Source of the DNA: a virus
Reading direction: 5' to 3' (one strand)
Length of the DNA: 42,887 bases
Virus record (IMG/VR): IMGVR_UViG_3300044980_000027
Coordinates: 1 to 42,887 of that record
The translations under genes were made by a program, and so were the position numbers. The notes under the pieces are model-generated. The model ran no database searches. It was given only the letters and a program-made list of their open reading frames with translations, and was not told the DNA's origin. Positions 1 through 42,887 of the stretch are shown here, one piece after another; the stretch's first letter is position 1, and each line of letters starts with the position of its first letter.

Positions 1-122
1 AGAAGTGGGCCAATAAGCTCTATTCCCAACTGATGCACATGTTCCGCACCAATGCGACGGGCGGAATCATGATGGAGGAAGGCGCGGCGCTAGATCAGAT
101 AGAGTTCGAGCGCACATGGTCC
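1..122. repeat. Terminal redundancy, left copy
   Basis: These bases recur at 42766-42887 with a single difference, T at 100 versus A at 42865. The repeat lies inside the portal reading frame and the frame is continuous across the junction. The window is therefore a circular or circularly permuted genome opened in the portal gene, with a unit length of about 42,765 bp. The repeat is more likely an assembly overlap than a biological terminal repeat, because it falls in the middle of a gene. Confidence 0.93.
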
Positions 123-1010
123 GATCCCTCCGCAATCACCATTGTTGCGCCGGGTTCGCTCTCCAGTCCGCAGGGCCCGAAGCTGAAGCCCAAGGACGCG
201 GTGCAGTATCCCGAGGGCATGGACAAGCTGATGGAGTACGCAGTCGGGGCAATCCGCGACACCACCGGTGTCAACCAGGAAATGTTGGGGGCGGCCGACG
301 CACAAGCCCAGAAGGCCGGGATTTTGGAGGCTCAGCGTACGCGCCAGGCGTTTGGCATCCTGGCCGCGTTCTTCGATGGCAAGCGCCGCTATCACAAGAT
401 GCAGGGGCGTTTGCTGCTCAAGATGATGTCGCTCTATATGCCGGCGGACAAGCTGGTGAGGGTGACGGGCCAGGATAACAATCCACAGTACGTTCCTTTG
501 GTTCTGAAGCGCGACGCGGCCGAATACGATGTGATCGTGGACGAAGCGCCGGGTGGACCGAATCAGAAGATGCAAGTGTTCCAAATCCTGCTGCAACTGA
601 TGCCGCTGCTTCAGAACGCCGGCTTGGGCGCCAAAGTTTGGGCCGAACTCGCGCGCTATAGCCCGCTACCAGCCAAGGTCTCCGAGATGATCGCGGCCGA
701 TCTGATCGGGAAGGAACAGGCACAGCAGCAGACCGCGCCGATCCAGCAACAGCTACAGACCCAGGCCGCGACAGCTAAGATCGCGGATATGAGCGCATCT
801 GCGGCACACCATCAGGCCCAGGCAGGCTTGCTGGAGGCGAAGACAGCCGAAACGCACATGAACATCGCTACCGGTGCGAACGAGCCTGAACAGCCCTCGC
901 AGCTCAAGGACGAGGCCGAACTGGCGCAGATCAATCTTGATCGAGCCAAGACGGGCCACTTGCTGAGCCAAACCGTCTCCGAACTTACCGAGCCGAAAGA
1001 GTCGAAATGA
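1..1010 (+). CDS. Portal protein, C-terminal part (continues from 41712-42887)
   Basis: This is the downstream half of the portal gene. Joined to the part at the right window edge it gives about 687 residues, close to the 725 of P22 gp1. The frame enters at base 3 (K-W-A-N-K-L) and matches the end of the right-hand part. The portal is the dodecameric ring at the capsid vertex through which DNA enters and leaves. The C-terminal 150 residues are rich in Q and A (around QAQQQTAPIQQQLQTQ) and predicted helical, like the barrel of P22-type portals. The stop overlaps the scaffold start by 4 nt (ATGA). Confidence 0.9.
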   Translation, partial: KWANKLYSQLMHMFRTNATGGIMMEEGAALDQIEFERTWSDPSAITIVAPGSLSSPQGPKLKPKDAVQYPEGMDKLMEYAVGAIRDTTGVNQEMLGAADAQAQKAGILEAQRTRQAFGILAAFFDGKRRYHKMQGRLLLKMMSLYMPADKLVRVTGQDNNPQYVPLVLKRDAAEYDVIVDEAPGGPNQKMQVFQILLQLMPLLQNAGLGAKVWAELARYSPLPAKVSEMIAADLIGKEQAQQQTAPIQQQLQTQAATAKIADMSASAAHHQAQAGLLEAKTAETHMNIATGANEPEQPSQLKDEAELAQINLDRAKTGHLLSQTVSELTEPKESK

Positions 1011-1786
1011 GCGAAGAAACCGTCATCGAAACTACGGAAACGGTCGAGACGCCAGCGAAGGAACCTCTGGCGCCAGAAGAGCTTGCCAAGCGCCTGAGCG
1101 CCGCGACGCGGGATATGCGTGAATATCGCCGCGAGATCGCCTCTCTGAGAGAGATGATCCAGGCGAGGCCGGCCGTGGAACGCGCCATCGAAGCGGACGA
1201 CAACGAGCCGGACATGGATGTCGATCCTATCGGCTGGATGAAGTTCGCCAAGAAGTACATGGACATGACCAAGGCGGAACGTGCCGAAGCCGAACGCCAG
1301 TCCCAGCAGCAAGCCGAACAGCAAGCGGCCATGGCGCAGATCGGCAAGCGCATGGATGAGTACGAAAAGGACTTCCGCGAGGATCACTCCGACTACGACG
1401 ATGCGGTGGCGCACTTCCGCAAGGTGCGACAAGATGAACTAGCCGAATCTGGCGTCAGCGCATCGGAACTAGGCGATGCGCTACGGCAAGACTTGGTTTC
1501 CGTGGTGGCGAGAGCGATTCGGGCGGGCAAAGACCCGGCGGAAGTGGTCTATAAGCTGGCGAAAAACCGTGGCTTTGGGGTTGACGCCAAGGACAAGAAG
1601 CTTGAGACTATCGAACGTGCGGCCAATGCAGGCAAATCGTTGTCTGCGGCCGGAGGTCGAAGCGCAGGGGACGGCGAGCTAACCTACGAGTACGTTTCCG
1701 GACTCAAAGGGAAGGCTTTCACCGAAGCCTGGGCGAAGTTGAAGGCTCAAGAGCGCAACGCCGAGAAGGCAGCTCGTAGAGCGTAA
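1007..1786 (+). CDS. Putative capsid scaffolding protein
   Basis: The product has 259 residues, is highly charged and is predicted almost wholly helical, with an acidic start (EETVIETTETVET) and a Q/E/A-rich coiled-coil stretch around residues 90-115. It has a basic C-terminal tail (EKAARRA). Its position between portal and major capsid protein, and this composition, are typical of internal scaffolds that direct procapsid assembly and then leave. The start at 1007 overlaps the portal stop. No protease motif is visible. The call rests mainly on gene order and composition. Confidence 0.72.
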   Translation: MSEETVIETTETVETPAKEPLAPEELAKRLSAATRDMREYRREIASLREMIQARPAVERAIEADDNEPDMDVDPIGWMKFAKKYMDMTKAERAEAERQSQQQAEQQAAMAQIGKRMDEYEKDFREDHSDYDDAVAHFRKVRQDELAESGVSASELGDALRQDLVSVVARAIRAGKDPAEVVYKLAKNRGFGVDAKDKKLETIERAANAGKSLSAAGGRSAGDGELTYEYVSGLKGKAFTEAWAKLKAQERNAEKAARRA

Positions 1787-1833
1787 GGGATGGTTCACGT
1801 ACGAACCGAAGCCGCAGGGGCTTAAAGCCTGAC

Positions 1834-1882
1834 TGATGGTCCCCACGGACGGGGATATTCCATTTCTCTGATGGGACCATCA
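1834..1882 (+). promoter_or_regulatory. Leader hairpin occluding the major capsid start
   Basis: TGATGGTCCC (1834-1843) is perfectly complementary to GGGACCATCA (1873-1882), whose last base is the A of the capsid ATG. The only Shine-Dalgarno-like bases (GGGA at 1873) lie inside the right arm. A second stem, TCCCC (1840-1844) with GGGGA (1851-1855), shares bases with the first, so the two are mutually exclusive. A further small stem, AAGCC/GGCTT, lies just upstream near 1808-1824. The arrangement could tune capsid translation. Confidence 0.6.
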
Positions 1883-2943
1883 TGGCTCAGACCTCTTATG
1901 GCGTAAACGCCCCAGAAGCCGTCAAGCTTTGGCGCAAGACCCTCTTTGAGGAAGCGTTGAAGGCCACCTGGGTCGGCAAGTTCCTGGGCGAAGGCTCGGA
2001 TTCGATCCTGCAAATGCTCGATGATACCGGCAAGTCCGCCGGGGACCGGGTGACGACCACCCTTCGCATGCAGCTCGGCGCGGACGGCATTGTCGGCGAC
2101 GGCACGCTGGAGGGAAACGAAGAAGCCCTGATCACCTATACCGACAACCTGCTCATCAACCAGCTGCGCAACGCGGTACGGTCAGGCGGCAAGATGTCAG
2201 ATCAGCGTATTCCATGGTCGGTTCGTGAAGAGGCGATGACTGGCCTGAGCGACTGGTTCGCAGCCCGGTTCGACTTCGGCTTCTTCAACCAGGTCTGCGG
2301 CAATGTCAGCCAGCCGCTGATCCAATACACCGGCCTGAACGCCCCTATCGCGCCGGATGCAAACCACCGGGTTTCGACCACGGCGCACGTCACCGATCAG
2401 ACGCTCGATTCCACCGACAAGTTCGTGCTCGGGCTGATCGACCAGGCTGTCGCGGCAGCCAAGCTGGCGACGCCGGTTATCCGGCCGATCATGGTCAATG
2501 GCGAAGCGAAGTATGTGGCGGTGCTACATACCAACTGCGTCACCGACCTTCGCACCAATACCAACACCGGCCAATGGCTGGATATCCAGAAGGCGGCTGT
2601 CACGGGCGATGGCTCGGCCCGCAACCCGATCTATACGGGCGCTCTGGGCGAGTACAACGGCGTGGTCCTGCATGAATCGACGCGCATCCCGAACGGCTCG
2701 AACTCCTCGACGGGCGTGGCCGTGACCAACACGCGCCGGAATGTGCTGCTTGGCGCTCAGGCCGCTGTGATCGGCTTCGGTCAGGGCCAGAGCATGGATG
2801 CGATGGATTGGGCGGAAGAACTGTTCGACTATGGCAACCAACTTGGGGTGGCCGCGAATTGCATCTTCGGGATCAAGAAGTCGCAGTACAACTCGGCGGA
2901 TTACGGCACGATGCTGATGCCGGCCTACACGACGCAATCCTAG
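1882..2943 (+). CDS. Major capsid protein, N4-gp56 family
   Basis: The product has 353 residues and forms the icosahedral shell. The family is recognised from the ordered blocks GDRVTTTLRMQLGADGIVGD (about 54-73) and LEGNEEALITYTDNLLINQLRNAV (about 75-98), then the IPWSVREEAMTGLSDWFAARFD stretch and the C-terminal FGQGQSMDAMDWAEELFDYGNQLGVAA. This is the N4-gp56/DUF4043 type of HK97-fold coat. No cleavable N-terminal domain is obvious. The gene follows the scaffold after a 95-bp leader containing the start-codon hairpin. Confidence 0.9.
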   Translation: MAQTSYGVNAPEAVKLWRKTLFEEALKATWVGKFLGEGSDSILQMLDDTGKSAGDRVTTTLRMQLGADGIVGDGTLEGNEEALITYTDNLLINQLRNAVRSGGKMSDQRIPWSVREEAMTGLSDWFAARFDFGFFNQVCGNVSQPLIQYTGLNAPIAPDANHRVSTTAHVTDQTLDSTDKFVLGLIDQAVAAAKLATPVIRPIMVNGEAKYVAVLHTNCVTDLRTNTNTGQWLDIQKAAVTGDGSARNPIYTGALGEYNGVVLHESTRIPNGSNSSTGVAVTNTRRNVLLGAQAAVIGFGQGQSMDAMDWAEELFDYGNQLGVAANCIFGIKKSQYNSADYGTMLMPAYTTQS

Positions 2944-2958
2944 GGAAAGCTGACGAAC

Positions 2959-3405
2959 ATGACGCAATCCGCTCGCCAGCTCGACCTTCAGGTCGCGCAC
3001 ACTATCCGCTTCGACTTCACCTTCAACAGCATCCAGGGCCAGCCGGGCAACAACACGGTTGCCCTCGCCAATGCGGCCCTGGCGGCCGGGGTGCAGATCG
3101 GCACCCTCCCGCCTGGCGCTGTGCCGATCAACTGCAACGCCTACGTGGACGTGGCCTTCAACAACGGGACCAACAATCTATTCTCGGTGGGCCTCACCGC
3201 GACGGGAACCGACTTTGTGTCCAGTGGTTCGCTAGCCTCGAAAGCAGCGGTGATCACGGCGGCCCCGATTGCCGCGATTGCGACATGTAAGGCTGTGACC
3301 TCCAATGCCGGCACGCCGATCTATCTCTCGACCAGCCAGACGGGCACGGCCCCGACGACGGGTCAATGCACGATCAGCTTGAGCTACCATCCCAATCTGG
3401 GCTGA
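2959..3405 (+). CDS. Small virion protein after the capsid gene (decoration-like)
   Basis: The product has 148 residues, is rich in A, T, S, G and N, and is predicted beta-strand, without a signal peptide. It starts 15 nt after the capsid stop with a GGGAAA Shine-Dalgarno-like run. Small beta proteins directly behind an N4-gp56 capsid gene are commonly capsid decoration or head-stabilising proteins, and that is the inference here. I do not recognise a named family. The following 66 bp (3406-3471) hold only a G-rich ribosome-binding region for the next gene. Confidence 0.55.
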   Translation: MTQSARQLDLQVAHTIRFDFTFNSIQGQPGNNTVALANAALAAGVQIGTLPPGAVPINCNAYVDVAFNNGTNNLFSVGLTATGTDFVSSGSLASKAAVITAAPIAAIATCKAVTSNAGTPIYLSTSQTGTAPTTGQCTISLSYHPNLG

Positions 3406-3471
3406 TCATGCGGCGCCGGACGATCTGGCAAGCGCAGCGGGAGGCTGAGCAAGGGGCGACGGTAAGGGAAG

Positions 3472-4122
3472 ATGGCGGTTCCAGGCTCGACACTCGCGGA
3501 CCTACAGAACCGGATCATCACGGAGACCAACCGCGACGACCTCGGGGACGTCCTCGCAAATCAGCTCAACCAGTCGATAGCGGACGCAATCTCCGACTAC
3601 GGTAACGAGCGGTTCTGGTTCAACGAACTTCGCCTCACCACGACGATTGCCTCAGGTAGCCAATATACCGCGCTCCCGACAGGCTATGAGTTGATCGATG
3701 ATGTCTATATCGTCGTCGGCGGGGTCAACTTCTGGCTTCAAAAGAAGACCAATGACTACTTGGAGAGCCTCTATACGATCCCTCAGATTGGTCAGCCGAT
3801 CTATTGGGCGCCATATCTGACGCAGGCCCGCGTGTGGCCCACGCCGAACACCAACTATCCGGCGATCTGGCTGACGGTCTCCGATGTCACGCCGGCCCTC
3901 ACCTATGGACCAGTCCCAGATACCCTGAACCAGTCCAACAACTGGACCACGGACGGCATGCGGCTGATTACAGCGAAGGCCAAGCACTTCCTCTATCGAG
4001 ACGTGTTCAAGGATGCAGATGCGGCGACGGCGGCCATGGATGCGGTCGAGGCGGCGTATGCGAACATGAAGGGGATCACGAACAGACGGCTCTCCACGGG
4101 CTTTGTGAGGGCGGCATGGTGA
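3472..4122 (+). CDS. Head-tail adaptor, P22 gp4-like
   Basis: The product has 216 residues. The N-terminal helices (LADLQNRIITETNRDD, then LNQSIADAISDYGNERFWFNE), the central beta part PTGYELIDDVYIVVGG, and a helical C-terminus (MRLITAKAKHFLYRDVFKD) resemble adaptor proteins that bind below the portal in podoviruses. P22 gp4 is 166 residues, so this one is longer. A GGGAAG Shine-Dalgarno precedes the ATG. Its position between the capsid and tail genes supports the role. Confidence 0.65.
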   Translation: MAVPGSTLADLQNRIITETNRDDLGDVLANQLNQSIADAISDYGNERFWFNELRLTTTIASGSQYTALPTGYELIDDVYIVVGGVNFWLQKKTNDYLESLYTIPQIGQPIYWAPYLTQARVWPTPNTNYPAIWLTVSDVTPALTYGPVPDTLNQSNNWTTDGMRLITAKAKHFLYRDVFKDADAATAAMDAVEAAYANMKGITNRRLSTGFVRAAW

Positions 4123-4346
4123 ATGTGGTCAATGAGGCCGGCATTCCCGCATGGGGTGGGCGCCTCGTCCTGCAAATCCAGGCCGCGTTTGGAAGCGTGA
4201 GTTCGTCGCTCGCGACACTGAGCGGTGTTCCGTCTGTGCTGGCGAGTTCAACCAGCTATGCCAATGACGCGGCGGCGGCGGCAGGTGGGGTGAAGGTGGG
4301 GCAATACTACCGTAATGGCTCCGTGGTGCAGGTGAGGGTCAGCTAG
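4116..4346 (+). CDS. Small uncharacterised structural-region protein
   Basis: The product has 76 residues. The start overlaps the adaptor stop by 7 nt and the stop shares one base with the next gene. It has a hydrophobic, alanine- and serine-rich middle (SSSLATLSGVPSVLASSTS) and a short C-terminal beta motif, VGQYYRNGSVVQVRVS. That C-terminal motif is one I associate with small proteins beside phage tail-fibre genes. Function unknown. Confidence 0.6.
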   Translation: MVNVVNEAGIPAWGGRLVLQIQAAFGSVSSSLATLSGVPSVLASSTSYANDAAAAAGGVKVGQYYRNGSVVQVRVS

Positions 4347-5674
4347 TGCCATCCTCATTTACCCCGTTAAACCGCTTCGAGGAACAGAACCCCGGGGAGA
4401 ATCTGAACACCTGGGGCTCGAAGCTTAACGCCGACACGATAGCCCTGATCGATTTCGCGATCTCGGGCAGAACAGCGCTGACGCCATCGGGTCCCATCAC
4501 ACTCACCACGGCAAATGGCGCGGCTGACCAGGGACGCTCGGCGATCCTCGATCTGACCTCGGGGACGGGTGGAACGATCACTATCCCAGCCCTGAGCCAT
4601 GTCTATCAGGTGCACAATAACTGCTCCGGCAATGCGGTGTTCACCACCGGCTCTGGCATAAGCGCCACGGTCGAACCAGGAAGTCTCGCCACGGTCATCT
4701 GTGACGGAACCAACTGCTATCGCTTCGCCGACGCAGCCGATATCGCTGTCGCTTTGGCAGCCGCCGAAGCTTATACGGATGCAGCCGCCTTCTCCTCCGC
4801 CTCCGGCAATCTGCCAGGCCAGGGCGGGAACGCGGGCAAGTTCCTCGTCACCAATGGCACAAGCCCTTCCTGGCTGGCGATCACGTCGCTCAACGTCACC
4901 ACGGCGCTAGGCTTCACGCCTCAGGTGGCCTTGGGTTTCACACCCCTGAATCCCGCCAATAATCTCTCCGATGTCGGCAACGTCGGCACAGCCAGGACCA
5001 ATCTCGGCGTCTCCCAAACTGGGATGGACCCAGCCTACAACCTGAAGACCAACAATCTCTCCGATGTGGCCAGTGTCGCAACCGCGAGGACCAATCTCGG
5101 CGTCACCGCGACAGGTGCGGATGCAGCCTATGCGAAGGTTGCTAACAACCTCTCGGACCTTGCAAACGCCGCAACCGCCAGAACCAATCTTGGCATTGTC
5201 GTGCCGACCTACGCTCAATTCCGCAATGCACAGACCAACGGTTCAGGCAGTGGGGAGACCCTGACCTCGGCGACATGGAAACAGCGTGTCCTAAACACGA
5301 CCGTCGCCAATACGATTTCGGGCGCGTCGCTGGGCTCAAACCAGATCACATTGCCGGCCGGGACGTATTATTTCAGCGCCTCGGTTCCGTCGCTAAACAC
5401 CTCTACTATCGCCGAGACGATTTCCTCGCGCCTAAGAAACATCACGGACGGTTCGACCATTTCAGTGTCGCAAGCGATACTGACCCAGATCAGTGCGAGC
5501 ACATCGGCGGGTACGGTTAACACGATGGCTGGCGTATTCGTTTTGGCCGCCTCGAAGGTGATCGAAATCGATACCTACATGAACACCAGCGGCGGCACGG
5601 CCTCGGGCGGTAGTGCGGTAAGCGGCGGCGAATCCGAGATTTACACCGATATCACCTTCATGAAGATTGCCTGA
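4346..5674 (+). CDS. Tail fibre protein with NLSD-ARTNLG repeats
   Basis: The product has 442 residues and starts at GTG. Between about residues 205 and 290 the motif N-N-L-S-D-V-x-x-x-x-T-A-R-T-N-L-G occurs three times, the classic shaft repeat of phage side-tail fibres. A short helical N-terminus (PLNRFEEQNPGENLNTW) likely docks to the tail. The C-terminal 140 residues look like a beta-sandwich tip (ITLPAGTYYFSASVPSLNTS), the probable receptor-binding end. It has no export signal, unlike the next gene. Confidence 0.85.
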   Translation: MPSSFTPLNRFEEQNPGENLNTWGSKLNADTIALIDFAISGRTALTPSGPITLTTANGAADQGRSAILDLTSGTGGTITIPALSHVYQVHNNCSGNAVFTTGSGISATVEPGSLATVICDGTNCYRFADAADIAVALAAAEAYTDAAAFSSASGNLPGQGGNAGKFLVTNGTSPSWLAITSLNVTTALGFTPQVALGFTPLNPANNLSDVGNVGTARTNLGVSQTGMDPAYNLKTNNLSDVASVATARTNLGVTATGADAAYAKVANNLSDLANAATARTNLGIVVPTYAQFRNAQTNGSGSGETLTSATWKQRVLNTTVANTISGASLGSNQITLPAGTYYFSASVPSLNTSTIAETISSRLRNITDGSTISVSQAILTQISASTSAGTVNTMAGVFVLAASKVIEIDTYMNTSGGTASGGSAVSGGESEIYTDITFMKIA

Positions 5675-6834
5675 TGCGCAAAATCCTGGCCCTCTTGTGC
5701 GCTTTGGCGCTGGCAACGCCGGGCTTTGCTGGGCCAATCGCTGGTTATCCCGCCGCAACGCTGCCCTATAATCCATCGGATGCGGTGATCGGAACGCAAG
5801 GCAGCGTCACCAAGCAGTTCACCATGACTGGCATTGCGGGCGCAGTGGCGAACACATCGAATGTGTTCAGCCAGCCTCAATCCGTGGTCTGTCCCTCCGC
5901 GATAACTCAATGCCTAGCGACTTCGCAGATCGTTAGCGGTACGGCCGGTGGGAATTGCGGAGATGCGCTTGGGATCACCTATCCCTGCGCCAACCTGTTC
6001 TACATTTCGTCGGAAGGAGCCGATGGAAGCAGCTTTCCGGCCTATGACGACTTCCAGTTCCGGGTCGATTACGCCGCCAGCATGAAAGGCTTGCGCCAGG
6101 CCGTAGATGTGCTGGCGATCATGACTCATCCGTCAAGCAATTCGGCCAATACCGGATATGGCGCGAGCGCTTTCGAGTTCTATGCCAATGTCAACGACGG
6201 AGGACTGACTGGCGGTATCAACAATGGGCGCGGTTCGGCCTTTGGTGAAAATCCCGTTGTTGTCCTTGGGTCTGGCGCTACCTTCTGGTTTGGCGCGGTT
6301 CCCTCGGAATGCAATGTCAACATCAACACGGGCGCATCCGCTTATGTTCGCTTTTGCTATAGCGCCGTGAACGGCTCGGGAGGCGCGCTCCAGGCGTTGC
6401 TTCTCCCCAACGACGCCGCCTTTCACGTCGGAAATCAGCTAGCGGGAGGTGCGTGGCACCAAGCCTTCAATATGAGCGACCTGAATGGAGCTGCGCCCCT
6501 GGATAGCACCGGGTGTGTCATCTGCAACGACGGCGCAAGCCATGGGATCGGGACGGGCATTGACTTTTCGTCCTATACCATCCCAGCCGCCAACCCCCTC
6601 ATCAAGGGCGCGAATGGCTTTTCTGTCGGCGGAGCTGGTGTGATCCATAAAGCTCAAGTGATCTTCGCCAATCTCGCGACGGTCGATCCCTCGCCTGTCG
6701 TTGGGGATGAGCTTGTGATCACCGATGCGAGCGCCTGCACAGCTAATGCGGCGGTGACGACAGGTGGTGGGACCGTCCATGCATGCCCGGTGATCTACAC
6801 CGGCTCTCAATGGCTCGCGCCTATCACCCACTGA
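5674..6834 (+). CDS. Secreted or tail-associated beta-rich protein with a Sec signal
   Basis: The product has 386 residues. It begins MRKILALLCALALATPGFAG, a textbook Sec signal (basic n-region, hydrophobic core, likely cleavage after GFA). The rest is Gly/Asn/Ser-rich and predicted beta, ending in a small domain (VVGDELVITDASACTANAAV). The ATGA start overlaps the fibre stop, so it is co-translated with tail genes. Cysteine pairs, as in VCPSAITQC and GNCGDALGITYPC, fit a protein that folds outside the cytoplasm. Function unknown; it may be a periplasmic or released virion-associated protein. Confidence 0.6.
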   Translation: MRKILALLCALALATPGFAGPIAGYPAATLPYNPSDAVIGTQGSVTKQFTMTGIAGAVANTSNVFSQPQSVVCPSAITQCLATSQIVSGTAGGNCGDALGITYPCANLFYISSEGADGSSFPAYDDFQFRVDYAASMKGLRQAVDVLAIMTHPSSNSANTGYGASAFEFYANVNDGGLTGGINNGRGSAFGENPVVVLGSGATFWFGAVPSECNVNINTGASAYVRFCYSAVNGSGGALQALLLPNDAAFHVGNQLAGGAWHQAFNMSDLNGAAPLDSTGCVICNDGASHGIGTGIDFSSYTIPAANPLIKGANGFSVGGAGVIHKAQVIFANLATVDPSPVVGDELVITDASACTANAAVTTGGGTVHACPVIYTGSQWLAPITH

Positions 6835-8483
6835 TGAAAATCCCCCTCGAAATCCCGCCTGGCGTGATTGTGGACGATACGACCTTCAGCGTCGGTCAGA
6901 CCGCATGGGCGGATGTGAACAACGTGCGATTCTGGCGTGGTCAGCCGCAGGTGATCGGAGGTTGGCAACGGCTCACCACGACAGCGCTAACAGGGGTTTG
7001 CCGCAGCATCTTTCCGTGGACGGATAATGCCGGAACGCTGAACATCGCCTTTGGCACGAACAGCAATCTGGAAGTCTGGATCAATGGCTCGCTGTATGAC
7101 ATCACGCCAATGTTGGCCACGCCACTGTTGGATAGCGGCGGCAACCCGCTCACCGATTCAAGCGGCAACCTGATCTATGACGCCAACGGCTTCTTGCCTG
7201 GAAATGTGGACGGAACGGGCGGTTCTGGTTATGGGACGGGCGCATATGGCTCGGGGCTTTATGGCGAACCTTCACCTGGAACGAACTTCCCACTGACCTG
7301 GAGCTTCGCGCCGTGGGGTCAGAACCTAATGGCCTGTCCCCGAGGGCAGCCCATCTATCAGTGGACCAACAATCCAGCGGTTCCGGCCGCTACTTTGGCC
7401 AACGGTCCTCCGCAAGTGACCTACATGCTGGTGACCAATACACGCCAGGTCATGGCGCTGGGATGTAACGAAGAGCTCTCCGGTACCTTCAATCCACGCT
7501 GCATCCGCTTCTCGGATATTGAGAACCCGACTGTATGGACCACGGCCGTCACCAACAATGCCGGCGAGTTCATCTTGCAGGGCTCGGGGCAGATCGTCGG
7601 GGCGCAGCTGATCGGCAACTATGTGTTCGTGTGGACCGACAACGAGCTTTATCTCGGAACCTACGATCCTACGCTAAACGAGGTAGGATTGCCGAACGGC
7701 TGGACCTTCCCGGCGGTAGGCGAAAATTGTGGGCTGATCGGCCCGAATGCGGCCGTGGTGCTCTCGGACCAGGCGGCTTATTGGTTTGGCTCGAACGGCC
7801 AGATTCATGCCTGCGTGCTTGGAGGGGCGCCGCAGATTATCACCTGTCCGATGCAGGAAGATGTATTCAGCCACGTAGCGCAGGGCCAGCAAGCCAAGAT
7901 CGCCGCGTCGAGCACAACCGAATATGGCGAAATCCGCTTTGACTATCCCGATAGCCGGGATGGCATCGAAAACAGCCGCTACTTCGTCTATTCCTCGGGT
8001 GGAAACCTAGCCCCCGTGGCCGGTTATGGCCGATTGGATACGGTGTGGTCCAAGGGCGTCATGGTGCGCACGGCCTATCAGGACGCAGGCCCATCGCCTT
8101 ATCCGCTGGGCGTCGATTTTGGCGGTAACATCTACTACCACGAATTGGGGCAATCGGCGGATGGCGCAACGTTCGATGCCTATGCCGAGACGGCGGACTT
8201 CTATGCCAGCGACAACGTTGAGGAAGTGCTGGAGGCTAGGGGCATTTGGCCAGACATACAAGCCCAGGTGGGGGCGATCAACTTGACGATCTATTCGCGG
8301 TTATACCCGCAAGATTTGAAGGTTCGATCCAGAGGGCCAATGGCCCTGACCCCCGAACAATCCAAGAAGGATTTCCTAATCACCGGGCGTATCCTACGGA
8401 TTCGATATGAGAGCACGGCAGCGCCGATGTTCTGGCGTTTGGGGAGGCCGGTTTATGACGCGGTTCCGGCGGGGCTGAGATGA
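6834..8483 (+). CDS. Packaged-DNA stabilisation / tail hub protein, P22 gp10-like
   Basis: The product has 549 residues. The ATG at 6834 overlaps the previous stop (TGATG). An upstream in-frame ATG at 6783 lies inside the preceding gene and is disfavoured. The N-terminus (IPPGVIVDDTTFSVGQTAW, then NVRFWRGQPQVIGGWQRL) and the repeated aromatic beta blades (YVFVWTDNELYLGTYDP; YWFGSNGQIHACVLGG) resemble the beta-propeller plug proteins of P22-like tails, which close the portal channel after packaging. Family assignment is by recognition of this pattern. Confidence 0.7.
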   Translation: MKIPLEIPPGVIVDDTTFSVGQTAWADVNNVRFWRGQPQVIGGWQRLTTTALTGVCRSIFPWTDNAGTLNIAFGTNSNLEVWINGSLYDITPMLATPLLDSGGNPLTDSSGNLIYDANGFLPGNVDGTGGSGYGTGAYGSGLYGEPSPGTNFPLTWSFAPWGQNLMACPRGQPIYQWTNNPAVPAATLANGPPQVTYMLVTNTRQVMALGCNEELSGTFNPRCIRFSDIENPTVWTTAVTNNAGEFILQGSGQIVGAQLIGNYVFVWTDNELYLGTYDPTLNEVGLPNGWTFPAVGENCGLIGPNAAVVLSDQAAYWFGSNGQIHACVLGGAPQIITCPMQEDVFSHVAQGQQAKIAASSTTEYGEIRFDYPDSRDGIENSRYFVYSSGGNLAPVAGYGRLDTVWSKGVMVRTAYQDAGPSPYPLGVDFGGNIYYHELGQSADGATFDAYAETADFYASDNVEEVLEARGIWPDIQAQVGAINLTIYSRLYPQDLKVRSRGPMALTPEQSKKDFLITGRILRIRYESTAAPMFWRLGRPVYDAVPAGLR

Positions 8484-8923
8484 AGAACCTGGACGTTGAA
8501 CTCAGGGAAATGGGTATCGATCCGGCCGAGCCCTTGCTTCCGGCGGTGCAGGAAGTGGCGCGGCCTCCGCATGCGCATTGGGCCAGATGCAAGACCTGGA
8601 TCGCGGATGGTTTGGGCGATGGTCTCTTGAAGATCGAGGATATCGAGCAGGCGCTGAGCAACGGAGAAGCGGTGCTGTGGCCCGGCGAGAAATCGGCTAT
8701 AGTGACCGAGTTCGTCACCTATCCATCGGGGGAAAGGGCCAGCCAGGTCATGAGCGCCGGAGGCGATCTTGCCGAAATCCTCGCCATGGTTCCGGGGATG
8801 GAGGCGTTCGCCCGACTGAATGGCTGCTCGCGGTCCATCGTGGAAGGCCGTAGAGGCTGGGAAAAAGTCCTACGTAGCGCGGGATATGCCTATCTGTCGT
8901 CCAAACTCGGGAAGGCGCTCTGA
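8480..8923 (+). CDS. Conserved tail/ejection-region protein of unknown function
   Basis: The product has 147 residues. It is soluble, with no membrane segment. The blocks EQALSNGEAVLWPGEKSAIVTE and a C-terminal GRRGWEKVLRSAGY are typical of a conserved small protein I associate with the gp10-like gene and the ejection proteins of podoviruses. It is linked by 4-nt overlaps at both ends. It could be an assembly factor or a minor virion protein. Confidence 0.6.
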   Translation: MKNLDVELREMGIDPAEPLLPAVQEVARPPHAHWARCKTWIADGLGDGLLKIEDIEQALSNGEAVLWPGEKSAIVTEFVTYPSGERASQVMSAGGDLAEILAMVPGMEAFARLNGCSRSIVEGRRGWEKVLRSAGYAYLSSKLGKAL

Positions 8924-9786
8924 TGTCAACCACGACAAAAACCAATCAGTCCACCAGCGCCAACCAGACACAGACGCCGATCAATCCGGCCTGGGTGACG
9001 CAGCCGCTGCAAAACCTGACGGGCCAGATCGAGAATCTGAACAACACGCCCGCGACCAGCTATGTCGCGCCACAAGGTCCGTTACAGCTCCAGGCCAACG
9101 ATCAAGGCTCGAAGACGCTCACCAGCACGAATCCGAACTACACCGGGGCGGCAAGCCTGATTTCGGGCAATTCCAGCGTCAATCCGAGCGATATCAACAC
9201 CTTCATGAGCCCATTCACCAGCGATGTGGTGAACACTACGAACAAGCTATTCGATCAGAACTCGGGTGTGCAGAACGCAGCTTTGGAAGGCCAGGGGGCG
9301 GCCTCGGGAGCCTTTGGAGGGTCGCGCTTCGGCGTGGCGCAAGGGGTTCTGGGAGGCCAACAAGACCTAGCCAGAGGCACGCTCGACGCCAATCTGGAAA
9401 ACACCGGCTTTCAGAACGCGGTGCAGAGTGCCTTAGCGAACAAGACGCTGGGCGAAACCGCCGGGGTCAATTCCACCAATCTCGGCAATAGCGAGACGGC
9501 CTCGAACATCGCTAACACGGCTGAACTTGCCAACCTGGGTGGCGCCCAGCAACAGACCGCGCAAGCCACGGCCACGGCTCCGATTTCACTGGCGCAGAGC
9601 ATCGCGCAGCTTCTTGGGCAGAACCAATTCGGCTTGTTCCAAGGCCAGAACGTCCAGGGCAAGAGCAACACAGTCGGTTCCACCACGACCACTGACCCGC
9701 TGGCGATCATGAAGGGATTGCTGGGTCTGGCCGGACCAGCTGCGAATGCGGGCTCGAGTCTCGCTTCTCTGTTCGCGCCTGCCTGA
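8923..9786 (+). CDS. Putative ejection protein 1 (gp7-like position)
   Basis: The product has 287 residues and is unusually rich in N, Q, T, S, A and G, with almost no large hydrophobic residues until a C-terminal helix (LAIMKGLLGLAGPAANAGSS). A glycine motif, GAASGAFGGSRFGVAQGV, lies around residue 125, and Q/A-rich helices follow. Three consecutive large soluble genes after the hub protein correspond in position to P22 gp7, gp20 and gp16, which are ejected into the host envelope. The assignment is by order and composition. Confidence 0.55.
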   Translation: MSTTTKTNQSTSANQTQTPINPAWVTQPLQNLTGQIENLNNTPATSYVAPQGPLQLQANDQGSKTLTSTNPNYTGAASLISGNSSVNPSDINTFMSPFTSDVVNTTNKLFDQNSGVQNAALEGQGAASGAFGGSRFGVAQGVLGGQQDLARGTLDANLENTGFQNAVQSALANKTLGETAGVNSTNLGNSETASNIANTAELANLGGAQQQTAQATATAPISLAQSIAQLLGQNQFGLFQGQNVQGKSNTVGSTTTTDPLAIMKGLLGLAGPAANAGSSLASLFAPA

Positions 9787-11687
9787 TGGCCGGGCTCCTC
9801 TCCGCACCTTCGCAAGCTGACCCGAGCTACGTCCCGCCGCAGCCAGTGGCGCCGCCTGTCGATCCGCAAGCGGGCGTGGCTTCCCTGCTGGCCACGCCTG
9901 ACGAACAACTGAAGGCGTATGCCAAGACACATGCCCTGACGGCTGCTCTGCGCATTCTTGGTGGCGGCATGAGTGATATGGCTCAAGGGGGAGGGTCGGT
10001 TAATTCAGACGCCGCCCTAGCCGATCTTCACGCCAGAGCCGCCCAGCCGCTCCAACTTGCCCAGCAGAAGGCGCGTATCGCTGGACTGATGCAAGCCTAT
10101 GCGGGCGCTGATCCAACCATGAAGGCGCTGATCCTCTCCGATCCGGAGAAGGCGATTGCGGCTTTGGCAAAGAATCAGGAACTTCAGCCGCTAGGTCAGG
10201 GGCAGCAGCTTCAGAACGCTGGCGGCGCTACCGCGCCGCCCGTCCCGTCTGTGCTGCCTTTTGCGAACGAAGGTGGCGTGATCCTCAACAAGGCGAGCGG
10301 ACAAGGCGTGGGGGTTTCGCAGCCGATCAACTATCCGGCCTCTAATACCGCCGGCTCCTTCACGCCAAGCATCGGAGGAACGCCTTCACAAGGTTCAGTG
10401 GCCCAACCCCCGCCAACCCCGCAAACGTCCACCAGCGGTGGTCCTGCGGCCTTGGCGAGCGTCTTGGGACCGGACGGCAAACTGGATGGCGCGGCGTTCT
10501 ACAAGAATTTCATCCTGCCCCATGAGGGCGGCCTGAACGCAGCCGATATGAATGGCTCTCCGAGCATGTATGGCTTCAATCAGAAGGCCAACATGGACAT
10601 CAACGTCAAACGTCTGACGCCCGATACCGCGACAGCTCGTTACGTCTCGAAATACTGGCCACAGAGTGGATCGGCGAATCTCTCTCCGGCATTGGCCGCG
10701 ATCCATGCCGATACGTCGTTTATCAATCCGACCAAGGCTGCGCAGTTCCTGCAACAATCGAATGGCGATCCCGCGCAATACATGGCGCTGCGGCGTCAGT
10801 GGATGGCGCAGATGGTGCAGACCAATCCCAGAGCCGCGAAATATGCCAGGGCCTGGGACAATCGGAACAACGATCTCGCCAACCTGGCGGGAATTGGGGG
10901 TGCGAGTGCTGCGCCTTCAGGCGCTCCAGCTGTGCCACTAGCCCCGGCGGCTGGAGCGCCACAAGGTTTCAATGTCACGCCCGGCAAGACCAATCAGACG
11001 CTTTCGCCGGCCGAAGCCCAATCGCTGGGCCTTGCACCCGGCATCTGGCAACGCGATCCGACCGGCAAGCTCACCCAAGCTTCAGAAACCCCGGCTGGCG
11101 ACCTGAAGCGTCTGGATAGCCTCACCAGCACGGCGGACATGCTGAGGGGCCTCGTCAACGAACAGACGCAGTTCCTGACGCATAACAACAACGCAGCTAC
11201 TGGTTTGCCCTTCGCGGACATCAATGTCGCGGGCCATGAGATCGACAATCCACTGACCGGCGCCTTGGCGAGGATGAACCCGGATATGCAGGCCATGGAG
11301 GGTTCCCATGCCCGGCAGACCTTCATGGTCAAACCCCCCGCTTCTGGCCGCGTCATGCAGTCGGAAATCCCTTATTGGGCGGCGCAGGCGCAATCTCCCG
11401 GCAATACCGGCGATGTGAACACCGGCATCCTGCGAGACAATGCGCAGAGGCTCGCCACGGTCACGGCGGAGATGAAGTTCTATCAGGACTGGCTCTATCA
11501 GCACGGCAACTCGCAAGGCTTCGAGCAGGCATGGGCCAATCAGCAGAAGCAGGCTAATGGTCAAGGCCCTGGAGGTCCCTCAGCTGTTCCGGCGCATCCA
11601 CAAGGCATCACCCCAGAAGAAGCCGCGAAGCTGTCCAAGGGGACGCCATTCATCACCGTGGATGGTCGCCACATGGTGCGTCAGTAG
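9786..11687 (+). CDS. Ejection protein with GH108-like muramidase domain
   Basis: The product has 633 residues. Around residues 234-365 it carries the pattern of GH108-type N-acetylmuramidases: FYKNFILPHEGGL with the candidate catalytic glutamate at 247, then MYGFNQKANMDIN, the alanine-rich LAAIHADTSFINPTKAAQFLQQ, and RAAKYARAWDNRNNDL. This would cut peptidoglycan locally so DNA can cross the cell wall. The flanks are Pro/Gln/Ala-rich and disordered (around 150-220 and 370-420). Start codon overlaps the previous stop. Confidence 0.72.
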   Translation: MAGLLSAPSQADPSYVPPQPVAPPVDPQAGVASLLATPDEQLKAYAKTHALTAALRILGGGMSDMAQGGGSVNSDAALADLHARAAQPLQLAQQKARIAGLMQAYAGADPTMKALILSDPEKAIAALAKNQELQPLGQGQQLQNAGGATAPPVPSVLPFANEGGVILNKASGQGVGVSQPINYPASNTAGSFTPSIGGTPSQGSVAQPPPTPQTSTSGGPAALASVLGPDGKLDGAAFYKNFILPHEGGLNAADMNGSPSMYGFNQKANMDINVKRLTPDTATARYVSKYWPQSGSANLSPALAAIHADTSFINPTKAAQFLQQSNGDPAQYMALRRQWMAQMVQTNPRAAKYARAWDNRNNDLANLAGIGGASAAPSGAPAVPLAPAAGAPQGFNVTPGKTNQTLSPAEAQSLGLAPGIWQRDPTGKLTQASETPAGDLKRLDSLTSTADMLRGLVNEQTQFLTHNNNAATGLPFADINVAGHEIDNPLTGALARMNPDMQAMEGSHARQTFMVKPPASGRVMQSEIPYWAAQAQSPGNTGDVNTGILRDNAQRLATVTAEMKFYQDWLYQHGNSQGFEQAWANQQKQANGQGPGGPSAVPAHPQGITPEEAAKLSKGTPFITVDGRHMVRQ

Positions 11688-13715
11688 ATGGCTGATCCTT
11701 ACGCCGGCGTTGGAGCTTCCGACCCTTATGCGGCCGTTGCTGCACCCGCGCCTGTGGCCGCCAGACCGGCTCAACAGCCGAGCACGCTAGAGGACGTGGC
11801 CCGAAGCGCCTGGGGCGGCCTTCTGACGGGCATAGCCGGCGTTCGGGACCTGACAGACCCGGTTCAAACGATCATGACTGGCGCGAAACTGGGCGCCGGC
11901 CTCGTAGCTGGTCCCAAAGCGTCTGCCGTAGTTAGTCGAGTCACCCCACCTTCCGCCGCGTCCAGCGCCAATCTTGTCGGAGGAGATTACCAGCCCCAAA
12001 CTACAGCGGGACGCTATACGCATGCCATTGCCAAGATGGCGCCGAATGCGCTTTTCCCCGAGAGCATTCCGGCCAAATTGGCTGCGACTGTGCTTCCGGC
12101 AGTAGCTGGCCAAGGCGCGAATGACGCGACGGCCGCTCTTGGGGGTGGACCAAATGCCCAGGCGGCGGCCAACTTCGTCGGTAATCTAGTGGGTGGAGGA
12201 GTCGCTGGCGCAACAAGTGCAGCGGTTCGCGCTCCGCAAATCCTTGCCGAAGAGGAAAAGCCAGTTGCCAGCGCCCTGCACGCCGCCCTGGATGTCACAG
12301 GCGCCCATCGCGATGATATCAAGGCTATCACCAGCACTGGCACGCTTCCGGCTGCTGCAAGCCCTGGTCTGACGCAGTTAGCCGATGCGGTGACAACGCA
12401 GCCCGGCACGGGCCAGACATTGATTCGCGATGCGGTAGGCCAACGCTTCGCCACGCAGGGCAATCGCGCGCTTCAAGCCGCGCAGACGCATCTTGGGATC
12501 GATCCCAATGCGGCCCGAGGGGACGTGGATAGCATCGTCAAGCAGGGCAAACAGGCAGTCGCCCCACTCTATGACGCACTGACCAGCAATCCCGCGCCTG
12601 TGATGACCCCGCGCCTCGCTGTCCTGGCCCAGACGCCAGCGGTGAAGAAAGCGATCAATTTCACCGTCAACGACATGCTGAACGACCCGGATGGTCCAAG
12701 TCCGACCACGGTGGGATTCAAGCTTGATCCGGATACGGGCAATTGGTCATTACCCTCGACGGGAAGTCTTGAAGGGATTTCTGAACAGCAGCCCACCGCT
12801 GCGACTTGGATCAAGGTGCATCAGAACCTGGGCCAGACAGTGGATCGTAGCCCCATCACCAACGCGCCGATTCCGGATAGCGTCTCGCCTGGCAATCGCA
12901 ATATCAGCGCCGTGAGCGGCAAGCTGGGCGATGAACTGCGAACCGCGATTCCCGGCTATGGCGATGCACTGGATCAATCGGGAGACTACCTCTCGACTCG
13001 CGGCGCTTTCGCCCGTGCGACGGGAACGCTGTTCAGCAAGCCGGTCTATGACTTCCAGCAGATGTGGTCATCGCTGAAAAACCCGGCCGAAGTGAAAGCG
13101 GCGCAAGCCGCAGTTGTGAATGATATTCTCACCAAGTCGGAAGGCCCCTCGATCCTCCCTGGCGCTTTCAAGACGCCTGGCGTGCAGCAGAAAATGCAGA
13201 TTGCCTTTCCTCAGGGCGGTCAGCCATTCCTTCAGCAGATGGAAGACGACCTTTCCGAACGAAGAGCGCTGGGAAGCGTGATTGGTGGGTCGCAGACGGC
13301 CTCTCGCCAAGCTCTAGCCGCTCAATTAGCCGCCAATACCACCAAGCAGCCAGGTCCGATCCGCAAAGCCGCTTCAGCCGTTATCGGTGGGATCGACAAT
13401 GTGGCGAGCTTCACCCATCCCCTGACCGCGATCACCAAGACCGCCAAGATCATCGCTGGCACGGGTGCGGCCAAGGAAGCGCCTCCACCTGTCTGGGAAA
13501 ACCCGCAGACCAATGCGGCCTTGGGCGAATTGCTGTCTGATCCGAAGAAGATGGCGCCGTTCCTGGATCGCATGGCCGCGCAGAAAGCCGCCGATTACCA
13601 CGCCGCGCGTTCGAATGGCCTTCTCACGGGTCCGAGACTTGCTTTGCCGGGCCTGCTCAGTGGCCTAGCAACGCCTTCAGCAGCGCAGGCAGGCCAAGGA
13701 CAACCGAGCCCATGA
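11688..13715 (+). CDS. Large putative ejection / internal virion protein
   Basis: The product has 675 residues and begins one base after the preceding stop. The N-terminus repeats DPYAGVGASDPYAAVAAPAP. Alanine/glycine-rich weakly amphipathic stretches (LAATVLPAVAGQGANDATAALGG; FVGNLVGGGVAGATSAAV) could insert in a membrane. The centre is helical and charged. No catalytic motif is seen. Size, order and composition match the last and largest of the podoviral ejection proteins. Confidence 0.55.
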   Translation: MADPYAGVGASDPYAAVAAPAPVAARPAQQPSTLEDVARSAWGGLLTGIAGVRDLTDPVQTIMTGAKLGAGLVAGPKASAVVSRVTPPSAASSANLVGGDYQPQTTAGRYTHAIAKMAPNALFPESIPAKLAATVLPAVAGQGANDATAALGGGPNAQAAANFVGNLVGGGVAGATSAAVRAPQILAEEEKPVASALHAALDVTGAHRDDIKAITSTGTLPAAASPGLTQLADAVTTQPGTGQTLIRDAVGQRFATQGNRALQAAQTHLGIDPNAARGDVDSIVKQGKQAVAPLYDALTSNPAPVMTPRLAVLAQTPAVKKAINFTVNDMLNDPDGPSPTTVGFKLDPDTGNWSLPSTGSLEGISEQQPTAATWIKVHQNLGQTVDRSPITNAPIPDSVSPGNRNISAVSGKLGDELRTAIPGYGDALDQSGDYLSTRGAFARATGTLFSKPVYDFQQMWSSLKNPAEVKAAQAAVVNDILTKSEGPSILPGAFKTPGVQQKMQIAFPQGGQPFLQQMEDDLSERRALGSVIGGSQTASRQALAAQLAANTTKQPGPIRKAASAVIGGIDNVASFTHPLTAITKTAKIIAGTGAAKEAPPPVWENPQTNAALGELLSDPKKMAPFLDRMAAQKAADYHAARSNGLLTGPRLALPGLLSGLATPSAAQAGQGQPSP

Positions 13716-13794
13716 GCGGTCGCCAGTCGTATTGCCAGCGCCTTGTGGGGTCGCGAACGACCTTGAATTTCGCATCGATGATCTGCGGTTCCAT
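13657..13794 (-). CDS. Antisense 45-residue protein, possible small membrane protein
   Basis: On the minus strand, opposite the end of the preceding gene, an ATG opens a 45-codon frame. It reads MEPQIIDAKFKVVRDPTRRW, then QYDWRPLMGSVVLGLPALLK, then ALLGH. The product has a charged N-half, an aromatic hinge and a hydrophobic C-half. Codon third positions are mostly G/C as in true genes here. The plus-strand frame over the same bases (13712-13825) has a less protein-like composition. No clear Shine-Dalgarno is seen. The only antisense gene in the virion block, so treat with caution. Confidence 0.4.
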   Translation of the reverse strand: MEPQIIDAKFKVVRDPTRRWQYDWRPLMGSVVLGLPALLKALLGH

Positions 13795-13812
13795 GCTAGA
13801 TCATAACCGCAG
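13783..13812. promoter_or_regulatory. Inverted repeat before the repeat-rich surface protein gene
   Basis: CTGCGGTT (13783-13790) pairs perfectly with AACCGCAG (13805-13812) around a 14-nt loop, in the 112-bp gap between two plus-strand genes. It sits directly before the G-run Shine-Dalgarno (13813-13817) of the next gene. There is no T-tract, so it is not a standard terminator. It could be an operator, a processing site or a translational control hairpin. The start of the antisense small gene lies in the loop. Confidence 0.5.
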
Positions 13813-13827
13813 GGGGGACCTATAGCC

Positions 13828-15237
13828 ATGCGCCTTTACGCCTTTCTGGCGCTGTTCGCGGCTCTGGCCATCGCGCCGGTCGCGCAGGCGCAGGTTCATA
13901 TCCCGGCTGGAAACCCGCAAACAAGCGCGCAGCCCGTATTCTGCGTCGATCCGACCTCGGGTGTACCGGCGGCGTGCAGCACCGGCGGTGGGGGTGGTGG
14001 AGGGGCTGTCTTTGGTCCAACGGCGGTTGGTTCCGCTGTTGCCAACCCTCCCGTTGTTAATGGGTTTCAGACCGCTGGTGGCAATGTTGCAATCGTCACG
14101 CCCTCTACGGGTTTGCCGGTCAATATCGTAGCCGGTGGCGCTTCCGGCGCCAACATCGGCGCGACGGGTTCGGCGGTACCGGCGTCGATCAACTACAACG
14201 GCCTGAACAACGCTGGGACGGCCATCGGCGAGATCGGGGACGCGACAGGTCGCCAGATCATAGCGATAAACTCCGGGGCGGTGGCGTCAGGTGCCTATGC
14301 ATCCGGTGCTTATGCCAGCGGCGCGTTCGCCGTGGGCTCAGGTACGGACGGCTGGGACGTAACGCTTGGCTCCAAAGCCGACGCCGCGACGTGCGCCACG
14401 ACGAATACTCTGATCGCCTGCGAGCGGCAGCTTCACGCCGATGTCACCGCTTCTATCCCGGCCGGCTCGAATGTGATCGGCGGCGTGACGCTGGCGTCCG
14501 GCGCGGTGGCGTCGGGTGCGATTGCCTCAGGAGCGGTTGCCAGCGGCGCTATTGCTTCGGGAGCGATTGCGTCAGGCGCACTCGCCTCGGGCGCTATCTC
14601 GAACGGCGCCGATGTCGTTGAGGGCAACAACACCGACGCAGCGTCCTGCGCCTCCGCGACCAGCCTGATCGCCTGTTCGCGTCAGCTTCACACCGACGCG
14701 ACCTCGGCCATCCCGGCCGGCACGAACGCTATCGGCTCTACAGGTGTCGCGCAGGCGTCCACCACGTCCGGCCAGGTTGGTGAGCTTGTCCAGGGTGCGG
14801 TGACGACCGCCAATCCGGCCTATACCACCGCGCAGACGTCACCCCTTTCCACGACGATCACGGGCGCGCTGCGCGTGGTTCAGGCCCCGGGTACGATGGA
14901 AACCGCCACCAGCGGCAACGTCGCCAATGCCACCGTCGCCGCCACGCTGGCCGCATCCGCTGGGCACACGACCTACATCGCCGGGTTCATCATGAACTCG
15001 AACGGCGCGACGGCCGGAACGGGTGTGACATGTACCCTGACCGGCGTCATCACCGGCACGATGAGCTTCACCTACGACTACGGGGCCATCGCCTCGATCA
15101 CCAACGCACCGCTGTTCGTCCAATTCAACCCGCCCATTCCGGCTTCGACCACCAACACCACCATCGTTGCGTCCTGCCCGGCCGGCGGCACAGGCGCGAC
15201 GCTCGCGAGCATGAACGCCTGGGGCTTCCAGCAGTAG
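13828..15237 (+). CDS. Exported surface/tail protein with SGAxA repeats and a duplicated module
   Basis: The product has 469 residues. A Sec signal, MRLYAFLALFAALAIAPVAQ, ends with a likely cleavage after AQA. A glycine run follows near residues 53-59. Two arrays of a five-residue unit (S/A-G-A-x-A) lie at about 149-167 and 213-250. Each array is adjacent to a copy of a 45-residue module: GWDVTLGSKADAATCATTNT... and GADVVEGNNTDAASCASATS..., both continuing as LIAC-x-RQLH. The C-terminus is a beta domain. The module resembles short repeated modules in phage neck and fibre proteins. A strong G-run Shine-Dalgarno precedes it. Confidence 0.65.
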   Translation: MRLYAFLALFAALAIAPVAQAQVHIPAGNPQTSAQPVFCVDPTSGVPAACSTGGGGGGGAVFGPTAVGSAVANPPVVNGFQTAGGNVAIVTPSTGLPVNIVAGGASGANIGATGSAVPASINYNGLNNAGTAIGEIGDATGRQIIAINSGAVASGAYASGAYASGAFAVGSGTDGWDVTLGSKADAATCATTNTLIACERQLHADVTASIPAGSNVIGGVTLASGAVASGAIASGAVASGAIASGAIASGALASGAISNGADVVEGNNTDAASCASATSLIACSRQLHTDATSAIPAGTNAIGSTGVAQASTTSGQVGELVQGAVTTANPAYTTAQTSPLSTTITGALRVVQAPGTMETATSGNVANATVAATLAASAGHTTYIAGFIMNSNGATAGTGVTCTLTGVITGTMSFTYDYGAIASITNAPLFVQFNPPIPASTTNTTIVASCPAGGTGATLASMNAWGFQQ

Positions 15238-15238
15238 G

Positions 15239-16030
15239 ATGGACTGGCTCACCGATCCTCGCAGTCGGTTAGCCGTTCCTCGCCGCCGCTTTCTAACCGG
15301 AGGCGCGGCGCTGGCGGCCTACGCCGCGCTACCCAAGGACGCGGAGGCGTGGTTCCCGCACGGCCAGGCCCCGGCCGCCACGATTGTTCCTGTCGATCTT
15401 GGCATCCCCTCGACCGCCTGGCCCGGAACGACGATGACCTCGACCATCGGGGCCACGACCGTCGCCGCGAACGACTACATCATCGTGGGCGTGATCCAGA
15501 ACTCCGCCAACGATACCTCAGGCGCGGTGACGGACACGGCGGGCGATACCTTCACCCAGGCTATCGCAGTCAGCGTCGGCGGCTTCGAGGCTGGCATCCG
15601 GGTCTTCTACGCCAAGAGCGCTGGGCTCACGACGGGCAACACCATCGTCTATACCTCGACGGGCGGCACGCCGTTCCAAGGCATGAACTGCATGAAGGTG
15701 ACCGGACTTGCTCTGGCTGCCGTGCTGGATGGAGCGGGCTCGACGGGCAATAATGCCGGCGCTGCGACCTCCTTCCCGTCCGGCTCGGTCACGCCCTCGT
15801 TTACGGGCGATCTCGTCTATGGCATCGCCTATAACCACGATCAGAACGCGATGGTGCAATCCTCGGGCTTTGCGACGCCGCCTGCCTCTCCCGGCTTCGG
15901 TTCGAATATCGGAACGGGCGGCATCGCGGGAACGCTGATAGAGCCAGGCACGACCGCTCACAACTACGCCCCGACCGCTGTTTCTTCGAGCGGCTGGTCC
16001 TCCGCAATCCTTCTGTTCAAGCACGGATGA
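15239..16030 (+). CDS. Exported beta-sandwich protein with a twin-arginine (Tat) signal
   Basis: The product has 263 residues. Residues 14-38 read as a Tat signal: P-R-R-R-F-L-T-G-G followed by the mildly hydrophobic AALAAYAALPKDAEA, with cleavage likely near AEA. The mature part is a Gly/Thr/Ser-rich beta fold, with the blocks NDYIIVGVIQNSANDTSG and GDTFTQAIAVSVGGFEAGIR. It starts one base after the previous stop. A Tat signal on a phage structural-region gene is unusual. It would imply folding in the cytoplasm before export. Confidence 0.62.
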   Translation: MDWLTDPRSRLAVPRRRFLTGGAALAAYAALPKDAEAWFPHGQAPAATIVPVDLGIPSTAWPGTTMTSTIGATTVAANDYIIVGVIQNSANDTSGAVTDTAGDTFTQAIAVSVGGFEAGIRVFYAKSAGLTTGNTIVYTSTGGTPFQGMNCMKVTGLALAAVLDGAGSTGNNAGAATSFPSGSVTPSFTGDLVYGIAYNHDQNAMVQSSGFATPPASPGFGSNIGTGGIAGTLIEPGTTAHNYAPTAVSSSGWSSAILLFKHG

Positions 16031-17271
16031 AAGCTCTCCTCCTCTTCGTTGCTCTCTGGCTGGGACTGTCCTGCGGTCCTGCTATGGCGTGGCCCGCGCA
16101 TGGTGGTGTCGCGCCACCTGCTTCTTGCAACCCGCCCGCCGAAGCAGCGGCTGTCGGCTACAACACCTGCACGTTCCAGATGACCGGCTCGACCGGCGAT
16201 TTCAACACCACCAACATCGACATGGCGGTGACGAATGGAGCCGGCTTCAAGCTCTACATCTACGGCTTCTTCTCCAATGTGCAGACCGCCGCGAATGTGA
16301 CAGCGGCAGGGTCCAGCGTCACGGCGGGTTCGTCCAACAATACCTTCCAGGCCACTCTAGCCTCAGCGACCAAGACCGTTCCATCCTGCGCCTCGTCCTG
16401 CAACTGGCACGGCGTGGCGTTCGGTGGCGGCGAGGAAATCTGCTATACCGGTTCTTATCCCCTGCCAGGATCGCCCGTTGGGACGCTGACCAATTGGATC
16501 GGCATGTGGGCCGATCCGCTGGAACATGGCCTTCAAGGGACCGTAGCCGGGATCACTCAAGCCCAATGGCTTGGCCAATCCGCAGGATATCTTCACTTCA
16601 CCGAAGACGACATCCTTGAAAATTTCCTGGGCTTCTATTCATCCAACGTCAATGAGGCCGATCAGACCACCCACGACTGGTGGAACACAGCTGGCGTCGG
16701 AGATCAGCTCTTTCAGACGCAGGCCACGACTATCGCCAGCCTATCAAATGCAAGTCACACCTATTGCAGCCTGCATGTCCTCGCGACCGGAAGCGCAGTT
16801 GGCTATCTCAAATACTACATCGACGGCTCGCTCAAAGAGACCAATAGCTGGCACAAGTACGATTGGGATGTGACGGCGACCGCGCCAGCTTCGGCCAGCG
16901 CGACCGCTATTACCGTGAACACCGTTAATGCCGCTGCCCTTGGGACCTTCGGTTCGGACATCGTTTCCGGCTACGATGTTTACGATGTGACCCAGAGCGT
17001 CGATCTAGGCACTTTCAATGGAACCTGGAGCGCTAATTCGCTCGGTACGTCAGTGCTGGCGCACTCGGTAGCGACGAACGACGACATCCGACTGACGCCA
17101 CAACCACCGCCGGGCACGAACGGGGCCGGGACTTGCACGGCTGTTTGGTGCATGGGCGCGCTCGACCGCCAGCATCAGGTGTTAATTTTCGGATCAATCG
17201 ACACGTTCAAGGTCAACGTCACCCAGATTTGGGTGTATCAAGCGTCCGCCGCTAACAACCTGAGCAACTGA
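16027..17271 (+). CDS. Exported tail/surface protein with a Sec signal
   Basis: The product has 414 residues. It begins MKALLLFVALWLGLSCGPAM followed by AW, a strong Sec signal. The mature part is beta-rich with many Cys residues (CNPPA, YNTC, PSCASSCNWHG, EEICYTG, GTCTAVWCMG) that could form disulphides outside the cytoplasm. Aromatic patches (WIGMWADPLEHG, HDWWNTAG, HTYCSLHV, YLKYYIDG) resemble a lectin- or glycanase-like jelly roll, but no catalytic signature is secure. It is coupled to the Tat-signal gene by a 4-nt overlap. Confidence 0.6.
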   Translation: MKALLLFVALWLGLSCGPAMAWPAHGGVAPPASCNPPAEAAAVGYNTCTFQMTGSTGDFNTTNIDMAVTNGAGFKLYIYGFFSNVQTAANVTAAGSSVTAGSSNNTFQATLASATKTVPSCASSCNWHGVAFGGGEEICYTGSYPLPGSPVGTLTNWIGMWADPLEHGLQGTVAGITQAQWLGQSAGYLHFTEDDILENFLGFYSSNVNEADQTTHDWWNTAGVGDQLFQTQATTIASLSNASHTYCSLHVLATGSAVGYLKYYIDGSLKETNSWHKYDWDVTATAPASASATAITVNTVNAAALGTFGSDIVSGYDVYDVTQSVDLGTFNGTWSANSLGTSVLAHSVATNDDIRLTPQPPPGTNGAGTCTAVWCMGALDRQHQVLIFGSIDTFKVNVTQIWVYQASAANNLSN

Positions 17272-17272
17272 T

Positions 17273-17440
17273 ATGATCTGGGTCGTGATCTACATGCTGG
17301 CGAACGGAACCATTTCCCAGGTTCCCCAGGTGGACAAACCGTCATGCGACGCAGCTGTGATCCGCACCATGGAAGGCGGCGCGAAATGGGCCGTCTGCAC
17401 TAACATGCCAGACACTCGTGCCAATCATCGTCCTCGTTAA
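17273..17440 (+). CDS. Small hydrophobic-start protein, 55 residues
   Basis: The ATG lies immediately after the previous stop. The product begins MIWVVIYMLANGTISQVPQV and contains two cysteines, in PSCDAAVIRT and WAVCTN, a spacing seen in small phage proteins with one disulphide. The short hydrophobic N-terminus could be a weak signal or anchor. I do not recognise the family. Confidence 0.5.
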   Translation: MIWVVIYMLANGTISQVPQVDKPSCDAAVIRTMEGGAKWAVCTNMPDTRANHRPR

Positions 17441-17450
17441 GGAACTCACC

Positions 17451-17735
17451 ATGAGCGACCCCACCCCTCCCGAAGTCTGCGCCGCGCTGGAACAGGCGCA
17501 CATCGCCGGCAACGCGATCAAGGCTGCGATCAACGCCTGCATCGAGTTCGACACGAACGAAGAACGCGTGCGTATCCTGAAGCTGCGCGTCCGCGCGCTG
17601 CTCGATACCGCCGGCTACATCTGGCAGGGCGCCTACAATCTCGAGGATGGCTATCTCGGAGCCGGCGGTACGGGCAAGCCCCCGCTGCTCCCTACAGACA
17701 CGTCCAACACCTGCGGCCTGCCGAGCGGCTCATAG
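17451..17735 (+). CDS. Small soluble helical protein, 94 residues
   Basis: I chose the ATG at 17451 over an upstream ATG at 17418 because AAGGA lies at the right distance and the upstream start would overlap the preceding gene. The product is helical (CAALEQAHIAGNAIKAAINA; ERVRILKLRVRALLDTAGY) with a Gly/Pro tail. It abuts the next gene with no gap. Function unknown. Confidence 0.6.
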   Translation: MSDPTPPEVCAALEQAHIAGNAIKAAINACIEFDTNEERVRILKLRVRALLDTAGYIWQGAYNLEDGYLGAGGTGKPPLLPTDTSNTCGLPSGS

Positions 17736-18215
17736 ATGCAGCCGGTCGCTATCTTCTACGGCTTCTGCGCCCTGACAGCCCTCGGGCTGGCGGTGGCATC
17801 CGGCCGGCGCGGACTGATGCAGCTCGGAGCGATCATGATGGCCGCGTGGATCGCCTGCAACGCCGCTACGCTGGCGAACGGCTTCGACCGAGCCACCCTA
17901 CTGATCCCGGCCATTGACGCCATCCTGGCGCTCCTGACGGTCAGCATGGTTATCTTTGAACGAGACCGAGCGGCGACCGTCGTGTTCGGCCTCTTCATCC
18001 TTGTCGAGATCGTTCACGTTGCCGCGTTCCAGACACACACGCAGGGGTCGGTCTCTTACTTCATCACTCTCAACCTGATATTCCTGGCTCAAGCGGTGGT
18101 TGTGGGAGGCTGGAGTGCGTCTGTGGTGGTTGCTCGGCTCGCTGACACCCCGCGAATGGCTGGTCGGGTGCATCGCGGCTGGCTACAGCCTCGGGCTCGT
18201 GCTCGTAGCCGTTAA
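17736..18215 (+). CDS. Polytopic membrane protein, holin candidate
   Basis: The product has up to 159 residues with four to five predicted membrane spans: AIFYGFCALTALGLAVA, LGAIMMAAWIACNAATLA, LLIPAIDAILALLTVSMV, TVVFGLFILVEIVHVAAF and ITLNLIFLAQAVVVGGW. The last 35 residues are basic and not protein-like, and they overlap the next gene's frame by 101 bases. Multi-span small proteins just after the tail genes are often holins, but the endolysin lies 2.3 kb away. Holin is an inference. Confidence 0.6.
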   Translation: MQPVAIFYGFCALTALGLAVASGRRGLMQLGAIMMAAWIACNAATLANGFDRATLLIPAIDAILALLTVSMVIFERDRAATVVFGLFILVEIVHVAAFQTHTQGSVSYFITLNLIFLAQAVVVGGWSASVVVARLADTPRMAGRVHRGWLQPRARARSR

Positions 18216-18279
18216 GCTGCTGATTTGGGGTTGGGGCAAAGGTGAAAAGCGTGCGTCCGATAAGTGGTGGCGACGGTAA
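18115..18279 (+). CDS. Single-span membrane protein overlapping the preceding gene
   Basis: A GTG start preceded by GGAGG at 18105-18109 opens a 54-codon frame in another phase. It reads MRLWWLLGSLTPREWLVG with a membrane span CIAAGYSLGLVLVAVKLLIW, and ends GKGEKRASDKWWRR. The 101-bp overlap with the multi-span gene recalls nested lysis genes. The frame is clearly protein-like, more so than the tail of the gene it overlaps. Function unknown. Confidence 0.5.
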   Translation: MRLWWLLGSLTPREWLVGCIAAGYSLGLVLVAVKLLIWGWGKGEKRASDKWWRR

Positions 18280-18308
18280 GGCGACAAATCGCCGCATTGG
18301 GCGTTATC

Positions 18309-18614
18309 ATGCCTGACCCTCCCATCACGCTCAGAGGTCTTTCGGTGCGGGTTGACGCTCTAGAAACCAAAGTCGGCAACATCGAGAAGATGCCCGGCAA
18401 GATCGCCAGGACATTGGGCGCTCTCATCATCGCCGGAGCTGCCCTCACCAACATCGTCACCTATTTGACGCACGAGGACTCGGCCCAGAAGCTCCAGCAA
18501 GCCGCTCAGAGCGCCGACAAGGCGGCCGGGGTGGGGACGCAGACGCTCACCGTCGCCAAGGACATCAAGGCCGCCCAGACGAACGCTGCCCAGACCAACG
18601 CCGCCGGCCCGTGA
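18309..18614 (+). CDS. Membrane-anchored coiled-coil protein, 101 residues
   Basis: The ATG at 18309 is preferred to a GTG at 18264 that lies inside the previous gene. The N-terminus has a short coiled coil (GLSVRVDALETKVGNIEKMP). One membrane span follows (TLGALIIAGAALTNIVTYL), then an Ala/Gln/Thr tail with the tandem unit AAQTNAAQTNAA. It is adjacent to another TM plus coiled-coil protein, suggesting a pair of envelope proteins. Confidence 0.55.
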   Translation: MPDPPITLRGLSVRVDALETKVGNIEKMPGKIARTLGALIIAGAALTNIVTYLTHEDSAQKLQQAAQSADKAAGVGTQTLTVAKDIKAAQTNAAQTNAAGP

Positions 18615-18989
18615 ATGGCCGAAGGGGGGAACGGCGTAGCAAGGTGGGGAGCTTGGGCCAGCGCCGTAGGAACGGCGGCTGTGATCCTGGGCGCGATGTT
18701 CGTGCTCTACTCGCAAGTCTCGACCGCCTACGCGAAGGCGAACGATCTTGAGGGACGGGTGGATCGGCTGTCGAACGTTATCGAGGAACAGCGGATCGAG
18801 ATCGCCGGGCTCAAGTCCAGCCAGATCGAGCAGGACACCCAGCTTCGCGCCTCGATAGACGACTCGAACAAAAGCTTAGCGTGGCAGTTGAGGATCAACG
18901 CGATGCTCTGGGAAAAGACGTTCAAGGGCTCGCATCTACCGACCGATAACGCCTTCTACCCTAACATCGCGAACGGGAACTCGCGCTAA
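18615..18989 (+). CDS. Type II membrane protein with periplasmic coiled coil
   Basis: The product has 124 residues. An N-terminal span, WASAVGTAAVILGAMFVLYS, is followed by a coiled coil (DLEGRVDRLSNVIEEQRIEI, then GLKSSQIEQDTQL). This topology resembles inner-membrane spanin subunits (Rz-like), although no outer-membrane partner is nested in it. It starts right at the preceding stop and is the last gene before a 455-bp gap without clear genes. Confidence 0.55.
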   Translation: MAEGGNGVARWGAWASAVGTAAVILGAMFVLYSQVSTAYAKANDLEGRVDRLSNVIEEQRIEIAGLKSSQIEQDTQLRASIDDSNKSLAWQLRINAMLWEKTFKGSHLPTDNAFYPNIANGNSR

Positions 18990-19184
18990 CGAAACTTTTG
19001 CGGCATCGGCTGCCGTGCATGCTACTCAGCGAATTGCTTGAGCGCGCTCTCACCTTGTTTCGCGACGTAGCCAGTTGATCCGCCCCTTGGTGACGCGGAA
19101 GACGCGTTGCGGCGGCTTCCGTTGAGCCACCCGTCGCCACATCTTCATGGCTAGGGCTCCGCTCAAGCGGGCATCCCTTGATCA

Positions 19185-19250
19185 AAGGCGGGCGATGGCG
19201 CATAATCAGCGCGTCGTGAGACACGAGACGTGGCGGCCATCGCCCGTCTT
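19185..19250. repeat. Large 15-bp stem-loop
   Basis: AAGGCGGGCGATGGC (19185-19199) pairs with GCCATCGCCCGTCTT (19236-19250), with one G-U wobble. The 36-nt interior contains a further imperfect stem (GTCGTG/CACGAGAC). No T-tract follows on either strand. Candidate roles are a structured RNA element, an operator array or an origin-type cruciform. Confidence 0.65.
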
Positions 19251-19297
19251 CTACCGGCCAGAATGCCCTACATTCGACCGGACCGATCTGCCTAGGC

Positions 19298-19339
19298 GAT
19301 CCTGGCGGGAGTGGTTGGACACTCCATTGCCAGGATCGT
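19298..19339. repeat. 16-bp two-part hairpin
   Basis: CGATCCTGGC (19298-19307) pairs perfectly with GCCAGGATCG (19330-19339). Inside it GGAGTG (19309-19314) pairs with CACTCC (19321-19326) around a 6-nt loop. Nothing T-rich follows, so a simple intrinsic terminator is unlikely. Confidence 0.65.
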
Positions 19340-19408
19340 TCGGCTTCTCGGCTACGCTCCAACTGCGGCCGCCCCGAACCAAGGTCAACGGCCGTATCTA
19401 TCGCGCCG

Positions 19409-19437
19409 TTGTCAACGCCGAAATGGCGTGCTAGCTT
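19409..19437 (+). promoter_or_regulatory. Promoter with internal operator for the XRE gene
   Basis: TTGTCA (19409-19414), a 17-bp spacer and TAGCTT (19432-19437) lie 7 nt before the ATG of the HTH gene, so the transcript would start at or near the start codon. The spacer contains ACGCC-gaaat-GGCGT (19415-19429), a dyad well placed for autorepression. Confidence 0.5.
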
Positions 19438-19444
19438 CCATCGA

Positions 19445-19612
19445 ATGACCGCCTCCGATCTCCAAGCTTGGCGCAAACGCATGGGCTGGACACAGAAGCG
19501 AGCCGCAGAGGAATTGGGCGTGGGCTTTAGGACCTACCAGACGGCAGAGGCGAAGGGGCCGCGCCAGACGCTCGCGCTCCACGCCAAGCGCATCGAGGAA
19601 GCCCATGACTGA
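19445..19612 (+). CDS. Small XRE/Cro-type HTH regulator
   Basis: The product has 55 residues that are little more than a helix-turn-helix: MTASDLQAWRKRMGWTQKRA, then AEELGVGFRTYQTAEAKG, with TQKRAAEELGV as the positioning helix and GFRTYQTAE as the recognition region. The ATG at 19445 is preferred to a TTG at 19409 that coincides with the -35 box. It heads the small-gene chain and likely represses it. Confidence 0.75.
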   Translation: MTASDLQAWRKRMGWTQKRAAEELGVGFRTYQTAEAKGPRQTLALHAKRIEEAHD

Positions 19613-19688
19613 CCTCGCCGACCTTTCCCTAACCGTCTTCGGGCTGCTTGCCGTTGTCGTGCTGGCGAGCGTTAGGAGGGTGAGGTGA
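19605..19688 (+). CDS. 27-residue single-span membrane peptide
   Basis: The ATG lies inside the end of the HTH gene (8-nt overlap). The peptide is MTDLADLSLTVFGLLAVVVL followed by ASVRRVR, one membrane span with a positive C-terminus. Its stop overlaps the next GTG start (GTGA). Coupling at both ends supports it as a real gene. Confidence 0.55.
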   Translation: MTDLADLSLTVFGLLAVVVLASVRRVR

Positions 19689-19948
19689 GCGTATTCGCTC
19701 CGAAACGTCCGCGTTGCGAGGCGATGATCCGACTTGCCAAGACGATGACCTTTGAGCGCCAACGGCAAGAGGCGCACGCAGCGCACAACGGGCTCAACCC
19801 GTTCGTCTGCCGCCAGCCAGCCTATTTCGTCCGGGAAGGCCATCTGCTCTGCCATCGCCACGCCAATCGCTTCTCGCGCGATGACGCATCGTTAGCCCGA
19901 CTGCGAATCATAGAGGTTCGCCCCACCGAAGCGGAGGCGAAGCGGTGA
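19685..19948 (+). CDS. Small basic protein with a possible Cys/His site
   Basis: The product has 87 residues and a GTG start, coupled by GTGA overlaps on both sides. The stretch NPFVCRQPAYFVREGHLLCHRHANRF has two Cys and two His residues that might bind zinc. Function unknown. Confidence 0.55.
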   Translation: MSVFAPKRPRCEAMIRLAKTMTFERQRQEAHAAHNGLNPFVCRQPAYFVREGHLLCHRHANRFSRDDASLARLRIIEVRPTEAEAKR

Positions 19949-20244
19949 GCGATTCTGATATCGGGCCGGGCGATGTAGTGGAGCGAGTTGATCACCATCG
20001 TGCCGTGGATGCAGGCACGCGCGCCATTGTCCTAGAGTTGATTCCCCCGACCACTGGCCGTCCGTGGTGGCGATGCACAAACTGCGGCGCGTTCTCTAAG
20101 CTAGGTCTTGTTCTGAGCGTGACCCATCCCGTAAATCCCTCATGGTGTCCTAACCATTGGCGCAAGATCGGCGGCTCGCGCGCAGACACCGTGCGCCGCT
20201 TCGCCGAAGACCTGACGCCAGCTAAGCCGAAGGTTGACGCCTGA
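19945..20244 (+). CDS. Small zinc-ribbon-like protein
   Basis: The product has 99 residues and a GTG start. It has an acidic N-terminus, a beta strand region (AGTRAIVLELIPP) and RWRCTNCGAF-type spacing (C-T-N-C), with a further Cys and His at SWCPNHW. Together these suggest a single zinc ribbon. It overlaps its neighbours by 4 and 1 nt. Confidence 0.6.
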   Translation: MSDSDIGPGDVVERVDHHRAVDAGTRAIVLELIPPTTGRPWWRCTNCGAFSKLGLVLSVTHPVNPSWCPNHWRKIGGSRADTVRRFAEDLTPAKPKVDA

Positions 20245-20327
20245 TGTTCCCCCTCTTCGGCCTATCCGTCGCCCTAGTCGTCGGCCTGATCGTCTGGCGC
20301 GGGATGCGGGACGTGTTGAGGCCGTGA
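20244..20327 (+). CDS. 27-residue single-span membrane peptide
   Basis: The peptide is MFPLFGLSVALVVGLIVWRG followed by MRDVLRP. The ATG overlaps the previous stop (TGATG) and the stop overlaps the next GTG. Same architecture as the peptide at 19605, one span with a basic C-terminus. Confidence 0.55.
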   Translation: MFPLFGLSVALVVGLIVWRGMRDVLRP

Positions 20328-20512
20328 GCGAAACGCGCCCATTGATCGTTCGACTTCGCGCTCTAGGAGATCGCTTCCGCGCCATCTCGACAGGTGCGAT
20401 GAAACACCCAGAGCCGCGCTCGATGCAAGATGCAGTGAACGCCGCGCGGGACGCCTCGTTGTGCTACGAAGCGGTGAAATGGATCGAAGAAGCGGAGAAG
20501 GCAAGTGGATGA
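20324..20512 (+). CDS. Small helical protein next to the endolysin
   Basis: The product has 62 residues and a GTG start overlapping the preceding stop. It is soluble, mostly helical and charged (RLRALGDRFRAISTGAMKH; EAVKWIEEAEKASG). An upstream ATG at 20234 would extend it through two neighbouring genes and is rejected. Function unknown. Confidence 0.55.
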   Translation: MSETRPLIVRLRALGDRFRAISTGAMKHPEPRSMQDAVNAARDASLCYEAVKWIEEAEKASG

Positions 20513-20969
20513 CCTGACCGCTCTCGCGCTGAACGGCTTCCAAGAGGCCAACCTAGAACCCGATGACGGCCTCGCCGCTGTCTGCCAAGTCGTTCTCAAC
20601 CGCGCCAAGCTGCACTATCAATCGGACGGCACGATCCAGGGCGCGATCTTTTGGCCCAACGCGTTCTCGTGGACCGGCTGGGATATGGTGAACGGCAAGT
20701 ACACGAAGGTCGCCTTTACGCCCGAGGAGGAACAAGCCCGAGCAGCCGATCTTCTGGCCCGCGCAGAGATGTACCACGACGCATGGGCGCGAGCGCTGCG
20801 CATAGCTGGCGAGGTCCAGGCCGGAACCTACAACAGCGCGGCCTTCGACAAGATCACGCCGCAGACGGTTCTCTACCTGAATCCTCGAATCGTCCCGCAC
20901 TTGCCGGCTTGGGCCGATCCGTCGAAGCTGGTGACGACTATCGGGAGGCATGAGTTCTTCCATGTCTAG
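20505..20969 (+). CDS. Endolysin, SleB-type cell-wall hydrolase
   Basis: The product has 154 residues and matches the Hydrolase_2/SleB pattern in order: an acidic helical start, GLAAVCQVVLNRAK, GAIFWPNAFSWTGWD, the central helix with AWARALRIAGEV, TVLYLNPRIVPHLPAW and the terminal IGRHEFFHV. Proteins of this family cut peptidoglycan. There is no signal peptide, so release needs a holin or equivalent. GTG start, overlapping the preceding gene by 8 nt. Confidence 0.85.
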   Translation: MDDLTALALNGFQEANLEPDDGLAAVCQVVLNRAKLHYQSDGTIQGAIFWPNAFSWTGWDMVNGKYTKVAFTPEEEQARAADLLARAEMYHDAWARALRIAGEVQAGTYNSAAFDKITPQTVLYLNPRIVPHLPAWADPSKLVTTIGRHEFFHV

Positions 20970-21186
20970 CGACACCCTCTCCCGTCTCACCGCTAACGCC
21001 GCCATGCTGGTCGCAGACGCGACGGTCGCGCAACAAGCGCTCGCAGCCGGCGACTACGATAAGTTCGCCCACTTCTTGGGGAGAGTCAGGGGCGGCACTG
21101 CCGATTGTTTCAATGACGGGCTTAGCCTCGCGCCCGACCCGGCAAGCTTTCAGACATCCGTCGACGACGGGCAACAGGGTGAATAG
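20950..21186 (+). CDS. Small alanine-rich helical protein
   Basis: The product has 78 residues, overlaps the endolysin end by 20 nt, and has Met at 1 and 5 as alternative starts. Helical segment LTANAAMLVADATVAQQALA, then a Gly-rich turn and an acidic end. No recognised domain. Confidence 0.5.
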   Translation: MSSSMSSDTLSRLTANAAMLVADATVAQQALAAGDYDKFAHFLGRVRGGTADCFNDGLSLAPDPASFQTSVDDGQQGE

Positions 21187-21190
21187 CCGC

Positions 21191-21337
21191 GTGACCGACC
21201 TTCCCCCCAGCCCCGAAGACGACAACGACGCCGATACGTCATTGCCGGCCGACTCAGCCGCTAGCTTGACTGAGCAAGTCGAGGAAGACGAAGCCAAGGA
21301 CCTCGAAATCGGAGAAGGAAAGGACGAGCACCTGTGA
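21191..21337 (+). CDS. Very acidic 48-residue protein
   Basis: The GTG at 21191 opens MTDLPPSPEDDNDADTSLPA and continues with EQVEEDEAKDLEIGEGKDE. Almost half the residues are acidic and it is predicted disordered. Strongly acidic small phage proteins are sometimes DNA mimics, but nothing here proves that. The stop overlaps the next GTG. Confidence 0.5.
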   Translation: MTDLPPSPEDDNDADTSLPADSAASLTEQVEEDEAKDLEIGEGKDEHL

Positions 21338-21558
21338 GCGAGAAAAAGCGCAAGCTGCGCGCCGTCTTTGATAAGGCTACCCCGATTGCCTCGCTTGAGG
21401 CGAGCTCGCGCCTGTTTACCGAACGGTACGTACCGCGCGCCTATCAGGAAGGTCCAGGGTGGGGCGTCTATGATCGCCGGCTTGAGACTTTCGTGGACCA
21501 CAAGCTGGCAAAGCTATCTCTTGAAGAACTTCGCGACGAGCGCTGGCCCCTGCAATGA
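21334..21558 (+). CDS. Small basic-to-acidic protein, 74 residues
   Basis: GTG start, coupled by GTGA to the acidic gene before it. Begins MSEKKRKLRAVFDKATPIAS and ends LAKLSLEELRDERWPLQ. Soluble, with no recognised motif. It could pair with the adjacent acidic protein because of the opposite charge at its N-terminus. Confidence 0.55.
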   Translation: MSEKKRKLRAVFDKATPIASLEASSRLFTERYVPRAYQEGPGWGVYDRRLETFVDHKLAKLSLEELRDERWPLQ

Positions 21559-21692
21559 CCCTCCTCCTTCTCGCCCTCATCTGGCTCATCGCCCTCGTCG
21601 CCTTCGTCGCGGCCTGGTGGTGCTGGCGTGATTTCGAGAAGCGACTAGAACAGGCTGACCAGCGACCGGACGGGGTGTGGAAGGGAAGATGA
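21555..21692 (+). CDS. Small membrane protein, 45 residues
   Basis: The product has one long hydrophobic span, MTLLLLALIWLIALVAFVAA, then an aromatic boundary WWCW and a charged cytoplasmic tail RDFEKRLEQADQ. It overlaps both neighbours by 4 nt. Type III-like orientation is plausible. Confidence 0.6.
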   Translation: MTLLLLALIWLIALVAFVAAWWCWRDFEKRLEQADQRPDGVWKGR

Positions 21693-21862
21693 AGATTGAC
21701 AACTCGGTCCTTCAAGCCGGAGCCTTGGCATTCGCGGGAACGCTGGCCGTCATTGCGGCGATACAAAACAACTGGAATATCACCGGCATGGCGATCACTG
21801 GTCTGTTTGCCATCCTGAGCATCCACCCAAAGCCGCCGGGCTCACCCAATGACCAGCCATGA
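21689..21862 (+). CDS. Two-span hairpin membrane protein, holin candidate
   Basis: The product has 57 residues, with two hydrophobic segments (LQAGALAFAGTLAVIAAI and ITGMAITGLFAILSI) joined by QNNWN. The topology is like class II holins. It lies 0.7 kb after the endolysin. The ATG at 21689 is preferred over one at 21677 because it overlaps the preceding stop like the rest of the chain. Confidence 0.5.
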   Translation: MKIDNSVLQAGALAFAGTLAVIAAIQNNWNITGMAITGLFAILSIHPKPPGSPNDQP

Positions 21863-22142
21863 CGTTGCGACGTTTTTCGCAGGCTGCGCGCTAACTATCA
21901 TCGTTCTGTGGCCGCTCTCCCTGTGGTATCTAGCCAGTACTTTAAAAAGGACCATCAACATGCAAATCGCCGACCTCGTGAGCGCCCTTGAGGCCATCAC
22001 CACGCAACTCCAGCCGGTTCCCGGCGAAATCACTGCCGCCATTGCGGCTGGCGACGCAACCGCGCTCGCGACTATCGACGCGCCGGTAGCCGCTCTGCAA
22101 GCCGCTGTCGCGGCCGTCGTCGCGGCCGTCCCGCACGCCTGA
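21849..22142 (+). CDS. Membrane-anchored alanine-rich protein, 97 residues
   Basis: An N-terminal span (VATFFAGCALTIIVLWPLSL) is followed by amphipathic Ala-rich helices (ITAAIAAGDATALATIDAPV; QAAVAAVVAAV). It overlaps the preceding gene by 14 nt and the next by one. An internal ATG at 21960 would give a shorter, soluble form. Function unknown. Confidence 0.55.
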   Translation: MTSHDVATFFAGCALTIIVLWPLSLWYLASTLKRTINMQIADLVSALEAITTQLQPVPGEITAAIAAGDATALATIDAPVAALQAAVAAVVAAVPHA

Positions 22143-22471
22143 TGCGCCATCTCATCGCGCTGGGGGCCGCGCTGAGCCTCGCCGCATGCGCTACCACGTC
22201 CAACGCCCACCTGAGTGAAGGGAAGGCGCTGGCGGATGCCTGGAGCGCCTTCGACGGGGCATCTACGTCGCTGGATAGCATGGCAAAAGCCGGGCAACTG
22301 ACGGCCAGCGAGAAGGATGTCATCCGAACTGACGGGCCGATGATCCAATCGGCCCTGCAATCGGCGACAAGCGCCTATGACGCCAACGCCGATGCGACCG
22401 CTGCCCAGAACATCACCCAAGCCTCTACGCTGATCGCCCAGCTCGTCGCCATCGTGAGTGCGCACAAATGA
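22142..22471 (+). CDS. Lipoprotein
   Basis: The product has 109 residues. MRHLIALGAALSLAAC is a lipoprotein signal with lipobox L-A-A-C, so the mature protein starts at Cys16 and would be lipid-anchored, presumably in the outer membrane. The mature part is helical. It could be an outer-membrane spanin partner or a superinfection-exclusion lipoprotein. It is not proline-rich as many spanins are. Confidence 0.7.
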   Translation: MRHLIALGAALSLAACATTSNAHLSEGKALADAWSAFDGASTSLDSMAKAGQLTASEKDVIRTDGPMIQSALQSATSAYDANADATAAQNITQASTLIAQLVAIVSAHK

Positions 22472-22644
22472 CCGAAGCCCTGATTCTACAACTGCTCCAG
22501 CTTGTGCCGGGCATCGTGCAGACCTTCCAACAACTTCAGGCCAACGGCCAGATCAAGGACCAAGCCACGCTCGATGCGGCTTTGGCGGCGCAACAGGCTC
22601 TTGCACAGGCAGACTTCACGAAGCTGCTTGGCGATCTGGGTTGA
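22468..22644 (+). CDS. Small glutamine/leucine-rich helical protein
   Basis: The product has 58 residues. MTEALILQLLQLVPGIVQTF then Gln/Ala-rich helices. The ATGA overlap with the lipoprotein stop indicates co-translation. The amphipathic N-terminal helix might associate with membranes. Unknown function. Confidence 0.55.
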   Translation: MTEALILQLLQLVPGIVQTFQQLQANGQIKDQATLDAALAAQQALAQADFTKLLGDLG

Positions 22645-22669
22645 GCGAAACACATAACGGAGAACGAAT

Positions 22670-22957
22670 ATGTACGAACGACCTCAAATCGCGGCAGATG
22701 AACCGCGCCAGCCGCTGACTGACCACGTGCTCAGTCACGTCGCCAACTACAATGATCAGGCGCTATCACTTCTGAATACCGCCGAGATGATTCGCGGAAA
22801 ACTGTTCGGCCACTCATCGCTTGAGGCGGCCGGCAAATCTGCCCCCGAACCAGTTCCGAGCTGCTTTCAAGACAGTTTCGATACCGAGTCGGCTAGCCTC
22901 TCCATGCGACTCGGCGCGCTCGAAAACCTGCTCAGCGAAATCAACGGGCGTCTGTGA
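22670..22957 (+). CDS. Hypothetical protein, 95 residues
   Basis: A GGAG Shine-Dalgarno precedes the ATG. The middle resembles short conserved phage proteins with the form H-V-A-N-Y-N-D-Q-A-L-S-L-L-N-T-A-E and a C-terminal helix LGALENLLSEINGRL that could oligomerise. No named family. Confidence 0.6.
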   Translation: MYERPQIAADEPRQPLTDHVLSHVANYNDQALSLLNTAEMIRGKLFGHSSLEAAGKSAPEPVPSCFQDSFDTESASLSMRLGALENLLSEINGRL

Positions 22958-23151
22958 TGCCCGGCGGCTTCATCTTCGACGTAGAGCTGGCTGCGATCAA
23001 AGGCGCGGTCGAGGCCTATCTAGCCCCCTATGTGGCGAGCGGTGCGACCACCCAGGCGAAGGCCAACGAGATTGGCGCGGCGACCGACGATCTGCTTGAG
23101 ATGATGAACAGCGCGACCAAGGCCCCCCCGGTCGATCCCGGCCAGCCTTGA
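22957..23151 (+). CDS. Hypothetical protein, 64 residues
   Basis: Start at ATG 22957 (TGATG overlap); a GTG at 22954 is possible. Helical (LAAIKGAVEAYLAPYV; TTQAKANEIGAATDDLLEMM) with a Pro-rich tail. No recognised domain. Confidence 0.5.
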   Translation: MPGGFIFDVELAAIKGAVEAYLAPYVASGATTQAKANEIGAATDDLLEMMNSATKAPPVDPGQP

Positions 23152-23234
23152 ACCGCTACTGGCCGTTCCTGGCGATCCTGTACGTCGCCGCTCAGGTCTC
23201 ACGCTTGCTGAGCCCGCTGTTCGTGCGGGGCTGA
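23148..23234 (+). CDS. 28-residue hydrophobic peptide, end of the plus-strand chain
   Basis: A TTG start overlaps the previous stop (TTGA). The peptide is MNRYWPFLAILYVAAQVSRL then LSPLFVRG, one short span. It ends 4 bp before the converging minus-strand HNH gene. Modest support: start codon and size are weak, context and composition are good. Confidence 0.4.
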   Translation: MNRYWPFLAILYVAAQVSRLLSPLFVRG

Positions 23235-23238
23235 AGCC

Positions 23239-23595
23239 CTATCCCACGACGCGCCCATTGCGTGCGACGATCTGCCGGGCGAGTTCCCGCGCGCGGTCTG
23301 ATCGTTCTGGTGTGGGCAGCGGGATAGACGAAATCTTGGCTGGGCGCGACCTGGCCAGCTTCCACCATTCGGGATTGGCTGCCATGAAGCTGCGCCATTC
23401 GTTCGGAAACATGCCGCCCTTGAGCCCGTTGCAGGCGCGGCAGCACCACACGCGATGAGTGCCGCCAGCATGAGCCGGATAGAGATGATCGCGAGTGGCT
23501 GCCGTCAGGCTAGTCGATCCCGTCGCCTGGAGCTGACGCTTACACCAGTGGCACGACTTCCCTCGACCATCGCCCTGTATGCCGCCCTTGCTCAC
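23239..23595 (-). CDS. HNH-type nuclease/zinc protein, last gene of the leftward operon
   Basis: The product has 118 residues from a GTG overlapping the upstream stop. CHWC near the N-terminus, RDHLYPAHAGGTHRVWCC and RACNGLKGGMFPNEW form the layout of small HNH nucleases: two zinc-binding Cys pairs around a D-H-L-Y-P core and a conserved N-x-L-K-G. Such proteins often cut or nick DNA during phage recombination or packaging. Confidence 0.72.
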   Translation of the reverse strand: MSKGGIQGDGRGKSCHWCKRQLQATGSTSLTAATRDHLYPAHAGGTHRVWCCRACNGLKGGMFPNEWRSFMAANPEWWKLARSRPAKISSIPLPTPERSDRARELARQIVARNGRVVG

Positions 23596-23960
23596 CCTAA
23601 CGGCTCCATCCCGAGCTTGGCGCGCATCTCGTTGATCCACGCGCGCTGACAGCGGACCTCAGCGTTCAGGATGTCGAATTCGAGCCTGCTTACGTTGTAG
23701 GTAGGGGCGGAAGGGTCGAATAGCTCAGAGGCCATTGGTGGCTCATAGCTGTGCTCGGTGAAGACCGTTCCGGGTGCTGGATCGGAGAACTCGCACAGGA
23801 ACTTCTCTTCCTCCCCACCAGAGGCGCTGGCGGTGAGGGCTCGTTCAAGGTCGTCGGCGAGTGCATCTAGTGCGCCCGCTTCCAAAGTGCGGAGCGTGTC
23901 CGCCACGTCCTGCGCGACCTCTGACAGAGAGCGTTGCTCGGGGTTGGAGCGGGGGGTCAT
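23592..23960 (-). CDS. Hypothetical acidic helical protein
   Basis: The product has 122 residues. ATG at 23960 overlaps the upstream stop (ATGA). N-terminal helix with heptad-like spacing (SEVAQDVADTLRTLEAGALD, then ALADDLERAL), a short beta region, and a C-terminal helix CQRAWINEMRAKLGMEPLG. The gene stops in the GTG of the HNH gene. Unknown. Confidence 0.6.
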   Translation of the reverse strand: MTPRSNPEQRSLSEVAQDVADTLRTLEAGALDALADDLERALTASASGGEEEKFLCEFSDPAPGTVFTEHSYEPPMASELFDPSAPTYNVSRLEFDILNAEVRCQRAWINEMRAKLGMEPLG

Positions 23961-24247
23961 GGGCGTCGCTTGTCCCAACGTTCGGGGTTGGTGAAGGCGA
24001 CCTTGACGCCCTCAAATTCGAAGCTCTCGGGGCCAATCTCGCCGACAGGGTTGAAGCTGTGCGCTGTCAGCGGATCCAGTTCGCGCATCAACTCGGCCCA
24101 CGCATAGTGTTGGGCTCGGCCGTCCGGGAAGATCACCTCGATGCGGATTTTCTCGCGATCCGGGATGTTCTTCATCGCTAGCCAGTAGCGAAGGTGGCGT
24201 ATCCAGTCGTTGAACCGAGCTGACTTATCGAACTGGGAGTCACTCAT
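23957..24247 (-). CDS. Hypothetical protein, 96 residues
   Basis: The start at 24247 overlaps the NADAR gene stop (ATGA). Small alpha/beta protein with the block EKIRIEVIFPDGRAQHYAWA and ESFEFEGVKVAFTNPERW. No recognised family. Linked to both neighbours by 4-nt overlaps. Confidence 0.6.
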   Translation of the reverse strand: MSDSQFDKSARFNDWIRHLRYWLAMKNIPDREKIRIEVIFPDGRAQHYAWAELMRELDPLTAHSFNPVGEIGPESFEFEGVKVAFTNPERWDKRRP

Positions 24248-25440
24248 CTCAAGAGTCCCCCTCCCCCGAGGGGTGGGGCTGGGGCGGCGGAGAGCAATTC
24301 GGTGCGCAACTCCACCCAAAGCTTGCCAAGCATGTTCTGCCCGTTGCCGTCAGCGCCCGCACCCCAAAAGGCGTCGCGCCACGAACCCTCGACCAGCGGG
24401 CGGTCGCCGGTCTCCAAGAGTTTGCGGTGAACGTACTCGTGCTGGTGGGCCTTAGTGCGAATGATCTCACGCATGAAGCCAACCTTCACCGCATCCCAAT
24501 CGGTGCGTTGAAGGTGCTTGTTCTCCTGCGCTAGCTTAAACGCTGCGTGCGCCGACAGCGCCGCCTTAACGCGGATCGCCATTGACGCCGCCGCAGGATT
24601 GTCTGCCGCGTCGCCGGTGCTGAATCGAAGCCAGTGATAAGCGGCCTCCGACGTGTCGAACACCCAGCGTCCCGCCCACGTTAGCTTGAACGCCGAGAAG
24701 TTGCTTAGCGGGTAGAAATCGCGCTCGTAGAAGTTCACCGGCCCATCCGTGTCCGGCTTCCACCCTTCCCCCACCCCTCCAGGCGGGGGAGCGACAGGTT
24801 CGCTTTCTGTCGAAACGCTTACATGTTCAGCGGACATGTTAAGCGGGTGATCTGGGGCATTCTCGATCAGCCTCTTAAGCCACTCATTGATGCGATAGTG
24901 CTGTGGCACGCCAAGTGACGCCGCACGGTTAAAAAGGACGGATAGCAGACATGCGTCTTTGTGGACTAACGGTCCTGGAAACGATTCCTGCTCGTCTGTC
25001 GCCCCTCCAAGCGGGGGAGTATCCTCCCGAAGCGGGTTTCCTTGAAGACCTTTCCGCTCCAGCAAGTCTATCGCTCGGTCACACATCGCCAGCGCCTTAG
25101 GAACGGCCGTGCGCGCTTCAGTGCTCTCTTTACGGATGATGTAGACAAGCTTGCGCAGCATGATCGCGAGGTCGGTGATGTCATGGGGCTCGGCCTGCGC
25201 TTTATCTTCTCCTCCAGGCGGGGCGACAGGATAGAGGGCACGAATAGTGTCGGCCTTGGTAAGCGCGATCTGCCATTCTTCAGCATATGCATGGTTCACT
25301 GCGACGCTCGCTGTAACGCGACCAGCCATCTCGGCGGCGACTGGATCAATCACCCGCGCGATCTCTTCCCTTGTCGGCAACCTCCAGGCGGGGGAGATCA
25401 GCATCCCCGGCGCGGAGCCGGTTTCGGATTTCGCAGTCAT
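24244..25440 (-). CDS. Modular protein with C-terminal NADAR (YbiA-like) domain
   Basis: The product has 398 residues. The C-terminal 150 residues (about 236-383) follow the NADAR pattern: YPLSNFSAFKLTW, DTSEAAYHWLRF, DWDAVKVGFMREIIRTKA, LLETGDRPLVEGSWRDAFWG and NMLGKLWVELR. NADAR domains act on ADP-ribose linkages or NAD-derived and riboflavin metabolites; some reverse guanine ADP-ribosylation of DNA by DarT-like toxins. The N-terminal 75 residues resemble phage Ea22-like segments (LPTREEIARVIDP). Modules are separated by PPGG (74-77), PPLGG (142-146) and PPPGG (218-222), each encoded by a repeated palindromic DNA element. Its ATG overlaps the TnpB stop. Confidence 0.82.
   Translation of the reverse strand: MTAKSETGSAPGMLISPAWRLPTREEIARVIDPVAAEMAGRVTASVAVNHAYAEEWQIALTKADTIRALYPVAPPGGEDKAQAEPHDITDLAIMLRKLVYIIRKESTEARTAVPKALAMCDRAIDLLERKGLQGNPLREDTPPLGGATDEQESFPGPLVHKDACLLSVLFNRAASLGVPQHYRINEWLKRLIENAPDHPLNMSAEHVSVSTESEPVAPPPGGVGEGWKPDTDGPVNFYERDFYPLSNFSAFKLTWAGRWVFDTSEAAYHWLRFSTGDAADNPAAASMAIRVKAALSAHAAFKLAQENKHLQRTDWDAVKVGFMREIIRTKAHQHEYVHRKLLETGDRPLVEGSWRDAFWGAGADGNGQNMLGKLWVELRTELLSAAPAPPLGGGGLLR
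24776..24788. repeat. Palindromic 13-mer repeat, copy 1
   Basis: CCTCCAGGCGGGG, followed by GGAGCGACAGG. One of three identical copies within 620 bp of the NADAR gene, plus a one-mismatch copy. Here it encodes the PPPGG linker directly before the NADAR domain. Confidence 0.8.
25004..25016. repeat. Palindromic 13-mer repeat, copy 2 (one mismatch)
   Basis: CCTCCAAGCGGGG, preceded by CTGTCGC. Encodes PPLGG at residues 142-146 on the minus strand. Confidence 0.75.
25211..25223. repeat. Palindromic 13-mer repeat, copy 3
   Basis: CCTCCAGGCGGGG, followed by CGACAGG as in copy 1. Encodes APPGG at residues 73-77. Confidence 0.8.
25381..25393. repeat. Palindromic 13-mer repeat, copy 4
   Basis: CCTCCAGGCGGGG, read in another frame, where it encodes SPAWRL at residues 16-21. 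The change of frame shows the DNA, not the peptide, is the repeated unit. A more degenerate relative (TCCCCCTCCCCCGAGGGGTG, 24256-24275) lies at the gene's 3' end. Confidence 0.75.
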
Positions 25441-26633
25441 GCTGCGACCTCCATGGTTCTCGTTTCATCGGACCCGTAATCGGGTTCCTCGGCGAGCTGT
25501 AACGCCGTGCTTCGGCGCAAGATGTTCTTCGCCGCGTTGATATCGGCATGTTCGTCATGTCCGCAATGGACGCAGAGAAAGCGCGCTTGGCTCTCGCGGC
25601 TTTGGGAATCGACCGCTCCGCACGAGGAGCAAGCCTGAGAGGTGTAGGCCGGGTTGACCTTGATCAGTGTCCCGCCGGTCGCCTTCAGTTTGTAGGCGAG
25701 TAGGCTAACAACGTGACCCCAGCCCTGGCTATGGATTGACCGGCTCAGGCCGCGATTGGCGAGCACCATGTTGCCGATTTTCAGATCTTCGACAGCGACC
25801 GTTCCAAAGCGCTTGGCGAGATCGGTCGAAACGCGGTGCGCCCAATCGGTGCGGATACGCCGTGCGCGGGCGTGGAGGCGCGCCACACGGGCGCGCTGCT
25901 TCAGGCGACGCTTGGAGCCCTTCTTGCAGCGAGCGAGCTTGCGCTGAGCCCTCAGGCGCTGGGCGACGACCGCTCCGATATGGGCCGGAACGCTGATTAG
26001 CCCGCCGCTAGAAAGCGCCAGCGTATTTGCAATTCCGCGGTCGATGCCGACAGCCGCCGGCGGCGCGCTAGCGAAGCCTTGAGCCGCACACGTGACGCTG
26101 ACGTGCCATTGCCCGCACTCTTCACGAAACGAAACCATCTTGGGGATGCCAACCAATGGCCGCGAGAGCCGAAGCTTGATCCACCCGGCGCCCCGGAGGC
26201 GGACGCGGCCCCACTTTGCATTGATCAGTTCGACGGGCGCATCCACGCTACGTAGCGTGAAGCCGCAGCCGTCGTCACGGCGCCGGAACGTCGGGTGCCT
26301 AGCGCGGCCGGCGAAGAACGCCGAGTAAGCGTAGTCCAACTGGCGGAGCGCCTCGTCCAGGGCGTGCCGAGGAACCGCAGCGATCCAGTCGACTTCGGCC
26401 CGAAGCGCGGTCAGCTCGTAGCTCTGGCGGATGTAGGAAAATCCATAGCCAGTGTTGCGGCGATATTGTCGGTACCAGTTCTCTCGCTGCTCTAGCGCCA
26501 AATTGTAGACGAAGCGGCAGGCTCCGCTAATCTGCCCCAGCCTCGCCGCTTGGGCTGCGGTCGGGGCAAGCCGATAGCGGTACGATCTGATGATCGCGGC
26601 CTCGGTGCTGGCGGGGGGAGTTGGGGCGGTCAT
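25437..26633 (-). CDS. tnpB: TnpB-type RNA-guided nuclease, standalone
   Basis: The product has 398 residues, usual TnpB length. The RuvC triad is present: D198 in AVGIDRGIANTLALSSG, E282 in VAVEDLKIGNM and D364 in HADINAAKNIL. A zinc ribbon lies between the last two (C335, C338, C354, C357). The N-terminal YRYRLAPTAAQAARLGQISGACRFVYN is the usual wedge start. No TnpA gene or IS200/IS605 ends are seen. The stop overlaps the NADAR ATG (ATGA), so it sits as an ordinary gene inside the leftward operon. TnpB cuts DNA guided by an omega-RNA normally encoded from its own 3' end; here that region would overlap the NADAR gene. Confidence 0.93.
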   Translation of the reverse strand: MTAPTPPASTEAAIIRSYRYRLAPTAAQAARLGQISGACRFVYNLALEQRENWYRQYRRNTGYGFSYIRQSYELTALRAEVDWIAAVPRHALDEALRQLDYAYSAFFAGRARHPTFRRRDDGCGFTLRSVDAPVELINAKWGRVRLRGAGWIKLRLSRPLVGIPKMVSFREECGQWHVSVTCAAQGFASAPPAAVGIDRGIANTLALSSGGLISVPAHIGAVVAQRLRAQRKLARCKKGSKRRLKQRARVARLHARARRIRTDWAHRVSTDLAKRFGTVAVEDLKIGNMVLANRGLSRSIHSQGWGHVVSLLAYKLKATGGTLIKVNPAYTSQACSSCGAVDSQSRESQARFLCVHCGHDEHADINAAKNILRRSTALQLAEEPDYGSDETRTMEVAA

Positions 26634-26639
26634 GGAGGT

Positions 26640-26882
26640 TCACCACGTCTTTTCTAGGCTTGGCCGCGTGCCGTTGCGAAGGCAGAACAACGCCTCGCTC
26701 CAGGCGTCGCGTGCATTGGGGCCGCGACCCCATTGCTTGTTGTCGTCGGTAGGGTCTTCGACCACGTAACCAAGGCGCTCAGAGCCATAGAAAACAGCAC
26801 GGCTCTTCAGTGTCGGCTTCAAGCTGAGCGCTTCGGCCTTCGCTGCGCCGTATCCTTCGCCAGGACCCTTCTGTGCGCTCAT
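26640..26882 (-). CDS. Hypothetical protein, 80 residues
   Basis: Small alpha/beta protein, RAVFYGSERLGYVVEDPTDD in the middle and a helical C-terminus (NARDAWSEALFCLRNG). Lies 6 bp upstream of TnpB and overlaps the gene before it by 4 nt. No recognised family. Confidence 0.6.
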   Translation of the reverse strand: MSAQKGPGEGYGAAKAEALSLKPTLKSRAVFYGSERLGYVVEDPTDDNKQWGRGPNARDAWSEALFCLRNGTRPSLEKTW

Positions 26883-27073
26883 GGCTCGTCTCCTGCGTGG
26901 GGCGGAATGAAGCGGCCCGCGTAAGCCCTAAGTTCCTCGCGCGAGACGAAGCCGACGCGTTTGCCGCACGTCGCACACTCGCCCCAAATGCCGGTGTCAT
27001 CGGAGCCTGTGATGAAGCCGCACCATCCAGCGAGACACATCGGCAGCTTCCACCAAGGCCGCTTATCGCTCAC
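26879..27073 (-). CDS. Small zinc-ribbon protein
   Basis: The product has 64 residues and starts at GTG. Cysteines at CLAGWC and CATCG suggest one zinc site of type C-x4-C...C-x2-C. The tryptophan-rich start (RPWWKLPM) is distinctive. Overlaps both neighbours by 4 nt. Confidence 0.6.
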   Translation of the reverse strand: MSDKRPWWKLPMCLAGWCGFITGSDDTGIWGECATCGKRVGFVSREELRAYAGRFIPPHAGDEP

Positions 27074-27453
27074 GCTCCCCCCTCCCCGAGTTCCTGGGGT
27101 GGGGAAGGCAGCCTTGCGCGCAGCATCGCGACTCTGGCAACTAGCGCTTCTCGTTCGTGGTCCATCTCGATCAGGCGCGTTTCGAAAGCCGTGATGTATC
27201 GGCTGACCGGCACAGCCTCATCACGACCGCGGAGCGTTCCCCAATCGTTGTATTGCTCGGCGGTCGATAACTCGAAGATGCCGGCGCGGAGGATGTCGCC
27301 CGTGTAGCCGCACGCGTGGCCGTCCTCAGACCGCCGATGCCACATGCCGTGATAGTGAGACATGATGAGCCACGGCCCGTCTTCGCCATGCAGCGGCCGT
27401 TGCAGAACTTGGGCGTCACTGGCCGGTTGTTCTGGATTATTCGGAACTACCAT
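27070..27453 (-). CDS. Hypothetical protein, 127 residues
   Basis: A beta region with LIMSHYHGMWHRRSEDGHACG, then a helix SRYITAFETRLIEMDHEREA. The last residues (PPQELGEGG) come from a GC-rich palindromic stretch (27071-27104) that also supplies the Shine-Dalgarno for the next gene. Unknown function. Confidence 0.6.
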   Translation of the reverse strand: MVVPNNPEQPASDAQVLQRPLHGEDGPWLIMSHYHGMWHRRSEDGHACGYTGDILRAGIFELSTAEQYNDWGTLRGRDEAVPVSRYITAFETRLIEMDHEREALVARVAMLRARLPSPPQELGEGGA

Positions 27454-27454
27454 C

Positions 27455-27631
27455 TCACTTCCCCTCCCGAGAGAGGCGCAGAGCCTCAGCGGTAGGAAGT
27501 GTTGCTAGCGCTTCATCAAGCGAGACGATTTTCTCGTCAGGAAGCTTCGGCTCCCCGCAGTTTCGACACCGCACGCGAACGAACAGGTTGTGCCAGCCGC
27601 AGCCACATAGCCATTGATCGCCCCAGATCAT
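27455..27631 (-). CDS. Small zinc-ribbon protein, 58 residues
   Basis: ATG at 27631 overlaps the upstream stop. CGCG at 9-12 and CRNCG at 22-26 give a compact zinc ribbon (C-x-C...C-x2-C). The rest is helical. A GGGAGGGGAAG Shine-Dalgarno for the next gene is embedded in its last codons. Confidence 0.6.
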   Translation of the reverse strand: MIWGDQWLCGCGWHNLFVRVRCRNCGEPKLPDEKIVSLDEALATLPTAEALRLSREGK

Positions 27632-28101
27632 TTGCCTTCTCCGATACCTGGCCGCATTTCATGGTTGTCGTCGTTGAGCGCGGCGTGCCAGTTTGCCAGC
27701 GCCGCAGCGGTGCTGATTGTGTGATGCAGCGCCTTGTGATCGTCGCCGCTCTTGGCCGAACTGAGCACCTTCCCGGCGAGGTAACCGATCAGCCAGAACC
27801 AGTCCTCGTTGGTCTTGCCGGCATCGTGTTCCTCGCCCCAACGCTCGCGCTGGTGAGCGGCTTCGAGCACGACGGCCTTGGTGAAGTCGTGAAGTTCGGG
27901 CGTGTTCAGCCGAGCCTTCAACCTCTCGATCTCTGCCTCCTTGGTGGAGAGGATTTCCTCGTAGAACTGAGATGCGATGCCGGCTGCTTGCTCAGGGTCA
28001 ACAACGCATGCGTCGCCGGTCCAGCCGTCAGACGACACGGACTGGATGCGCTCAAGCAACATCCGTTCTCTCATCCCGTCTGCGGGGTTGGGGTCGCTCA
28101 C
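27628..28101 (-). CDS. Conserved phage protein, possibly MazG/NTPase-like
   Basis: The product has 157 residues and a GTG start. The N-half has a short coiled coil. The C-half (HDFTKAVVLEAAHQRERWGE, then HDAGKTNEDWFWLIGYLAGK, then HHTISTAAALANWHAAL) is all-helical with a W-G-x-x-H-D motif, recalling all-alpha nucleotide pyrophosphatases encoded by many phages. The acidic metal-binding set is not fully convincing, so function is open. Confidence 0.6.
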   Translation of the reverse strand: MSDPNPADGMRERMLLERIQSVSSDGWTGDACVVDPEQAAGIASQFYEEILSTKEAEIERLKARLNTPELHDFTKAVVLEAAHQRERWGEEHDAGKTNEDWFWLIGYLAGKVLSSAKSGDDHKALHHTISTAAALANWHAALNDDNHEMRPGIGEGK

Positions 28102-28625
28102 GGCTTGGCTCCAAGAACTGTACGGGCCGCTTCCTCGCGCTCGTCAAAATCTTCGGGAACCTGGCGGATCAACCGATTAGCGGCGACCTCGCACACGTCT
28201 CCGTTTCCGCGCAGGAACCCGCATGTGTCGATGATCGCGATGTAAGCTGCGTCGAGTTCAGCCCCTCTCGCTTCTGACTCACGGGAGAGGGCTTCGAGGG
28301 CGTCGGCGAGCTTCAGAATGGCCATGACCAACTCGTCATTGGGATGGGCGCGCGGGTCGGGTTGGATCGAGTAGCCGCCGTGAAGGTCTCGCCAACGGTT
28401 CTGAGCCATCGTCCGATAGCGCGCCACCAATTCGGCGTAGCTGGCGGGGGTGGGGGAGAGCGGCGGTAAGTCTTGGCACTCGCGCGGGGACGGATCGCCG
28501 GGCTTCCATCCGTGGTCTCGGGCGCAGCCGTAGTGCTTCGGGCAACCCTCGGGCGGGCAGAACAGGAAGCCCTTGCTCTGATCGTTTTCGTGCTTGCAGT
28601 GCCAAGATTCAAAGGCGTCGCTCAT
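28098..28625 (-). CDS. Hypothetical protein with Cys-rich N-terminus
   Basis: The product has 175 residues. ATG at 28625 overlaps the upstream stop; a longer frame to 28829 overlaps the neighbour and is rejected. N-terminal cysteines (SWHC, FLFCPPEGC, YGC) may bind zinc. The rest is helical (SYAELVARYRTMAQNRWRDL; ELVMAILKLADALEAL). Unknown. Confidence 0.6.
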   Translation of the reverse strand: MSDAFESWHCKHENDQSKGFLFCPPEGCPKHYGCARDHGWKPGDPSPRECQDLPPLSPTPASYAELVARYRTMAQNRWRDLHGGYSIQPDPRAHPNDELVMAILKLADALEALSRESEARGAELDAAYIAIIDTCGFLRGNGDVCEVAANRLIRQVPEDFDEREEAARTVLGAKP

Positions 28626-29035
28626 CTCGTCCCCTTCTCGGGAGGCGGGGGAAGGGAAGGGGCGGCTGCGATCATGGCGAACCACATCTCCCGCACAACA
28701 GCAGGATACATCGGGCGCTGGAAGCCGTAGCGACTGGAAACCGGCTGCCGGTCCTCGGCGTACTCTTGGCCTAGGCGTGCTCTCGCCGAGAGCATCTCGG
28801 CCGTCGGCTCGACAGGTACGAGCCTCCACCCCCCTGAGCCCCTAAGGGAAGAGATGGCGACCAACAGATCGGCGTGCCATTGCTTCTGATCGGCGACGAC
28901 GCGGCGGTATAGATCGGCGTTGGGCTCGTCGGGCTCGAAGTCGCCTTCAAGGTTCAGCGCGTTGCAGAGCATGTGCTCGGCGCAAGTCTCCAGCCGTCCA
29001 AGCACATCGGAGAGGGTGTCGGGGTTGGGGGTCAT
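28622..29035 (-). CDS. Hypothetical protein, 137 residues
   Basis: ATG at 29035, ATGA-coupled. N-terminal helices (LSDVLGRLETCAEHMLCNAL), then ADLYRRVVADQKQWHADLLV, then a short W-R-L-V-P-V-E-P-T-A-E-M segment, a pattern frequent in phage Ea-type proteins of unknown role. The tail encodes PPPPEKG from a GC-rich palindromic stretch. Confidence 0.6.
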   Translation of the reverse strand: MTPNPDTLSDVLGRLETCAEHMLCNALNLEGDFEPDEPNADLYRRVVADQKQWHADLLVAISSLRGSGGWRLVPVEPTAEMLSARARLGQEYAEDRQPVSSRYGFQRPMYPAVVREMWFAMIAAAPSLPPPPEKGTR

Positions 29036-29226
29036 GGGCGCTTCTCGCTTTCGAGGAAAGAGCATCGCAGCTTGAGGATTTGGCCACGCACCCGGAGGCA
29101 TTCTCCTGCCTCGCCGTCGCGGCTCTCGTCTGCCAGGATTGTCGCCCAATCGGCCAGAACCGACTCGGCCTCTTCAAGATATCGCTCACCCTCCATCGCG
29201 AATTTTGGGAGGCCATCACTCGGCAT
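29032..29226 (-). CDS. Small helical protein, 64 residues
   Basis: ATG at 29226, 11-nt overlap with the upstream gene. Helices ERYLEEAESVLADWATILAD and CLRVRGQILKLRCSFLE. No recognised family. Confidence 0.5.
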   Translation of the reverse strand: MPSDGLPKFAMEGERYLEEAESVLADWATILADESRDGEAGECLRVRGQILKLRCSFLESEKRP

Positions 29227-29698
29227 TGGCGGCTCTCGCGATGAGGGTGAGGACGGCTTCGGCTTCGTATGTGAAAGTGATCCAGTTCCGGTCCACCCAA
29301 GCATCGGCTAGGCGTTCCCCGGAAGGTCCGCACCGCTCCCGAGCTAGCGTCCGCGCCACCTTCTCCACGCTTTCGGGATCAGCGACGAACCGGGCGATTT
29401 GGACGGCGGTTACGATGCCGGTGGCGTTGGCCATCCGCGCTTTGCCGGTCGGGCCTTCTCGTTGCTGGCGTGTATCGCAGTAGGCAACGGGCCAGTCCAC
29501 GGCGAGCGACCATATTTGCCCGCACTGGCATTTGTTCGTGTGACCAGCTTGCTCTACTAGCGCGCCCTTGAGCTTGTCATCGCCCGAAAGAACCACAACG
29601 GCCCTCGTCTTCTGAGCGTCATGCAGGCGCACCCATTCCCCCGGCGTCATCGCAGAGACGGTGGCTCGGAGAGCGGAGAGGGGGTCTGTCGGTTCCAT
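29216..29698 (-). CDS. Hypothetical protein, first gene after the structured leader
   Basis: The product has 160 residues. Begins MEPTDPLSALRATVSAMTPG and contains a C-Q-C-G zinc-like site, AYCDTR, and the phrase MANATGIVTAVQIARF that I associate with phage Ea8.5-like proteins. It is the first gene of the lower leftward block, 195 nt downstream of a predicted promoter. Confidence 0.6.
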   Translation of the reverse strand: MEPTDPLSALRATVSAMTPGEWVRLHDAQKTRAVVVLSGDDKLKGALVEQAGHTNKCQCGQIWSLAVDWPVAYCDTRQQREGPTGKARMANATGIVTAVQIARFVADPESVEKVARTLARERCGPSGERLADAWVDRNWITFTYEAEAVLTLIARAANAE

Positions 29699-29893
29699 GG
29701 CGGACCTCGGGGGCCGGGGGATTGGGAGGGTTCTTCTCGTTGTTGCGGCGAGACCACCCGCCGCGCCTCAAGAGCGCTGTCGGAGAGAGGGGCGATATTG
29801 GCGCGCACCCCCGTCGGAATGCGCGCCCCGGCATTACGAAGCGCTCCATGATGCCGCACAACGTCTGTGCAGTTCCGCAGCGAGATTGCTGCG
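29699..29893 (-). ncRNA. Five-hairpin leader RNA (candidate regulatory RNA)
   Basis: Read on the minus strand this untranslated leader folds into five consecutive perfect stems: CGCAGC/GCTGCG (29876-29893), GCACA/TGTGC (29856-29870), GGCAT/ATGCC (29830-29855), GGCGCGCA/TGCGCGCC (29800-29827) and GCGGCG/CGCCGC (29745-29764). The stems are self-complementary, so the strand is taken from the predicted promoter and the downstream gene. The frame crossing it (29647-29931 minus) has no ribosome site and poor composition. Could be an attenuator, an antisense regulator or a riboswitch-like leader. Confidence 0.5.
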
Positions 29894-29898
29894 CTCAT

Positions 29899-29927
29899 AG
29901 TATAGGACGTATTTGGGGCGCCCACAA
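29899..29927 (-). promoter_or_regulatory. Promoter for the lower leftward block
   Basis: On the minus strand TTGTGG (plus 29922-29927), a 17-bp spacer and TATACT (plus 29899-29904, five of six matches to TATAAT) predict a start near 29892, at the foot of the first leader hairpin. Confidence 0.55.
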
Positions 29928-29933
29928 GCATTT

Positions 29934-30737
29934 CTAACGACGCTCCCAGTATTCGAACGACCTATCTCCGTGCAGGGTTCCACCTATGGTTAAGTTGTCG
30001 GTGCCAGGTACAATCGCATCAAGAGAAAGGTCGGCAAACTTCCAACGAAACATCTTATAGTAACGACTTATATACTCTGGAACGGCTAGCTTTATCTTGT
30101 CGCGATCCACGTCGCCGCACAGCACGGCGAGGCACAGCTCTTGCGAGACGTCAGCCCTCATGTCCTCGTAGAGATTCCTTGGCATGAGGGAGTTGATTTC
30201 TGAGACGAGGTCATATCCGGGCGGAGGCGCAACTGGCGGAAGTTCTCGATCCCGATAAGGATAGTTCATTAGCGGCAACGATTTGACGTTTCCACGCCTG
30301 CCGTCAGGGAGTCCAAAGGTATGCGCAAACGACAGCGCCGTTTTATAGGTAACATCCATAACGTCAGCCAGTCGGCTGGCGGTCATCCCGTTTTCGACCG
30401 CCGCTCCCAAGACCACTAAGCAGCGCTGTAACGGTAACTTGTGAGCGTGAAAACAGGTCTTGGCAGTAAGTGTGAACCGATAATCACAGGCGGGGTTGCG
30501 ACACTTGTACGCCCCCAGTTTCCACTTCATTTCCCACGGACATCCGGCTTTACATTTTGGGCACGTGACTTCTCCGTCTGTGTCAGCCCACCGAGTTTCC
30601 CGGAATATCTCTCGGGCGTCGGCATCCTTGACCTTGTGAACTTCTTTGATGTCAATTGCGCGGGCCACAAGCGCCCGCTTGAATGCGGCGGCCATAGCCG
30701 TATCGGCCACACTGGCCGCCTTAGGAGCTAGATTCAT
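29934..30737 (-). CDS. IS1595-type zinc-ribbon/HTH protein with sigma-like C-terminus
   Basis: The product has 267 residues. Residues about 30-125 match the N-terminus of IS1595 transposases: ADAREIFRETRWADTDGEV, CPKC, KCRNPAC, then FTLTAKTCFHAHKLPL and an HTH (MTASRLADVMDVTYKTALSF). No transposase catalytic core follows. Instead the C-terminus reads DVSQELCLAVLCGDVDRD, YISRYYKMF and a block of the form S-L-D-A-I-V-P-G-T-D-N-L-T, reminiscent of sigma-factor regions. Probably a DNA-binding transcription regulator. ATG at 30737 overlaps the upstream stop. Confidence 0.7.
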   Translation of the reverse strand: MNLAPKAASVADTAMAAAFKRALVARAIDIKEVHKVKDADAREIFRETRWADTDGEVTCPKCKAGCPWEMKWKLGAYKCRNPACDYRFTLTAKTCFHAHKLPLQRCLVVLGAAVENGMTASRLADVMDVTYKTALSFAHTFGLPDGRRGNVKSLPLMNYPYRDRELPPVAPPPGYDLVSEINSLMPRNLYEDMRADVSQELCLAVLCGDVDRDKIKLAVPEYISRYYKMFRWKFADLSLDAIVPGTDNLTIGGTLHGDRSFEYWERR

Positions 30738-30856
30738 TTCACCCATCCCTGCATGCGCAGGCCACCATGCCTCGGGGGCGGCACCGACACAGGCTCGGCG
30801 GTTCGCACGCGCCGTTGCGTCGTCTGATCGGGACGGGGCGATGTAGGAAGGGTCAT
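30734..30856 (-). CDS. Small basic 40-residue peptide
   Basis: MTLPTSPRPDQTTQRRVRTA and then a Pro-rich, basic remainder ending GGLRMQGWVK; probably disordered. ATGA-coupled at both ends; that continuity is the main support. Confidence 0.4.
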   Translation of the reverse strand: MTLPTSPRPDQTTQRRVRTAEPVSVPPPRHGGLRMQGWVK

Positions 30857-31029
30857 CTCGGCCAGCACCCGACAATCAGCGCCACGACCGCCAGGGCGAT
30901 GGCCCACTTCGGCCACAACGGCTCGCGGCGGTGCTCGAAGACCTGGCCGGCGAAGATCGGCAGAGGCGCTTCGGTGGCTCTGCGGCGGAAGGTTTGGCCG
31001 GAACGCCAGCCGGTTGAGGAGGCGATCAT
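30853..31029 (-). CDS. Single-span membrane protein, 58 residues
   Basis: ATG at 31029, coupled to the zinc-finger gene upstream. Basic N-half (WRSGQTFRRRATEAPLPIFA), C-terminal membrane span WAIALAVVALIVGCW. Tail-anchored topology. Confidence 0.55.
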   Translation of the reverse strand: MIASSTGWRSGQTFRRRATEAPLPIFAGQVFEHRREPLWPKWAIALAVVALIVGCWPR

Positions 31030-31451
31030 GCTGCGGCTTCTTGTTCCGACTTGTCGAAATCGATAGGTTCGTTTTCGTATTCGACGTGCTTGCTCTTCAT
31101 GTGACTGAGGAGGTCCACGAACACGCGGTTGCAGCACGGGCAGCGGCCTTCCGCTGAGCGCTTCTTGAGCTTCGTCATCTGGCCCTTGGCGGCTGAGATG
31201 CGGCGTTCGGCTTGCTCAGCTCGGCGGCGCTCGTAATCTATCGACTCTTGGAGCCGCGCAGCTTCCTGCTTTAGGCGGTCACGTTCTCGGCGCAGCTTAT
31301 CGGGCTCGCTCTCGCGGTAAACCATCGAGTGACCGTTCGGGCAGAAGAAGGACTTTTTCGGGCCAAGGTCCTTGCATGTCTTTTGGAAGATCGGAACGAC
31401 GCCGAATTGAACGCCGCAGGTAATGCATTGCTCTTCGGCGAACGTCGTCAC
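31026..31451 (-). CDS. Coiled-coil zinc-finger protein
   Basis: The product has 141 residues, GTG start. An N-terminal zinc ribbon (CITCG ... FFCPNGHSM), a long charged coiled coil (about residues 52-95), then a C2H2-like finger CPCCNRVFVDLLSHMKSKH. Classic C-x2-C...H-x3-4-H fingers are uncommon in bacterial viruses. Probably binds nucleic acid as a dimer. Confidence 0.72.
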   Translation of the reverse strand: MTTFAEEQCITCGVQFGVVPIFQKTCKDLGPKKSFFCPNGHSMVYRESEPDKLRRERDRLKQEAARLQESIDYERRRAEQAERRISAAKGQMTKLKKRSAEGRCPCCNRVFVDLLSHMKSKHVEYENEPIDFDKSEQEAAA

Positions 31452-31747
31452 TTCCCCCTCCCCGCTTCGTCAGCCTCCGCACGGTCGAGGGCTGTTGGCT
31501 GCGATGCTGAGCGATAGAGCTTCGCCGCGACCCAAGCATCATGCAGATCGAGCGCGTCGCGGGCGAACCGCTTGGCCGTGACCAGGCGGCCATGCGCAGC
31601 GAGTTGGATGGCCTGTGAGGCGTTGGCGACGATCAGGTCTGATACGTCAGCCCAATCGACGCGCCGGCCGTCAGCGGCCAGGATTTCGCCCCCGCTGTTG
31701 GCGTAGAGGCGGACGGGAGCGCCGTTGTTCGTCGTGAGGCGGATCAT
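31448..31747 (-). CDS. Hypothetical protein, 99 residues
   Basis: ATG at 31747. Beta start (MIRLTTNNGAPVRLYANSGG), then helices ADVSDLIVANASQAIQLAAH and FARDALDLHDAWVAAKLY. Ends with a Shine-Dalgarno-encoding tail. No recognised family. Confidence 0.6.
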   Translation of the reverse strand: MIRLTTNNGAPVRLYANSGGEILAADGRRVDWADVSDLIVANASQAIQLAAHGRLVTAKRFARDALDLHDAWVAAKLYRSASQPTALDRAEADEAGRGK

Positions 31748-32073
31748 AGCGCGTCTTTCCGGACGACAATCGGCATCGGCGCCAGTCGGCTGATCTCCAG
31801 CGCGCTGTCCGTCATGCGCTCGGCGAGTTGCTTCCACTGTGCGATTTCTGTATCGTTCTCGTAGATGGTCTGAAGCACGCGAGCGGCGACGTCGATGGCG
31901 ATACGGTCGCAGACCTCTCGCGCAAGCCACGGCTCATGTTCCACGTCGTCAAGCGCACGGGCAGCGAGCAGCATCTCTTGCGAGACGATGGAGTTGCAGA
32001 TGGCATGAAAGCGCGCTGACTTACGGTAGGCTTCGCGGGCGGCTTCGGCCGTGGCTGGTTTCATCGGGTTCAT
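31744..32073 (-). CDS. Hypothetical helical protein, 109 residues
   Basis: ATG at 32073, ATGA-coupled. All-helical (ATAEAAREAYRKSARFHAI; WLAREVCDRIAIDVAARVLQ; EIAQWKQLAERMTDSALEIS). No motif recognised. Confidence 0.6.
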   Translation of the reverse strand: MNPMKPATAEAAREAYRKSARFHAICNSIVSQEMLLAARALDDVEHEPWLAREVCDRIAIDVAARVLQTIYENDTEIAQWKQLAERMTDSALEISRLAPMPIVVRKDAL

Positions 32074-32297
32074 TCCCCTTCCCCTCCGCTGGTCGGGCCG
32101 ATGACTCGGTGCAGCCTCGTCTTCCAGCCATCCGAGCACACGAAGCCATAGGTCAGCGCCTCGCGGATGGGCTCTGGATAGAACAGCGTGGCAACGTGAT
32201 CGCGGTTGAAGCCGCCGGCCGTGTTCGGCACGTGGCGCTCCAGAACGAGAGAACCGTTCGCGCCTTCGCTTGCATAGAGGATGGGTCGGTCAGTCAT
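32070..32297 (-). CDS. Hypothetical protein, 75 residues
   Basis: ATG at 32297. MTDRPILYASEGANGSLVLE then HVATLFYPEPIREALTYGF; small alpha/beta. No recognised family. A 34-bp gap separates it from the upstream gene. Confidence 0.55.
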   Translation of the reverse strand: MTDRPILYASEGANGSLVLERHVPNTAGGFNRDHVATLFYPEPIREALTYGFVCSDGWKTRLHRVIGPTSGGEGE

Positions 32298-32331
32298 CTC
32301 ATTTCCTCTGCCCCGGTCGGGGATGGTGAAG

Positions 32332-32559
32332 TCAGGCGCGAGCGAAACGCGCGAATCCCGCACGGTTCTTTTTGGTGCGGACCGAATGATCGTGGGTGTG
32401 CTCGCCGCAGATGATCGTCAGCCGGTCCGCGAGCTTGCGGCGCTCTTGATAGGTGAGCTTGCTGATGACGGGCACCACGCCAAGAGATGCTTGCAGACGG
32501 CGCAGAGCTCGCAGACGACGCTCTTGCTTGTGGCCGGGGAAGTTGATGGGCTTGGTCAT
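32332..32559 (-). CDS. Small very basic protein, 75 residues
   Basis: About one quarter of the residues are Arg or Lys (GHKQERRLRALRRLQASLG; TYQERRKLADRLTIICGEHT). Likely nucleic-acid binding. Second gene of the leftward operon, downstream of a 10-bp hairpin. Confidence 0.55.
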   Translation of the reverse strand: MTKPINFPGHKQERRLRALRRLQASLGVVPVISKLTYQERRKLADRLTIICGEHTHDHSVRTKKNRAGFARFARA

Positions 32560-32591
32560 TTGGTTTGTTCCTTGACGAAAAAGGGCTAATG

Positions 32592-32627
32592 GGCCGCAGC
32601 GTTGTAGTCGGGGGCGTCGCTGCGGCC
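32592..32627 (-). promoter_or_regulatory. Ten-bp hairpin between the first two leftward genes
   Basis: GGCCGCAGCG (32592-32601) pairs perfectly with CGCTGCGGCC (32618-32627). On the minus strand the stem is followed after a few bases by CCCTTTTTC (plus 32575-32583), a partial resemblance to an intrinsic terminator. It could act as an attenuator after the first gene. Confidence 0.5.
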
Positions 32628-32650
32628 GGTTGGCCTTTCTCCTTTTGTTG

Positions 32651-32839
32651 CTAGTCCGCGAAAACAGGCTGGTGGGGTCGGCCCAGAAAGCGCTTGCGCC
32701 AAGCCTGATCGGCCTCGGCCAGCGCGCGGTCTCGTCCGCTGCGGGCCGCTGAAAGCCAAGCCTGATATTCGGCGCTGTACTGAAACGGGCGCTCTCCGCG
32801 CTCGACCTTAGCGGTGTAGCCCTTCTTCTCGGTGCTCAT
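32651..32839 (-). CDS. Small charged protein heading the leftward operon
   Basis: The product has 62 residues, with AGGAG upstream of the ATG. Lys/Arg-rich start (MSTEKKGYTAKVERGERPF), aromatic middle YSAEYQAWLSAARSGRDRAL, and WRKRFLGR. First gene leftward from the divergent control region. Confidence 0.55.
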   Translation of the reverse strand: MSTEKKGYTAKVERGERPFQYSAEYQAWLSAARSGRDRALAEADQAWRKRFLGRPHQPVFAD

Positions 32840-32930
32840 GGTCTCTTCTCCTCTTCCCCCTAGCCGGGGCGGTGGTTGATGAGGAGAGACTGAACCTAAC
32901 CGAAACTGGCGTCAACAACTATTTTGCGAA

Positions 32931-32959
32931 TTGACGGATACGCGCAGACCGTCCATATT
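32931..32959 (+). promoter_or_regulatory. Rightward promoter of the HTH gene with dyad
   Basis: TTGACG (32931-32936), 17 bp, CATATT (32954-32959), then 7 nt to the ATG, implying a leaderless transcript. GACGG (32933-32937) and CCGTC (32949-32953) form a dyad inside the promoter. On the other strand TTGACG (complement of 32910-32915) may be the -35 of the leftward operon, though its -10 is unclear. Confidence 0.5.
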
Positions 32960-32966
32960 CGGTCGC

Positions 32967-33164
32967 ATGACAGCCGATGACGTCCGCACCTTGCTGCGCA
33001 AAGAGATCGAGAAAGCCGGCACCGCTAAGGCCTGGGCCGCCGCACACGACGTTTCCGTCACGCTTGTAAGCGATACGGTGAACGGGCGCCGGGAGCCAGC
33101 TCAGGCGATTATGAAGGGTCTGGGGTTAGGGCGGGAGACGATCTACTACAGGGCAGCTCAATGA
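32967..33164 (+). CDS. Small HTH regulator at the divergent control region
   Basis: The product has 65 residues. KAWAAAHDVSVTLVSDTVNG followed by R-R-E-P-A and a terminal GLGLGRETIYYR is the pattern of short phage Cro/XRE-like DNA-binding proteins. ATG at 32967 is preferred over a TTG at 32931 that is the -35 box. It lies opposite the leftward operon, as expected for a switch protein. Confidence 0.72.
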   Translation: MTADDVRTLLRKEIEKAGTAKAWAAAHDVSVTLVSDTVNGRREPAQAIMKGLGLGRETIYYRAAQ

Positions 33165-33535
33165 GCTTCGCTGCATCATCGGTTGTATACGCAATCCGTA
33201 ATAAGCGTACAGGCCGTTTTTACATCGGCGCGACCGCTGAACCACATCGTCGTTTCTACGAGCATTGTCGCTGCGCTTGGCGTGGGAGTCCCGCACCGCT
33301 TTATGCAGATATGCGCCGCTACGGTCGGATCGCCTTTGAGTTCTTCGTTGTGTCTGGTGGTTTGGATTCGTGTGAGCGAGAGTGGCTGGAAAGCTACCTA
33401 GTCCAGGAAATGCATCTGGCTGGAGCGCCGCTTTACAATCGAAACCTGCGAATCCGTGGCCGATATTGGCGCATGAACGAACGCCTAAAAACCCTCATCG
33501 CTGAGCGGACGCTTGAGCTGCGGAGGCTGGCGTGA
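33161..33535 (+). CDS. GIY-YIG family endonuclease
   Basis: The product has 124 residues. VVYAIRNKRTGRFYIGATAE is the GIY-YIG core (here V-Y-A ... Y-I-G), followed by RRFYEH, with a basic Arg at the expected position and a downstream glutamate (CEREWLESYLVQ). Small free-standing enzymes of this kind act as homing or restriction-like nucleases in phages. 4-nt overlaps on both sides. Confidence 0.85.
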   Translation: MSFAASSVVYAIRNKRTGRFYIGATAEPHRRFYEHCRCAWRGSPAPLYADMRRYGRIAFEFFVVSGGLDSCEREWLESYLVQEMHLAGAPLYNRNLRIRGRYWRMNERLKTLIAERTLELRRLA

Positions 33536-33750
33536 CGCCGCACGAAATCGAGATCGCCACGGCTCTAGGGCAGTGTTCAATGTTGCCTGGAACGTCGCAA
33601 AAGCGGTTCTGCCGCGACATGGCTTATCTTGCGCAACACTCACCAGAAAGACCTCTTAGCGACGCACAGGCTCGCTATCTGCTGATCATGGCGCACCGAT
33701 ATCGGCGTCAGATTCCAGCCCGACTTGTCCCAGCCGAGAAGCCAGAATGA
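33532..33750 (+). CDS. Hypothetical protein, 72 residues
   Basis: GTG start. Helical, with the stretch KRFCRDMAYLAQHSPERPLS and ARYLLIMAHRYRRQIP, a form common in small phage proteins of unknown function. Confidence 0.6.
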   Translation: MTPHEIEIATALGQCSMLPGTSQKRFCRDMAYLAQHSPERPLSDAQARYLLIMAHRYRRQIPARLVPAEKPE

Positions 33751-33878
33751 CAGTCAAGCCGGTCTTCGCTTGGTACGACCTTTGGATCGGCGCGTTCTGG
33801 GACGCTCGCAAGCGCCGCCTCTACATCCTACCGCTGCCCTGTATCGGCGTGGTGATTAGTTTCGAGCGCTCAGCATGA
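33747..33878 (+). CDS. Small aromatic protein, 43 residues
   Basis: MTVKPVFAWYDLWIGAFWDA followed by RKRRLYILPLPCIGVVISFE. Two hydrophobic stretches either side of a basic loop. ATGA-coupled at both ends. It resembles short conserved phage proteins with the W-Y-D-x-W-x-G pattern. Confidence 0.6.
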   Translation: MTVKPVFAWYDLWIGAFWDARKRRLYILPLPCIGVVISFERSA

Positions 33879-34081
33879 CCCCCGCCGACGCGCCTAAGGG
33901 GGTGACGTTCCGCTGCGGCCACGCGCGAGTCGCTGAGAACGCGACGGGCGGCGATCATCCGCGTTGCCGGCTGTGCCGCAACGTCTACCTGCGCGACTAC
34001 ATGCGAACTTATCGAGGCGGGTGGCCGTACAAGGGCGATTTGCCTAAGCCGAAGCACGATCCGTGGAGAGAACAAGCGTGA
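33875..34081 (+). CDS. Small zinc-binding protein, 68 residues
   Basis: C-G-H near the N-terminus and CRLCRN with a basic YLRDYMRTYRGGW helix; looks like a short HNH-related or zinc-ribbon DNA-binding protein. ATGA and GTGA overlaps link it to neighbours. Confidence 0.6.
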   Translation: MTPADAPKGVTFRCGHARVAENATGGDHPRCRLCRNVYLRDYMRTYRGGWPYKGDLPKPKHDPWREQA

Positions 34082-34608
34082 GTCGCTGGACTGGCTGGAA
34101 CGACGCCAACACGGAGCAGTGCCGCGTCTGGTACTACGTGGAGGGCCTGTCGGCGACAGCCATCGCGGCGCGGTTCGGCGTTGGGCGCGGCGCTATCGTG
34201 TCGAAAATGGCGCGCGTGTTTGGTCGTCTCGAAAAGAACGATATGACCGCTCGCCGAGTCGCCCACCGCATCAAGGGCGACATCGCGCTTCAGAACCGGC
34301 TCACGGCGGCTCAGAAGGCCATGCAGCGCGGTTCGACGCCGAAGCCTACACTGGCCCCACCCATCCCTGAAACGCTCGCCAGCGCCCGTCCTAGCGGCTC
34401 TCCCGAGCCAGTTCCGCTTCTATCCCTGCTCTGGTCCTCCTGCCGCTGGCCGGTGTCGGTTGTGCCAGCCGGGCAGTCGCACGCCGACATGAGGTTCTGC
34501 GGCGCGAGGAAGGGTGATGGGCCGTACTGCGCCGAGCACGCTGCGCTATCCGTGCAGCCGCGCAAGGCCGGATCGGAGCGGGTATTCAGGCTGGAGAGGC
34601 TGGGATGA
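34078..34608 (+). CDS. gcrA: GcrA-family transcription regulator
   Basis: The product has 176 residues, near the length of Caulobacter GcrA. The N-terminal HTH (WYYVEGLSATAIAARFGVGR, then GAIVSKMARVFGRL) and the C-terminal CRWPVSVVPAGQSHADMRFC, followed by PYCAEHA, are the two family hallmarks. Host GcrA binds sigma-70 region 2 and activates promoters, in part according to GANTC methylation. The phage copy may redirect host RNA polymerase. GTG at 34078 overlaps the previous stop (GTGA). Confidence 0.88.
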   Translation: MSRWTGWNDANTEQCRVWYYVEGLSATAIAARFGVGRGAIVSKMARVFGRLEKNDMTARRVAHRIKGDIALQNRLTAAQKAMQRGSTPKPTLAPPIPETLASARPSGSPEPVPLLSLLWSSCRWPVSVVPAGQSHADMRFCGARKGDGPYCAEHAALSVQPRKAGSERVFRLERLG

Positions 34609-34877
34609 CCCACCACTGCGAGCGCTGGACGGATGAGCAAGTGTTGGCTGTCCTCCGAGCCGACTACGCCGCCGTACCTGCTGTCGCGGCATCATTCGGA
34701 ATGTCGCCTAACGTGGCCTACAAATACCGTCTTAGCGGCTCTAAGCGCGGCGCTAGGTTACGGCGCGAGCACGCGATAGCGGGACCGTGGAAGTTTTCGT
34801 CAACGCCCTCGGTTAGCCCCATGGGGGCCGAGCGCGCCATGATCCGCGCCGCCATCCGGGGCGAGCACGTCGAATGA
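34605..34877 (+). CDS. Small HTH-like protein
   Basis: The product has 90 residues. RWTDEQVLAVLRADYAAVPA then VAASFGMSPNVAYKYRLSG reads as a helix-turn-helix of the GcrA/homeodomain-like type. Lies between GcrA and the methyltransferase with 4-nt overlaps. Confidence 0.6.
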   Translation: MTHHCERWTDEQVLAVLRADYAAVPAVAASFGMSPNVAYKYRLSGSKRGARLRREHAIAGPWKFSSTPSVSPMGAERAMIRAAIRGEHVE

Positions 34878-35695
34878 CCCGCCCCGTCGCCCTCGATCTC
34901 TGCTGCGGGCTGGGGGGGTGGGCCTCGGGCCTGATCGCGGCCGGCTGGCACGTCATTGGCGTGGACATCGAAAACATGTTCGCCGCGCTTGGCGAGCCTA
35001 TGCCGCCCGAGCATTTCGAGCTGGTGCTGGCCGATATCTGCGAGATCAACGGCGCCGACTACGCGCATGTGTCGCTCATTGTTGGCTCGTCGCCATGCCA
35101 GGATTTTTCGTATCGGGCTATGCCTTGGCGTCGCGCCAAGGCCCTGCACGCGCCGTTCCTCGGCATATTCCTGTTCTGGCAGCAGTTCCGCATTCAACGT
35201 GAGGTCTGCGAGGCCAAGGGCGAGTTCGTGCCGATGGTGGTCGAGAACGTCCGTGGCGCCCAGCCATGGGTGGGACGCGCGGCGTGGAACGCGGGCAGCA
35301 TGTACTTCTGGGGCGACATCCCGGGGCTCATGCCGCAGCACAAGCACGTCAAGGTGGGTTCCTTTCGCTTCGACGGCAGCGGTGGCTCGTTCCAGTCAGC
35401 CTCTGTCGCCCAGCATGTCGAGCGCAGGACAGCACCGGGAACGGACTGTAGGTTGACGACGGTAGAGCCGCAGGAAGTCCGCCAGCGCTGGTTCAACGAT
35501 GGGCCGCGCACGCCTGACGGCTTGGCCTCGTCCTCGTCCTCGTCACCGCGCCGCAAGGCCGCAAGCGCCAGAATCGCAATGATCCCGTTCGAAATCTCAA
35601 GCTGGATCGGCCGCTGCTACCTGCCCGACCCCGCGCCGGACGCGCGGGTGGGGGAGCGGCCGACCGACGAGCGTCTGGAGCGACGGAAGAGCTAG
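34874..35695 (+). CDS. DNA (cytosine-5)-methyltransferase
   Basis: The product has 273 residues. Motif I ALDLCCGLGGWASGL (6-20) binds S-adenosylmethionine; motif IV GSSPCQDFS carries the catalytic Cys75; motif VI VVENV (122-126). It is shorter than typical Dcm-like enzymes and the target-recognition part is compact. It could protect phage DNA from host restriction or alter host transcription. It ends overlapping the converging HNH gene by 4 bp. Confidence 0.88.
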   Translation: MTRPVALDLCCGLGGWASGLIAAGWHVIGVDIENMFAALGEPMPPEHFELVLADICEINGADYAHVSLIVGSSPCQDFSYRAMPWRRAKALHAPFLGIFLFWQQFRIQREVCEAKGEFVPMVVENVRGAQPWVGRAAWNAGSMYFWGDIPGLMPQHKHVKVGSFRFDGSGGSFQSASVAQHVERRTAPGTDCRLTTVEPQEVRQRWFNDGPRTPDGLASSSSSSPRRKAASARIAMIPFEISSWIGRCYLPDPAPDARVGERPTDERLERRKS

Positions 35696-36069
35696 CGACG
35701 TTCGACCGTGCCATCCATGCGCTTGCGCAAGTCCTTCTGAAAGCCTCTCGATCTGATTGGGCGCTTCGTAACCTTCCGGGTTTCTGGGTTGGCCTTTCGA
35801 ATGAGCCTGTGCGCCTTGGCGATGTCGCGCCGGTCCTTCTTGGTTTTCAGCTTGGCGCAGGCGACGAGGTAGAGCGCCCGATTTGAGAGGTCGTTGCTGC
35901 CTGACAGTTCTAGCGGAATCAGGTGCTCGTCAATGACGGGTTCGGAGATGAGCGTTCCGCCGCATCCACATCCGCAGCGGAAGCCTTGGCGGATCATGAT
36001 GACGTTGCGCTGGGCGAGCGTCAGGGGAACGCGCTTGGTGGGCTCAACCGGCGTGCGCGTCAGGCTCAC
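35692..36069 (-). CDS. HNH endonuclease
   Basis: The product has 125 residues, GTG start. RCGCGCGGTL supplies the zinc cysteines, IDEHLIPLELSGSNDLSNRA the His-Asn core, and VACAKLKTKKDRRDIAKAHR the final helix. Basic C-terminus. Overlaps NinB by 26 bp. In phages such enzymes accompany packaging or recombination. Confidence 0.82.
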   Translation of the reverse strand: MSLTRTPVEPTKRVPLTLAQRNVIMIRQGFRCGCGCGGTLISEPVIDEHLIPLELSGSNDLSNRALYLVACAKLKTKKDRRDIAKAHRLIRKANPETRKVTKRPIRSRGFQKDLRKRMDGTVERR

Positions 36070-36439
36070 TTGGCTCTCCGAGGATGACGCCGTGTTCGGC
36101 GCACCACGCCTGAATTAGTTCGATCAAATCTGACATTTCCTCCCGGCTGAGCGTAGAGGATGAGCGCCCGAGGTTCACGAAGCCGCGATTGTCCAGCGCC
36201 GGCACCATCCTGACATCGCGCTTCAGTGCGTCAAGGAAGACCAGCTTGAAGTCGTCAGGCGTGAGGCGCTGACCATGCCATGTCACCTGTTGAGCGATCT
36301 CTGTGAGCATGGCCCACATCTTGGAGGACTGATCCAGGGTTCGCTTGGGACCTGAGAAGGTCACGCGGCTATTCGCTGGCGCCCTGCTGATCCAAGATAT
36401 GGCCTTGGCGCGCTCGCGCTGGCCGGCGAGAACCAACAA
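36044..36439 (-). CDS. ninB: NinB-like recombination protein
   Basis: The product has 131 residues. The family pattern is clear: MWAMLTEIAQQVTWHGQRLT, DDFKLVFLDALKRDVRMVP, FVNLGRSSSTLSREEMSDLI and a C-terminal AWCAEHGV. NinB (Orf in lambda) helps load annealing proteins on single-stranded DNA. TTG start at 36439, 8 bp after the Rad52-like gene. This fits with that gene as a recombination pair. Confidence 0.85.
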   Translation of the reverse strand: MLVLAGQRERAKAISWISRAPANSRVTFSGPKRTLDQSSKMWAMLTEIAQQVTWHGQRLTPDDFKLVFLDALKRDVRMVPALDNRGFVNLGRSSSTLSREEMSDLIELIQAWCAEHGVILGEPSEPDAHAG

Positions 36440-36447
36440 GGCAGGAA

Positions 36448-37113
36448 TTACGCAGGCTCCTTGATCAGCAGTTCTTCGCGGTGCGAGAGATAGGCGTCTT
36501 GTAGAGGTTCGCGCTGAGCTGCTGGCAGCATGTGGATTTCCGCCTTGATCTGGCGTCCGACCGCGCCCAGCGCTTCAAGGTCATCGGCTGCGTTGATCAA
36601 GCCGACGTAGTACTCGAAATCCTGATGCCGTTTGGCGGCGGCTGACGACTTCAGGCTGATGCCAGAATGCGTGGCGAGAAGCTGGCGCAGTTTGCCGTAC
36701 TCGGAGTCAGCGATTTTCTGGCTTCGTCCGGCGGCTACGAGCGTCACCCACGGGCTTGGCAGGGAGTAGAGGTACCTTCCTATCCCCCAACGCACAGCGG
36801 CCCTCTTGAAGGCGTCTGAGAGCGCGCCCTTCTCAGCCTCGATGTCGGATGCGCCGGCGCCATCGGCTTTCCAAAGCCATTGGTCCTCGGTACGCACGCC
36901 AATTTCGCAGACAGTGACGCCACCGACGTGCGAATAGCGGTTCTGCCAGCCGGCCGGGCCGCAGACCAGATCGAGCCGATCCATCACATCGCGCGCATCG
37001 AGATACGCCAAAGCTAGGCCCTTGGTCTTATCGCCGTTGGTCGATCCCACGCGCCACGAGATCGCGTCTGGAGGAAAAGGCTCGGCGAGCTTTTCGAACA
37101 AGTCAGGCAACAA
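36448..37113 (-). CDS. Rad52-like single-strand annealing protein
   Basis: The product has 221 residues. The TTG at 37113 has GGAGG six bases upstream and overlaps the previous gene by 11 nt. It begins LLPDLFEKLAEPFPPDAISW and carries the Rad52/Rad22 blocks GLALAYLDARDVMDRLD, GPAGWQNRYSHVGGVT and KGALSDAFKRAAVRWGIGRY. It anneals complementary single strands; with NinB it would support recombination-dependent replication and mosaic exchange. Confidence 0.88.
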   Translation of the reverse strand: MLPDLFEKLAEPFPPDAISWRVGSTNGDKTKGLALAYLDARDVMDRLDLVCGPAGWQNRYSHVGGVTVCEIGVRTEDQWLWKADGAGASDIEAEKGALSDAFKRAAVRWGIGRYLYSLPSPWVTLVAAGRSQKIADSEYGKLRQLLATHSGISLKSSAAAKRHQDFEYYVGLINAADDLEALGAVGRQIKAEIHMLPAAQREPLQDAYLSHREELLIKEPA

Positions 37114-37324
37114 GTGAATCCTCCCATATCGCATATTCCAGCATGGCGGCGCGGAGCTGTTCGGCTCGTTCCATCGCATGGTCGTAAAACCAGTCTGTCT
37201 TCAGCGTTCGCTCAAACTGCTCGGCGAGGCGTTCTGCGTCATCGAACGCTTTGAACGTTGGCGTCGGGTTGCTTCCCGTCCACCAGATCGCACCATCGCT
37301 GAAATAGGCGTATCGCTGTTTCAT
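37103..37324 (-). CDS. Hypothetical protein, 73 residues
   Basis: First gene of the short leftward recombination operon. MKQRYAYFSDGAIWWTGSNP then helices DDAERLAEQFERTLKTDWFY. Acidic. Its ATG lies 6 nt after a putative -10. Unknown. Confidence 0.6.
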   Translation of the reverse strand: MKQRYAYFSDGAIWWTGSNPTPTFKAFDDAERLAEQFERTLKTDWFYDHAMERAEQLRAAMLEYAIWEDSLVA

Positions 37325-37330
37325 ATGTAC

Positions 37331-37375
37331 ACGTTAGCGAAGGACTTGCACAAAGGCAAGCGCCTGATGTAGTGT
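37331..37375. promoter_or_regulatory. Divergent promoters sharing a central dyad
   Basis: Leftward: TTGCCT (complement of 37354-37359), 17 bp, TAACGT (complement of 37331-37336), 6 nt to the ATG at 37324. Rightward: TTGCAC (37346-37351), 18 bp, TAGTGT (37370-37375), 6 nt to the ATG at 37382. CTTGC-acaaag-GCAAG (37345-37360) covers both -35 boxes and is a likely operator. Confidence 0.5.
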
Positions 37376-37381
37376 CGCGAT

Positions 37382-37531
37382 ATGGAACCAAAGACCGCTC
37401 GGCTCAATCTAGTGCTCTCTCCCGAGCAAGTGGACCGCCTCGACGCCTGGCGCGCCAAAGCCCGCATCCGCTCACGCTGTGATGCTATCCGCCGCGCGAT
37501 TGACGAGATGATTCAGCGGCCGGCGCGATGA
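37382..37531 (+). CDS. Ribbon-helix-helix DNA-binding protein
   Basis: The product has 49 residues. TARLNLVLSPEQVDRLDAWR, then a helix SRCDAIRRAIDEMIQ, the CopG/Arc/MetJ layout of a strand and two helices. It probably binds the dyad just upstream and controls both divergent units. Confidence 0.72.
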   Translation: MEPKTARLNLVLSPEQVDRLDAWRAKARIRSRCDAIRRAIDEMIQRPAR

Positions 37532-37860
37532 GAGCTGGCTTCGCAGCGCGTAAATCCAAGTTCGGCGCCGTTCGCACCGAAGTGGACGGCATCACCTTTG
37601 CCAGCAAGAAAGAGGCTCGGCGATATGGCGAGCTGAAGCTGATGGAGCGCGCCGGCATGATCAGTGAGTTGGCGCTTCAGCCCCGGTTTCCGCTCTATAT
37701 CGGCGATGACCTGATCTGCACCTACGTGGGCGACTTCCTCTATCGCGCGAAATCCGGCGACGTGATCGTTGAGGACGCCAAGGGCATCGAGACTCCAGAG
37801 TTTAAGCTGAAGCGTAAGCTTTTGAGAGCGATCCACGGAATGGAGATTGTCACTGTATGA
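37528..37860 (+). CDS. DUF1064-type nuclease (PD-(D/E)XK-like)
   Basis: The product has 110 residues. SKFGAVRTEVDGITFASKKE, A-R-R-Y-G-E-L-K-L, ISELALQPRFPLYIG, CTYVGDFLYRAKSGDVIVED and AKGIETPEFKLKRKLL follow the DUF1064 pattern. The acidic and lysine residues (E in KKEA, D in VGDF, E-D-A-K) form a PD-(D/E)XK-like site. Possible Holliday-junction or end-processing enzyme. Confidence 0.8.
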   Translation: MRAGFAARKSKFGAVRTEVDGITFASKKEARRYGELKLMERAGMISELALQPRFPLYIGDDLICTYVGDFLYRAKSGDVIVEDAKGIETPEFKLKRKLLRAIHGMEIVTV

Positions 37861-38069
37861 CCGACGACGGCCTTCCCCGCGCATCCAATCCTTGGCCTCA
37901 CCATATCGAGCGCGAATCACCCGGAGAACGCCGAGCCAGACTCCACAAGGATTTGCTAGCTCGACTGAGATCGAGATACCCGGCGACTCATCCGTTGGAT
38001 CACATGTGGAGCGCCGATTACGTCGAGGACGTGCGGCGCTGGTATGCGCTGGGCTCCAGCCACCCATGA
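37857..38069 (+). CDS. Hypothetical protein, 70 residues
   Basis: Begins MTDDGLPRASNPWPHHIERE, then basic helix GERRARLHKDLLARLRSRY and HMWSADYVEDVRRWYALG. ATGA-linked on both sides. No family recognised. Confidence 0.6.
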   Translation: MTDDGLPRASNPWPHHIERESPGERRARLHKDLLARLRSRYPATHPLDHMWSADYVEDVRRWYALGSSHP

Positions 38070-38389
38070 GGGTTTATCTCTCGCTCTGGCATGGTCTGCA
38101 ACCGTGGCCCTATCCAGAAAACTGGCACGCCATCGCAGCTGGAATAGCCCATGACCACGGCTTGACCTTCGAGGACATCACGGGGCCGAGTCGTTCGGAT
38201 CGCGTCAGCCGGGCTCGGCAGCACGTCATGTACGCTCTCAGCAAGAGGGGCAACTCTTCTGCTTGGATCGGTCGCCAGCTCGGCCGCGAGCACTCGACGG
38301 TGCTCTACGGCATCGATGCCCATAAACGCAGGGTCAGCGATTTTATCGCCCGCGCCTGTGGTGCTGAAGAGAAAGAAAAGAAGAACTGA
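38066..38389 (+). CDS. DnaA domain-IV-like DNA-binding protein
   Basis: The product has 107 residues. DITGPSRSDRVSRARQHVMY, ALSKRGNSSAWIGRQLG and REHSTVLYGIDAHKRRV reproduce the HTH and signature of the DnaA C-terminal domain (family form G-R-D-H-T/S-T-V-L). There is no AAA+ ATPase part. It could bind origin DnaA boxes as an initiator-like protein or sequester host DnaA. It lies directly beside the 566-bp structured region. Confidence 0.82.
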   Translation: MRVYLSLWHGLQPWPYPENWHAIAAGIAHDHGLTFEDITGPSRSDRVSRARQHVMYALSKRGNSSAWIGRQLGREHSTVLYGIDAHKRRVSDFIARACGAEEKEKKN

Positions 38390-38955
38390 GCGCGTGGCCG
38401 GCACGCCCCGCTTGCCCAGCCCTTTGATTAGGCGGCTGCGCGGGGCTTGACGATAATCCCGAACACCCTAGTCTGGACATGCAAACCCCGAGGTCTGGTT
38501 AGAGCCAGTCCCTCGGGGCGGTGATCGGGGTGAACGATCACGAAGCGCTTGCAGGCCCGCAAAGTATATGACCGGCGCCGGCAGAACGCAACACCCCGAG
38601 GAGCCGATGATGTGGCTCTAACGGGTTTGCGATCTCCCCCAAAGGATCGAACAAAGCGCTGGCTCTGGTGTCCCCATTCCATCCAGCGGCCTGTACGGTG
38701 TCGGGCAACCCCCGGAACGGTCGGGAGCGGCAGTCTGAGTCAGTCGGGATGACCTCCGATCCTCACCTGTCGTGAGAGCGCCGAAAAAAGCTCTCGATTG
38801 GTGGCGCAGGGACAATGCGCCAGGGTGATCGAAAGACACCCGAAGGAGACTGAGTACGCGGGGCGCTCGCCCTCCTCATGGTCAGAGGCTCGCGGAAGGC
38901 TCCCAAAGGGCCATACCGGGAGGCGGAAAGGGGGGAGCTATGCTAGAAGGATCAC
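38390..38955 (+). other. 566-bp gene-free region dense in stem-loops (structured RNA or origin)
   Basis: No frame here has both a ribosome site and protein-like content. Perfect stems include GCCCCGC/GCGGGGC (38405/38440), CCCCGAGG/CCTCGGGG (38486/38511), GTGATCG/CGATCAC (38521/38535), CCGGCGCCGG (38572), CGCTGG/CCAGCG (38657/38683), GAGAGC/GCTCTC (38774/38790) and TGGCGCA/TGCGCCA (38802/38816). The stem at 38823-38841 is closed by C-GAAA-G, a GNRA tetraloop only on the plus strand, which supports a plus-strand RNA. The alternative is a replication origin beside the DnaA-like gene. Confidence 0.6.
38481..38630 (+). repeat. Long imperfect inverted repeat with alternative pairings
   Basis: GCAAACCC (38481-38488) and GTTAGAGCC (38498-38506) are complementary to adjacent blocks GGGTTTGC (38623-38630) and GGCTCTAAC (38614-38622). 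CCCCGAGG occurs at 38486 and again at 38594, either side of its complement CCTCGGGG (38511). Each arm can form its own hairpin (38486-38518; 38587-38631) or both arms can pair with each other. Confidence 0.75.
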
Positions 38956-39015
38956 ATGACCCCCGAACAACGCATCCAAGCCCTCTTGCGCAAACACATC
39001 ATCGCGCTAAGCTAA
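38956..39015 (+). CDS. Possible 19-residue peptide
   Basis: AAGG six bases before an ATG opens MTPEQRIQALLRKHIIALS. Short amphipathic helix. The only support is the ribosome site and the good spacing to the next gene. Confidence 0.3.
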   Translation: MTPEQRIQALLRKHIIALS

Positions 39016-39036
39016 ACCAAACCAGCAGGAACCAGC

Positions 39037-39213
39037 ATGGCCAAGGATCGCTATCAAGACCAGCCGATGGAATCGGTCGCCAGCCCCGGCGTTCGTATCT
39101 CGAAGCCCAAAGTGACCAGCGAAGGCCGCATCAAGACCTTCGGCGGCGGCTCCAGTGTCGCAAAGGGCGATCTGGCTCCTCGCACTTCAGCGCCGATCAT
39201 CAATGGCCGCTAA
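39037..39213 (+). CDS. Small basic protein, 58 residues
   Basis: AGGA upstream of the ATG. MAKDRYQDQPMESVASPGVR, then IKTFGGGSSVAKGDLAPRTS. Likely disordered. First of three short Lys/Gly-rich genes before the terminase. Confidence 0.55.
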   Translation: MAKDRYQDQPMESVASPGVRISKPKVTSEGRIKTFGGGSSVAKGDLAPRTSAPIINGR

Positions 39214-39325
39214 GAGCAAATCCAAGCCAGCCCCAAAAGCTGCTCCCAAGGGCGGCAAGAAGGGCGGACTTTTCAGTGGCAAAGCTACCCTAAAGGGGAA
39301 CCTCAAGGGCAAAGGCTGGGAGTGA
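39203..39325 (+). CDS. Lysine/glycine-rich protein, 40 residues
   Basis: MAAKSKSKPAPKAAPKGGKK then GGLFSGKATLKGNLKGKGWE. About one third is Lys. Overlaps both neighbours. A histone-tail-like composition suggests nucleic-acid binding. Confidence 0.55.
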   Translation: MAAKSKSKPAPKAAPKGGKKGGLFSGKATLKGNLKGKGWE

Positions 39326-39519
39326 TGGCCAAGTCCAAGATTGGCCCCTCGAAAGTTCCGGGCAAGAAAGCCGGCCCGCACGGCAGCTTTCCTATTGGTG
39401 ATAAGAAACACGCCAGGCTCGCGATCTCCGGCGCAACCCGTTCCGAGCGCGCCGGCAATATCTCGGCTAGCACGGCTGCGAAGATCAAAAGCGCGGCCCG
39501 CGCCAAGCTGAAGAAGTAA
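39325..39519 (+). CDS. Small basic conserved phage protein, 64 residues
   Basis: PHGSFPIGDKKHARLAISGA then TRSERAGNISASTAAKIKSA; the P-I-G-D-K-K-H-A-R motif recurs in small phage proteins near terminase or structural genes. ATG at 39325 overlaps the previous stop; a GTG at 39322 is possible. Confidence 0.65.
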   Translation: MAKSKIGPSKVPGKKAGPHGSFPIGDKKHARLAISGATRSERAGNISASTAAKIKSAARAKLKK

Positions 39520-39526
39520 CACAAGC

Positions 39527-39566
39527 TTGTCATACAGCCGGATTGTGTTACGTTCGTTGTATGACA
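39527..39566 (+). promoter_or_regulatory. Promoter with dyad for the second RHH gene
   Basis: TTGTCA (39527-39532), 16 bp, TACGTT (39549-39554), 6 nt to the ATG at 39561. TGTCATAC (39528-39535) and GTATGACA (39559-39566) form a perfect 8-bp inverted repeat that spans the promoter and covers the start codon. A 10-bp palindrome, ACAAGCTTGT, lies at 39521-39530. Confidence 0.55.
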
Positions 39567-39713
39567 GCCCCAACCATCGTCAAATCCGTCCGCATGAGCC
39601 CGGAGCTTTGGGCCTTCGTCGCGACCCGCGCGAAGATCAAAGGCGTCAACGTCAACGCCTGGATGGTCCGATGCGTCGAGGATGCCAAGAAGCGTCTAGA
39701 GAAAACGCCATGA
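39561..39713 (+). CDS. Ribbon-helix-helix protein, probable autorepressor
   Basis: The product has 50 residues. VKSVRMSPELWAFVATRAKI then GVNVNAWMVRCVEDAKKRLE, the Arc/CopG fold. The inverted repeat spanning its own promoter is a natural binding site. Possibly controls terminase expression. Confidence 0.72.
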   Translation: MTAPTIVKSVRMSPELWAFVATRAKIKGVNVNAWMVRCVEDAKKRLEKTP

Positions 39714-39841
39714 TGCATCTCGCTTGGAAAGCCATTGGCTGGGGTGCGACCCTCATCATCGGCTCAATCGTCCTCGCGATCATCGCCTATATCGCCGCGA
39801 TCATCGGCGCTCTGGCGTATGTCGGCATTCAGGCTCTATAA
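39710..39841 (+). CDS. Small membrane protein, 43 residues
   Basis: MMHLAWKAIGWGATLIIGSI followed by VLAIIAYIAAIIGALAYVG. One or two spans. The ATG overlaps the RHH stop. Confidence 0.55.
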   Translation: MMHLAWKAIGWGATLIIGSIVLAIIAYIAAIIGALAYVGIQAL

Positions 39842-39849
39842 GCCCAGGC

Positions 39850-39878
39850 TTAACAATCTGAACGCCTTGCGCTATCCA
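39850..39878 (+). promoter_or_regulatory. Putative promoter before the terminase genes
   Basis: TTAACA (39850-39855), 17 bp, TATCCA (39873-39878), 6 nt to the ATG at 39885. The -10 match is moderate. Could drive packaging and virion genes. Confidence 0.4.
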
Positions 39879-39884
39879 TAAAGA

Positions 39885-40142
39885 ATGGCCCGAACAAAAG
39901 GCTCTCCGAACAAGGCGACCAAGGCGAGGGAGCAAATCCTCTCGGCTGCTGGGCTAGTTCCGCTTACCTACATGCTCAAAGTCCTCCGCGACGAGGATCA
40001 GCCCCACGAAGAGCGCATGAAGGCCGCGATAGCCGCTGCGCCTTATGTCCATCCTCGTCTTTCAACCGTTCAGCATCAAGGCGACGACGATAAGCCGGTT
40101 GCCGTTCGCATCATTGAGCGCCGCGTCGTGAAAGCCGGATGA
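39885..40142 (+). CDS. Putative terminase small subunit
   Basis: The product has 85 residues. MARTKGSPNKATKAREQILS, then helices LVPLTYMLKVLRDEDQ and ERMKAAIAAAPYVHPRLS; the pattern of short proteins directly before terminase large subunits in alphaproteobacterial phages. Would recognise DNA for packaging. ATGA overlap with the large subunit. Confidence 0.65.
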   Translation: MARTKGSPNKATKAREQILSAAGLVPLTYMLKVLRDEDQPHEERMKAAIAAAPYVHPRLSTVQHQGDDDKPVAVRIIERRVVKAG

Positions 40143-41437
40143 TCAAGAACGGCGTCCTCACCATCGACACGGCCGAAGTGTTCGAGCCGCTTCTTAAGCC
40201 AGCTCGCTATAAAGGCGCACACGGCGGCAGAGGCAGCGGCAAGAGCCACTTCTTCGCCGAACTGATGGTTGACGACAGCCTCAGAATTCCAGGCCTCAGG
40301 AGCGTCTGCATCCGTGAAGTCCAGCGCACCCTCAAGGAATCGGCCAAGCGGCTGATCGAGGACAAGATCATCAGCCTCAATGTTGGTGATCGCTTCCGTG
40401 TGCTTGATGATAGGATCGAAACGCCAGGCAATGGCGTGATCGCGTTTCAGGGCATGCAGGACCACAACGCCGAGACCATCAAATCCCTGGAAGGCTTCAG
40501 CCGTGCATGGGTCGAAGAGGCGCAAACGCTGAGCGAACGCAGCTTGACGCTTCTCAGGCCCACGATCCGTACCGAGAACTCGGAGCTTTGGTTCAGCTGG
40601 AACCCAAGGCGCAAGATCGACGCGGTTGACCATTTCCTCCGCAATGATCCCCCGAAAAGCGCTCTCGTCGTGCAGGCCAACTGGCGCGACAATCCATGGT
40701 TTCCAGATGTGCTGCGCGCCGAGCGCGACGAAGACCTCAGGAAGCGCCCCGATCAATGCGAGCACATCTGGGAGGGCGCATATGTTAAGGTATTCCAAGG
40801 TGCGTACTTCGCCCAACAGATCATGGACGCCCGCAAGGAAGGACGAATCACACGGGTTTCAACCGATCCCCTGCTTCGTAAACGCGCGGTGTGGGACATT
40901 GGCGGTTCGGGCCGAGATGCCGATGCAAATGCGATCTGGATTGTTCAAAGTTCTAACCGGGAAATCCTCGTGCTCGACTATATCGAGGGCCAGGGCCAGA
41001 CGCTTGGCTACTACGTCAATGAGCTGAGGGAGCGCGGACACAGCAATGCGCTCTGCGTCCTTCCGCATGATGGCGTGAACTCGAATACAGTCACCGGCAA
41101 GCGCTTCGAGGAGCATTTGAACGACGCCGGCTTTGAGACTAAGGTCGTGACCAACCAGGGGAAGGGCGCGGCGATGATGCGGATAGAGGCTGTCAGACGG
41201 CTTTTCCCACGCATCTGGTTCAACGAAGCGACAACTGAGCCAGGGTTGGATGCCCTGGGCTCCTACCATGCCAAGATCGATCCTGTGCGGCAGAACGATC
41301 TTGGCCCTGAGCATGACTGGTCAAGCCACGGCGCCGATGCGTTCGGGCTGATGTGCGTTGAATACGAGCAGCCCAGAGTGCAGCGCTCGGAAGATCGCTA
41401 CAGCCGCAGAACGCCATCGCGGAGCGTGTGGGTGTGA
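40139..41437 (+). CDS. Terminase large subunit
   Basis: The product has 432 residues, the packaging motor ATPase and nuclease. Walker A HGGRGSGKS (residues 28-36), Walker B-like AWVEEAQ (123-129), coupling SWNPRRKIDAVDHFL. The nuclease acidic residues are D253 in VWDIGGSGRD and D400 in SSHGADAFGL. The type resembles Terminase_3 (P22 gp2/PBSX-like) enzymes, consistent with headful packaging and circular permutation. Confidence 0.93.
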   Translation: MIKNGVLTIDTAEVFEPLLKPARYKGAHGGRGSGKSHFFAELMVDDSLRIPGLRSVCIREVQRTLKESAKRLIEDKIISLNVGDRFRVLDDRIETPGNGVIAFQGMQDHNAETIKSLEGFSRAWVEEAQTLSERSLTLLRPTIRTENSELWFSWNPRRKIDAVDHFLRNDPPKSALVVQANWRDNPWFPDVLRAERDEDLRKRPDQCEHIWEGAYVKVFQGAYFAQQIMDARKEGRITRVSTDPLLRKRAVWDIGGSGRDADANAIWIVQSSNREILVLDYIEGQGQTLGYYVNELRERGHSNALCVLPHDGVNSNTVTGKRFEEHLNDAGFETKVVTNQGKGAAMMRIEAVRRLFPRIWFNEATTEPGLDALGSYHAKIDPVRQNDLGPEHDWSSHGADAFGLMCVEYEQPRVQRSEDRYSRRTPSRSVWV

Positions 41438-41712
41438 ATTACGCTGACCACCCCAAATCCATCGGTGAGATCAGGTCCGACAAAAGCCAGGACTGCAAGG
41501 ACTGGACACCTCGCGATGTGCTGATCGATCTGCTGCGCGAGATCGACGCCGGAACGCGCTCGCCAACAGCCCTTGTCCTTTGCTGGGCGCAGCAATGCGG
41601 CGAGGCTGAAGCCGGATTTAGTACGCACTACTCGGCTTCAGCGATCACCGGCCTGCACGCGCTCGGCTTGCTGACGCGCTGCATTCACCGCATGAACATA
41701 GCGACCGATTGA
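41434..41712 (+). CDS. Small protein between terminase and portal
   Basis: The product has 92 residues. The GTG at 41434 overlaps the terminase stop (GTGA); another GTG at 41428 is possible. Helical, DWTPRDVLIDLLREIDAGTR then TALVLCWAQQCGEAEAG. Its stop overlaps the portal ATG (TGATG). Unknown role in packaging or head assembly. Confidence 0.6.
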   Translation: MNYADHPKSIGEIRSDKSQDCKDWTPRDVLIDLLREIDAGTRSPTALVLCWAQQCGEAEAGFSTHYSASAITGLHALGLLTRCIHRMNIATD

Positions 41713-42887
41713 TGGCTGACGACGCCAACCCAAACCAGCGCCCAGCCGATCCCGTCACCAACGATGGCGGTTATCAAGGCTCGGACCTGCTCAGCCGCAT
41801 CGGCGAATGGGACAAGCTCCTTGATGCCCACTGGATGGCTTGGCGCAAGGAAGCGCTGCAATGCTATGATTTCGTGGCTGGGCGTCAGTGGACCCGGCTA
41901 GAAATCGATGAGATGGAGAGCCTGTCGCGCATCCCCATCGTGTTCAACCGCATTGCCCCGACGATTGATGCGGTGTCCGGCGCTGAGATCAGCAATCGCC
42001 AGCAGGTGCAATATTTCCCAAGGCAAGTCGGCGACACAGCCATAGACGACATTCTGACGCAGGGCGCGGAATGGATCATGGACGAGTGCGAAGGCAACGA
42101 GGAGGACTCAGACGCCTTCAGAGACGCCTTGATCTGCGGGATAGGCGCGACCGAGACACGCCCAGATTTCGATAAGGACAGCCGGATCACCAAGGAGCGA
42201 GTCGATCCGCTGGAATTGGCTTGGGACCCGTCTTCACGCAAAGCCTGCTTTGCCGATGCCAAGTACCTCAGGCGTAAAATCCCAATGTCCAAGACCAGCT
42301 TCAAGGAGATGTTCCCGAATTGGGCCTACGAGGGCGATCACGATCTATCCAGCCAGCAACCTGTGATCGTGGACCCCAGGATCAGGTACGACGGGACCAA
42401 CGAGGATGCGTTTGGCAACAAGGACGAAGTGATCGTCCGGGAATATCAGTGGTATGACAACGAGCCCCGGCATCTGGTTGGGGGGGCGCATGCGGCATTG
42501 ATCCGGGGACAATTCCCGAATGTGCCGATGCAATCTGGCTATCCGAAGCTGACGCCGGAGCAACATGACGAGCTGAAGTCTCGGTATCCTGACGCCCAGA
42601 CCGCGCCGATCAAGGAGAAGGTGTTCTATCGCTGCTTCGCGGCCGGCAATCAGACGGAAAGCACCCGGATTGAAGCTGAAGACTTTACCTACAAGGCGAT
42701 CACCGGCAAGCGTGATAGAAACAAGAACTGGTGGTACGGCTTAGTCCGGCCGATGATGGACCCGCAGAAGTGGGCCAATAAGCTCTATTCCCAACTGATG
42801 CACATGTTCCGCACCAATGCGACGGGCGGAATCATGATGGAGGAAGGCGCGGCGCTAGATCAGAAAGAGTTCGAGCGCACATGGTCC
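41712..42887 (+). CDS. Portal protein, N-terminal part (continues at 1-1010)
   Basis: The first 392 codons of the portal gene run off the right window edge and rejoin at base 1. P22-like portal blocks visible: LQCYDFVAGRQWT near residue 50, IPIVFNRIAPTIDAVSGAEI, and WWYGLVRPMMDPQKWANKLYS around residue 340. The full product is about 687 residues. At the repeat mismatch this copy encodes DQKEFERTW while the left copy encodes DQIEFERTW. Confidence 0.92.
   Translation, partial: MADDANPNQRPADPVTNDGGYQGSDLLSRIGEWDKLLDAHWMAWRKEALQCYDFVAGRQWTRLEIDEMESLSRIPIVFNRIAPTIDAVSGAEISNRQQVQYFPRQVGDTAIDDILTQGAEWIMDECEGNEEDSDAFRDALICGIGATETRPDFDKDSRITKERVDPLELAWDPSSRKACFADAKYLRRKIPMSKTSFKEMFPNWAYEGDHDLSSQQPVIVDPRIRYDGTNEDAFGNKDEVIVREYQWYDNEPRHLVGGAHAALIRGQFPNVPMQSGYPKLTPEQHDELKSRYPDAQTAPIKEKVFYRCFAAGNQTESTRIEAEDFTYKAITGKRDRNKNWWYGLVRPMMDPQKWANKLYSQLMHMFRTNATGGIMMEEGAALDQKEFERTWS
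42766..42887. repeat. Terminal redundancy, right copy
   Basis: Matches 1-122 except A at 42865 for T at 100. See the left copy. The difference changes Lys to Ile in the portal and must be a read error or a population variant. Confidence 0.93.

Follow-up and report, generated by a model that had tools for sequence, protein, structure and literature searches.

A 566-bp noncoding gap with an unusual predicted plus-strand fold at the early/late gene junction of a phage genome

In the phage genome analyzed here, an IMG/VR record of 42,887 bases that was taken whole (the window), a noncoding gap of 566 bp (38390-38955) separates the early genes from the packaging genes and is co-directional with both. 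The gap contains no terminator-like site on the plus strand, and its plus strand folds better than is usual for this genome. Our preferred reading, to which we give a probability of roughly 0.38, is that the gap encodes a lineage-specific structured RNA preceding the late genes, either a leader or an intercistronic RNA. Such an RNA acting in cis would be the simplest functional reading: the segment shares its strand with the late genes and immediately precedes them, shows no terminator-like site on the plus strand, and ends beside a ribosome-binding site. The gap, which joins the early module with its DUF1064 and DnaA-domain genes to the terminase, portal, and capsid genes of the late module, would then be transcribed on the plus strand. 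The predicted fold would form in the cell and act in cis on the late genes, where it might govern how far transcripts read through, how they are processed, or whether ribosomes reach the binding site just 3' of the outermost helix. If real, the RNA would be a large phage RNA of no known class at the early/late switch and could be used to ask how late genes are timed; for now, it is a single orphan sequence, moderately supported by statistics, for which the origin reading has been removed.

The genes relevant to the gap and its surroundings are as follows.

24244-25440, minus strand: 398-aa protein with a NADAR domain (E 6e-22)
25437-26633, minus strand: TnpB-like gene with OrfB_IS605 and Cas12f1-like TNB domains (Pfam)
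34063-34608, plus strand: homologue of the GcrA cell-cycle regulator (Pfam, E 1.9e-17)
37528-37860, plus strand: DUF1064/Holliday-junction-resolvase-like gene of the early module (PF06356, E 1.7e-18; phrog_190, E 8.7e-35)
38066-38389, plus strand: 107-aa protein with the DnaA C-terminal DNA-binding domain only (PF08299, E 3.9e-13; phrog_27829, E 4.7e-06)
38390-38955, plus strand: noncoding segment, candidate structured RNA (no coding signal; fold measures)
38956-39015, plus strand: putative 19-codon ORF, MTPEQRIQALLRKHIIALS (read from the sequence)
39037-39213, plus strand: first scored gene past the gap, 58 aa (gene caller)
39885-40142, plus strand: terminase small subunit, weak match (phrog_641, E 4e-05)
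40139-41437, plus strand: terminase large subunit (Pfam PF04466, E 3.9e-29)

Measured to the first scored gene, the gap extends to 647 bp (38390-39036), and the gene caller places nothing in this interval. Hexamer coding scores were negative for all listed ORFs in 38390-38955, ten peptides among the longest in the six frames matched nothing in Pfam or PHROGs, and tblastn of gap peptides against the relatives gave no convincing match, all of which bears out the earlier note's judgment that the segment holds no credible gene. Although some ORFs of 67 to 84 aa are present, the negative scores, the unmatched peptides, and the lack of relatives at the protein level make a missed or decayed gene the least probable of the readings considered. 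No terminator-like site was detected on the plus strand within 38390-38955, and a promoter search limited to the sigma-70 type found no consensus promoter in the region; a weak promoter-like TTGACG-N16-TAGTCT is visible by eye at 38447-38474. The putative ORF at 38956 has a good ribosome-binding site as read from the sequence, a Shine-Dalgarno-like AGAAGGA a few nucleotides 5' of its ATG, and the gene at 39037-39213 has no relative or family match in PHROGs or the relative scans.

The earlier note had offered a phage replication origin as one of two explanations for the gap, and it correctly placed a DnaA-domain-IV-like gene at the left edge: the Bac_DnaA_C gene stops at 38389. This neighbor and the inverted repeats in the gap are what speak for an origin bound by the DnaA-domain protein, a reading that we now regard as very improbable. 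The Bac_DnaA_C domain spans residues 23-84 of the 107-aa protein (Pfam E 3.9e-13) and the Pfam scan found no AAA+ domain, so the protein is not a complete initiator; it may still be a DNA-binding regulator. The gap contains no DnaA box at 0-1 mismatch and a single box at two mismatches, where the genome averages 2.7 per 566 bp, and AT content stays at or below 48% in every 60-bp window of the region and next to it, in keeping with the earlier observation that clear boxes were missing and AT-rich DNA was scarce. Cumulative GC skew, which had been proposed as a check on the origin, takes no turn at the gap. In EBPR podovirus 2 (JF412295), a similar gene (gp7) is followed by the next gene 11 bp later within an ordinary gene run, and this context also contradicts an origin.

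The earlier note had based its RNA reading in part on at least ten perfect stems of 5-8 bp. When stem counts and fold energies of the 566-nt segment were scored against shuffles (dinucleotide shuffles for the inverted repeats), perfect inverted repeats of at least 7 bp numbered 17 versus 9.7 (P = 0.03) and those of at least 8 bp numbered 6 versus 2.6 (P = 0.06), with no excess at lengths of at least 9 or at least 10 bp. The stems had thus been overstated, since their number is near chance at the GC content of the region. The folding free energy of 38390-38955 gave a modest signal (z -2.44 on the plus strand and -1.79 on the minus strand); the strongest plus-strand 200-nt window, 38440-38639, reached z -3.55 (-2.74 on the minus strand), and the 3' half alone was not more stable than shuffles (z -0.71). 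Ensemble diversity was 65 on the plus strand and 124 on the minus strand; shuffles averaged 142 ± 35 and never fell below 84.

Since gaps in three other loci (L109, L117, and L120) scored as folded yet appear coding by eye, fold z-scores alone mislead in GC-rich phages. Our sterner control consisted of 566-nt windows of the same genome (n = 292 others), which are mostly coding and similarly GC-rich. Against this background, the plus strand of the segment ranked 7th of 293 for ensemble diversity and approximately 21st of 293 for GC-corrected free energy, and its tendency to leave A unpaired (A-in-loops) fell in the top 2.4%; each measure taken singly reaches the 2-7% level only. The three measures are nearly uncorrelated, and their combination placed the segment 2nd of 293, with 1 of the 292 background windows as extreme, whereas the combined score on the minus strand was average. 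Given that the score was highest for segments starting at 38365-38390 and collapsed once the 5' arm of the closing helix was removed, the left end of the fold would lie near the stop codon of the DnaA-domain gene. These measurements provide moderate evidence for a plus-strand RNA fold with this left end.

The anatomy of the candidate RNA was taken from the predicted fold of 38390-38955 by itself.

38392-38425, plus strand: 5' side of the closing helices (GCGTGGC; CGCCCCGC; CAG; CCTTT), pair probabilities 0.96-1.00
38456-38531, plus strand: domain A, a long hairpin, helix probabilities 0.97
38572-38704, plus strand: domain B, a predicted 9-bp stem around three sub-hairpins
38727-38841, plus strand: domain C, predicted tandem hairpins at 38727-38773, 38774-38795, 38802-38822, and 38823-38841
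38842-38865, plus strand: predicted 3' side of the closing helix core (GAAGG; CTG; GCGGGGCG)
38937-38943, plus strand: predicted 3' side of the outermost helix (GCTATGC), context-dependent

The outer helix is predicted to pair 38392-38398 with 38937-38943, so that its 3' arm adjoins the ribosome-binding site of the next ORF, and the core closing helix is predicted to pair 38404-38425 with 38842-38865. Domain A contains CCCCGAGG...CCTCGGGG at 38486-38518 and falls within the region's most stable 200-nt window (38440-38639). Domain C keeps pair probabilities above 0.9 in the wider contexts tested and of 0.77-0.99 with the 5' part cut off; its last hairpin, GGGTG-A-TC-[GAAA]-GA-CACCC at 38823-38841, has a 2-bp and a 5-bp stem with a bulged A and is the hairpin previously recognized; its GNRA loop exists in the plus sense only. 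Flanks of ~100 nt abolish the outer helix (38392-38398) in the predicted fold, and flanks of at least 250 nt abolish all closing helices and the domain B stem, although the local hairpins persist. The global architecture would therefore depend on where the transcript starts and ends. Two long-range complementarities can be named, as had been claimed (GTTAGAGCCA/TGGCTCTAAC and GCAAACCC/GGGTTTGC), but neither is used in the predicted ensemble, and a 10-bp repeat arises by chance in about one in six shuffles.

Searches of IMG/VR, GTDB species genomes, phages, and plasmids (the last two by blastn) returned no homologue of the gap, and neither the loci of TerL relatives from IMG/VR and GTDB species genomes nor 385 genomes from the class of a Bradyrhizobiaceae bacterium yielded one. 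Nothing convincing came from loci carrying relatives of DUF1064 or of the 64-aa gene at 39325, from the Erf-relative loci (three only), from scans via the DnaA-domain gene and the 39037 gene, or from a search for the exact GAAA-hairpin pattern; a bait made by translating straight through the noncoding DNA, which reaches close copies only (about 90% or more), returned nothing. Single-sequence covariance models of domains A, B, and C, run over the relatives' loci and 49 whole records, gave no convincing match, the one weak match in EBPR podovirus 2 (25051-25127; E 0.0065) lying away from the gap in its terL region. Two candidate relatives were rejected, L003:716-750 because it falls inside a coding ORF and G001:3430-3445 because the match covers 16 bases only. 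Given the limited reach of single-sequence covariance models and of pattern scans that detect close copies only, this absence is no proof of uniqueness. The homologue search called for by the earlier note thus yielded no relative at the DNA or structural level in the collections searched. Without a homologue there is no covariation, so the RNA reading retains moderate, strand-specific support from the fold, but a new ornate RNA is a possibility rather than a result.

We compared gaps up to 3 kb upstream of terL in 39 loci of TerL relatives. The largest gap in this interval had a median of 279 bp, and that of the window was the largest without long ORFs among the 39 loci. Among named phages, Bradyrhizobium phage ppBeUSDA76-2 (61.5%) and EBPR podovirus 2 (60% identical) come closest by TerL. 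The latter has a 310-bp gap of unrelated sequence upstream of its terminase genes; its DnaA-domain gene gp7 is 55% identical to that of the window over 51 aa but does not sit beside its gap. Since the relatives are also gapped upstream of terL, the position is shared while the sequence is not: a gap near the early/late junction is common, but one of this length is unusual. The loci of the nearest phages by terminase (70% TerL identity) lack the segment, and in one of them, L003, ORFs fill the corresponding interval.

These comparisons also bear on the possibility that the gap is ordinary intergenic DNA, with promoters, a packaging (cos/pac) site, or repressor sites, or a leftover of a variable region, and with no functional large fold. 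We consider this reading nearly as likely as the leader RNA. The region is hypervariable and absent from the nearest relatives, its stem counts are close to chance, other windows of the genome match its individual fold scores, the terminase operon begins 1 kb downstream, and in its most stable part (38440-38640) both strands fold well, which is what inverted repeats in DNA would give. Plain intergenic DNA accounts less readily for the largest ORF-poor gap of the 39 loci (566 bp, or 647 bp when counted as far as the first scored gene) and for a combined plus-strand fold signal that is rare (2 of 293) and strand-specific. The leader RNA, for its part, has to contend with the lack of a homologue at any level and hence of covariation, with single fold measures at the 2-7% level and an ordinary 3' half, with the loss of the closing helices and domain B when flanks of at least 250 nt are added, and with a promoter search that found no consensus.

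A stand-alone large structured RNA, made in trans from the locus and forming a new class of the size of ROOL (whose length is comparable to that of the segment), is unlikely. The well-defined global fold predicted for the plus strand of the segment, closed by helices at either end of the gap if folded alone, and the enrichment in unpaired A would suit such an RNA, but homologues were not found, the closing helices depend on context, and the locus has neither a terminator at the 3' end nor a consensus promoter. Still less likely is the specific form in which a ~550-nt ornate phage RNA with one closed multi-domain fold and no recognizable relatives in present-day collections would act in trans during infection.

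Comparison with known RNAs did not place the segment in a family. In lambda-like phages, a late-operon leader (6S RNA or Q-dependent leader) lies between the early and late genes and is co-directional with them; the gap resembles it by position only, in that it precedes the late genes on the same strand, whereas neither a Q-like gene nor a late promoter was identified here. Rfam run with permissive filters gave no match for 38390-38955, either at the gathering threshold or at E ≤ 10, so that ROOL, GOLLD, and HEARO, the first two of which had been suggested for an Rfam scan, are not supported. Group I and II introns, riboswitches, tRNA, and tmRNA were likewise set aside for want of an Rfam or ARAGORN match, and ARAGORN found no tRNA within the window. 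ROOL is a large structured RNA of phages and prophages that often lies near tRNA islands, and GOLLD, often longer than 800 nt, is also located near tRNA islands (PMC12286853). The segment is like both in being a candidate large phage RNA but differs from both in that Rfam gives no match and the window lacks a tRNA, although proximity to tRNA islands is common rather than obligatory for ROOL. HEARO is a large bacterial structured RNA, which has no Rfam match here, and the sole TnpB-like gene identified (25437-26633) sits 12 kb from the gap.

The genome encodes terminase, portal, a Phage_capsid_3 major capsid protein, an Erf/Rad52 annealing protein, NinB, and a GcrA homologue; a long end repeat is absent. 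Because GcrA is a cell-cycle regulator in alphaproteobacteria, the phage probably infects an alphaproteobacterial host. The GcrA gene adjoins a methyltransferase-like gene (34874-35695; C-5 cytosine methylase, weak match), and the pair suggests interference with alphaproteobacterial cell-cycle control. The portal gene (41712-42887) runs off the right end of the record, and a 325-aa ORF begins at position 33 (within positions 1-1010). The record may be a circular genome cut within the portal gene; the frames, however, do not join directly.

Genes upstream of Erf at two other loci (L206, 2654-3079; L204, 2352-2852) appear by eye to encode DnaA-C-terminal-domain-like proteins, which suggests that such proteins are common in this phage group. 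Stretches of weak coding score in five other phage loci (L037, 505-1532; L036, 1078-1847; L058, 688-1208; L032, 10133-10477; L033, 1193-2163) have in common a repeated element of ~85-100 bp (73-88% identity) that is unrelated to the segment in the window, occurs in more than one copy in some loci, and is possibly a conserved intergenic element. In the window, the NADAR gene lies immediately downstream of the TnpB gene, overlapping it by 4 bp, and the two proteins are unrelated.
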